A stretch of 36,278 nucleotides of DNA from positions 1 to 36,278 of IMG/VR virus record IMGVR_UViG_3300042383_000067; one strand, given 5' to 3'. Position numbers and translations under genes: made by a program. The stretch's first letter is position 1, and each line of letters begins with the position of its first letter. The stretch comes from a virus. Below the pieces are notes generated by a model that saw only the letters and a list, made by a program, of their open reading frames with translations, was not told the DNA's origin and did not search any database. Shown piece by piece: positions 1 through 36,278 of this stretch.

Positions 1-1314
1 TTCTGCTGGTTGGGCAATAAAGTCGCTGCTGTCGCGCCCAATTCGTAATGACCTGTGGATTCCTGAGTCGTCTAGTTTTTGGTTGTATCCGTCGTAGAAC
101 GACACCTGTTCAGTGATGAACATTTGTGCGTGGTGTGATTGTGGTGATGGTTGCAAAGCTGACAAGGCATTCGCGTGATCTAATTCTGTGGCACTAAACG
201 TGTTGGCTTTAGCGTCTTCACGGATCGAATATGCGACAGCAACCATCGGGGTGTTGCCTCCGCCTGTCCCCATTTTGGCTGACAAGGTTTGTGTTACACC
301 TTCTTTAGCAACCCTGGCTCCGTCACGATAAGAGTTCTCAAATAGCACCGGCTCGACTATGGCTGTGGTTGCTCGTGTGTCACCAACATCAAACGAGTTA
401 AGTGTTGGATTCACTTCGCCTTCAACCCATGTTTCGTCATCGGTTGCTGATTGCGCTCGACGAGACTTCACGAATGGTTCAACCACACACTTGTTCTCGT
501 TCACATACTGATTACTAATCATCTTCGCATCAGAAGTGTTGAGTGATCCAACAATGTCGGAGCCGAGTATCCCACCTTCAGTTACAAGATGACCACAATT
601 AACATCTTGATTTACGACTGTTGATTTGTGGTAGATGCTTGCTCCGATGGCGTTAACGATTGCACCATCGCCTCCAACGCCTTCTGTAAGCGTGAGGGCA
701 GCATTTTGCCTCTTTTGTTTGCCCTTCTTAGTATCCCCTCGCAAGCTTTCGGTGACAGGTAATAGCGGGTCTGGACATCGGTCGGCGGTTGCAGGATCAA
801 AGCAAGAGACGAGGAACACGCGCCTCCGTCGCTGGGGGATTCCGAAGTGTTGTGCGTCCAGCAAAGCGTACTCTTGGAGACACGCCCCTGCTTTAGCCAT
901 TTCATTGATGACTGTCCCGAAATCTCGTCCATTGTTTGAGGACAAAGCTCCTGCGACGTTCTCCCAAACTGTCCATCGGGGAAAAGTTCCATTGGTTGCA
1001 TCTCTCATCTCCTTTATGATTCGTACTGCTTCGTGGAATAGTCCTGATCGTTCGCCTTCTAAGCCTGCTCGTTTACCAGCAACGGAGAGGTCCTGGCATG
1101 GGCTGCCGAAAATAATGCAGTCAACTGGCGGTATCTCTGCACCATTAACATCGGAAACATCACCCCACTTGGGTATATCGGGCCAATGTTTATTGAGGAT
1201 TTGCTGACAGTTCTTATCCCATTCGACTTGGAACTTGCAGTCCCACCCTGCCTGTTCAAAGCCCATGTCAAACCCGCCGACACCAGCAAACAAACTTCCA
1301 AAAGTTAATGCCAT
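1..1314 (-). CDS. DNA (cytosine-5) methyltransferase, C-terminus cut by window edge
   Basis: The frame is open from an ATG at 1314 to the window edge and gives 438 residues without a stop. The C5-cytosine methyltransferase motifs are plain: SAM-binding motif I FAGVGGF at residues 9-15, the catalytic PCQ motif (Cys73) in GSPCQDLS at 70-77, ENV at 118-120 and QRRRR at 161-165. Residues from about 180 onward are the variable target-recognition region, with a Gly/Thr-rich stretch usual in phage Dcm-like enzymes. Motifs IX and X are not seen and should lie beyond base 1. The start overlaps the stop of the next upstream gene by one base (TAATG), so translation is probably coupled. The enzyme probably protects phage DNA from host restriction; its target sequence cannot be read from the protein. 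Confidence 0.95.
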   Translation of the reverse strand, partial: MALTFGSLFAGVGGFDMGFEQAGWDCKFQVEWDKNCQQILNKHWPDIPKWGDVSDVNGAEIPPVDCIIFGSPCQDLSVAGKRAGLEGERSGLFHEAVRIIKEMRDATNGTFPRWTVWENVAGALSSNNGRDFGTVINEMAKAGACLQEYALLDAQHFGIPQRRRRVFLVSCFDPATADRCPDPLLPVTESLRGDTKKGKQKRQNAALTLTEGVGGDGAIVNAIGASIYHKSTVVNQDVNCGHLVTEGGILGSDIVGSLNTSDAKMISNQYVNENKCVVEPFVKSRRAQSATDDETWVEGEVNPTLNSFDVGDTRATTAIVEPVLFENSYRDGARVAKEGVTQTLSAKMGTGGGNTPMVAVAYSIREDAKANTFSATELDHANALSALQPSPQSHHAQMFITEQVSFYDGYNQKLDDSGIHRSLRIGRDSSDFIAQPAE

Positions 1315-1658
1315 TAGAAACTCCTACATGGGCAAGATTTAACAAATCTTGGTTTGGTTGATTCATTATCTAAATCGTTGGTCGTGTAAATAAATCCGTT
1401 GTTGTCGCAGAGTTCGCAACCCACTTCTGCTTGACGTACACCCATCACACGCATAAACATTGACTTCACTTCATATTGTGTTGGATAGTGACCTAATGAT
1501 TCAGCGATTTTGAGTACCGCTTTGGCATCTTCTTCGGTTGCATCAAGCATCAGTTCGTCTTTAACCCAAGCGTTCTTTACGGTGTTGCGGGCGATATTCG
1601 TTGTTGGGTACATCCCGCACAGGCGGTCAACCATTAGTTCAATTAACGCTGGTGTCAC
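1314..1658 (-). CDS. Small protein with C-terminal zinc-ribbon-like cysteines, possible helicase loader
   Basis: This 114-residue protein has a helical N-terminal two thirds and a C-terminal cysteine cluster (CELC near residues 82-85 and CPC near 109-111) that looks like a small metal-binding knuckle. The N-terminal pattern, with a Tyr-Pro near residue 17, a following Trp, an acidic helix rich in Ala/Leu and then a Tyr-Pro-Thr turn near residue 58, resembles replisome-organiser or helicase-loader proteins of actinophages. That resemblance is an impression rather than a firm match. It starts four bases inside the upstream coiled-coil gene (ATGA overlap) and its stop overlaps the methyltransferase start. 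The gene is secure by context; the function is tentative. Confidence 0.75.
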   Translation of the reverse strand: MTPALIELMVDRLCGMYPTTNIARNTVKNAWVKDELMLDATEEDAKAVLKIAESLGHYPTQYEVKSMFMRVMGVRQAEVGCELCDNNGFIYTTNDLDNESTKPRFVKSCPCRSF

Positions 1659-1876
1659 AACTCCACACCCTGCGCGATATGTGTACGCAACCTGGAGATA
1701 ACTGACTCGGCTTGCTTTAGCGTGGCTCGACAGGCATCTAGTTCTAGGTGAAGTGAATCAGCTGCGTCCTTGTAACGGTCACGCTCCTCACGCAACAGTT
1801 CGTTCGCCATGTGCATCGCATCAACGCGATCCTTGTATTGCTCTAACTCAAACTCGATTGGTGTTTCTATACTCAC
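1655..1876 (-). CDS. Short coiled-coil protein of unknown function
   Basis: The gene encodes 73 residues from a GTG start at 1876, preceded by AGGAAGG about ten bases upstream. Nearly the whole chain is a charged heptad-like helix (residues 8-66, rich in Glu, Arg, Leu and Ala), so it is probably a coiled coil that oligomerises or binds a partner. It overlaps the end of the WhiB gene by 29 bases and its own stop overlaps the next gene start by four bases. No enzyme motif is visible. Confidence 0.7.
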   Translation of the reverse strand: MSIETPIEFELEQYKDRVDAMHMANELLREERDRYKDAADSLHLELDACRATLKQAESVISRLRTHIAQGVEL

Positions 1877-2138
1877 GTCGTAACGCCTTCCTCTGTAGTG
1901 GTGTTGTTCCTGCCCAGATACCTGACTTTATGTTGTTGTCCATAGCAAAGTCAAGACATTCTTTTTTTACTTTGCAACCGAAGCAAACAGTTCGTGCCTC
2001 GGTAAGCTTCATAATGTTGATTGCTTTTTCTTCCTCGTTTAGAAAGAACAGGTCTGGGCCTGCCCCTCGACACGCTGCTTCTTCCACGAAAGCAAACTGG
2101 TTGTTGACCAGGCTGTAATAATCTTCGGCTGCCGACAT
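1848..2138 (-). CDS. WhiB family iron-sulfur transcriptional regulator
   Basis: WhiB-like proteins bind a 4Fe-4S cluster through four cysteines and act with the housekeeping sigma factor. Here the cysteines are C23, C52, C55 and C61 (C-Xn-C-X2-C-X5-C), followed by the family turn as GIWAG at residues 73-77 and a basic C-terminus (RKALRREYR) that would contact DNA. The chosen start at 2138 has a GAGGGAG Shine-Dalgarno and gives 96 residues, the usual family size. An ATG at 2234 in the same frame would add 32 unlikely residues and overlap the upstream gene. The protein may reprogram host transcription or act in superinfection control, as proposed for other phage WhiB proteins. It is the strongest evidence for an actinobacterial host. 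Confidence 0.93.
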   Translation of the reverse strand: MSAAEDYYSLVNNQFAFVEEAACRGAGPDLFFLNEEEKAINIMKLTEARTVCFGCKVKKECLDFAMDNNIKSGIWAGTTPLQRKALRREYRNTNRV

Positions 2139-2170
2139 TTCTTCTCCCTCGTTGTCGTCTTGATATTCGT

Positions 2171-2665
2171 CTATAGATTCCAATGCCTTAGCCCGCCGTT
2201 CCTGTATAAGTATCGGGCTACCGCAAGGTTGCACCGTACATTAAACAGTACCGACAGATCGCCTCTTTGTGAAGCACATTCTTTAGCCGTTACAGAGACC
2301 CAGCTGGAGTTAATCTGAAGGATGCCCCTATCTTGTGAGCCGTTACGGTTCAGGGTTTTGTTGTGAGCCAACGGGTTGCATCGGCTTTCCCTGTATGCGA
2401 TGTAAGAGAATGTTTGAACGGGTAGCCCGAACTCTGCGAACTCATCCTCCCATTGGGGGCAACGCTTCGATTTGTCCTTAGGTACACCCTCTGGAACGAC
2501 CTCGGCGGGTAGCACCAGAACCTTGTCAGACGCTCTGTAAGCCTCCGAGAGAGGCGATACTGACGGGTTCGCAGGGTTGGCAGGGGCTTCAGCAGCATGA
2601 ACCATACTGCCGAAGGTAATCGTCCCTACTAGAGCAACGGCAAATAGCCGTACAAGTGATCTCAT
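2171..2665 (-). CDS. Secreted lysozyme/transglycosylase-like protein
   Basis: The start at 2665 has GGAGG four bases upstream. It gives 164 residues beginning with a signal peptide: basic MRSLVR, a hydrophobic core and a likely cut after VHA at about residue 24. The lytic transglycosylase/lysozyme signature is present: the probable catalytic Glu93 in YRESRCNP and GILQIN at 114-119, with an ArgHisTrp end. A Pro-rich linker (28-40) separates the signal from the domain. Two or three cysteine pairs could form disulfides outside the cell. It is far from the holin and endolysin cluster, lying between the recombination genes and WhiB. It may therefore act on the wall at another stage, or be an accessory lysin exported by the host Sec machinery. 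Confidence 0.85.
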   Translation of the reverse strand: MRSLVRLFAVALVGTITFGSMVHAAEAPANPANPSVSPLSEAYRASDKVLVLPAEVVPEGVPKDKSKRCPQWEDEFAEFGLPVQTFSYIAYRESRCNPLAHNKTLNRNGSQDRGILQINSSWVSVTAKECASQRGDLSVLFNVRCNLAVARYLYRNGGLRHWNL

Positions 2666-2699
2666 CGGTCCTCCAAGACTAGCAAATTTTAGGTAATGC

Positions 2700-3161
2700 T
2701 TATGAGATAAGGGAAACCAGTTCCGCGAACTCATCCAATGTCATTAACACGATACCGTCGCTACTGCCATCAGGCATAGCAATCATCGCGAAAGGTCGTA
2801 TGTCACCCAACGACTTTGATGCTTCAGATTGTAAACGAGCCTGGTTGAAACGAGTAGCGATTGGACCCACCTGCGCACCGGCTTTGACTTCGACACGAAA
2901 GTAGCCACCCCAATGTTCTTCATGGCGAGTGCCTGCATTACCTGTCGCACTAAGACCCAACTTCTTCCTAGCACGTCTAGCTTTGCTATCACCCTTAGTT
3001 CGTGATCGTTTTCCGCGAGCAACAGGATCGTTACATCCTTTGACCCGTCGCTTACCGTCACGAGCTTCACGTCCCAAAGTTCCGAACTTGGGGCATCCAT
3101 CAACCGTACATTTGTCTCTGTTTCCCTCACAGTAATCCTTCCTGTTCTGTTCGACTGGCAT
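2700..3161 (-). CDS. Putative PD-(D/E)XK-type nuclease with N-terminal cysteine cluster
   Basis: The product has 153 residues. The first 45 hold four cysteines (11, 18, 23 and 43) that could form a zinc site. A strongly basic stretch (residues 48-68) follows, and then a core in which EVK at 91-93 with an upstream acid (Asp58 or Glu82) resembles the E-x-K active site of restriction-endonuclease-fold nucleases. The AxxxFNQAR helix after the motif is also seen in Holliday-junction resolvase-like phage proteins. The start overlaps the stop of the annealing-protein gene by one base (TAATG). This placement directly after exonuclease and annealing genes supports a recombination role. The fold assignment is an inference and needs structure prediction. 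Confidence 0.55.
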   Translation of the reverse strand: MPVEQNRKDYCEGNRDKCTVDGCPKFGTLGREARDGKRRVKGCNDPVARGKRSRTKGDSKARRARKKLGLSATGNAGTRHEEHWGGYFRVEVKAGAQVGPIATRFNQARLQSEASKSLGDIRPFAMIAMPDGSSDGIVLMTLDEFAELVSLIS

Positions 3162-4132
3162 TACGCCTTCAGGATGGTGATGAGTTCAGAAATCTCTGAC
3201 TTGGTGAGGGCTTCCAACGATTCGATGACACGACCTGTTGAGTCTGATGCCATAGACAGTTGCTCCGCTTTAGTTGCGATGCCTTTGCCTGATGCCAAAG
3301 CCCTGAACATACCGATCTGTTTCGTTGTTGCCGGTGCGCCAGGTTCCTTGATCTGTGGTGAGCCGTTAGCAGGGTGGTTCGCTTTGGATTCTGCGATCAC
3401 TTCCTCGGCAGAGAACATATTGATTACCGCTGCTACTGCTTCTTCAGTGTTCTTGAACGCAGGGTTGAAGTCGTCCATCACTTCAGGTTCTTCCTCAGCA
3501 AAAGATGCGGCCAACTCTTTTGCTTTGGCAAACGCTTCACGTAACGCAGGCATCTGTGATTCCTTCAAATCAGCGAGGTCAATCTTTGCTGACTTCGCAA
3601 TCTGTTCATGGTCCAGTCCCGCGCCCTTGCAAGCATCCACGAAACGTTTGATGTTGTCCATTGACACCAACGGATCAGCAGGCTTATCTGGTTTAGCGTA
3701 CTCACTCTTTGCTACGGGAGCAGACTTAGAAACAGTAATTGACGGGGTGTGTGATACATCTTCCCATTCCTGCTTAGTCCACAACGCAAGACATACACCG
3801 AAGCGCATCGCAGCGTTACGGATGAAGTCTGAGATCAGCTCTTTGAGTAGGTCAGGTTTGTTGTGCATGACTGAGCCAACACCCAGGCGACGTACGCCGA
3901 GGATGGTGAGCCAGCCTGCCATGTGTGCCATGCCGTTCTCTACACGGTAAGCCGGTAGGCCGTTGACATCAAACGCGGTTGGTTCCCATGTCCATTCAGG
4001 GTCAATCTCGATAAGCATTTTGGTTACGTCGGCGTGACCTACGAAGTCAAGTTGCATCCCACCTTTAGGTAGTTTGCCTACGATCTTCGGGTCTGGTACG
4101 CCGTACTTGCTAATGATTTCTTCTAGTTTCAT
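3161..4132 (-). CDS. Single-strand annealing protein, Rad52/ERF-like
   Basis: The product has 323 residues. The core at about 25-120 has the features of the Rad52/Sak/ERF-type annealing proteins: a GHADVTKMLIEIDPEW-type beginning, a hydrophobic strand AGWLTILG near 72-79 and the helix with SDFIRNAAMRFGV near 101-113 that ends in ALW. The middle (150-260) is an acidic, Ala-rich linker. The last 50 residues form a small helical module starting TTKQIGMF that is common at the ends of phage recombination proteins. AAGGAGG precedes the start, and the ATG overlaps the stop of the exonuclease gene (TAATG). Its role would be annealing complementary strands after resection by the neighbouring YqaJ enzyme. 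Confidence 0.8.
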   Translation of the reverse strand: MKLEEIISKYGVPDPKIVGKLPKGGMQLDFVGHADVTKMLIEIDPEWTWEPTAFDVNGLPAYRVENGMAHMAGWLTILGVRRLGVGSVMHNKPDLLKELISDFIRNAAMRFGVCLALWTKQEWEDVSHTPSITVSKSAPVAKSEYAKPDKPADPLVSMDNIKRFVDACKGAGLDHEQIAKSAKIDLADLKESQMPALREAFAKAKELAASFAEEEPEVMDDFNPAFKNTEEAVAAVINMFSAEEVIAESKANHPANGSPQIKEPGAPATTKQIGMFRALASGKGIATKAEQLSMASDSTGRVIESLEALTKSEISELITILKA

Positions 4133-5079
4133 TACTTCGCCTCCTTAGCGATGATCCGCATAGTGCGGAAGGTTGATGTTTTCTTAAACTTCTCTGCCAA
4201 CGCAGGATGTTCTGCCTCAAACTTCTTGGTGTCAAACGATGTGCGTTTGCTGTTCTTCCACGATACGACCTGGGTTCCGTCAATCGCACCATACTCAGCG
4301 TCCTGTAACAACATCGCCAACTCACCCTTGATGAGTTCCTCGACAGCTTCAGCCTGCTTCTTCTGTTCACGCGCTTGCGCTAAACGCTCTAAACTCGCAT
4401 ACACCTCATGCCCCAATACGACCGTGTTTCCATAACCTTCGGGGTAGAGCGAGACGGCGTTGTCATAGGTGGGATCAGCCACGTCAGGCATCATGCCCAT
4501 GTCGATGAAGCCCAAGAATTTGCGGGCTGCTTCTATGTGAATCTGTTTTTCGTCACTGCTCACGGTTTGTGTATGGAACTGGAGTTGGAGGTCGCTGTCA
4601 AAAATGATCCAGTTGATCTCGTTACTACCAGTACATATCGCTTGTTGAACTCCTTGCCAGTACCAGGTTCGGGAAAGTTGTCCCGTCCATCGCTTGTTAT
4701 ATGTTTTGAGTTCGTAAAACTTTCCGTTGAGTGAACGACCGTCCATTGTGGACATGAGGCGTACACCGGAATCTTCAAAGCAATACAGTTCTGCTGGTTC
4801 GGTGATGGTTTCGTTGAGGATTTCTCCTGCCCAACCCATGAGTGGGCCTTCAAGGATTGTGCCTCGACGCATCGCATCGTTCTGTTCTTTTGGCACAGGG
4901 GGCGTTGCTGCCAATAGTTCTACCGCAAGGTCAGCTGGTGTGGTGTATTTGTGTTCACCGTGAATTGCTGCGGCTACTGATGCGGTGATTCGTTTCTCAC
5001 CTTTTTCGTTTGCCCAACGTAGGTTCAACCAGTCTTGGCTGCCGTGGGTTGGCTTTGGGATTGTGTATAGGTTCTGCAT
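4132..5079 (-). CDS. YqaJ-type recombinase exonuclease (lambda exonuclease family)
   Basis: The 315-residue product carries the YqaJ viral recombinase pattern: GSQDWLNLRW at residues 13-22, the RITAS turn at 30-34, RRGTILEGPL with Glu77 at 71-80, the metal-binding Asp113 in TMDG, the ELK motif at 123-125 and the WQGVQQ helix at 141-146. It should resect double-stranded ends 5' to 3' to leave 3' single strands for the annealing protein next to it. A near-perfect AGGAGG lies six bases before the ATG, and a promoter-like sequence is positioned just upstream (5111..5140). A coiled-coil-like helix at about 240-270 follows the catalytic core, and the C-terminus (SKRTSFDTKKF) is the usual family ending. 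Confidence 0.92.
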   Translation of the reverse strand: MQNLYTIPKPTHGSQDWLNLRWANEKGEKRITASVAAAIHGEHKYTTPADLAVELLAATPPVPKEQNDAMRRGTILEGPLMGWAGEILNETITEPAELYCFEDSGVRLMSTMDGRSLNGKFYELKTYNKRWTGQLSRTWYWQGVQQAICTGSNEINWIIFDSDLQLQFHTQTVSSDEKQIHIEAARKFLGFIDMGMMPDVADPTYDNAVSLYPEGYGNTVVLGHEVYASLERLAQAREQKKQAEAVEELIKGELAMLLQDAEYGAIDGTQVVSWKNSKRTSFDTKKFEAEHPALAEKFKKTSTFRTMRIIAKEAK

Positions 5080-5110
5080 TTTTCCTCCTATGGTTTGTGC
5101 AGGTATTTTT

Positions 5111-5140
5111 AATCTAGGGGTGTGACACGGTTAATGTCAA
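5111..5140 (-). promoter_or_regulatory. Candidate sigma70-type promoter for the recombination genes
   Basis: On the minus strand a perfect TTGACA (5135..5140) is followed after 18 bases by TAGATT (5111..5116). Transcription would begin near 5104, about 25 bases before the YqaJ start codon and its AGGAGG site. The -35 box sits inside the end of the upstream 93-residue gene. The match is by eye. Confidence 0.45.
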
Positions 5141-5395
5141 GTCAATCGCTTTCATGTCGCGCACCATCGCTACAGGGATATGTATAGCGTGGATGCCTTC
5201 TTCTTTGCAGATGGTTTGCCATACGGTCACATGGTTTTCTTTAGACCCAGGTTCACCAACAGGGATGAGGAACCCTACGGTGTCAACAAGACATTCACCG
5301 TCATCCTCGTAGGACGGCATATCTAGCCAGCCACCTTCGGACAGATGGGTGTCAGCCCACTGGATATAGACAACGGTTCTATTCGTCAAAGTCAT
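5114..5395 (-). CDS. Conserved-looking small phage protein, unknown function
   Basis: This 93-residue protein begins at an ATG with GGAG about nine bases upstream. The pattern is like that of a widespread small phage protein: an N-terminal strand ending YIQWADTHLSEGGW, then a Cys-Leu-Val-Asp-Thr-Val-Gly-Phe-Leu strand, and later an IPVAMVRDM segment. It is probably a compact alpha/beta fold. No catalytic residues stand out. It overlaps the 30-residue gene upstream by 17 bases and lies between the metallophosphoesterase and exonuclease genes, so it probably belongs to the DNA-metabolism operon. Confidence 0.7.
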   Translation of the reverse strand: MTLTNRTVVYIQWADTHLSEGGWLDMPSYEDDGECLVDTVGFLIPVGEPGSKENHVTVWQTICKEEGIHAIHIPVAMVRDMKAIDLTLTVSHP

Positions 5396-5471
5396 CGGGC
5401 TTTTCTCCGCAGTCAGGGTTACGTGGGATCACCCCACGATAGACGCATAGGCAAAGTCGAGCGTCACTCAC
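5379..5471 (-). CDS. Very short cysteine-motif protein (30 residues)
   Basis: A GTG start at 5471 is preceded by AAGGAGG at ideal spacing, and the GTGA junction overlaps the stop of the metallophosphoesterase. It encodes 30 residues with CLC at 7-9 and a further Cys21 after a YRGVIPRNP stretch, then an acidic end (PDDFDE). The three cysteines could hold a metal. The strong ribosome site, the stop-start overlap and the protein-like composition support a real gene, although it is below usual gene-finding length limits. Its function is unknown. Confidence 0.6.
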   Translation of the reverse strand: MSDARLCLCVYRGVIPRNPDCGEKPDDFDE

Positions 5472-6523
5472 CAGCCCTCCTTCTTCCGATCCATACAGAA
5501 CACGGGTGCTTGAATGGTCATGTTCCGGTCAGGGGTAACAATGGCTAGGGCTTGCTGTGGTTGCTCATGTCCAAAGCCCATGAGTAGGGCGTATTCGTCA
5601 AAGCCTTTCATGCTGCCGTTCACCACCATTGACGGGGTAGAGATGTACTGATGCCAATGTCCCAACCAAAGGGTTTGGAATGATTTGTTGGTTGCCATGT
5701 AGCGGGCGTGTTTCTTTGCTCGCATCCGCATGATCGGTGGATAGATACCGCCGATACCACCACCACCTGAAACCTGGTCGCCGTGAGTCAACAAATGTCC
5801 GTGACCATAAATCTGTATCAGACAGTCAGCTGACTCAGGGATAGTGAACGTGACACGCTTATCTTTTTCAAAGTGTCGCTCGACCATCTTGGCAAGCAAC
5901 CAGTCAAAGTTTGTTTTGACACGCTGTTTCATTCGTGGCTTACGAGTCATACGACCGTGATTACCTACAACAGAGGCGACATGGATTTTGCCGAACTCTG
6001 TGGCGAGTAGGTCAACAGCAGCCGACACTTGTTCAGCCCAGAACAGTAGTGAACCGAGCATGGTGTCTGCGTTGGTGTCGTGTAGTTCTTCGTGGATGTC
6101 ACCGCTAAAGATGTCACCACCCAAGATCAGTACTACACCGTCATAGTCCACGCCTGCAAGATAATGTCGCGCAAGTTTGATTACATTCTGTGACCATTTC
6201 TCTAAACGCATCACAGCGATCTGACGGTTGTATGCGTTCAACCCTTCCATTTCTTCAGGGTTTACTACCTCATCAAAGTGGGTGTCACTCAACATGACAA
6301 CAAGGGTTGCTGCTGATCGTTTCGGTTTAGCCGGAGCCAACCATGTTGGGGGTTGAACACTTAGCCCGTCAACCTCATCAACAACAGACAGCACTCGTTC
6401 CAGTTCGTCTATCTTGGTTTGTAGTCGAGCGTTCTGATTAGCGAACGAATCACGTTGCTTTCGGATACGCACAATGTCCGTGTCCACTTCGGATTGTTTT
6501 CCGAGTTCATCCTTTAGTGACAT
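5468..6523 (-). CDS. Metallophosphoesterase (calcineurin-like / SbcD-like)
   Basis: The 351-residue protein has all five blocks of the calcineurin-like phosphoesterase fold: DTH at 80-82, GGD at 135-137, GNHGR at 187-191, THGD near 247-249 and GHWH at 288-291. These residues bind two metal ions. Residues 18-50 form a predicted coiled coil in front of the domain. Phage proteins of this type are often placed with SbcD/Mre11-like nucleases, and the neighbours here (exonuclease, annealing protein) fit a role in DNA processing; a nucleotide phosphatase role remains possible. GAGGGG lies upstream of the ATG. The gene overlaps the upstream gene by 17 bases. Confidence 0.88.
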   Translation of the reverse strand: MSLKDELGKQSEVDTDIVRIRKQRDSFANQNARLQTKIDELERVLSVVDEVDGLSVQPPTWLAPAKPKRSAATLVVMLSDTHFDEVVNPEEMEGLNAYNRQIAVMRLEKWSQNVIKLARHYLAGVDYDGVVLILGGDIFSGDIHEELHDTNADTMLGSLLFWAEQVSAAVDLLATEFGKIHVASVVGNHGRMTRKPRMKQRVKTNFDWLLAKMVERHFEKDKRVTFTIPESADCLIQIYGHGHLLTHGDQVSGGGGIGGIYPPIMRMRAKKHARYMATNKSFQTLWLGHWHQYISTPSMVVNGSMKGFDEYALLMGFGHEQPQQALAIVTPDRNMTIQAPVFCMDRKKEGW

Positions 6524-6767
6524 GAGCGAATTCCCCTCGTCGATACTTGTTGATTGAAGATGAATCTAAGTCTATTCCGCGTCTCTCTAATACCCTGCTG
6601 ATTGTCGGCGCAGGGATCGTGTAATCGTCTAACGCTTCAATAAGTTCTTTGCGATCTGCTTCGTCCATTCCTTCAAGTACACGCTGGATTCTTGGGATGC
6701 GGCCTGACGGCACAGTTTTTTCAGATCGTATTTCACTTAGCAGACTTTGCTTTACGGGCTTGCTCAA
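6507..6767 (-). CDS. Small putative HTH DNA-binding protein
   Basis: The gene encodes 86 residues from a TTG start with GAGGGAG about nine bases upstream. Residues 39-78 contain a helix-turn-helix-like arrangement: an acidic helix ending EALDDYTIPAPTISRVL, a turn at RRGIDLDSS and a recognition-like helix SINKYRRGEF. Arg-Gly in that last position is common in phage HTH proteins that choose DNA or terminase-like sites. It overlaps both neighbours and belongs to the same operon as the metallophosphoesterase. The DNA-binding role is an inference from pattern. Confidence 0.65.
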   Translation of the reverse strand: MSKPVKQSLLSEIRSEKTVPSGRIPRIQRVLEGMDEADRKELIEALDDYTIPAPTISRVLERRGIDLDSSSINKYRRGEFAHVTKG

Positions 6768-6903
6768 CTCTTGCTCCCTCTATGAGTTTGTTTATCTTCT
6801 CGATAACTTCCCATAGTGCGTCAGCTTGATCCCTCCCAGGATTTGATTTGAGGAGACAGTCACGCACCAAAGTTAACTCAACGGTAGTTAATCCTTTTGC
6901 CAT
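6733..6903 (-). CDS. Small helical protein (56 residues), unknown function
   Basis: An ATG at 6903 with AAAGG about nine bases upstream opens a 56-codon frame ending TGA at 6733, overlapping the next gene by 35 bases. The product is mostly helical and amphipathic: an N-terminal VELTLVRDCLLKS segment, an aromatic-containing ADALWEVIEKINKLI helix, and a basic tail ARKAKSAK. The gene fills what would otherwise be a gap between the holin-like gene and the HTH gene. No function is recognised. Confidence 0.6.
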   Translation of the reverse strand: MAKGLTTVELTLVRDCLLKSNPGRDQADALWEVIEKINKLIEGARVEQARKAKSAK

Positions 6904-6933
6904 TTGCAAGCACCTTTCTTTGGGTGACTTACC

Positions 6934-7146
6934 CTAGTGCTTGGCGATGTGTTCCGTCAACCGATCAGAAACCTTGTCCACCTTGTCTTCGGTGCGGTCT
7001 TGCGCCCTACGCATTAGACGCAACATAGCCATAACGGTGTCATGGTCTTTGCGGTTCTCAGCTTTGAAACGTTGGATTACTACGGTTAGCAGACCAAAAG
7101 CACCAGTAACAGCAGCAGCAAGAACGAGAGCGATCCCAGAATCCAC
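6934..7146 (-). CDS. Holin-like one-helix membrane protein
   Basis: From a GTG at 7146, two codons past the endolysin stop, the frame gives a 70-residue protein. It has a short acidic N-terminus, one hydrophobic segment (IALVLAAAVTGAFGLLTVVI, residues 5-24) and a charged cytoplasmic helix with ENRKDHDTV and a His-rich end. The layout matches the actinophage holin-like family DUF2746, where Asn-x-x-Asp-His after the membrane segment is typical. An ATG at 7209 would add 21 residues and overlap the endolysin gene by 62 bases; it lacks a good ribosome site, so the shorter start is preferred. It sits directly downstream of the endolysin, as expected in a lysis cassette. Confidence 0.65.
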   Translation of the reverse strand: MDSGIALVLAAAVTGAFGLLTVVIQRFKAENRKDHDTVMAMLRLMRRAQDRTEDKVDKVSDRLTEHIAKH

Positions 7147-7147
7147 A

Positions 7148-7708
7148 TCAGACTGCTTTACTCGCAAGCCAGTCAAGTACCCGTTGAGGTTTCTTGTCGC
7201 CGGTGACATAACGCAAATGCCACGGTTCGCTTGGTACTACTTCCCAAGAAAAACCGAACGACACAGCGTTCTTCTTCAACCATTCCAAACGTGGGCCGTT
7301 AGCGTTCGCAATATCAATAGCGATACCGAGGTTATGTTTTGATGTTCCAGGCACAGCGAGCATCGCCATACCTTTCTTCAGATACCACGCTTTGCCTTGA
7401 TAGATGCGAGGCTTCTGCCCTGCAATTACTTCGGTGGTGTATCGCTGGAAGAACCCGTACTCTTGAACCGCAAGTGAGCGATATGTGTCCGCAGGGCTTG
7501 TTGGGCTAAGGTCGATTCCTTCAGCGTTTGCTGCCGCATCCATCGCCTCATACGCATCTGCTGCACAATGGTGCAACATTCCTTTGCCTTCAATCTTGCG
7601 AAGAAGTTTCGGTGCAAGTTCACCAGGTTTAGCGTTCTTTAGACATGAGCAAAGGACGACAGGGATGATCGGTAGATCATTGACCGAAACCTTTTTCTTC
7701 ATAGCCAT
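7148..7708 (-). CDS. Endolysin, M15/VanY-type D-Ala-D-Ala peptidase domain
   Basis: The 186-residue protein carries the zinc peptidase M15 signature: SKHNLGIAID at residues 123-132 (His125 and Asp132 bind zinc) and EPWHLRY at 161-167 (catalytic Glu161, zinc ligand His164). TYRS with Arg77 matches the conserved YRS of VanY-like enzymes. The N-terminal 40 residues, with an ELAPKLLRKIEG segment, are common at the start of actinophage lysins and may fold onto the catalytic domain. There is no signal peptide, so export depends on a holin. Its start overlaps the stop of the holin gene by one base. It would cleave peptide stems of the host peptidoglycan. Confidence 0.9.
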   Translation of the reverse strand: MAMKKKVSVNDLPIIPVVLCSCLKNAKPGELAPKLLRKIEGKGMLHHCAADAYEAMDAAANAEGIDLSPTSPADTYRSLAVQEYGFFQRYTTEVIAGQKPRIYQGKAWYLKKGMAMLAVPGTSKHNLGIAIDIANANGPRLEWLKKNAVSFGFSWEVVPSEPWHLRYVTGDKKPQRVLDWLASKAV

Positions 7709-7956
7709 TATTCGGCTACTTCAGGCTTCGCCTTCACCGCGCCAGTAAACGCGAGTTCGATTTCTTCTTTGGTGAGTGAACCGTCAACGCTGAAACGCAA
7801 CAACTTCTCGATCACCTGGGCGCAAGCCATGATGCCAGCAAGTGCTGCCGACTTCCACAGGTCTACACCAATCAAAGCACCACCAGCAACAGCGGCCAAT
7901 GCGCTTGATCCGAATAGTGCGAAGATGCGGAAGATGATGTTTTGAAGCTTTGCCAT
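7708..7956 (-). CDS. Holin, two-helix membrane protein
   Basis: The chosen ATG at 7956 gives 82 residues. There are two hydrophobic stretches, ALFGSSALAAVAGGALIGV (about 12-30) and WKSAALAGIMACAQVI (about 32-47). The Trp-Lys-Ser-Ala junction and the following EKLLR are typical of a small holin family found in many phages. The C-terminus (VDGSLTKEEIELAF) is polar and helical. A longer frame from 8085 would add 43 hydrophilic residues that overlap another small gene and look non-coding. It is next to the endolysin gene, with which it shares a stop-start overlap. It should make the membrane lesion that releases or activates the endolysin. Confidence 0.75.
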   Translation of the reverse strand: MAKLQNIIFRIFALFGSSALAAVAGGALIGVDLWKSAALAGIMACAQVIEKLLRFSVDGSLTKEEIELAFTGAVKAKPEVAE

Positions 7957-7958
7957 GT

Positions 7959-8120
7959 CTAGTCTTTCTTGGAGAGGGTTAGTGATGAGTGTACCAAAAC
8001 GACTATTCCGGTTATGAGGGTTGCCTGTCGGAGTGTTGGGCCTGAGAGGGTGATGAGAACCATGCCTGTGCCAGCCCATGTCCATGCGTTGTCTGCTAGG
8101 TAATCCAAGAGTTTTCTCAT
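7959..8120 (-). CDS. Small membrane protein (53 residues), possible second holin or antiholin
   Basis: An ATG at 8120, overlapping the stop of the upstream gene as TAATG, opens 53 codons ending two bases before the holin start. The product has two hydrophobic segments, TWAGTGMVLITL (about 14-25) and ATLITGIVVLVHSSLTL (about 33-49), with a short polar N-terminus and a LysLysAsp end. The tight coupling to holin and endolysin suggests a lysis role such as antiholin or co-holin. The gene is well supported by junctions on both sides; the role is an inference. Confidence 0.65.
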   Translation of the reverse strand: MRKLLDYLADNAWTWAGTGMVLITLSGPTLRQATLITGIVVLVHSSLTLSKKD

Positions 8121-9517
8121 TAGCGTCTAATTCTAGTACCTGCTGCTGCGAGGGTTATCCCCGCTGTGACTGCGATCAGGGTGCGTCGTTCTCCGACTGG
8201 GATGGTTGAGCCGGTGGGGGTGTAGTCGTCTAAGCCTTCACCGAAGATGTCGATGGTGTCTTCAAATTCTTCACGGATTTCGGTGGGTGCGGATTCGATT
8301 GCTGCGATTAGTTCTTCGGTTTGTGTGTCGGAGAGTGCGCCCACGTCTAGGACTTCAAAGATTTGTTGTGCTTGCTCGGTGCTGATGACAGCTAGGACTT
8401 CGGGGCTGGACGCGAGAGCGGTTGCCTGTTCTTCGGTTGGTTCTTCAGCGAGCAGGGTTTCTAAGACTTGTTCGACTTGTTCGGGGCTGAGTTCGGCTAG
8501 GGCTTCTACAAGGGCTTCTGTGGTTTCTGCCTCTGCTATTAGCGAATCCACTTCTTCGTCGCTTAGAGGGGCTTCTAGGGGTGTCTCAGGGGTTTCTGGC
8601 AGGGTTGTGTCTACGACTGGTTCTTCTGTAGTGTCGGGATATGTTTCATCTGTCGTGGTTGTTTCTTCGGGAAGCGTCGTTTCTGGCATGGCTTCCTCTA
8701 CTGGTGGCTCTGTGGTGTCTGTCTCGTCTGGTTCAGGCTCTACAGGAACGGAAGTATCAACGGGTTCTGGCTCAACTATTTGAGGCTGTGTAACAGGTGT
8801 TGGAACTGCTGGTGGTTGTGTCGTGGTCGTCGTTGATTCTGTTGTTGTTGTTTGGGGTACGGAAGAAGTAGTTGTCGTTGTTGACGTGGTGCTAGTTGAG
8901 TTCTCCACAGAAGTTGTGGTTTGAGGAACAGTCGTTGTCGTTGTTGTCGATGAGGTGGTAGTTGTTTCTTGAACTGTCGTAGTAGTCGGGTTGGTGACAG
9001 GGACAGTCGTTGACGGGACAGTAGTAGTAGAGGTCGTCGTCGTTGTTGTGGATGAGGTTATAGATGCCCATAACGACAGGTTACTGATTGTGAGCTGACC
9101 TGGCTGGCAGCAGGAATCTATTGAGTACTGCCGGAACGTGAACACATCACCCTCATTCACGGGTACAGAGAGTTCACCTGTCGCGTTGTTCTGTTGTGTA
9201 AGCAAGGTGTACGCACCGTTGATGCCGTACTGTGGCGGGTCATACACCCAACCATCATTGGTCTGATATTGCCAAGTGAAATCTATTGTGTCTACATCTG
9301 CGGGGATTGTGGTTTCAATCTTGACCCAGTTCGCCCCCATGCAACCACCACCATCAGGGCCACGCAAGATGATCGTGTCGTCAATTACTTCGACTGAACC
9401 TGTTGCACATGACTGGCTGTATGTCCATTCACCGAGCGTGTCAGCTTTAGCAGGTTTCGCAAAAAGTGCGAACAGTACTGCGGGGATGATTATTAGATAG
9501 CGGGTGTTGCGACCCAT
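8120..9517 (-). CDS. Secreted Thr-rich surface protein with C-terminal membrane anchor
   Basis: The 465-residue protein has a clear signal peptide (residues 1-25, likely cut after AKA). A Cys-containing beta-rich domain follows (26-153, with a CC pair near 137), then a Thr/Ser repeat linker coded by runs of ACx codons (about 154-250). After that come an acidic Pro/Thr/Glu segment (250-320), a helical Glu/Ala/Leu-rich domain (320-430) and a C-terminal hydrophobic helix (TLIAVTAGITLAAAGT, 446-461) ending RIRR. The overall design is that of a bacterial wall-spanning surface protein, not a virion protein. It precedes the small holin-like genes and overlaps the upstream gene by 25 bases. It may modify the infected cell surface, block superinfection or help outer-layer lysis. 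Its function is not known. Confidence 0.8.
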   Translation of the reverse strand: MGRNTRYLIIIPAVLFALFAKPAKADTLGEWTYSQSCATGSVEVIDDTIILRGPDGGGCMGANWVKIETTIPADVDTIDFTWQYQTNDGWVYDPPQYGINGAYTLLTQQNNATGELSVPVNEGDVFTFRQYSIDSCCQPGQLTISNLSLWASITSSTTTTTTSTTTVPSTTVPVTNPTTTTVQETTTTSSTTTTTTVPQTTTSVENSTSTTSTTTTTSSVPQTTTTESTTTTTQPPAVPTPVTQPQIVEPEPVDTSVPVEPEPDETDTTEPPVEEAMPETTLPEETTTTDETYPDTTEEPVVDTTLPETPETPLEAPLSDEEVDSLIAEAETTEALVEALAELSPEQVEQVLETLLAEEPTEEQATALASSPEVLAVISTEQAQQIFEVLDVGALSDTQTEELIAAIESAPTEIREEFEDTIDIFGEGLDDYTPTGSTIPVGERRTLIAVTAGITLAAAGTRIRR

Positions 9518-9822
9518 GCCAGAGTTTCTTCATCCCAAGTGAATGACCCCTCTGGTTTTGGTGTTGGTGCTTGCCAATCGTTGTTGCTGTTGAGCGTCCA
9601 TGATGGGAATGGTTGTGGTGCTACGAACTGGTCTGCGTCAGCGTCATAGGTGAAACCGATACCTGCGTATTGTTTGCGAATACGTCCGTTATAACTGGTT
9701 TGCACCCATGTGCCACCAAGCAGGTTGTTGCACCACTCTGAACCGTTGGCTTCATGTTCGTCAGCGACAACGATTACTCGTAGGACTGTGTTGGTTGAAT
9801 CTATTTCTGCAAAATGTGCCAT
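9493..9822 (-). CDS. Small conserved phage tail-associated protein, unknown function
   Basis: The 109-residue product has the pattern of a protein widespread in environmental phages: MAHFAEID at the start, a VLRVIVV strand, GGTWVQTSYNGRIRK near 36-50, a YAGIGFTYD strand and PFPSWTLN near 72-79. Relatives usually sit beside tail-fibre genes and may be fibre-associated or assist fibre assembly. That role comes from gene position only. An AGGA site lies about seven bases upstream of the ATG, immediately after the stop of the glycine-rich gene. Confidence 0.8.
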   Translation of the reverse strand: MAHFAEIDSTNTVLRVIVVADEHEANGSEWCNNLLGGTWVQTSYNGRIRKQYAGIGFTYDADADQFVAPQPFPSWTLNSNNDWQAPTPKPEGSFTWDEETLAWVATPAI

Positions 9823-9826
9823 GTTT

Positions 9827-10645
9827 TCATCCTATTGGGTATCTGATTATTACTATTCCTGAACCACCTGCTGCGCTTCCACCTGCGTTTCCACCACCAG
9901 TAGCACCATTTCCTGTATTAGCAGTGCCAGCAACAGCAGTATTGCCACCAGCACCACCAGCAGCATAAGTGACACTTGAACCACTGATTGAGACAGCAAC
10001 ACCTGCTCCACCTGTACCAGCGGTTGAACCAGAAGCGTTCCCACCAGCACCACCTGCACCACCGCCACCACCGTTGTTTGATGCAGCACCACTACCACCT
10101 GCAAAACCTTGATTGGCTGTTCCTGCACCACCAGCAAAGTTGTTTGCAGAACCGCCACCACCCGAACCACCAGCAACACCAGGAGCGTTGGCTCCAGTAG
10201 CACTAGAACCACCGCGTCCACCACCTGTAGATGTGATAGTAGAAAATATTGAGTTGGAACCATTAGCACCAGCAGCCCCACCCGCGCCAACAGTCACCGT
10301 GTAAGAAGTGCCACCTGTAAGAGACAAGGCAGTTTCTAACGAACCACCACCACCTGTTGCTGTGACAGTTGAGCGGAGTCCACCTGCACCACCACCAGCG
10401 TTCCAATTCGTATCGTTACCACTTCCAGCACCACCAGCAACAACAAGATATCCAACGTTGCTAATAGAAGCAAGTGGAGAGACACTTAAAGTGCCTGTAG
10501 TTGTAAAGGTGTGAACTTTGTATACGACACCTGAATCAGTAATAATTGATTCTGTTCCACCAGCCAACAAATTTTGGTTACGGTTCAGCCCAGACAAGTT
10601 GGAAATAGCAACATACTGACTGACCCGTGTTCTACCACCACGCAT
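9827..10645 (-). CDS. Glycine-rich tail appendage / adhesin-like protein (copy 2)
   Basis: The 272-residue protein has a short N-terminal attachment-like part and a YLVVAGGAGSG strand near 67-77. A long Gly/Ala/Asn-rich body follows (80-265), and it ends in GSGIVIIRYP. Gly-Gly-X runs of this kind form polyglycine-II helix sandwiches in known phage receptor adhesins such as those of S16-type T4 phages, so host recognition is plausible. The arrangement matches the adjacent upstream protein (10645..11550), which indicates tandem duplication and divergence. The ATG overlaps the upstream stop by one base. Confidence 0.82.
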   Translation of the reverse strand: MRGGRTRVSQYVAISNLSGLNRNQNLLAGGTESIITDSGVVYKVHTFTTTGTLSVSPLASISNVGYLVVAGGAGSGNDTNWNAGGGAGGLRSTVTATGGGGSLETALSLTGGTSYTVTVGAGGAAGANGSNSIFSTITSTGGGRGGSSATGANAPGVAGGSGGGGSANNFAGGAGTANQGFAGGSGAASNNGGGGGAGGAGGNASGSTAGTGGAGVAVSISGSSVTYAAGGAGGNTAVAGTANTGNGATGGGNAGGSAAGGSGIVIIRYPIG

Positions 10646-11460
10646 TATGCCACCGTCACAGTCGTTGAACCAGTCGAAGTAAACGAATGAATCGTGTACC
10701 CACCCGAAGTAGTTACAGTTCCACCGCTAACAGAGATACCCGCCGAGGATGCGTCAGAAGTTAGGTAACGGAAAATCACAACACCCGAACCGCCCGCAGC
10801 AGCCGTGTCACCACCACCACCACCGCCACCAGTGTTTGCTGTACCAGCAGTAGCACTTGACAAACCACCACCAGTACCACCACCACCAGTACCACCCGCG
10901 CCACCAGTTCCAACAGTATCCCATCTAGCACCACCACCGCCACCACCACGGGCAACAGACGTACCTGTGATAGATGACGACAACCCGTTACCACCTGCAC
11001 CACCACTAGTGGTCACAGCAGCACTACCAGCAGTGTCAGCACCGCCACCACCGCCACCACTAGGTTGCCCTCCGTCCACTCGACCTGCACCACCATTTCT
11101 GCCTTGACCAGCAGTTCCCGCACCACCAGCACCAGATGAACCACTGCCTACACCACCACCACCACCGCCTGAACCGCCTGCGCTGCCTGGGTCTGCGGCA
11201 TAATGTCCACCAGCACCACCGCCAGTAGAAGTCAAACTAACAAAAGATGAATCAGAACCGCTGGTGTTTGTCCCACCGCCAGCACCAACAACAACCGTGT
11301 ACGTTCCAGCACCAATACTTAAAGCAGAACGGCTTTCTAACGTCCCACCACCACCAGTTGATTCACCAGCAACCGAACTGCGATAGCCACCTGCACCGCC
11401 ACCACCAGCTCCACCATACGTTGAAAGAACAGTGTTAGTACCGCCACCGCCACCGCCAGC
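9850..11460. repeat. Low-complexity CCA/CCACC-rich tract inside the glycine-rich genes
   Basis: On the plus strand this stretch is dominated by irregular CCACCACC and CCAGCACC units; on the coding strand these are GGT, GGTGG and GCT codons. The unit length varies and the reading frame is kept throughout both genes, so the tract is explained by glycine-rich protein coding. The similarity between the two genes could support slippage or recombination between them. Confidence 0.7.
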
Positions 11461-11550
11461 GATAATCAGATACTCAATATCTAAAGACGGGTTAATCCAG
11501 TTTTTTACAGACTGACCAGCCCGACTACGGGTATCCCAACGAAGCGTCAT
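10645..11550 (-). CDS. Glycine-rich tail appendage / adhesin-like protein (copy 1)
   Basis: The 301-residue protein opens with MTLRWDTRSRAGQSVKNW, a likely virion-docking segment. Next is EYLIIAGGGGGG near 26-37, then a body dominated by Gly-Gly-Gly-X runs. A GSGVVIFRY strand near 256-264 closes the body, followed by a Ser/Thr-rich beta C-terminus. The YLIIAGGGG and GVVIFRY borders match those of its downstream paralogue, so both carry the same glycine-rich domain. A weak AGGG site precedes the ATG. It is probably a distal tail fibre or adhesin that contacts the host surface. Confidence 0.82.
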   Translation of the reverse strand: MTLRWDTRSRAGQSVKNWINPSLDIEYLIIAGGGGGGTNTVLSTYGGAGGGGAGGYRSSVAGESTGGGGTLESRSALSIGAGTYTVVVGAGGGTNTSGSDSSFVSLTSTGGGAGGHYAADPGSAGGSGGGGGGVGSGSSGAGGAGTAGQGRNGGAGRVDGGQPSGGGGGGADTAGSAAVTTSGGAGGNGLSSSITGTSVARGGGGGGARWDTVGTGGAGGTGGGGTGGGLSSATAGTANTGGGGGGGDTAAAGGSGVVIFRYLTSDASSAGISVSGGTVTTSGGYTIHSFTSTGSTTVTVA

Positions 11551-11559
11551 GCTTCGACC

Positions 11560-11922
11560 CTACGAAATCTGGTTGACGAAGCCAGTAAGAAGAATTACGT
11601 CAGCAGTACCAGCAAAAGCTTTCACCGTCTTACTGTTCTGCAAAATCAAACCAGGAACAACCAAAACCAAACCAGCCTCAGCAGCAATCGTCAACTCAAT
11701 GTTGCCATCAGCAGCCGTAGCAGTACCCCACTCCAACGTCAACTTCACAGCAGAAGAAGAAATGTTATTCGCATACAACCAAATCTCATCGCACAATCCA
11801 GCAGTAGTTACAGTCGTATATGCGGCATGAACCGTTACAGCAGAACCAGTACCAGTGCCAGTAACTTTTACAGCCAAACCATCAGTAGAACCCGACAGTT
11901 TTCTCTTTGTGAATGTTGCCAT
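11560..11922 (-). CDS. Small virion-associated protein, unknown function
   Basis: This 120-residue protein starts MATFTKRKLSGSTDG and continues as a beta-rich chain with EIWLYANN near 46-53, LTLEWGTA near 61-68 and a hydrophobic LVLVVPGLILQNSKTVKAFAG stretch near 85-105. The pattern is typical of a short structural protein found in many environmental phage tail regions. Its position between two tail-appendage genes suggests a base or fibre-linking part. No catalytic motif is visible. Confidence 0.78.
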   Translation of the reverse strand: MATFTKRKLSGSTDGLAVKVTGTGTGSAVTVHAAYTTVTTAGLCDEIWLYANNISSSAVKLTLEWGTATAADGNIELTIAAEAGLVLVVPGLILQNSKTVKAFAGTADVILLTGFVNQIS

Positions 11923-11932
11923 CTATAACTCC

Positions 11933-12571
11933 TTAACTAAAAAGTTGAACCGCTAAAACGTTTTGGTCTGAATCTGAAGCCGAAGCCGCGACAGCCCACT
12001 TTACACCAGTAGCCTCAGTAGAGTCTGCCACAAGAGCAAACCCATCAGTACCCACCGCCACACGCGCAGGGGTATTCGCAGCAGAAGCAACAACAATGTC
12101 ACCCTTAGCGGTCATCAAACTGTTAGGGCTTGACTGCCAAGCCACACCGTTAGTCGCTGAAGAATCAGCACCCAACACCTGATAGTTAGAACCAACAGCC
12201 AAACGGTTCAAAGCCGAACCAGTAGTAACCAACAAGTCACCCTTAGTCGTCAGCTTGCTAACAACCTCATTAGCCTCATCCGCATCATTCGCGGTAAACA
12301 CCGGATAAATCGTCGCACCCGAAGAATGACTACTTGCACTCGTATCATCCTGCCCCCTAGTAAGAGTAAGAGTCGAACCCGAAATAGTTGCACTGCACTT
12401 CTCCTCAGCCGAAGTACCTGGATCAATCACCACATAAAAAGGAACACCCGCAGTAGACGGCCAACCTGTTGTGGCAGCCAAAGAACAAGTCGTGTCAGTT
12501 GTGTTGATGCCAGCCGTGATCGTTGTCGCAGCAGCAGCACCAGCGTATTGTCGTCGTGTAAAAGCAGGCAT
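11933..12571 (-). CDS. Putative tail fibre or appendage protein with paired repeats
   Basis: The 212-residue protein has an N-terminal beta domain (MPAFTRRQYAGAAAATT, then VIDPGTSAEEKCSATISGST near 48-67). Two copies of a motif follow, GDLLVTTGSALNRLAVGS near 110-127 and GDIVVASAANTPARVAVG near 157-174, each followed by a Gly-Val-x-Trp. This repeat (GD-hh-x-hh-x...hxVG...G..L.AD....GV.W) is widespread in phage tail fibres and in collar-type proteins. It is probably a trimeric beta appendage. The gene lies seven bases downstream of the nozzle-like gene. Confidence 0.8.
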   Translation of the reverse strand: MPAFTRRQYAGAAAATTITAGINTTDTTCSLAATTGWPSTAGVPFYVVIDPGTSAEEKCSATISGSTLTLTRGQDDTSASSHSSGATIYPVFTANDADEANEVVSKLTTKGDLLVTTGSALNRLAVGSNYQVLGADSSATNGVAWQSSPNSLMTAKGDIVVASAANTPARVAVGTDGFALVADSTEATGVKWAVAASASDSDQNVLAVQLFS

Positions 12572-12577
12572 ACGGGG

Positions 12578-14434
12578 CTATCTTACACTACGCATAATGA
12601 TGGTGCAGGTTCCGTTCCAGTCCCAAGCATTATGGTTATTCGCAGAGTCCACAGGTTGCCAACGGACATCCTCCACGATCACCGAAAAGGTACTGGCGTT
12701 CTCCTGATAGGTCACAACCCGCGGGTTCTCTACTAGGTCACGCAGATAGTTCAGTTCGGTATCCACATCCATTGAGTATTCAAAGCCACGGATATTCAAC
12801 TTGTGATGCAGGAGTAGTGGCACAGAGAAAATCTGTGAACGCAACGGCGCAGCATACGCCCGACCCAACCAGCGGGTCACAGTCGGCCCCTTAGAAGAAT
12901 CCGTAGAAGAACGGGTCAAAGTTAGGCGAGCCTCAGCTTCAAACACTTTTGACTCATATCCATCAAACGTGGACTCCAAAGAGTTCTCTACAGTCTGCGT
13001 ACCAACAGAACGGAAATCACCCGAATCAGATGCCACCGACAAAGCCACAGTCCCATGCAACGGCTCGGTACGCAAATCCCACTTAGGAATGAACTTTGTG
13101 TCCGGTACACCCCAACGGTAGATGCCCGACTCAAATGTTCCTGATGCCACAAGGTTTGTGGAATGTTGACGGTATGCGCCAAGACCAGAAACGGTAAACA
13201 CTGGTTTGTTATCAAACTCATGGATGTCAACAACAGCACCCTGCCCTGTAACCATCAGATCCGAGGCGTAAGCAGGCTGGTTAGTAGAAATCTGTGTGGC
13301 GATGTCCAATCGACCAATGCCCGTTGAGGTGGTGTCATAGTTTGTCCACCCGAAATAGATGTACTGCCCGATAGCAGCGAAAGCATTAACAGAAGTACCA
13401 GTCTCAATCAGTGGACCAACGACAAGGTTGCCGTCGCTGTCCGACGAGCAGAACCGCAACCCTGTCGTTAACCCAATAACCACGTAACCGAGGTACGCAT
13501 CGATTGTAGTCACAATTTCACCCATCGGCAACTCGGCTGCAACCGTAGGAATGTCCAATGCTGTACCGTCAGCTTTGATACCAGTCTTGTAGATCAACGA
13601 CTTGTTGCCTGCGTAACCTGCACAATAAATTTGGTTCTGCCCACCAGCGAAACCAACCCAGTTGAACTCGGTGTTCGGATGAGTAAACAATGCTGTCGGG
13701 TTGTTTGCTGAAGAACCTGGTGCTGTGGTGATGTTCCAAATCTTTTGCTTATCTGTACCTTGACCAGCAACCATCAAACGTCCACGCACATAAGCCAACA
13801 CGCCAGCCTCAATACCGGTGATGTAGTTGGATGCAGCAGAAGTGCCAGCGTTGGTTTGATCTATGTCACCGTCAGCGTAAGAAAAGTACACGTTGTAACC
13901 GTCAGAAGTAATGCTGTAAAGGTTTGACGCATTGGTGCTAGTCACCGTAGTGAAAGTCACCCAATCGGTTGTGTGCTTAACAGTTTGTCCGTCAGTCCCA
14001 TAGATTCTGTTACTCGCCGTAGCCATATACAAGTTGGTGTTAGCGGAAGAATACGCTTGCGCGGTGTCAGGAAGCAACGACAACTTGCCGCGGTTCCACA
14101 CGTTGACACCTTTGCTAGAACGGAAACGGTATGCCTCAGCGTCAGCGGTATCCGAATAGGTTTGCCCCGCACCATAATGCCAAGATGACTGCGACCTACG
14201 CCATAAACCCTGCGGGTTGATAGCTGACTCACCAGGCTCAGCAGACTGGTCAACCGAGTCACGAACACGCGCATCAAACTGTCGACCGAAATCGTTTGAC
14301 TTCGTATCAATCATGTACGGTCTGCCGTTAATAGCGACAGGGTAAATGTATGGAACTACCTGTGTAGAACCTGTACCCGTAAAGAACGAAGGCCCACCAC
14401 GGTATGCGGTAGTGAAATCTATAAGCGTTGCCAC
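12578..14434 (-). CDS. Large tail protein with beta-propeller-like repeats, nozzle candidate
   Basis: The 618-residue protein shows repeated short strands of the form xhYxx-aromatic with Asp-Gly turns, for example LYMATASNRIYGTDGQ, YNVYFSYADGDIDQ, IYCAGYAGNKSLIYK and YIYFGWTNYDTTSTG. These fit a beta-propeller across roughly residues 110-420. The C-terminal 190 residues are a different beta domain ending in WDWNGTCTIIM. Propeller-containing nozzle proteins (T7 gp12-like) form the tail tip of short-tailed phages, and the preceding gene looks like an adaptor, which supports that role. A minor tail protein of another kind remains possible. The gene starts three bases after the adaptor-like gene ends. 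Confidence 0.75.
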   Translation of the reverse strand: MATLIDFTTAYRGGPSFFTGTGSTQVVPYIYPVAINGRPYMIDTKSNDFGRQFDARVRDSVDQSAEPGESAINPQGLWRRSQSSWHYGAGQTYSDTADAEAYRFRSSKGVNVWNRGKLSLLPDTAQAYSSANTNLYMATASNRIYGTDGQTVKHTTDWVTFTTVTSTNASNLYSITSDGYNVYFSYADGDIDQTNAGTSAASNYITGIEAGVLAYVRGRLMVAGQGTDKQKIWNITTAPGSSANNPTALFTHPNTEFNWVGFAGGQNQIYCAGYAGNKSLIYKTGIKADGTALDIPTVAAELPMGEIVTTIDAYLGYVVIGLTTGLRFCSSDSDGNLVVGPLIETGTSVNAFAAIGQYIYFGWTNYDTTSTGIGRLDIATQISTNQPAYASDLMVTGQGAVVDIHEFDNKPVFTVSGLGAYRQHSTNLVASGTFESGIYRWGVPDTKFIPKWDLRTEPLHGTVALSVASDSGDFRSVGTQTVENSLESTFDGYESKVFEAEARLTLTRSSTDSSKGPTVTRWLGRAYAAPLRSQIFSVPLLLHHKLNIRGFEYSMDVDTELNYLRDLVENPRVVTYQENASTFSVIVEDVRWQPVDSANNHNAWDWNGTCTIIMRSVR

Positions 14435-14436
14435 CG

Positions 14437-15321
14437 CTACGCCCTAATAGTCAACGGGTATTGTCTCGCAAGTTTCGCTGCTTCAGCGATGATACGGTCA
14501 CGACGCAAACGCAGAATGTTGCTGAACGAGTCACGCATAGCCCCAGGTGGAACCTCATCAGAACGACGAGTATCACCCTGCGATTCAATGAAGTTACGTT
14601 TCACTTCACGGGTAGACAACATTCGAGACATCACACCCATTTCTAAAATATCTTCCATCGTCACAGGGATATTCGCAACCGACTGCAAACTGTCGCTGAT
14701 CGTGGACACACGAACAAACGGTGCTTTATAACGGACACGCAAAGTTCCAGCCATCACCGACTCATCAAACACCAAAGCAAACCCTGACGCAAAATCACTC
14801 GTTGGTAGATCGCGTTGCAAGCGAACCTTGCGGATCACCGGATAATCGGTAGCGAGATAACGCAAACGAACATCAAGCAAATCAATTATTGATGTAGCAC
14901 CAGTCAAATTGATCTGACGGTCAGCACCGTTATAGTCCACGTTCGCAGACACAACACGAAACAAACCGTTCAACGGACTAGACATATCATCAATGTCCTG
15001 ATTCAACGCTTCCAACATTTGTGCTTTAGGGAAACGCGGATTCAACGTGACAATCGCACCAGCCGTATGTGAAGCTGCGGTAGTGCCACCGTAGCCACGC
15101 TCGACCGTTACGGTCTTGTTACCGCTTGTTGCTTCCCAAACATAAACCAGTTCGGAATCAACCTCAAAAATTGTGCCAGCGCGAAGCCCCGCTAAGTCAT
15201 AGGACATGACAAAAGACGTGTCCGATGAGGATACAGATGACGCTAACTTGTTTCGTTCTTCAACAGTCCCAGAAAGAAGTTGGCGTGACACCCGATCAAG
15301 GAGCGCACCAGCGGTAGACAT
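14437..15321 (-). CDS. Head-to-tail adaptor-like structural protein
   Basis: The 294-residue protein has an N-terminal helix (STAGALLDRVSRQLL) and a small beta domain with FEVDSELVYVWEA near 52-64 and a GYGGTTAASHTAG loop near 76-88. A helical/beta middle follows, and the C-terminus is long and basic (RDRIIAEAAKLARQYPL). The loop pattern of valine-rich strands with ERGYGGTTA is frequent in head-tail connecting proteins of environmental phages. The gene directly precedes the nozzle candidate, matching adaptor-nozzle order in podoviruses. The assignment is moderate. Its ATG immediately follows the stop of the 37-residue gene. Confidence 0.7.
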   Translation of the reverse strand: MSTAGALLDRVSRQLLSGTVEERNKLASSVSSSDTSFVMSYDLAGLRAGTIFEVDSELVYVWEATSGNKTVTVERGYGGTTAASHTAGAIVTLNPRFPKAQMLEALNQDIDDMSSPLNGLFRVVSANVDYNGADRQINLTGATSIIDLLDVRLRYLATDYPVIRKVRLQRDLPTSDFASGFALVFDESVMAGTLRVRYKAPFVRVSTISDSLQSVANIPVTMEDILEMGVMSRMLSTREVKRNFIESQGDTRRSDEVPPGAMRDSFSNILRLRRDRIIAEAAKLARQYPLTIRA

Positions 15322-15435
15322 TTACTTCTTTTTCTTAGCCTTCTTCATAGGCTTGTCCATCTTCTTCTTGGCTTTCTTGGCATCAGCCATACCCTTAGCG
15401 GTGTAAGGGAATTCCATCTTTCCGACCTTTGGCAT
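15322..15435 (-). CDS. Very short lysine-rich protein (37 residues)
   Basis: From an ATG at 15435 with GAAAGG eight bases upstream, the frame encodes 37 residues starting MPKVGKMEFPYTAKGMADAK and ending in a run of lysines, then TAA immediately before the adaptor-like ATG. Phages often carry short proteins with this start and a basic tail near the tail connector. The clean ribosome site and exact abutment support it as a real gene. It may bind DNA or a virion surface; nothing more can be said. Confidence 0.65.
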   Translation of the reverse strand: MPKVGKMEFPYTAKGMADAKKAKKKMDKPMKKAKKKK

Positions 15436-15476
15436 AACACAACCTTTCGTTAGTTAGGCAATCAGATTACCACGCC

Positions 15477-15737
15477 TCAACAGTCCCACTTCCGCAAAGC
15501 CAAAGCCTTACGAGTAGGACGACCCTTGCTGTCTTTCATCGGACCTGGCATCCCACCCATCCGCGCACAAAACGATTTACGTCGAGCCGCTGCTTTCGGT
15601 GACTTCTTAGCCTGTGAAGCAGAAACAGGTGGCTTCAAGTTCATGCCTTGCTTCTTTGCTGACGCACGACCTTTAGCGTTCAAACCACCAGCAGGGTTCT
15701 TGCCTTCCTTGCGTTGCCAAGCAGGAGTTTTAGCCAC
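15477..15737 (-). CDS. Small basic phage protein, DUF6321-like
   Basis: The 86-residue protein from a GTG start has the conserved frame MAKTPAWQRKEGKNPAGG, then GLNAKGRASA, and a C-terminal MGGMPGPMKDSKGRPTRKALAL block ending in RKWDC. It recalls the DUF6321 family of small basic phage proteins. It is rich in Lys, Arg, Ala and Pro with little hydrophobic core, suggesting a nucleic-acid-binding or disordered protein. It overlaps the upstream gene by eight bases. Function is unknown. Confidence 0.8.
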   Translation of the reverse strand: MAKTPAWQRKEGKNPAGGLNAKGRASAKKQGMNLKPPVSASQAKKSPKAAARRKSFCARMGGMPGPMKDSKGRPTRKALALRKWDC

Positions 15738-15900
15738 GCTTCTTCTTCTTTGCGGCCTTCATGTTGTCAATCAGGTTCGGGTAAGGACGACCAGCTTTCG
15801 CTGCTGACGCTTTAGCCGAAGCCTTCTGCTTAGGGGACAACTTCTTAGATTTCTTCTTAGGGTTTGGTCGATCCCAAACTGGCTTACTTGTGTTGTTCAT
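15730..15900 (-). CDS. Short lysine-rich protein (56 residues)
   Basis: An ATG at 15900 overlaps the stop of the glycosyltransferase gene (ATGA) and opens 56 codons. The product has PVWDRPNPKKKSKK at residues 7-20, an LSPKQKASAKASAAKAGRPY segment and a KKKKRG end. The composition matches the two other basic mini-proteins that follow. It is probably DNA- or virion-associated. The junctions on both sides support translation; the function is unknown. Confidence 0.65.
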   Translation of the reverse strand: MNNTSKPVWDRPNPKKKSKKLSPKQKASAKASAAKAGRPYPNLIDNMKAAKKKKRG

Positions 15901-17021
15901 ATCAATGCTCCAGAGTCTCTTAATACATCGCGCACATTCAACACTACACGGTGCTTAACACCAGGCATTAGATCGACATGATGCCTGCCAATGTCGGCTT
16001 TCACCCTACGTTTTACCTCAATCTCACAGGTCGGTTCCAACGGTTGCCATTTCCCTGCCACCCTGTTCTCGGTAGGTTTCACCACCTGCAACAGTTGATC
16101 GGCTGCCGTGTTCCAGTTGAACGCCGCTGTCTCACCAGCATAGATTTCTGCTTGTTGCCGGTAACGGTCACGGTTGTCATACAGGTCTTTGATCGCACTA
16201 AATATCGCATCAAATTCAGGTTCATCCCAATCACCCATATCTTTCCAAGTTCCCTCATTCGTTGGCACAGAACGGGTCGGGATACGGTGGGTTGCTAAAT
16301 CAGAAAACTCTCGATGACCATGCGCGTCAGACAGAATCGTTGGCACACCAGCAGAGATTGCTTGTAATGGCATCAACCCGAAACCTTCACCACGGGACAC
16401 AGAAATGAAACAGTCCGCTGAACGAACCAAATCAGCTTCAGCCTCAACAGTCATCCACTTGTTATGAATAACCACATTCGGGTAAACAAGGTTGTCCGGC
16501 GCACACAAATATGGGGGAACAATCTTGATATGCAACTCTGCGTCAGGCAAATTCATCTCCAAAAACACTTTGAGTACCACGTCCAAGCCTTTGCGATACC
16601 ACTCTGACCCGCCACACAAAATCTTGAACTTGTCGTTCTGTGGCGGTTCCTTCGGATACCAAACATCACGATCAACCCCTAAAGGGATAACACGCACGTT
16701 GTCATGGAACTGTGAGAACAACTCCCAATTATGCAGCGAAGGCACAACCACCGTGTCAAACAGTTGCAGATATTCGGAGAACTCTGGTGGCAACCAGTTC
16801 GTTTCCCACATTGTCAACAAAGCAGGGTTCTGACCAGTAATCCAACCTTTGATTAGGTTAGGTCGAAGCGCGAACACCACCCGTTCAGCATCATCAACAA
16901 GGTTCACTTTGTTTGACAAAGCATCCCGTAAACCTGCAACCATTTTCCCGTACCCCACATGAGGCAGGTTCACCCCAACAAGGTTCAGGTATTTGGAACT
17001 ATCCCCGTTTCGACTTGCCAT
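15897..17021 (-). CDS. Glycosyltransferase family 4-like (GT-B fold)
   Basis: The 374-residue protein has the GT-B layout. An N-terminal GVNLPHVGYGKM loop at 16-27 matches the acceptor-side Gly-rich loop, and VVVPSLHNW at 91-99 ends the first domain. A hinge VIPLGVD follows at 111-117. The second domain has KFKILCGGSEWYRKGLDVV at 131-149 and the donor-binding GEGFGLMPLQAISAGVP at 211-227 (the E-x7-E region of GT4, with Gln220 where the second Glu usually is). The last 70 residues are an extra basic/beta tail. It lies in the structural operon and overlaps its upstream neighbour by 37 bases. It may glycosylate virion proteins or a host-surface molecule; the substrate is unknown. Confidence 0.88.
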   Translation of the reverse strand: MASRNGDSSKYLNLVGVNLPHVGYGKMVAGLRDALSNKVNLVDDAERVVFALRPNLIKGWITGQNPALLTMWETNWLPPEFSEYLQLFDTVVVPSLHNWELFSQFHDNVRVIPLGVDRDVWYPKEPPQNDKFKILCGGSEWYRKGLDVVLKVFLEMNLPDAELHIKIVPPYLCAPDNLVYPNVVIHNKWMTVEAEADLVRSADCFISVSRGEGFGLMPLQAISAGVPTILSDAHGHREFSDLATHRIPTRSVPTNEGTWKDMGDWDEPEFDAIFSAIKDLYDNRDRYRQQAEIYAGETAAFNWNTAADQLLQVVKPTENRVAGKWQPLEPTCEIEVKRRVKADIGRHHVDLMPGVKHRVVLNVRDVLRDSGALI

Positions 17022-17269
17022 TTTTCTTCTGCTCGTTTCTCAACCTGTGCTGATCCATCAATGTTCTTAGGTTGAACACCGTTCTGTCTCATACGCTTGT
17101 ATGCGTCTAGGTCTTTGTCTAGCACACGGTCTTTAGCGTTGATCGTCGCGACCCTGGCTTTACCGCCCCGTGATGGCATAGCGTCAGCACCAATACCAAC
17201 GTGAGCAATCTTGCAACCAAAGCATCCCTCAACATTTAGATCAGGATGCGTTTCCTGATGTTTAACCAC
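16985..17269 (-). CDS. Small CxxC phage protein, unknown function
   Basis: The 94-residue protein starts at GTG, overlapping the preceding gene by eight bases. It has the recognisable small-phage-protein pattern HPDLNVEGCFGCKIAHVGIG near residues 8-27, with a CxxC pair that may bind metal, followed by a basic Lys/Asp helix (DKDLDAYKRMRQNGVQPKNIDGS) and an amphipathic C-terminus. Relatives occur in many actinophages beside structural genes. Its biological role is not established. Confidence 0.75.
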   Translation of the reverse strand: MVKHQETHPDLNVEGCFGCKIAHVGIGADAMPSRGGKARVATINAKDRVLDKDLDAYKRMRQNGVQPKNIDGSAQVEKRAEEKWQVETGIVPNT

Positions 17270-17561
17270 TTATGTACTCCCCATATCCTGCTGCGGTTAG
17301 CGATGCTACCTCAGTAGCGTCAACCTCAATGTCATGCCCACCGTAATACACCTTCGCAACCGTAGTCATATCTGACGGCTCGTTCTCGGTGTAGTTACCG
17401 TTCGTCAACAAAAACACATTCCTACCTCTAGCGGTTGGTCGAACATGAGCTGCCAAACGGTTAGCGAGGCGTTGCTCTTTAGATAGCACTAAACCTTTAG
17501 TGAAGTTCTCTGCGAGCGTAGGGCGCACAAAGTTGTCGGTGGGTGGTCTAAAAATTGCCAT
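17262..17561 (-). CDS. Small structural protein sharing a C-terminal domain with its upstream neighbour
   Basis: The 99-residue protein begins MAIFRPPTDNFVRPT. Its C-terminal half (about 50-99) aligns by eye with the end of the 321-residue protein encoded just upstream. Both carry an L-x-x-G-x-YT strand, a segment ending in a Tyr/Trp-x-GG turn, and a final acidic helix EVA(S/E)LTAAG(Y/F)G. The shared module points to duplication and to a common binding partner. The ATG overlaps the upstream stop by one base. Confidence 0.75.
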   Translation of the reverse strand: MAIFRPPTDNFVRPTLAENFTKGLVLSKEQRLANRLAAHVRPTARGRNVFLLTNGNYTENEPSDMTTVAKVYYGGHDIEVDATEVASLTAAGYGEYISG

Positions 17562-18526
17562 CAGGTGATGCTATCTCCAAAGCCTGCTGCGGTTAGTTCT
17601 GCGACCTCGGCATCATCCAAGAAATGCAGGCGACCACCATGCCACAGTTTCTCTACCTGACCTAGATCACGTTGGTCAACGATGGTGTACTCACCTGTTT
17701 TAAGTTTGTAAAGGTTTCGTGCGCGAACACCCGAACGGTCGTAACGGCCTAAACGGTTCGCTGCATCTCCACCGCCGAAGTATCCACCTGGATAGTTGTA
17801 GGTGTATGGCACACGGAAGATACGGGACTTAACCCAATCGGCAGACGAAGCCCCAACACCCGATCCGGTAGCACTACGGATATAGAGGATGCCACCAAGC
17901 GTGACTGATGTGCCTGTACCTGAACCTATGGCGGTACGAATGTTGACAACAAGATCAACACCTGACCCTGCACCCACACCAGAACCCGTAGCAGTACGCA
18001 AAGGCACACGAATGAACGTGACGCTAGAAGCCCCTGATCCGCTACCCACAGCCGTTCTAACAGGCGTAATAGACCCAACAGCACTCTGAGAGCCAACACC
18101 GCTACCTGAAGCTGTACGAGGCGCAATATGCAACCCCGTTGAATCCATCGTCCCAACACCACTACCCGTAGCGGTACGCAGAAGAACAACAACCCGTGTC
18201 GCAGACTCAGAACCAACACCACTACCCGTACCCTGCCGTTGACGCAACACCTGCGCCGAAGAAGAAGCAGTACCTAAACCGTCAGCTGTAGCAGTAACGG
18301 TGAGAACCGCACGAACACCCAAATAGAAACGACCGCCGAAACGGTAAGGGAAACTGAAGTCAGTTAACTGACCTAAACGAACCTGCGCCGATCCTGAAGC
18401 AACAGAAGCAGAACCATCACCAGAACCAGTCGCAGTACGACCAACAACACGGAAATAGGTTGCCCGATAAAACGGGTGAGTATCAACAAACGGTTCGCTA
18501 AAACCTGTGACTGCTGTTTGCGCCAT
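17561..18526 (-). CDS. Structural protein with RTATGSGVG-type tandem repeats
   Basis: The 321-residue protein has degenerate repeats of about 23-28 residues from roughly residue 28 to 235. Each is marked by Arg-x-Ala-x-Gly-Ser-Gly-x-Gly, for example RTATGSGDG, RTATGSGVG, RTASGSGVG, RTAVGSGSG, RTAIGSGTG and RSATGSGVG. Between these are short beta strands with alternating hydrophobic residues, so an elongated beta-stack or fibre shaft is likely. The last 90 residues form a separate compact module with a VEKLWHGGRL turn and a DDAEVAELTAAGFGD helix, shared with the next gene. It lies after the capsid gene and a decoration-like protein, so a head fibre or tail appendage is probable. Confidence 0.78.
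   Translation of the reverse strand: MAQTAVTGFSEPFVDTHPFYRATYFRVVGRTATGSGDGSASVASGSAQVRLGQLTDFSFPYRFGGRFYLGVRAVLTVTATADGLGTASSSAQVLRQRQGTGSGVGSESATRVVVLLRTATGSGVGTMDSTGLHIAPRTASGSGVGSQSAVGSITPVRTAVGSGSGASSVTFIRVPLRTATGSGVGAGSGVDLVVNIRTAIGSGTGTSVTLGGILYIRSATGSGVGASSADWVKSRIFRVPYTYNYPGGYFGGGDAANRLGRYDRSGVRARNLYKLKTGEYTIVDQRDLGQVEKLWHGGRLHFLDDAEVAELTAAGFGDSIT
17815..18470 (-). repeat. Degenerate tandem repeats encoding the Arg-x-Ala-x-Gly-Ser-Gly motif
   Basis: About eight copies of a 70-85-base coding unit lie within the 321-residue gene. The central CCCGTAGC/CTAC-type core (plus strand) is best preserved, and the spacer between cores varies. The frame is maintained, so the repeat acts at protein level. 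Such arrays can change in length by recombination. Confidence 0.6.
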
Positions 18527-18546
18527 GAGGGGTTATCCCCTAACGG

Positions 18547-18915
18547 CTAGTCGAGCGACAGCGTGAGAGTGGTGATCTGAAAAGTATCGCCCGCAGTAAC
18601 CGCAGCAGATGACGACAACGCGCCAGTCCACAAACAGTTACCCGAAGTCAACGCATCCCACATAGACCAATGCGAATAAGTTTCAGTAGAAGCAACGTTC
18701 GTCCACTCCAAAGTCGCAGAAGTCGCTATAGCACCAGACGACGCAGTAGCCCAAGCAGCAACCTTGCGAGTCGTTTCAGACGCAGCGTTAGAAGTCCCAT
18801 CCTCACCAGCATCACCAGTATGCAACTTCACATACACGTTTGAAGGAATAGTCCACGCAGTCTTACCTGTGGTGTGTTCAAGGATTTTCAGTTCCGCATA
18901 ATTAGAAATCGACAT
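18547..18915 (-). CDS. Small structural protein, decoration- or head-fibre-like
   Basis: The 122-residue protein has YVKLHTGDAGEDGTSNAA near 28-45, then TTRKVAAWATASSGAI near 49-64 and a W-rich beta C-terminal half. This LHTGDPGxxGT pattern is common in short phage structural proteins placed after the major capsid gene. The fold is probably a small beta sandwich. GAAAGG lies six bases upstream of the ATG. It is the first gene beyond the capsid terminator and may decorate capsid or tail. Confidence 0.78.
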   Translation of the reverse strand: MSISNYAELKILEHTTGKTAWTIPSNVYVKLHTGDAGEDGTSNAASETTRKVAAWATASSGAIATSATLEWTNVASTETYSHWSMWDALTSGNCLWTGALSSSAAVTAGDTFQITTLTLSLD

Positions 18916-18953
18916 ACAAACCTTTCGCTGAAAAGACTATACCAAATACAAAA

Positions 18954-18989
18954 GTGGGGTGGCCGAGCGAGGGGACTCGACCACCCCAC
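18954..18989 (-). terminator. Hairpin terminator after the major capsid gene
   Basis: On the minus strand a nine-base GC-rich stem GTGGGGTGG...CCACCCCAC (arms 18981..18989 and 18954..18962) continues inward after one mismatch with four more pairs (CGAG/CTCG) around an eight-base loop. It is followed by TTTTGTATTTGG. It stands about 25 bases beyond the capsid stop codon and before the next gene, so it probably reduces downstream transcription. Confidence 0.8.
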
Positions 18990-19012
18990 AAGTGTGAGGT
19001 ACTAACCGCTAA

Positions 19013-19981
19013 TTAAGCGGCGTTTGCACCAATGCTGGATGACGACTCAATGCGACGCAACGATGCTTCGCGGAAGCGGCCATAGCCACCGAGCCAGTAC
19101 CAACCGATTGGGTTGAAACGCATGAGCGAGTCAACAACAGGTCCACGAACAACCTTCGGAACCATGCCGTTGCCGTCAACCTGGCTGTAAGCCTTAGCCA
19201 ACGCCTGACGACCCATGATGTGTGTGCAATACACGTCAATCGTTCCAGTTGTGCTGGTTCCGTTTGATGCGTTGGTGAACACCTTTGCGCGAGGGGTTTC
19301 AATGAATCGTACTGATTCAAAGGTTCCGATCTCACCGTTGTAGATGTTCTGTGTGTCTACAGCAACGTGTGGGGCGTTCCATGATGCGTTGCCGGTTTCA
19401 CGGCGAAGGTCATATGAAACGTCTGGGTGAATGTAACCCATGTAGTAACCATTGAAGGTTGCAACGTTTGCACCACGCAAAGCAGCAGTCTGCTTACGGA
19501 TGTCGTTGGCTTCAATGATGTCTTCTGCTGCAACCGTTACACGGCTTGAAGGATCAGATGATCCACCGCCACCGTAGGCAACGTTGTCACCGCCAGCAAG
19601 CACGTCGCGAACAACCTTGTCGATTGAGTCACCAGCGTTGTAACCGATAAGGTTCGCTGCTGCTGCATCAATGTCCAAGAACGAAGTTCCACGGAGCTTT
19701 GCGGTGGTGTTGATTGTGTTGCCATATTCGGCAAGGGTTACAGTCACTTGGCTGTCACTCATCGCTACAGGTGTAACGTCAGTGGTTTCAGCAAGTGTGC
19801 TGGTTGCTTCTGCGAGGTCTGCGAAAATCGTGAAGATTACCGAAGAACCAGGCATTGACTGGTTGGTTGGTTGAACATCGGCTGCTTGATCGAACAAGAG
19901 TTCTGAACGGAGGGCGAAATACGCCAAACGATCATACGCTGCCTGGTCGGTATCAACCGAACTTTGCTGAGTATAAGACAT
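19013..19981 (-). CDS. Major capsid protein, N4-gp56 family
   Basis: The 322-residue protein shows the N4-gp56 capsid pattern. The N-terminal helix is followed by AYFALRSELLFDQAAD near 24-39, a GSSVIFTIFADLA strand near 45-57, TTDVTP near 66-71, the long AEYGNTINTTAKLRG strand near 83-97, a domain with Gly-rich DNVAYGGGGSS, and later YYMGYIHPDV and the beta-rich C-terminal half with IGWYWLGGYG. These fit an HK97-type fold. AAAGGA lies about nine bases before the ATG. It is preceded by the scaffold gene and followed by a strong terminator, as expected for the most abundant virion protein. Confidence 0.92.
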   Translation of the reverse strand: MSYTQQSSVDTDQAAYDRLAYFALRSELLFDQAADVQPTNQSMPGSSVIFTIFADLAEATSTLAETTDVTPVAMSDSQVTVTLAEYGNTINTTAKLRGTSFLDIDAAAANLIGYNAGDSIDKVVRDVLAGGDNVAYGGGGSSDPSSRVTVAAEDIIEANDIRKQTAALRGANVATFNGYYMGYIHPDVSYDLRRETGNASWNAPHVAVDTQNIYNGEIGTFESVRFIETPRAKVFTNASNGTSTTGTIDVYCTHIMGRQALAKAYSQVDGNGMVPKVVRGPVVDSLMRFNPIGWYWLGGYGRFREASLRRIESSSSIGANAA

Positions 19982-20034
19982 TTGTCTTTTCCTTTAGGGG
20001 TAGCCCCAAAGAATGTGAATCCAATGGGGAGTGA

Positions 20035-20490
20035 TTAGTATTTTTCTGCTTCGGCTCTCGCCTGGGCCAGCAGTTGCATCACTTCATCAGGGGATTTTGC
20101 TTGTGCAATACGTTGAGCGTAATCAACAGGAGGTTCGCTCGTCTGTCCAGCTCGCGCTGCCTGTGCCACCCGATTCCATGACTGCTGTTCAGCAACCACT
20201 TCCTTGTTCTGGCTAGGTATGAGACTTGCTTCTTCTGCTGCTTGTCGAATCGCCTCCGGTGTTAATTCACCGTCGTAGCCTTTAACGAAATACTTGTACT
20301 TCGGATCGTTCGGGTCTACGCCCGCTTTCACGAAGTTAAGTTCTCGTCGGGCTGCCTCTGCTGATGCTGCCTGCTCGCGTAAAGCCTTATTTTCGGCTTC
20401 AAGCTTTCGCAGGTGCGCCCGCACAGGGTCCTTCGATTGCTGCTGGTCTTGCATTACATCATCCTCAAACTCGTAGTTTGCATCTGACAT
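20035..20490 (-). CDS. Capsid scaffolding protein
   Basis: The 151-residue protein is highly charged and helical. It has an acidic N-terminus, a coiled-coil segment with KDPVRAHLRKLEAENKALREQ near 20-40, a middle with FVKAGVDPNDPKYKYFVKGY near 53-72 and a Lys/Arg/Ala-rich C-terminal helix. Composition, size and place directly before the capsid gene are those of scaffold proteins. AAGGAG lies six bases from the ATG. The leader is about 115 bases from a promoter with palindromic -35 region, so scaffold and capsid can be transcribed apart from the upstream genes. Confidence 0.82.
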   Translation of the reverse strand: MSDANYEFEDDVMQDQQQSKDPVRAHLRKLEAENKALREQAASAEAARRELNFVKAGVDPNDPKYKYFVKGYDGELTPEAIRQAAEEASLIPSQNKEVVAEQQSWNRVAQAARAGQTSEPPVDYAQRIAQAKSPDEVMQLLAQARAEAEKY

Positions 20491-20509
20491 GACCCACTCC
20501 TTCTGCCCA

Positions 20510-20533
20510 CATCACGCTGGAGGTTACGTGATG
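20510..20533 (-). promoter_or_regulatory. Leader hairpin in front of the scaffold gene
   Basis: A seven-base perfect stem (CATCACG/CGTGATG) encloses a ten-base loop that contains CCTCC on the minus strand. It ends 20 bases before the scaffold ATG, just ahead of its AAGGAG site. The loop is partly complementary to Shine-Dalgarno bases, so it could modulate translation, but this is speculative. Confidence 0.4.
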
Positions 20534-20583
20534 GCTGCAAGTCTCACCCCTTTTGCACATTGAAATCGGGGGGTTTCCAATGG

Positions 20584-20599
20584 TGTTCGTAACCGAACA
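20584..20599 (-). promoter_or_regulatory. Perfect inverted repeat downstream of the scaffold promoter
   Basis: The arms TGTTCG and CGAACA are separated by four bases. The site begins about six bases beyond the -10 box, so it covers the likely start of transcription, a usual place for a repressor site. The half-site CGAACA also occurs in the SOS-like palindrome at 35438..35453, but there the arms are arranged the other way round. Confidence 0.4.
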
Positions 20600-20604
20600 T
20601 TAAC

Positions 20605-20636
20605 AGTATACACACACCTTGCTTGACAGTGTCAAG
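20605..20636 (-). promoter_or_regulatory. Promoter with palindromic -35 region for scaffold and capsid
   Basis: On the minus strand TTGACA (20630..20635) is followed by TGTATA (20607..20612) after 17 bases, or by TATACT after 19. The -35 hexamer lies inside a perfect 7-1-7 palindrome CTTGACA-C-TGTCAAG (20622..20636), so a dimeric regulator could occlude it. The box lies just before the stop codon end of the 377-residue gene. Confidence 0.6.
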
Positions 20637-20640
20637 TATG

Positions 20641-21774
20641 CTATTGCGCTTTACCAACACCTATAGAAGTAGAGCCTGATGTTTCACCAGTTGTCCGAGC
20701 AAATGACCCGCCACCAGCAAACCCACCAACACGCTGACGACGTTTACGCTCCAACTCTTGTTGCGCGGCGACATCAATCCCGAACGCCGCACCTGCCAGT
20801 TGTTCACCGGACAGCGCAGTCTCACCCGCGAAAGTCTGTTGTAGTTCGCCTAAAGCACCGACTTCAGCGAACCCTGCGCGAGCCTGCTGTTCAGTAATTC
20901 CACGGGCTGCCAAGTTCTCAGCGAACGTACCAGTCAACTGAATACCACCCTGCTCTAGTCCACGGGCTGCAATCCGAGCTGCCTGAGCCTGCTGTTTAAG
21001 CAACGGTGCAGTCCGTTCAGGGTCAATAAAGTACGCAGCCAACTGACCTTCGGTGACACCGTACAAGGTTTGCATCTGTCGTCTAACCTCTGGATCAGCC
21101 TGAGCAACAACGGAATAACCCTGCTGGACACGATCCTGTAACTCTGATGGGGAAACGTCACCTTCAATCAGTTTTGAGAAGTCATCGTTCTGATCGTAGA
21201 ACCCAGGGGGCATACCGTTGGACTGCATGATCTGTCGATACGAGTCCTCTAAACCGATGTATTCTGCTGGACTTAGTTCTGCTAAACCACGCTTTGCTCT
21301 TGCAGCGTTACCAACGAAACGGGTTTTGTACTGCTCTGTATCACGGATCGAGAAAACCAACGCTTGCTCGTTGTTGATGTCTACTAATCCCGACGTGTAG
21401 TTACCCCACAAAACCTCTGCCAATGATTCCAAACCGTAGGTTGAGAGAACGGCTTTGATCGTGTTGCGGGCATCCGGGTTAGGGCTAAACATTGGCATAG
21501 CCGGAGCAGGAGGTTCATCTGGGGTCACAGGGGATGTGACGATTTGACCAGCATCATTGAAAGACGACCCCTGTCTATTACCAGCAGCATCAATGAAGTC
21601 TCTTGTGACAGCGTTACTATCACCTGTTGCTGGAGTCTGACCACCTAGACCGGACAAACCCGATGCAGCAAGATTCGCTTGACCTTCAGGTGTCTGAAAG
21701 TATGCTGCCAGTTCAGCACCAAGATTTTCCAAACCCAAGCTGACATCAACATTACCTAAACCTGTGTCACTCAT
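20641..21774 (-). CDS. Internal virion / portal-proximal structural protein, unknown function
   Basis: The 377-residue protein has a disordered Gly/Pro/Ser N-terminus (1-100). The helical core follows with DARNTIKAVLSTYGLESLAE near 101-120, TEQYKTRFVGNAARAKRG near 147-164 and a LSPAEYIGLEDSYRQIM block near 167-183. GMPPGFYDQNDDFSKLIEGD lies near 187-206. An Ala/Gln/Glu-rich helical C-terminal half ends in a Gly/Ser tail. This core recurs in proteins near the portal of many environmental phages and is not known as an enzyme. Together with the next two genes it resembles an ejection-protein set. AAAGG and a TAATG overlap join it to the 274-residue gene. Confidence 0.75.
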   Translation of the reverse strand: MSDTGLGNVDVSLGLENLGAELAAYFQTPEGQANLAASGLSGLGGQTPATGDSNAVTRDFIDAAGNRQGSSFNDAGQIVTSPVTPDEPPAPAMPMFSPNPDARNTIKAVLSTYGLESLAEVLWGNYTSGLVDINNEQALVFSIRDTEQYKTRFVGNAARAKRGLAELSPAEYIGLEDSYRQIMQSNGMPPGFYDQNDDFSKLIEGDVSPSELQDRVQQGYSVVAQADPEVRRQMQTLYGVTEGQLAAYFIDPERTAPLLKQQAQAARIAARGLEQGGIQLTGTFAENLAARGITEQQARAGFAEVGALGELQQTFAGETALSGEQLAGAAFGIDVAAQQELERKRRQRVGGFAGGGSFARTTGETSGSTSIGVGKAQ

Positions 21775-22598
21775 TATCGAACCTTTCCAAACGCTCTAGC
21801 AATAGTTAAAGCCAAAGACTGTGCATCCCTATTAGCGGCCTTCGTGTTCTGATAACCGTAACGCGGATCAGATTTAAGTTTTGACACCCAATCACCCAAC
21901 GACATCTGACCAGTCTGAGCATTACCAAACGCATCAAGAAACGGACCCTGAAACATATCAATCTGGTTTGGGTCACGTTCCAAAATCTGTCCGGCATATT
22001 GCCTGTAATTATCACCAATGTCCTTCAAAGACAAACCAGCATCAATCTGAGATGACAAATGAGGAAGAACACCCTTAGCGGACATCCTCATCTTGTTCAA
22101 CAACTCGTCCTGCGAAACAGGCTTACCAGTCCCAGGCATCGGAGTACCAGTCAAAACGGCCTGCAATTCGGAATCTGAAAGCGCATAGTTGTAAGACTTA
22201 GCCAACTGTTTCAAAGAGTTCGCTTCAGTACTAATTCTTGCCTTATCAGCAGGTAACTGTTTCCTAGCAAAAGCCTTTTGCTCTGGTGTAGCAGTCTTGA
22301 AATAGTTTGTTGCAGCCAACGCACCCTCAAAACGGGTAGCGTCATAATTTTGGGCTACAGCATCAGCCAAAACCTGTGCAACATCAGCACCAAAAATACT
22401 GTTAGGGTCCAACAAAAACGAGTAAGCAGGCAAATAGCGATCAACCTTTGCCTTCAAATCAGCAGGATTTGCAACAGTCGTCGCTTTCTTTGCTTGTTGT
22501 TCGTCATACTCGCGCCCAAGTTCAGCACGTGTCTTAGTAGAACCAGCCTTAATTTGTGCGTCAATATACGCTTTACGAGGATTCTTTGTCTCAGCCAC
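21774..22598 (-). CDS. Internal virion-like helical protein
   Basis: The 274-residue protein starts at GTG with AAAGGATG upstream. It is almost entirely helical: a charged N-terminus KAYIDAQIKAGSTKTRAELG, a core with DRYLPAYSFLLDPNSIFG near 53-70, an NYFKTATPEQKAF segment near 98-110 and an end with YGYQNTKAANRDAQSLALTIARAFGKV. That last pattern is common at the C-terminus of portal-adjacent phage proteins. It overlaps the 260-residue gene by eight bases and the 377-residue gene by one. A virion DNA-ejection role is inferred from position. Confidence 0.75.
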   Translation of the reverse strand: MAETKNPRKAYIDAQIKAGSTKTRAELGREYDEQQAKKATTVANPADLKAKVDRYLPAYSFLLDPNSIFGADVAQVLADAVAQNYDATRFEGALAATNYFKTATPEQKAFARKQLPADKARISTEANSLKQLAKSYNYALSDSELQAVLTGTPMPGTGKPVSQDELLNKMRMSAKGVLPHLSSQIDAGLSLKDIGDNYRQYAGQILERDPNQIDMFQGPFLDAFGNAQTGQMSLGDWVSKLKSDPRYGYQNTKAANRDAQSLALTIARAFGKVR

Positions 22599-23373
22599 CG
22601 AGCATCCTTTCTAAAGTTTGTGCGTATCCTGCAAACTGAACAGCATCAGCCTCATCCTGATTACCAGCCTCAATCTTTTTCTGTGCAAAAGCAGCAGCAG
22701 TAGGAGCCTGTTCAGCAACACCAGCCTGCGACTTCTGTCCAGCCAACTCAACACCCTGATAAGTCTTAACCAACTTATCCAATTCTTCGGTGTCCAATGT
22801 TCGGCCCAACACGTTCTGGGAAACCTTGTCAAAAACATTTTGCAAATCCGTCGCAGCAGTCATGCGATACTTCTTCAAACCACCGCCACCACCCGAATAA
22901 GGGAACTTCAGAGAACGCTCCAACGCTTGTTCGACGCTAATGAAACTTTGGTTGGCATCAATCAACGCCCGCTTGTATGCGTCAAGGGTTGACTGGCGAA
23001 CAATGCCTGGTTGATATGACTGACCAGAAAAGTATCCTCCAGCAGCAAGTCGTTTTTGCCAAGCAATAACGTCCTCAGCATCCCAAGTGGCAATTGCTTG
23101 TTCATCACCTTCAAAGTATTGAGGCTGGATTGGTTGACCACCAACAGTTTTGGTAGGTCCCTCATATCCAACTAGCCGACCATCTTGGAAAACACCGCTA
23201 CCTTCAAGACCAAGAACATTTTTGCCTCCGCCACCAAGACCCAAAACTTCTTTAACATAAGCAAGAGCTGCCTGAACTTCAGGAGATACCGGAACAGTCG
23301 TGGTCGGTGCTGGTGGACCAATCGGAGGCGTAGTTGTAGGGGTTGTCCCATCCTGTTTAAGTTTTGGAGCCAT
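22591..23373 (-). CDS. Pro/Gly-rich portal-proximal structural protein
   Basis: The 260-residue protein begins with a Pro/Thr-rich stretch (1-30), then a Gly-rich linker near 45-60, a middle with WDAEDVIAWQKRLAAGGYFSG near 97-117 and a helical C-terminus. LKKYRMTAATDLQNVFDKV near 166-184 leads into an NVLGRTLDTEELDKLVKTYQ block. This last block is a small conserved helical module in many phage internal proteins. A peptidoglycan-binding function was considered because of the WQKRL(A)AGGYFSG pattern, which resembles PG_binding_1, but the core is too short to be certain. The start overlaps the giant gene's stop (TAATG). Confidence 0.72.
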   Translation of the reverse strand: MAPKLKQDGTTPTTTPPIGPPAPTTTVPVSPEVQAALAYVKEVLGLGGGGKNVLGLEGSGVFQDGRLVGYEGPTKTVGGQPIQPQYFEGDEQAIATWDAEDVIAWQKRLAAGGYFSGQSYQPGIVRQSTLDAYKRALIDANQSFISVEQALERSLKFPYSGGGGGLKKYRMTAATDLQNVFDKVSQNVLGRTLDTEELDKLVKTYQGVELAGQKSQAGVAEQAPTAAAFAQKKIEAGNQDEADAVQFAGYAQTLERMLGG

Positions 23374-26300
23374 TACGGTAACTGTCCTGTCTGAACCAAT
23401 AGTTTCTCTTGTTCGGTCAAAGTCTTAAATTCTCTAGACAAAACACTATCCCACACGCCCTGGAACGCAGGATTCTTTTCAGCAATTTGATCCCCAACAA
23501 TCTTCAAAGCCTCACGCTCGACGATACCACCACGGTTATTACGCCAAGAGTTAACGCTAGTTAAACCAGAACTACGGGTAATCACATTGACAATCGCATT
23601 ACGTTGTGCCAAATACTCTTTCAATGGAGCCATAACCGGCAAGTTGGCTAACTTCGGATCAATAGATGCTTTGATAATTGAGTTCACCGAGTTAACGATT
23701 TCGTCGTTATATTCCTGAAACGCGAGTGACCTGTTCCAACTAGGCAACGATGATTTGATTTGAGATTCCATCATGCTTAAAGCGTAGGATTTCAGAGGGG
23801 TTTCGCCCAAAGCCTGTGTTAATTCACGATCATATTTGTTGTAACGGAAGTTACCCCACAACTGTTCGATCTGGGCAGCGATTTCTTCTTTGGGCAAAGC
23901 AGAAAGTTCACCTGCACGTTTCTGAATGTTGTAAATCTTTTGGTCAAACTCGTTTGTATTCGGTCCAAAATAGCCCGCAACATCTGGATAACGCCTAAAC
24001 AAATCTTCGTTTTCGTTTTTGAATTTGTAGAACGCTTTACTGGACTCTGAACCAGGGACATTACTTTCGCTGATAGAAGCCAAATACGGTAGGACAAGAT
24101 CACCGTATTGGTTGACCACTCCATCAATTTGATCTTGAAATGTGCCACCCTTATCACGAATGTCGTTTTCTGTTTTTCGGATACTGTCTAACAGAACACC
24201 GAGCGGAACCAGTTTGCTGTCTTGTTCTGCGTAGAACTGGCTGATTGGTGCGCCAGGGGAGAAGAACTGTGTCAAACCGCGCAACCACCATAGAGTATTG
24301 CCCTTGTCTTGTGATGCTTGCATCGCTTCACGAACACCAGCTTCGTCTTGTGTGTATTTACCTGAAGCAAGCTCAGCCATAAAAGTACGGCTCTGCAAAG
24401 TTTTATACACGGGGTCATTGTTCGGGTTGCCTAAGAACTGTGATACACGCTCAAATGGTGTTCCAGCGGCCAAACCTTGTGCAAAACGTTGGATAGCCAA
24501 AGGAGTGAAGTAGTCCTGCAATTCGTTAGATGGCTCACCGTAAGGGATGAATACCTTATTCAGTTTGTCCCAAACCTCACCTTGCCTATTAGGTATAGCG
24601 GTGTAGGTCAAAGCAACATACGGACCAACCGACGGGATGACGCTTGTAGCCATCGACAAAGAACCAACACTCACTTTGTAGTCAAATGGGATACCCGTCA
24701 ATGCTCGCGCTGCGCCACCGACAAGTGGATAGTTGAAACTCAAAGACCCTGTTTGCGGGTCACGGTAAACAAAACCTTCGTTCTTGCCATCTTGGTCAAT
24801 ATCCCCTGGTCCAATGATGTTTGTTTCACCAGGTCCACCAATTTGCAAGTTACCTAAAGCCTCAGCAGCTTTATCAATCTTGTGGGTGGCAAGAGGGTTG
24901 ATTGCAGTTTTCGCTAACTGGACGCTCACTTCACGGAAAGCATCAAAGAATGGGAACAAGAGGCGATGGTTGTAGCCGAACAATGTTTTCTTGCGTGAGT
25001 CAAACAGCAAGTTGATTGTGTCCTCAACTGCTCGATATCCAGCAAGGCTGTCAAGTTTTTCTAATGTGCCAGTGCCTTTAGCCCGTGGAATGTTGTCAAG
25101 GATATTTTCTACGACGTGCTGCGGAAGGTTCAGATCAGGTAGGGAAGCCTTCAGTTTCAATGCTTCTTCTTTACTAAGCAAAGGGATCATGTCGGCAATT
25201 AGGTTCCATTTACGTGCATTAAACATTGGGACTCTAGCGAACTTGTCTGATGCACGACCGTAAGCGTTCTGCATAAACCAACTAAAAATTCCAGCAGATT
25301 TTTCTTCATCAAACTGTGAAACACGGGGGAACACCATTGTTGCTTCTGGGGCTTTTGACCATTCAGCAAAAATAGGGACAGTCAGATCATCAGGATCACC
25401 GGCTTTGAGCAGGTTCATGAACTCTGCTGAAGGAATGTTCCCGTATGCGGTTCTGCGACCAAGAGAAAATGTTTCACCGCCGACGATCACACCATTGTTA
25501 GCAATAGCACCAAGCAACTTAGGATGTCCACCAGTCACCTGTTGCAAGTCATCCACTACATACTCAACATATTTCCTTGCACCTTCAAGAGTGTCCCACT
25601 CATAATCTGGACGCAACTTGCCCAAGCCTTTGAAATACGATTCGTAAGCTTTTCTTAACGAACCATCAAACATTTCATTAGCCAGTTTTTCTAAAGCACC
25701 ACGGGAGCCTGTTTGCAAAGCGCGGGCAACAGCAGAACCCAACACATCAGTACCACGATCAATAGATGCCTGAGCAATACCCCTCAACCACAAGGTAGGG
25801 TTTTCGCTTCTAAAAACGGTTTGTTGTGAACTTGCACGAACATGACCAGCAACAAGGTTTCCTAGAGCGGTATCCCCAGCTTTGGTTGGCGATGGTCCGA
25901 TCATCACATCACGGGCTGAAGCAACTTCGGATTCTAGAATTGAATCAATTTCGTCAAGACGTGCCTGCTCAGCAGCAACATCAATCTTGGCAAGTCTGCG
26001 ACGCAACTTGTCAGCCAACTTGGTGTTACCCAAACTTTCTGCTCTAGCAATTCGGGCTGGCAAAACATTCAAAGCCTCGTCAAGTTTCAAGGCAATATCA
26101 TCAGCCTCCGATATTCGTGGCATAACTCGACCATAAATATCTTTATTCATACGACCAGAGAAAATTTCTGCCACATAACCGAACTCGTTGCCGAACTGTC
26201 CGGATAGAGAGTTACGCATCATTTCTTCTGGGACAACACGAAGCACATAACGACCAGACAAAAGAACCGCTTTTTTCCAAACAGTCTGCAACCAAAAAGC

Positions 26301-29300
26301 TTTAGCCATCGCCTTGTCAAGAACATCCAATGTTTGACCCATACCAGGGGTTACACGGGCAAGCAGCGAATACTCGGCCCAATTGGAGGTCAGGTCAAGA
26401 AGTTGGTCAAGTTCATCTGTGTCAAACGGCAACAGGCTGATGTCATTTGTTCTTTGTTGAACCAAATACATCGGCCCCATACCACTACCCTCTAGGTAGT
26501 CAAGACTCACGCCCCTGCCTACATCGTCCCAAACATAACGCACGATTTCTTCTTCTTTAGAAACCAAAAATGTTGAAGCCTTACGAACCGCATCTTCGAT
26601 CTCTGCCACAAGTTCAGTTCGACGCTTCATCGTGACACGTTCAAAAGGAGTCATCTCCTCAAACGTTTTCTTCAAAGGTGCTTTCAGCTTGTCAATTACT
26701 GGTTGGATTTTATCCTTGATGACCACGTTTTTGAATTCTTTAGCGAAGTCAAACAGATCACCACGGATTTTTGCTGCATCATCCTGAGACACAATCCTGA
26801 TGTATTCGTTCATCAAAGCCGATCTAGCCTCAATTGGGGTTTTAAGAACAATCATCGTGTCATGCAGGTGGTTTGCTCCAGCAGCCAAATCGTTAATCGG
26901 CAAAACATTTGATCGCGGAAGTGTCGCAGCCATACGAGAATTTTTAGAAATCAATTGTTTGGTTCGATACCCAACTTCACCAATTACGTTGCCACTCCAA
27001 CCAGGCAAACCACCAGGAGCTATGCTCTCCAATGGGTCAAGACTTGCCCTCGCAGCATCAAACACAGCCTCAACCGCTTCAGGAGTAGTTGCCTCAGAAA
27101 GTTTTTGTGCCAAACGAGGCGACTTACCTTTAAGGAACTTCATCCAAATTTCGTAAGCATTTCCTTCAGACGCAATGGCTTTGAAAACATTTTGACCAGT
27201 ACCAGATATTTTCCAAAGTGAGTAAGGTTCGGCAGCAACGCTCTTGGAAGCAGCATCAATAAGACCGTGTGCATCCAAATATCCTTGTGCCTGGGCGATG
27301 TCTCTTGCTGTGACCTGCAACTGTTCACCTTCAGCGACAAGTCGTCGAGCCTCCACCGTTGGCAACATCTCACCAGTTCTAGAAGCTCTTACTTTTAGTT
27401 TTGACGGAGACAAAACAACTCTTGCGGTATGGGTTCCGTACTCTGATCCAATTCTCACACCGCCGTCATAACTAATTGCATCAACACCTTTAAGTTTGAA
27501 CCAATCATTCACAACATCGGTGGTTCTAGTTGGGTATGGAATGACATCTGGCTGAAACGAACTGAACGTTACATCCCTAAATCCTGTTCCGTCAGCACTT
27601 AAAACTATGTTTTTGAAAGGTCCAACATCACCAATGGGGACAGTCAACTCTAAATTAACCCCCATCTGATACAACGCTTTTTCAACGAACCCGTCAAATG
27701 CCCCATCGGTTATTCGTGAGTAAGCCAATACACTTTGAGTTTCTCTTGGCAAAGAAGAAAAGTTTGGTATTGATTTGATCTTTGCAAGATCAACACCAAC
27801 TAAATTTTCTGTTTGAAATGCTTTTGACATTTCTTTCAGTTCATCAATGAAAGAACGATATTCCTGCGTAAGCTGCCTAAACTCTGCAACAGTCGCATCA
27901 AACAATTTTTTATCAAGTTTTGAGCCTGCTAGTTCTGTCGTAAACTGAGCAGTTTTTCTTTGAACAAAGTTTTCAGCAACAGCAGCAAATCTTTTTTCTA
28001 GCAGTTTTGCTTCACTGATTTTTTGGGCAAGAATTGCTTGCGTTTCTGGTGTTGTATACATACCATTGTATGCAAACTCCCAGTCAACAATTTGTCTTTG
28101 CAAGGCTTGAACCGGTGTAGGTCTATAATCGGAAGCAGTTTGAGGATTATCAATAGCAGAAGCAATAGCTTTACCCCTGCTTGAATAAGCAACAGCCTTA
28201 TATTCCGAAGCATTTAATTCTGGGTTCCAAACAAATTCACTATCGACAGACAAATCATCAGACCACCCAACAAACGGCGTTTGATCTAACGTATCATCCA
28301 AAAGATACTGCAAATTTCTGTTAGTAAAATAATTTTTTGAACGCTCAATCAAACGCAAGTTATTTTTCAACCAATCCGCAGGAGCAGCAAGCCTTCTTCT
28401 AACATCAACAAGTTTTGCGGTATCGTTTATTCCAATAAAATAATCTTCAGGATTAACATTTTGCAGTCGAATACCGCCGACAGGTGAGTCAAAACCTATT
28501 TCAACAAGCCTTCTTTCAACTTCAAGCGCATTTTCTAAAGTAAAACCCAATTCGTTAATAGCAGAACGAAGATTCCAAGGAATGTTTGGATCAAGAGTCC
28601 AAGTTTCTTCACCGTTAATTGTCAAAAAACCTTCTTTTGGTGTCTCAAACTCATAGACGTATGCTTGACCTGATTGTTCACCGACAACCGGAACCGTTAC
28701 TTCGGTTTCGCCAAGATTGAGTCGAGTGTCTCCAGCGCGAGTCTCCAAATTGTAAGAAGTTGCAACAGGGGAAAGATCGGTATCGTAAAGACCTGGACCG
28801 ATCAGATTCCCTGTGTTTATCGGACCGTCTGGACCAATGTCAAGAAATTGATCAATTGGTTGACCACCACGCGCCACTACCGTCCTGTCCCCAGACCAAG
28901 TGACCCCAGGCTGGCGCGTAACAAGACTCACAGCAGTTTCGGACAACTGTGAAGCCTCATCAACCATTGAAACAACTTCATCGGCTTTAGCAATAGTTTC
29001 CGGTGTCAAAGCAATCCCAGCCTTAACCAGTTTTCTTGCTGCCGCAGCAGATTCGGCAGATGCGGTAACTGCCTCTGGTAAAGCACGTAAGGCTTTAGGA
29101 GCCTGAACCACGTTCAATGGGTCCATAAACACTTGAAAACCCATGTCGGTGGTTCCACTTAGCAAACTATGGATGTCGTCACCAGCTTCATACACATCGG
29201 CTATCACGCCCAATGAAGCAACTATTCTGCCTACTGTTGCTGTTTGACCATATATTTTCGGGCGCAAACGTTCTTCAAGTTTGTTACGCGCTTCTTCGGC

Positions 29301-30167
29301 TGGCCCACCTGGGAGATAACCTTCGCCAGTAGATTTGTTTTGAAAAAGAGTTGTATTGGAGATAATTCCTTTCATTTGCTCCCAGATACTCGCATCAGAA
29401 GCAGTAACAATCGAACTATCGTCGTTGAGGATCAATGATGGAGAAAACATAATCAAGTTTTCGATCATCTGTATAGGAGCCATAGCCACAGTCAGGGTTT
29501 CCCTCAACGGGTCACGGACCATCGTGTTCCATGCAGTTGATCCACCAGAAGCAGCAATTGACAAAGTTTTTCCTAAAACATTTTCTGCCCATTCGGTGTA
29601 TGGGATTGCGTCAACAGTTTTAGAACTTGCTTTTGCTATTGGTGAGCCAGCATAATTTTTAAAGTAAACAAACGGAGTTTTGACAACAGTTTGGATGTCG
29701 TTAGCAAATCGTCCGCCAATATATTCTTGAACACCGAAACCACCAGTACTTACATCGGTGATAGTACCTGGGTTGAAACCACCTTGGAACTGTTGCTTTG
29801 GAACAAACTTCCATTCGCCGTTCTTCTTGATATATGCACCGTCACCCATAGGTAAACGGTTTTTATTAGCGTTAATTGTTGCAAGTCTGTCTGAAGTTGT
29901 TTGTGGTGCGCGTTCCCCAACTCGTTCAGTTGGTGCAGCCGTGGAAGGTTTGAAGCCCGCACCTTCTAATGCAGCAGAAATAGCTGCAGATTGCTGAACA
30001 TTTTTTGCTGACGGTGACGCAGAAACGGCCGCCATCTCCTGAAGTTGTGTAACTTGCGGAGGCTGGTATGTTGCCGGTATTGCGGGACCCAACTTCGGTG
30101 GGTTTGATGCAGGAGCAACAGGTAAAGTTTGTTGTTCTGTCGGTGTCTTATCCTGTTTCTTTACCAA
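23373..30167 (-). CDS. Giant 2264-residue internal virion protein with ADP-ribosyltransferase-like domain
   Basis: The gene begins at TTG (AAAGGTGG about eight bases upstream) and is the longest in the window. The N-terminus is disordered and Pro/Ala-rich (1-105). Residues about 421-592 resemble ADP-ribosyltransferase folds of phage polyvalent proteins: VARGG (Arg433), GPGLYDTD at 457-464 with Tyr472, the YVYEF strand near 503-507, and GFDSPVGG at 558-565. A second region at 894-928 (GVDAISYDGG, then VVLSPSKLKVR) resembles the end of the same fold. Much of the rest is helical. A DIDQDGKNEG acidic loop lies near 1789-1798 and a hydrophobic Gly-rich stretch near 1816-1855. By location between portal and scaffold it is probably ejected with DNA. 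Enzyme activity is inferred and unproven. Confidence 0.85.
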   Translation of the reverse strand: MVKKQDKTPTEQQTLPVAPASNPPKLGPAIPATYQPPQVTQLQEMAAVSASPSAKNVQQSAAISAALEGAGFKPSTAAPTERVGERAPQTTSDRLATINANKNRLPMGDGAYIKKNGEWKFVPKQQFQGGFNPGTITDVSTGGFGVQEYIGGRFANDIQTVVKTPFVYFKNYAGSPIAKASSKTVDAIPYTEWAENVLGKTLSIAASGGSTAWNTMVRDPLRETLTVAMAPIQMIENLIMFSPSLILNDDSSIVTASDASIWEQMKGIISNTTLFQNKSTGEGYLPGGPAEEARNKLEERLRPKIYGQTATVGRIVASLGVIADVYEAGDDIHSLLSGTTDMGFQVFMDPLNVVQAPKALRALPEAVTASAESAAAARKLVKAGIALTPETIAKADEVVSMVDEASQLSETAVSLVTRQPGVTWSGDRTVVARGGQPIDQFLDIGPDGPINTGNLIGPGLYDTDLSPVATSYNLETRAGDTRLNLGETEVTVPVVGEQSGQAYVYEFETPKEGFLTINGEETWTLDPNIPWNLRSAINELGFTLENALEVERRLVEIGFDSPVGGIRLQNVNPEDYFIGINDTAKLVDVRRRLAAPADWLKNNLRLIERSKNYFTNRNLQYLLDDTLDQTPFVGWSDDLSVDSEFVWNPELNASEYKAVAYSSRGKAIASAIDNPQTASDYRPTPVQALQRQIVDWEFAYNGMYTTPETQAILAQKISEAKLLEKRFAAVAENFVQRKTAQFTTELAGSKLDKKLFDATVAEFRQLTQEYRSFIDELKEMSKAFQTENLVGVDLAKIKSIPNFSSLPRETQSVLAYSRITDGAFDGFVEKALYQMGVNLELTVPIGDVGPFKNIVLSADGTGFRDVTFSSFQPDVIPYPTRTTDVVNDWFKLKGVDAISYDGGVRIGSEYGTHTARVVLSPSKLKVRASRTGEMLPTVEARRLVAEGEQLQVTARDIAQAQGYLDAHGLIDAASKSVAAEPYSLWKISGTGQNVFKAIASEGNAYEIWMKFLKGKSPRLAQKLSEATTPEAVEAVFDAARASLDPLESIAPGGLPGWSGNVIGEVGYRTKQLISKNSRMAATLPRSNVLPINDLAAGANHLHDTMIVLKTPIEARSALMNEYIRIVSQDDAAKIRGDLFDFAKEFKNVVIKDKIQPVIDKLKAPLKKTFEEMTPFERVTMKRRTELVAEIEDAVRKASTFLVSKEEEIVRYVWDDVGRGVSLDYLEGSGMGPMYLVQQRTNDISLLPFDTDELDQLLDLTSNWAEYSLLARVTPGMGQTLDVLDKAMAKAFWLQTVWKKAVLLSGRYVLRVVPEEMMRNSLSGQFGNEFGYVAEIFSGRMNKDIYGRVMPRISEADDIALKLDEALNVLPARIARAESLGNTKLADKLRRRLAKIDVAAEQARLDEIDSILESEVASARDVMIGPSPTKAGDTALGNLVAGHVRASSQQTVFRSENPTLWLRGIAQASIDRGTDVLGSAVARALQTGSRGALEKLANEMFDGSLRKAYESYFKGLGKLRPDYEWDTLEGARKYVEYVVDDLQQVTGGHPKLLGAIANNGVIVGGETFSLGRRTAYGNIPSAEFMNLLKAGDPDDLTVPIFAEWSKAPEATMVFPRVSQFDEEKSAGIFSWFMQNAYGRASDKFARVPMFNARKWNLIADMIPLLSKEEALKLKASLPDLNLPQHVVENILDNIPRAKGTGTLEKLDSLAGYRAVEDTINLLFDSRKKTLFGYNHRLLFPFFDAFREVSVQLAKTAINPLATHKIDKAAEALGNLQIGGPGETNIIGPGDIDQDGKNEGFVYRDPQTGSLSFNYPLVGGAARALTGIPFDYKVSVGSLSMATSVIPSVGPYVALTYTAIPNRQGEVWDKLNKVFIPYGEPSNELQDYFTPLAIQRFAQGLAAGTPFERVSQFLGNPNNDPVYKTLQSRTFMAELASGKYTQDEAGVREAMQASQDKGNTLWWLRGLTQFFSPGAPISQFYAEQDSKLVPLGVLLDSIRKTENDIRDKGGTFQDQIDGVVNQYGDLVLPYLASISESNVPGSESSKAFYKFKNENEDLFRRYPDVAGYFGPNTNEFDQKIYNIQKRAGELSALPKEEIAAQIEQLWGNFRYNKYDRELTQALGETPLKSYALSMMESQIKSSLPSWNRSLAFQEYNDEIVNSVNSIIKASIDPKLANLPVMAPLKEYLAQRNAIVNVITRSSGLTSVNSWRNNRGGIVEREALKIVGDQIAEKNPAFQGVWDSVLSREFKTLTEQEKLLVQTGQLP

Positions 30168-30469
30168 TTCAACGCCACCTTTGGAACATACTTATCCCGA
30201 TACTGCTGGCGCATCATGTGAGGAGTTAAACCGCTAGACATCGCCTCTTTAGCGGAAACTTTAGAAACTTCACGCAACATAGATTCCTGACCAGACAAAA
30301 CCATCGGCACAAGAATTTCTGGGGCAACCCAATGATATTGAGCGTAAGCCCGTCCCAAAGCCTCAGCCATTTTCTCATCATACATCTCTTGATACTGCTT
30401 AACCCGTTTCTGAGATTCGTTGTATGAATCAACTTCGGATCGTATCTTCAGCGCATCCTCTAAGTTCAT
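30161..30469 (-). CDS. Small helical protein between portal region and giant gene
   Basis: The 102-residue protein is charged and helical: KIRSEVDSYNESQKRVKQYQ near 8-27, DEKMAEALGRAYAQYHW near 31-47 and a Met/Ala-rich second half with a Tyr/Lys-rich end. Its stop overlaps the giant gene start by seven bases, and its start overlaps the previous stop as ATGA. It could be an assembly helper for the ejection proteins. Function is unknown. Confidence 0.72.
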   Translation of the reverse strand: MNLEDALKIRSEVDSYNESQKRVKQYQEMYDEKMAEALGRAYAQYHWVAPEILVPMVLSGQESMLREVSKVSAKEAMSSGLTPHMMRQQYRDKYVPKVALNW

Positions 30470-30840
30470 CCTGCTTCCAATGCAGTCATCAAAGCCATCA
30501 GATTAGGGTTTGGGTACATTGAATAAATTGCGCGAACACGCTCAACTAAATCTTGTTTACTTCCTGCTGGTGGTGCTGTGTTAGGTGCAATTCCAGCCAT
30601 CGTTGGTCCTGGGCCTGAACCAAATGGTGCGCCAGCAGTAACAGGTTCATTAGGTCGTTCAGTCCCGCGTGTTAAAGCACCAATGGTCCCTGGTCGAACT
30701 GGTGTTGGCTGTGCATCTGTTGGTGATGCACCCATAGGTACAGCGCGTTGAGCGTTCATTTGCTCTGTTGCTTTACCGTAGGTTTGACCCGTTGCAGCCT
30801 GAACAGCCATACGGTTAGTCCCTGCTTGTACGTCGCTCAT
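30466..30840 (-). CDS. Pro/Ala-rich portal-associated protein, unknown function
   Basis: The 124-residue protein is rich in Pro, Ala, Gly and Thr through residues 1-90. Only the C-terminal 35 residues (KQDLVERVRAIYSMYPNPNLMALMTAL) look helical. It starts directly after the portal stop (TAA then ATG). The composition resembles the C-terminal tail of the portal itself, suggesting a disordered linker or docking protein. No catalytic motif is seen. Confidence 0.72.
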   Translation of the reverse strand: MSDVQAGTNRMAVQAATGQTYGKATEQMNAQRAVPMGASPTDAQPTPVRPGTIGALTRGTERPNEPVTAGAPFGSGPGPTMAGIAPNTAPPAGSKQDLVERVRAIYSMYPNPNLMALMTALEAG

Positions 30841-32607
30841 TTACCCTCCGAGTTGTGCAAGTAGTTGATCGATTGGTGGTGCGCCCTGCGGCCCTGCTGG
30901 TGGACCCATTGGTTGCTGTCCGCCCATCTGTGGCATCGCAAGACCTGGCATTGTTTCAGGTGCGCCTGCTGGTGCAGGTGTTGCCTGACGATCCTTAGCG
31001 CGTTGATCGGTACGACGAACAGCGTCAAACAGCGGTACGTCTTGCTCGACAACAAGCTTGGTTAGATATGCCAAATCTTCTGGCTGATACGGACCATTAG
31101 GGTCCGAAGCCTGTTGTTGAATACTCGTAAGTAGAGCAGACTCAACTCCTTCTGCGATGATGCGGTCATGTTCTAGGTCTGGGTCGCTGATAAGCGGGTC
31201 GGCTTCGCGAGCGGATTCTTTAGACATAAGTCCTGTTCCGAGTCGTTGACCGAGGCCGACTATCAGCGAGTTCACATCGGAGCCTGCCGCAGAGTATGCG
31301 ACATAATGGAAATCTGTTTGCCAAAGTTTGTTTGGCGTATAGGTTTCTTCACCGACAGATGATTTGCGTCCAAAGAAGAACGACTTTTGTTGGTTGCCCC
31401 AATACGCTTTCTCGATTGCGATAGCAACTTTGTCTTCTTCCAAGATGGATTGTTCAAACGTGGTTTGTGCTTCTTGCACACGGAAGTCAACGGTTGCTGA
31501 CAGTACGGATTCTCCACGGCGACCAGTACGAATGTTGCTGGCAGACTCTCCACCGAACTCGGCAGGGATCGCACCCTCTAAACGTTCCTGTCGTTCCAAA
31601 CGATCAAGCGCAGTATCAGTCTTATAACCTGGGTTGAGTTGCAACTGTTGAATGTCGCCACCCTTAACAACACCAAGTTGTCCGGCTTTACCATCAGCAA
31701 CCTGCAAAATTTCTGGATTCTCACCAGGTCGAGCGATCAGATATTCTTCAGGGAAAATACCGCGCTCAATAGCGATCTCAGTCAAGGCTTGTAGTCGTGC
31801 GCGGGTGTAATACATTCCCATCACACCATCAAACTGACCGCGAGGCTTATCCAAAGTAATGCGGTTAGCAACGATTGCTAGTGGCATACCTGTACGGTTC
31901 GGGATGTATTCAAGCATCATCGCTTCAACACCAGCACGTTCACCGACAGTCAGGTTCGGTGAATCCTCTGCACCAAGAACGATCAGTTGGATGCACTCTG
32001 GGGAAACATATTCGAGCATCGTGTATTTGGTGTCGGCAGCAATTTTGCCTAAACGCAGTTTCCCTAATACCAGTTCACCATAGTTTTGTAGCAGGTAACT
32101 TGCGCTGGCACGATACGTGAAAATGCAGTCCTGTGGTAGCGGATCATCAGGATCATCCACAGGTGCAGCGAAAGTGTCCAACGGGTTACGCACAGACCAC
32201 ACAGGCATCAAAGTTTTGAAATCAGGTTTGATAACTACAGCTGACTGTGAGTAGCCGAGGAGGTGTCGTGCGCGACGACGCATCTTCATCTGCATACGGT
32301 TGTGGTCCCAAATGGACAACATCGCACGTTTACGCATACGGGCAGATGACTTAGAGCGTTCGGAGCCTTCTTTGATTGGCGGGAAGTATGGGGATGGCAT
32401 TGTTGATGTCACACGCATAGACATCTGATCCAAACCCTGCACCAACAGGTTCGCTACCGAAGATTTAGCGTTCTTATCAAGTTCGTTCAACGGAACAATC
32501 ACGTCACCGTTGGCTAGATCGCGTACACGACGCATCTGCTCCTGAACAGGACCTTGATTTCTACGGCGTTGCTCGTAGAGTTGGACGATTTCCTCAGTAG
32601 TGAGCAT
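30841..32607 (-). CDS. Portal protein
   Basis: The 588-residue protein has an alpha/beta core and no enzymatic motif. It starts with TEEIVQLYEQRRRNQGP near 3-20, typical of the crown-helix opening of portal proteins. Later come GYSQSAVVIKPDF near 117-129, VWSVRNPLDTFAAPVDDP near 135-152 and a long helix region (ERGIFPEEYLI and RLERQERLEG). The C-terminus (from about 520) is Pro/Gly/Met-rich and probably disordered. Length, position directly after the terminase and basic mini-gene, and order (terminase, portal, internal proteins, scaffold, capsid) support the call. It starts right after the stop of the mini-gene. Confidence 0.88.
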   Translation of the reverse strand: MLTTEEIVQLYEQRRRNQGPVQEQMRRVRDLANGDVIVPLNELDKNAKSSVANLLVQGLDQMSMRVTSTMPSPYFPPIKEGSERSKSSARMRKRAMLSIWDHNRMQMKMRRRARHLLGYSQSAVVIKPDFKTLMPVWSVRNPLDTFAAPVDDPDDPLPQDCIFTYRASASYLLQNYGELVLGKLRLGKIAADTKYTMLEYVSPECIQLIVLGAEDSPNLTVGERAGVEAMMLEYIPNRTGMPLAIVANRITLDKPRGQFDGVMGMYYTRARLQALTEIAIERGIFPEEYLIARPGENPEILQVADGKAGQLGVVKGGDIQQLQLNPGYKTDTALDRLERQERLEGAIPAEFGGESASNIRTGRRGESVLSATVDFRVQEAQTTFEQSILEEDKVAIAIEKAYWGNQQKSFFFGRKSSVGEETYTPNKLWQTDFHYVAYSAAGSDVNSLIVGLGQRLGTGLMSKESAREADPLISDPDLEHDRIIAEGVESALLTSIQQQASDPNGPYQPEDLAYLTKLVVEQDVPLFDAVRRTDQRAKDRQATPAPAGAPETMPGLAMPQMGGQQPMGPPAGPQGAPPIDQLLAQLGG

Positions 32608-32874
32608 TTACTTTTTCTTTTTTGGTGCTTTCTTCACTACAACACTCGCTGGATTTGACCATGCCAAACGGTTGTCATAAACAAACTTCTTGGCTTGTGC
32701 AAGACGCTTCTCTACACGCGGAGAAAATTTGGTATCTGGACCCATGTTTTTGCGTTGCCTGTCTGCTTCAACGAGGTCCTCCATCGCATACTTCAAACCC
32801 TGCTTAGTGCTACGGGCCGCTTGTGCCTGAACAGCACGGTTACTTGCACCTTTTTTCTTTTTTGCTGCTGCCAT
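32608..32874 (-). CDS. Small basic protein between terminase and portal
   Basis: The 88-residue protein begins with a lysine run (MAAAKKKKGASNR) and ends with another (KKAPKKKK), enclosing an amphipathic helical part with a FSPRVEKRLAQAKKFVYDNRLAW segment. AGAGG lies five bases upstream. The two basic ends suggest DNA binding or docking to the packaged genome. It could be a linker used in packaging, but nothing in the sequence proves it. Confidence 0.75.
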   Translation of the reverse strand: MAAAKKKKGASNRAVQAQAARSTKQGLKYAMEDLVEADRQRKNMGPDTKFSPRVEKRLAQAKKFVYDNRLAWSNPASVVVKKAPKKKK

Positions 32875-32907
32875 AAAACCTCTGTTCGCGTAAGTCCTAT
32901 AAAGGTA

Positions 32908-34887
32908 TCACACCAGCCAAGACGGTCGCCATTTCTTTTGTGGCCGACTTATCGGTGACAAGTTAGGTAAATGCAACATCGCCATCCAACACGCCATCAC
33001 AAGGTCAGTACCGTTCTTTTTATCCCGTGTCCATGACGAGTGTTCCTCGATGAAGGCAAGTGTCTTCCAGTTTTCCCGCATAGATGGGGTTCGGATTGCA
33101 CCGGAACGGAACAACTGTGGAAGCAACGCTTCCACACCAAGATTTTCGTCAATCTTGTTACGGCTGGTGGTGTGCGCGATGACGTTTACGTTGTGTCGGG
33201 ACTGCCATTTGCGAACAAAGTCATGTGCCAACAAGAATCGTTGCGCTGCGTTCACCTCAACCACCCAGTGTGAGATCGGATAGCCCATGTCCATAGCCCT
33301 GTTCTGCCAATCTTCCATAATCCCCGAATAGTCACGGGTTGTGGTATCAAAGCCGAGTAACTGTTCGGCTGTGAGTTTGACTCGTTCCACGTCAATGAGG
33401 AACCGAAGGTTGGTTTCAGGTTGATATATCCACCATTGGATAGCCCAAAACATTGTTGGCGACGGGTCAACGCTGGCAATCGAAATCAACGGGGGTTGCA
33501 AGTTGTGGGGTACGTGACCTGGGCGACGCTCATTGTCCACACAGCCTGGGTACAGCACCCCATCAGGCCCAACACCACCGGTAGCCCACACACGCTCGAT
33601 CAGATAGTTGCCTTCAGCTTGATCTTCCTGCTGATACACCACCGCAAACTTGGAGGGGTTGGAATGTTTGATGTATGACAGGTCTTTCCATGACAGACGG
33701 TGGGGGTCTAGGAGTGGTCCGTTCGGCCAAGCAGGGGAACTATTGCGTTTAGACGCTAAACCTGTGTCTAGTTCCTCGTAATACGCTTTGTAGATCAGGT
33801 GATGATATTTTTGTTTCTTTAACGGCTCGACGTTTTGGGAGATGTCCGTGGTGTCTGATCCGTCGTAATCGTCCTCAAAATCTTCATACGTAACTTTGGC
33901 GAGACAGTGGGCATACAAATCAAGCGGGCCAAGTCTCTGTCCGACAACTGCAAGCAGGCCGCCTGGATCGACGCGGGCCTCAGCCATTGAGTCCCACCTC
34001 TCAATAAGTTTATCTCGCGCAGCACTTTCTTTCGCATTTTCCGGACTCGCAACGTCGTCAAACAAACATAGGTCAGCACGATGACCAATGAATTCAGACT
34101 CAATACCGTAAGCAGAAACAGTTGGTTCCTTGTTATCCAATCCACCCATGTCCTCCTGTTCGACAATGAATTCCTCAGCCCGCCACAAACTACCACTAGT
34201 TGACGGCTTAAACCTACCGTAATCAATCGCCAAACACGCTTCCGCTTTAATCGCCAAACCTTTGTCAATCAGCACAGGGTCAGGGTCAAGCGGGAACTGT
34301 CGCTCTAAGGTTTCACGAATACGACGCGAATACATTTTCGCTAGAGACTGTGAAACGGAGCCGATCATCACACGAATCTTGCGGTTCTTCACAATCTGCC
34401 ACACAGCAATATCGTGAAACAAGGTGGATTTACCTGCACCTGGAGGACAGTTCAACACCACAAACTGTTTCTCCTCAGACAACAAATAATCCTCAATCTT
34501 GTATGCGGCATCAACCTGCCACGGCGACGGAATACGCCCCAAATACCTGCGCCTGAAATAATCGAAATCTTCTAACCCACGTTTCGCCTCATCCGATAAA
34601 CGGTCATATGGGATAACAGGTGGAAGATCAGAAACATCCATCACTTTCGCCCAAGCATCAGCCTGAACACCACCCACCTTCTTACGGGCAGTCCCCTGCT
34701 CCAACTTCCCAACCTCTATCTCAGCTTTAGCAATCTTCTTCTTCGCATCCCACTTTTGGGCAGTGTTGTAATGAACACCAGCAATCTTCGCAGCATCCTT
34801 AATAGACATCCCCGATGCACGAGCCTGCCAAAACCTTGCAACATCCTGTGGTGGAACTTGTCGTCGCCCGCTACGCCCTGCACTCAT
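32908..34887 (-). CDS. terL: Terminase large subunit with N-terminal HTH (fused small-subunit-like domain)
   Basis: The 659-residue protein packages phage DNA. Residues 12-50 form a helix-turn-helix (FWQARASGMSIKDAAKIAG, then YNTAQKWDAKK) like that of terminase small subunits. The ATPase has Walker A CPPGAGKST at 147-155 and Walker B LCLFDD at 273-278. The nuclease half has ASVDPSPT near 471-478 with Asp474, an acidic site near 499-501 and GTDLVMACWMA near 626-636. Only a weak ribosome site is seen before the ATG, though a small upstream frame ends in an ATGA overlap. No separate small subunit gene is visible, so the fused HTH may do its job. Confidence 0.93.
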   Translation of the reverse strand: MSAGRSGRRQVPPQDVARFWQARASGMSIKDAAKIAGVHYNTAQKWDAKKKIAKAEIEVGKLEQGTARKKVGGVQADAWAKVMDVSDLPPVIPYDRLSDEAKRGLEDFDYFRRRYLGRIPSPWQVDAAYKIEDYLLSEEKQFVVLNCPPGAGKSTLFHDIAVWQIVKNRKIRVMIGSVSQSLAKMYSRRIRETLERQFPLDPDPVLIDKGLAIKAEACLAIDYGRFKPSTSGSLWRAEEFIVEQEDMGGLDNKEPTVSAYGIESEFIGHRADLCLFDDVASPENAKESAARDKLIERWDSMAEARVDPGGLLAVVGQRLGPLDLYAHCLAKVTYEDFEDDYDGSDTTDISQNVEPLKKQKYHHLIYKAYYEELDTGLASKRNSSPAWPNGPLLDPHRLSWKDLSYIKHSNPSKFAVVYQQEDQAEGNYLIERVWATGGVGPDGVLYPGCVDNERRPGHVPHNLQPPLISIASVDPSPTMFWAIQWWIYQPETNLRFLIDVERVKLTAEQLLGFDTTTRDYSGIMEDWQNRAMDMGYPISHWVVEVNAAQRFLLAHDFVRKWQSRHNVNVIAHTTSRNKIDENLGVEALLPQLFRSGAIRTPSMRENWKTLAFIEEHSSWTRDKKNGTDLVMACWMAMLHLPNLSPISRPQKKWRPSWLV

Positions 34888-35005
34888 TGTTCTGATAATC
34901 TACCACCGTTGGTGGGTGTGCCGTAGAGCAACAGCACTTAAATGAACTGGATGGCTCCGGTCCTCCTCACATCCACCAACATTTACAAAAACATCTGCTA
35001 CACTC

Positions 35006-35140
35006 TCACGCACACCCGTCGGGATGACGGCACACGAAGCAATCTTCATGGCTGTACCACGTTTGCAGGTGGCGGGGCATAAACAGGGGAACCTGGGTCG
35101 ATGAACTATTTACTAGTTCAAGCAGCGTGATGAACGACAT
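35006..35140 (-). CDS. Candidate short Cys-containing protein upstream of terminase (44 residues)
   Basis: An ATG at 35140 opens 44 codons ending at a TGA at 35006. The end has a Trp-Tyr-Ser-His-Glu-Asp-Cys stretch followed by CxxC and a further Cys (CFVCRHPDGC), which looks protein-like and could bind zinc. No clear ribosome site precedes the ATG, and the beginning overlaps a strong hairpin. It could equally be chance within a structured leader. Confidence 0.3.
   Translation of the reverse strand: MSFITLLELVNSSSTQVPLFMPRHLQTWYSHEDCFVCRHPDGCA
35102..35120. other. Seven-base perfect hairpin in the intergenic region
   Basis: The arms TGAACTA and TAGTTCA surround a five-base loop (TTTAC). There is no T-run on either side, so it is not a terminator. 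It could be an RNA element or protein site. It overlaps the candidate 44-codon gene. Confidence 0.4.
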
Positions 35141-35437
35141 ATCATCAACCAAAGGTGTCGGCTAAAACAAACTGGCTACGGCGACCTACCCTCAAAGGGT
35201 GAACCGTGGGGGGAGCTACTGTCATTCCCTACCTCACAGGAATTCGACATACACACACGTATGCGAAAATTCCCTACCACCCCAAAGGTCAAACCATGCT
35301 CCAAAAGGAAGCAGCCAGTTGACCACCCACACACCCAAGCCACCACTCAGAGTGGTCACAAAACCACACGTAGAGAAACAGCATTACACATATCCATACC
35401 CCCGCATGCCTCGGCATACCCCCATGCGCTGATTGGC

Positions 35438-35453
35438 GCGAACAGATGTTCGC
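35438..35453. promoter_or_regulatory. LexA/SOS-box-like palindrome
   Basis: The 16-base sequence has perfect seven-base arms (GCGAACA and TGTTCGC) around two central bases. Its core CGAAC-AGAT-GTTCG fits the Gram-positive LexA-binding consensus CGAACRNRYGTTCG at every defined base. It lies about 230 bases before the rightward promoter, and a further CGAACA half-site follows near 35471. Control by host LexA, or by a phage LexA-like repressor, is inferred. Confidence 0.6.
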
Positions 35454-35542
35454 TTGGGCCTGTGGTTGGGCGAACACTAAGAGTGAGAACGCTTAGAGTG
35501 GTGATACCCCCACATAGGGACTAAACCCGCTAAGCTACCGGC

Positions 35543-35555
35543 TGGTAACTTACCA
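35543..35555. promoter_or_regulatory. Small palindrome TGGTAA-C-TTACCA
   Basis: A perfect six-base inverted repeat with one central base lies about 130 bases upstream of the rightward promoter. A direct repeat GTAACTTA (35545 and 35560) overlaps it. It may be a regulator-binding site; there is no proof. Confidence 0.35.
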
Positions 35556-35683
35556 ATTAGTAACTTAGTGGATGTCTCGCCTATCTTGTTTGGTGATGGT
35601 GTGTGATCTGTTTTGGTGATGGGTTATTTTTTTGGATTGTGACGTCGGCAGCCGAATTGTAATAAAAATATTTTGTGATTGGC

Positions 35684-35712
35684 TTGACATTGGGTATGTG
35701 TTCCGATACGAT
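35684..35712 (+). promoter_or_regulatory. Sigma70-type promoter for the rightward genes
   Basis: TTGACA (35684..35689) and TACGAT (35707..35712) are separated by exactly 17 bases. An A/T-tract region just upstream (35660..35680, with AAAAATATTTT) looks like an UP element. It is followed by a roughly 50-base leader with a hairpin and then the first rightward gene. It is a strong match by eye and is probably an early promoter using the host polymerase. Confidence 0.75.
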
Positions 35713-35739
35713 TCTTGTCATCGGGTTAGGTGATCCGAT

Positions 35740-35772
35740 CCCATGGAGGCATGGGGAACATATAAGGGGTAA
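35740..35772 (+). promoter_or_regulatory. Leader hairpin and nine-codon upstream frame
   Basis: CCCATG-GAGG-CATGGG (35740..35755) forms a six-base hairpin whose loop is GAGG. An ATG in the first arm (35743) opens a nine-codon frame (MEAWGTYKG) ending TAA at 35770..35772, overlapping the ATG of the first rightward gene as TAATG. This could couple translation or act as a leader peptide. No strong ribosome site precedes it. Confidence 0.35.
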
Positions 35773-36104
35773 TGATGAAGGTTCAAATAGATGACATGCT
35801 TACTGTGGAGTGTGTCTCCATAGCGGGCTATTGGAATGGATGGGCGCGTCCGTTGTTCACCCGTGAACAGTTGGACACTGTACGGGATGAGGTTGTCCGT
35901 AATGGTGGCGAATTGTACGACATTGATGGGGGATCGTTTGAGGATTCCGCAAGTGTTGACATGACGACATTGGATTATGTGATCCGATGGGACGACCTCT
36001 ATGAGGTTAGTGGTTGGATTTGGTCAACGGTTGACGAACCATGCTTTTACTGTGGCTATGTTGTGGATTCATCGGTCAAGTGTGACTGTGGAGCCATATC
36101 ATGA
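35772..36104 (+). CDS. Early gene with CxxC/CxC motif, unknown function
   Basis: The 110-residue product begins MMKVQIDDML; an AAGGGG site suits the second ATG at 35775 better. The chain is acidic and rich in Trp, Tyr and Asp, and ends in a cysteine knuckle (CFYCGYVVD, then CDCGA), which is likely metal-binding. No enzymatic motif is seen. It is the first gene of the rightward unit and overlaps the next gene as ATGA. Small acidic proteins of this sort are often early host-takeover factors, but that is only a guess. Confidence 0.75.
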   Translation: MMKVQIDDMLTVECVSIAGYWNGWARPLFTREQLDTVRDEVVRNGGELYDIDGGSFEDSASVDMTTLDYVIRWDDLYEVSGWIWSTVDEPCFYCGYVVDSSVKCDCGAIS

Positions 36105-36278
36105 AAAAGGTTCTAACATTTGATTTCCGCAATGAAACGGGCATCCAAATCGTAGAGAATGACGATAAAACATTCTCGGTGATTTGGGAGGATTATATCG
36201 CCAACTGTTGGGAGGAGTCCCTCCCATCCTTGTCGTTAGCCTTGTCGTGGGTAGCGGTTTTGGTGGAGTGTGGCGAGG
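36101..36278 (+). CDS. Early gene, unknown function, cut by window edge
   Basis: An ATG at 36101 overlaps the stop of the previous gene (ATGA) and stays open to the window end, giving 59 codons. The visible start is MKKVLTFDFRNETGIQIV with a strand-like pattern, then VIWEDYIANCWEE and a Leu/Ser-rich helix. No motif is recognised. It continues the rightward operon. Confidence 0.65.
   Translation, partial: MKKVLTFDFRNETGIQIVENDDKTFSVIWEDYIANCWEESLPSLSLALSWVAVLVECGE

Follow-up and report, generated by a model that had tools for sequence, protein, structure and literature searches.

The locus studied here raises the question of why a phage should encode, immediately before its lysis genes, a protein built like a surface protein of its host, and what such a protein would do there. 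The window, by which we mean the whole virus record of 36,278 bases, carries genes for a phage capsid protein (PF13252), a terminase-like protein and WhiB (PF02467, E = 1.2e-17). The gene whiB has been named a key indicator of actinophages (PMC10202952). Because it is present, the window points to an actinobacterial host, and the host is presumed from this one clue to be an actinobacterium. Hundreds of contigs of uncultured phages, several of them presumed lake actinophages, carry the same gene paired with that of a 53-aa protein, and neither product has a known function. The architecture of the large protein and its pairing with the 53-aa protein are well supported; the function of the two is not well supported, and a surface lectin aiding lysis is the most likely one.

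A preliminary description had given the gene as 8120–9517. The open reading frame is real but lies on the minus strand, from an ATG at 9517 to a stop codon at 8122–8120, with a product of 465 aa; a plus-strand reading of the same interval was rejected for its many stops. The parts that had been proposed for the product, namely a signal peptide, a Cys-rich beta domain, a Thr/Ser linker, an acidic region, a helical domain and a C-terminal helix followed by RIRR, are all found by prediction (Table 1).

Table 1. Features of the large gene and of the genes that follow it, in window coordinates.
Feature	Residues or length	Position	Strand	Basis
Predicted Sec-type signal peptide, MGRNTRYLIIIPAVLFALFAKPAKA	1–25	9443..9517	−	Hydropathy, charge, AxA rule
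Ectodomain head, predicted beta sandwich, four Cys, CBM-like	26–153	9059..9442	−	AlphaFold, Foldseek, dN/dS
Thr/Ser-rich stalk	154–237	8807..9058	−	Composition; length differs by indels among relatives
Acidic Pro/Glu/Thr-rich region	238–315	8573..8806	−	Composition
Predicted helical base	316–440	8198..8572	−	AlphaFold model, family alignments
Predicted C-terminal membrane helix and basic tail, VGERRTLIAVTAGITLAAAGTRIRR	441–465	8123..8197	−	Hydropathy, C-domain model, conservation
Two-helix membrane partner, MRKLLDYLADNAWTWAGTGMVLITLSGPTLRQATLITGIVVLVHSSLTLSKKD	53 aa	7959..8120	−	ORF reading; phrog_29041 match
Second small membrane protein, two-helix, holin-like, phrog_26427	82 aa	7708..7956	−	PHROGs match, sequence
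VanY/M15 peptidase endolysin	186 aa	7148..7708	−	Pfam VanY, E = 5.8e-16
Small protein with hydrophobic segment, overlapping the endolysin gene, phrog_32850	91 aa	6934..7209	−	PHROGs

The signal peptide has a hydrophobic core (KD 2.2 over 15 residues) and a net charge of +4, and the AxA rule places its cleavage between MGRNTRYLIIIPAVLFALFAKPAKA and the following Asp. Judged by rules of hydropathy, charge and the AxA site rather than by SignalP, this pattern is present in 57 of the 60 family members whose 5′ ends are intact; among the other ORFs of 200 aa or more in these loci it is present in six of 355. The stalk consists of 56% Thr and 15.5% Ser, while the acidic region is rich in Pro and carries a net charge of −23. 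Together they comprise 162 residues, which in an extended form are long enough to span a typical Gram-positive wall. The C-terminal segment VGERRTLIAVTAGITLAAAGTRIRR ranks second in hydrophobicity within the protein; its helix, which corresponds to helix 126–144 of the C-domain model, is conserved across the aligned relatives. Once the signal peptide is removed, hydropathy and models predict a single membrane helix and an extracytoplasmic domain, and because of the signal peptide and the C-terminal RIRR the topology is predicted to be N-out/C-in. Anchoring by sortase finds no LPXTG motif near helix 446–462, the sequence LPEET at 282–286 lying far from it. Export, topology and sugar binding are thus predictions, and in these terms the design that had been proposed, an exported, wall-spanning and membrane-anchored surface protein, holds. 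Structure predictions had been suggested as checks for residues 26–153 and 320–430; that of the head gave a beta sandwich (pLDDT 88), and that of the C-terminal domain gave helices (pLDDT 82.5). In the model of the base, residues 316–421 form eight predicted helices, and from there to about residue 440 the chain is irregular.

The large reading frame is not a chance one, because a first IMG/VR search returned 55 relatives, 25 of which align over their full length, and because the median dN/dS is 0.09 for the head and 0.13 for the C-terminal domain; that of the 53-aa partner ORF is 0.11. No family in Pfam, NCBIfam or PHROGs contains the protein. Weak family matches (DNA_pol_A, TagH and others) were rejected as low-complexity noise, and matches to MgtE_N in three relatives (L126, L137 and L151) probably reflect a helical repeat and not function. 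What the family shares is an anchor, made up of a helical region and the motif FExxI(D/N)(I/V)..G.D.Y.P.GS.I.VG.R(R/K)..A, followed by the membrane helix; within the base, the family alignments give the signature FExxIDIF..G.D.Y.P.GS.I. A fold search of the base against the PDB gave no significant match, and PDB sequence matches of the anchor (protein A, tautomerase) were rejected as marginal and scattered.

Searches with the C-terminal anchor retrieved 452 and at least 457 related contigs from IMG/VR, a collection of redundant and incomplete contigs, each sample being drawn in order of resemblance to the query. The members lie on contigs of a few kb up to 210 kb and their proteins range from 465 to about 1500 aa. 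Strict anchor patterns had zero matches in 85,000 bacterial and archaeal genomes, and looser patterns matched only two MAG contigs there (L202 and L203), labelled Gammaproteobacteria and Flavobacteriales. These look like phage contigs misbinned in MAGs, because both carry the partner and one of them a VanY gene too. A host origin of the anchor was rejected, given this near-absence and the phage-like nature of the two matches, and the family appears to be phage-specific. No cultured relative was found in 50,697 phage records, the only named one being the metagenome-assembled DSL-LC01, and a literature search found no description of such a protein. The family is thus a large one of uncultured phages, with no described function for the large protein.

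The 53-aa partner had been missed in the preliminary description, as had the size of the family and the apparently swappable lectin-type heads. Its ATG overlaps the TAA stop codon of the large gene (TAATG), so that the final A of the stop codon, at 8120, is its first base. It consists of two hydrophobic helices and contains an invariant TLSG motif. The window partner matches phrog_29041 (E = 1.5e-35), as do 30 of 32 aligned partners; this group covers the 53-aa protein, but PHROGs neither assigns it a function nor connects it with the large protein. No match to a holin family was obtained in Pfam or PHROGs. By its small size, two helices and location in the lysis region the partner resembles a class II holin, with permeabilization of the membrane at a programmed time as a putative activity.

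Among 77 non-redundant members, the partner is adjacent or fused in all 76 that can be assessed, as a separate ORF in 40 and as an in-frame C-terminal fusion in 36 (L154 and L163 being examples of the latter). The reverse search with the partner matched 551 contigs. Of the best 80 loci among these, which include near-duplicates, 77 encode the large protein immediately upstream and three are truncated by the contig edge, giving 77 of 77 assessable loci. The pairing thus appears to be obligate in both directions. In 22 of the 36 fusions a Shine–Dalgarno sequence precedes the internal ATG ahead of the hairpin, as against four of 210 other internal Met codons (Fisher p = 3e-18, a value that is too small because the compared members are related). 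This sequence is kept while the residues that it encodes differ (KEGKE, REGKE, QEGT or RRFSP). A weaker GGGGG stands upstream of the internal ATG in the fusions of L126, L144, L145 and L149. L126 and L145 are among the large phages with such an in-frame fusion and internal ATG.

The preliminary description had further placed the gene immediately before holin-like genes, and genes for small membrane proteins and a VanY endolysin do follow it directly, in the order large gene, 53-aa partner, 82-aa holin-like protein, endolysin and 91-aa protein with a hydrophobic segment. Homologues of the 82-aa protein follow the pair in L154, L163 and several of L204–L283; the label "nuclease" of its PHROGs group looks wrong for a membrane protein of this size. 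The endolysin has intact metal-site motifs (SKHNLGIAID and EPWH), its start overlaps the preceding stop (TAATG) and its sequence contains no visible signal peptide. PHROGs labels it as a tape-measure family. VanY comes in two main forms, about 88–98% or 41–52% identical to that of the window (74–79% in the PA14-headed group), and the forms are swapped between phages that are otherwise close. Elsewhere in the window, 2171–2734 (minus strand) encodes an SLT/lysozyme-like protein (PF18896, PF01464) with a signal-peptide-like segment, which is probably a second, exported wall hydrolase.

Of the 67 non-redundant members for which 2.5 kb or more of downstream sequence is available, 51 have VanY 50–1000 bp further downstream in the same orientation, and the link is seen in contigs of up to 174 kb. 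Some members that lack it have nearby, as read from the sequence, a GH25-like lysozyme and a holin-like gene (L145) or holin-like genes (L126 and L159). Universal linkage was rejected on the basis of the second, partner-selected sample, in which VanY is present in 21 of 71 loci, and VanY or the second holin-like gene in 40 of 71, within about 3 kb; in DSL-LC01 about 9 kb separate VanY from the large gene. Linkage to lysis genes therefore appears to be frequent, not universal. In many members the gene lies where tail-fibre and lysis genes meet, and in some it adjoins tail-fibre genes instead. The neighbours alone do not fix the role, because so many members border both.

The head of the window protein is predicted to be an all-beta sandwich of 128 residues with four cysteines, a count that is retained in L048, where loss of the first Cys is offset by the gain of another. 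In Foldseek searches against the PDB its best E value is 7.1e-5, and the matches are mostly CBM35, CBM32, CBM4, CBM61 and other jelly rolls. The likeness is moderate (TM mostly about 0.35–0.50). The model is of a CBM-like or lectin fold with putative sugar binding. Other members carry an L-type lectin (L126, E = 1.6e-40), PA14 domains (lowest E 3.9e-7; over the Pfam cut-off in L154 and L163), a SUEL-lectin-like head slightly under the Pfam cut-off (L137) or a right-handed beta helix. The head type of the window recurs at 70–80% identity on anchors of just 37–43% identity (L204, L206, L208 and L220). CBM-like, PA14, L-type lectin and SUEL-lectin-like heads thus appear to be exchanged between members on a retained anchor.

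Within the window's own group, the heads are 66–96% identical to that of the window, mostly 82–89%. The fibre-like and Gly-rich genes at 9493–11922 (minus strand) are hypervariable among close relatives, at 23–96% identity, unlike the conserved head. The head therefore does not seem to track the fibre genes of the phage. The strong purifying selection and the lack of co-variation with the fibre genes suggest that the target of the head is conserved.

We tentatively propose that the large protein is an accessory lysis factor, a late, exported and membrane-anchored surface lectin paired with the 53-aa partner, and consider this to have almost an even chance of being correct. The protein would be made late and exported by the Sec pathway to the surface of the infected cell, where the C-terminal helix, with RIRR inside, would fix it in the cytoplasmic membrane, with the helical base standing on that membrane. 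The Thr-rich stalk would cross the wall, such that the beta-sandwich head can bind an envelope glycan at or beyond the wall surface. Acting as a pair with the two-helix protein, it would grip surface or membrane-anchored glycans from the membrane side and in this way help the envelope to come apart when the holin and the VanY endolysin are at work. Export, topology, glycan binding, late timing and a part in lysis are inferred here.

The closest functional parallel is LysZ, from phages CL31 and Cog of Corynebacterium glutamicum. According to PMC13056207, which cites McKitterick, Lyerly and Bernhardt, this lysis factor has one helix, works outside the cytoplasm and has lipoarabinomannan as its target. 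As described there, LysZ shares with our protein an actinophage origin, a single membrane helix and a portion outside the cytoplasm whose supposed targets are membrane-anchored glycans, and by this analogy the large protein may likewise act on membrane-anchored glycopolymers. It is nevertheless not a LysZ by size or topology: LysZ is given as 177 aa and N-in/C-out, whereas the family members have 465 to about 1500 aa and are predicted to be N-out/C-in. The comparison, made with the published description, also sets apart the signal peptide, C-terminal anchor, exchangeable lectin-type heads and obligate small partner of the large protein. Spanins, from phages of Gram-negative hosts, similarly span the envelope and are encoded with holin and endolysin. 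The preliminary description had called the protein spanin-like, which agrees with its place in a lysis cassette (in the window and in the 51 of 67 representatives, more weakly in the wider sample) but not with the missing lipobox. A spanin in the strict sense can be discarded, as the cleavage region FAKPAKA/D contains no Cys, there is neither a second membrane anchor nor an outer-membrane anchor, and the presumed host is an actinobacterium. The interpretation given in that description is thus partly supported.

The main rival of the lysis reading is receptor masking or superinfection exclusion, which had also been suggested and is possible, although we regard it as unlikely. Here the exported lectin would cover the glycan used by tailed phages, shielding the cell from a second infection and keeping progeny from sticking to debris, again an unlikely but not negligible outcome. 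Predicted surface display, glycan-binding-type heads swapped between anchors and the adjoining fibre genes in the window and many relatives fit this. Llp of phage T5 is a superinfection-exclusion lipoprotein on the host surface. Ltp of Streptococcus thermophilus phages is described in PMC3952083 as a surface-exposed lipoprotein with the same purpose, so that phage-encoded proteins displayed for this end do exist. Unlike these lipoproteins, the large protein has no lipobox and possesses a C-terminal helix and a wall-length stalk. The constancy of the head beside fibre genes of such variable identity, and its dN/dS, which indicates no arms race, argue against masking. So do the linkage chiefly to lysis-type genes and the two helices and holin-like size of the partner.

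Other readings place the partner at the centre. In a rather improbable one, the lectin-headed wall-spanning protein and its holin-sized two-helix partner, which is fused to it in some phages and would there also be made alone from an internal start, would form a so-far undescribed two-protein membrane machine, in which contact on the outside gates or powers lysis. An ectodomain-gated holin, with the partner as holin or antiholin and the large protein as a sensor or regulator that times lysis by outside contacts, is doubtful to a similar or somewhat greater degree. It would account for the obligate pairing in both directions, and the internal start with its Shine–Dalgarno sequence resembles that of dual-start holin genes. 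In size and number of helices the partner also matches N-in/C-in holin-like actinophage proteins as described in PMC13056207. Among these, LysF1a and LysF1b of the mycobacteriophages Girr and NormanBulbieJr are two small membrane proteins of the lysis cassette; LysF1a (77–88 aa) resembles the partner by description in having two helices and an N-in/C-in topology, and neither is accompanied by a large exported protein or a fusion in the account given there. On the other hand, the cassette contains other holin-like genes (7708–7956 and 6934–7209) and the TLSG motif is unusually conserved for a holin.

A modular build that combines lectin, PA14, FN3-like and beta-helix parts would also suit an adhesin whose head sticks infected cells to other cells or particles and so shifts the site of progeny release, but this leaves the tight coupling to a two-helix protein and to endolysin genes unexplained and we think it improbable. 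Least probable of all is a virion protein such as a fibre or receptor-binding component, for although the upstream neighbours are fibre-like, Gly-rich structural genes, tailed-phage fibres carry no export signal, and the signal peptide kept in 57 of 60 members, together with the C-terminal membrane helix, does not fit cytoplasmic assembly of tailed phages.

If the role in lysis is correct, the family would show how the envelope is finally broken by phages whose actinobacterial hosts are bounded by a wall, and would extend the LysZ principle to a large, modular and lectin-based form. If receptor masking is correct, it would be a widespread exclusion system. Under either reading, clear testable predictions follow from the obligate pairing, the fusions and the exchange of heads.

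The single named relative, WJZ48438.1 from the Actinomycetia phage DSL-LC01 (OQ999401, a metagenome assembly), shares the anchor with 49% identity over 77 aa, and its two-helix partner is fused as in other fused family members. It differs in its length of 944 aa and in having several other ectodomains, and is annotated as hypothetical only. The window also contains a very large ORF of 2264 aa at 23373–30167 (minus strand), located between portal-side and capsid-side genes.
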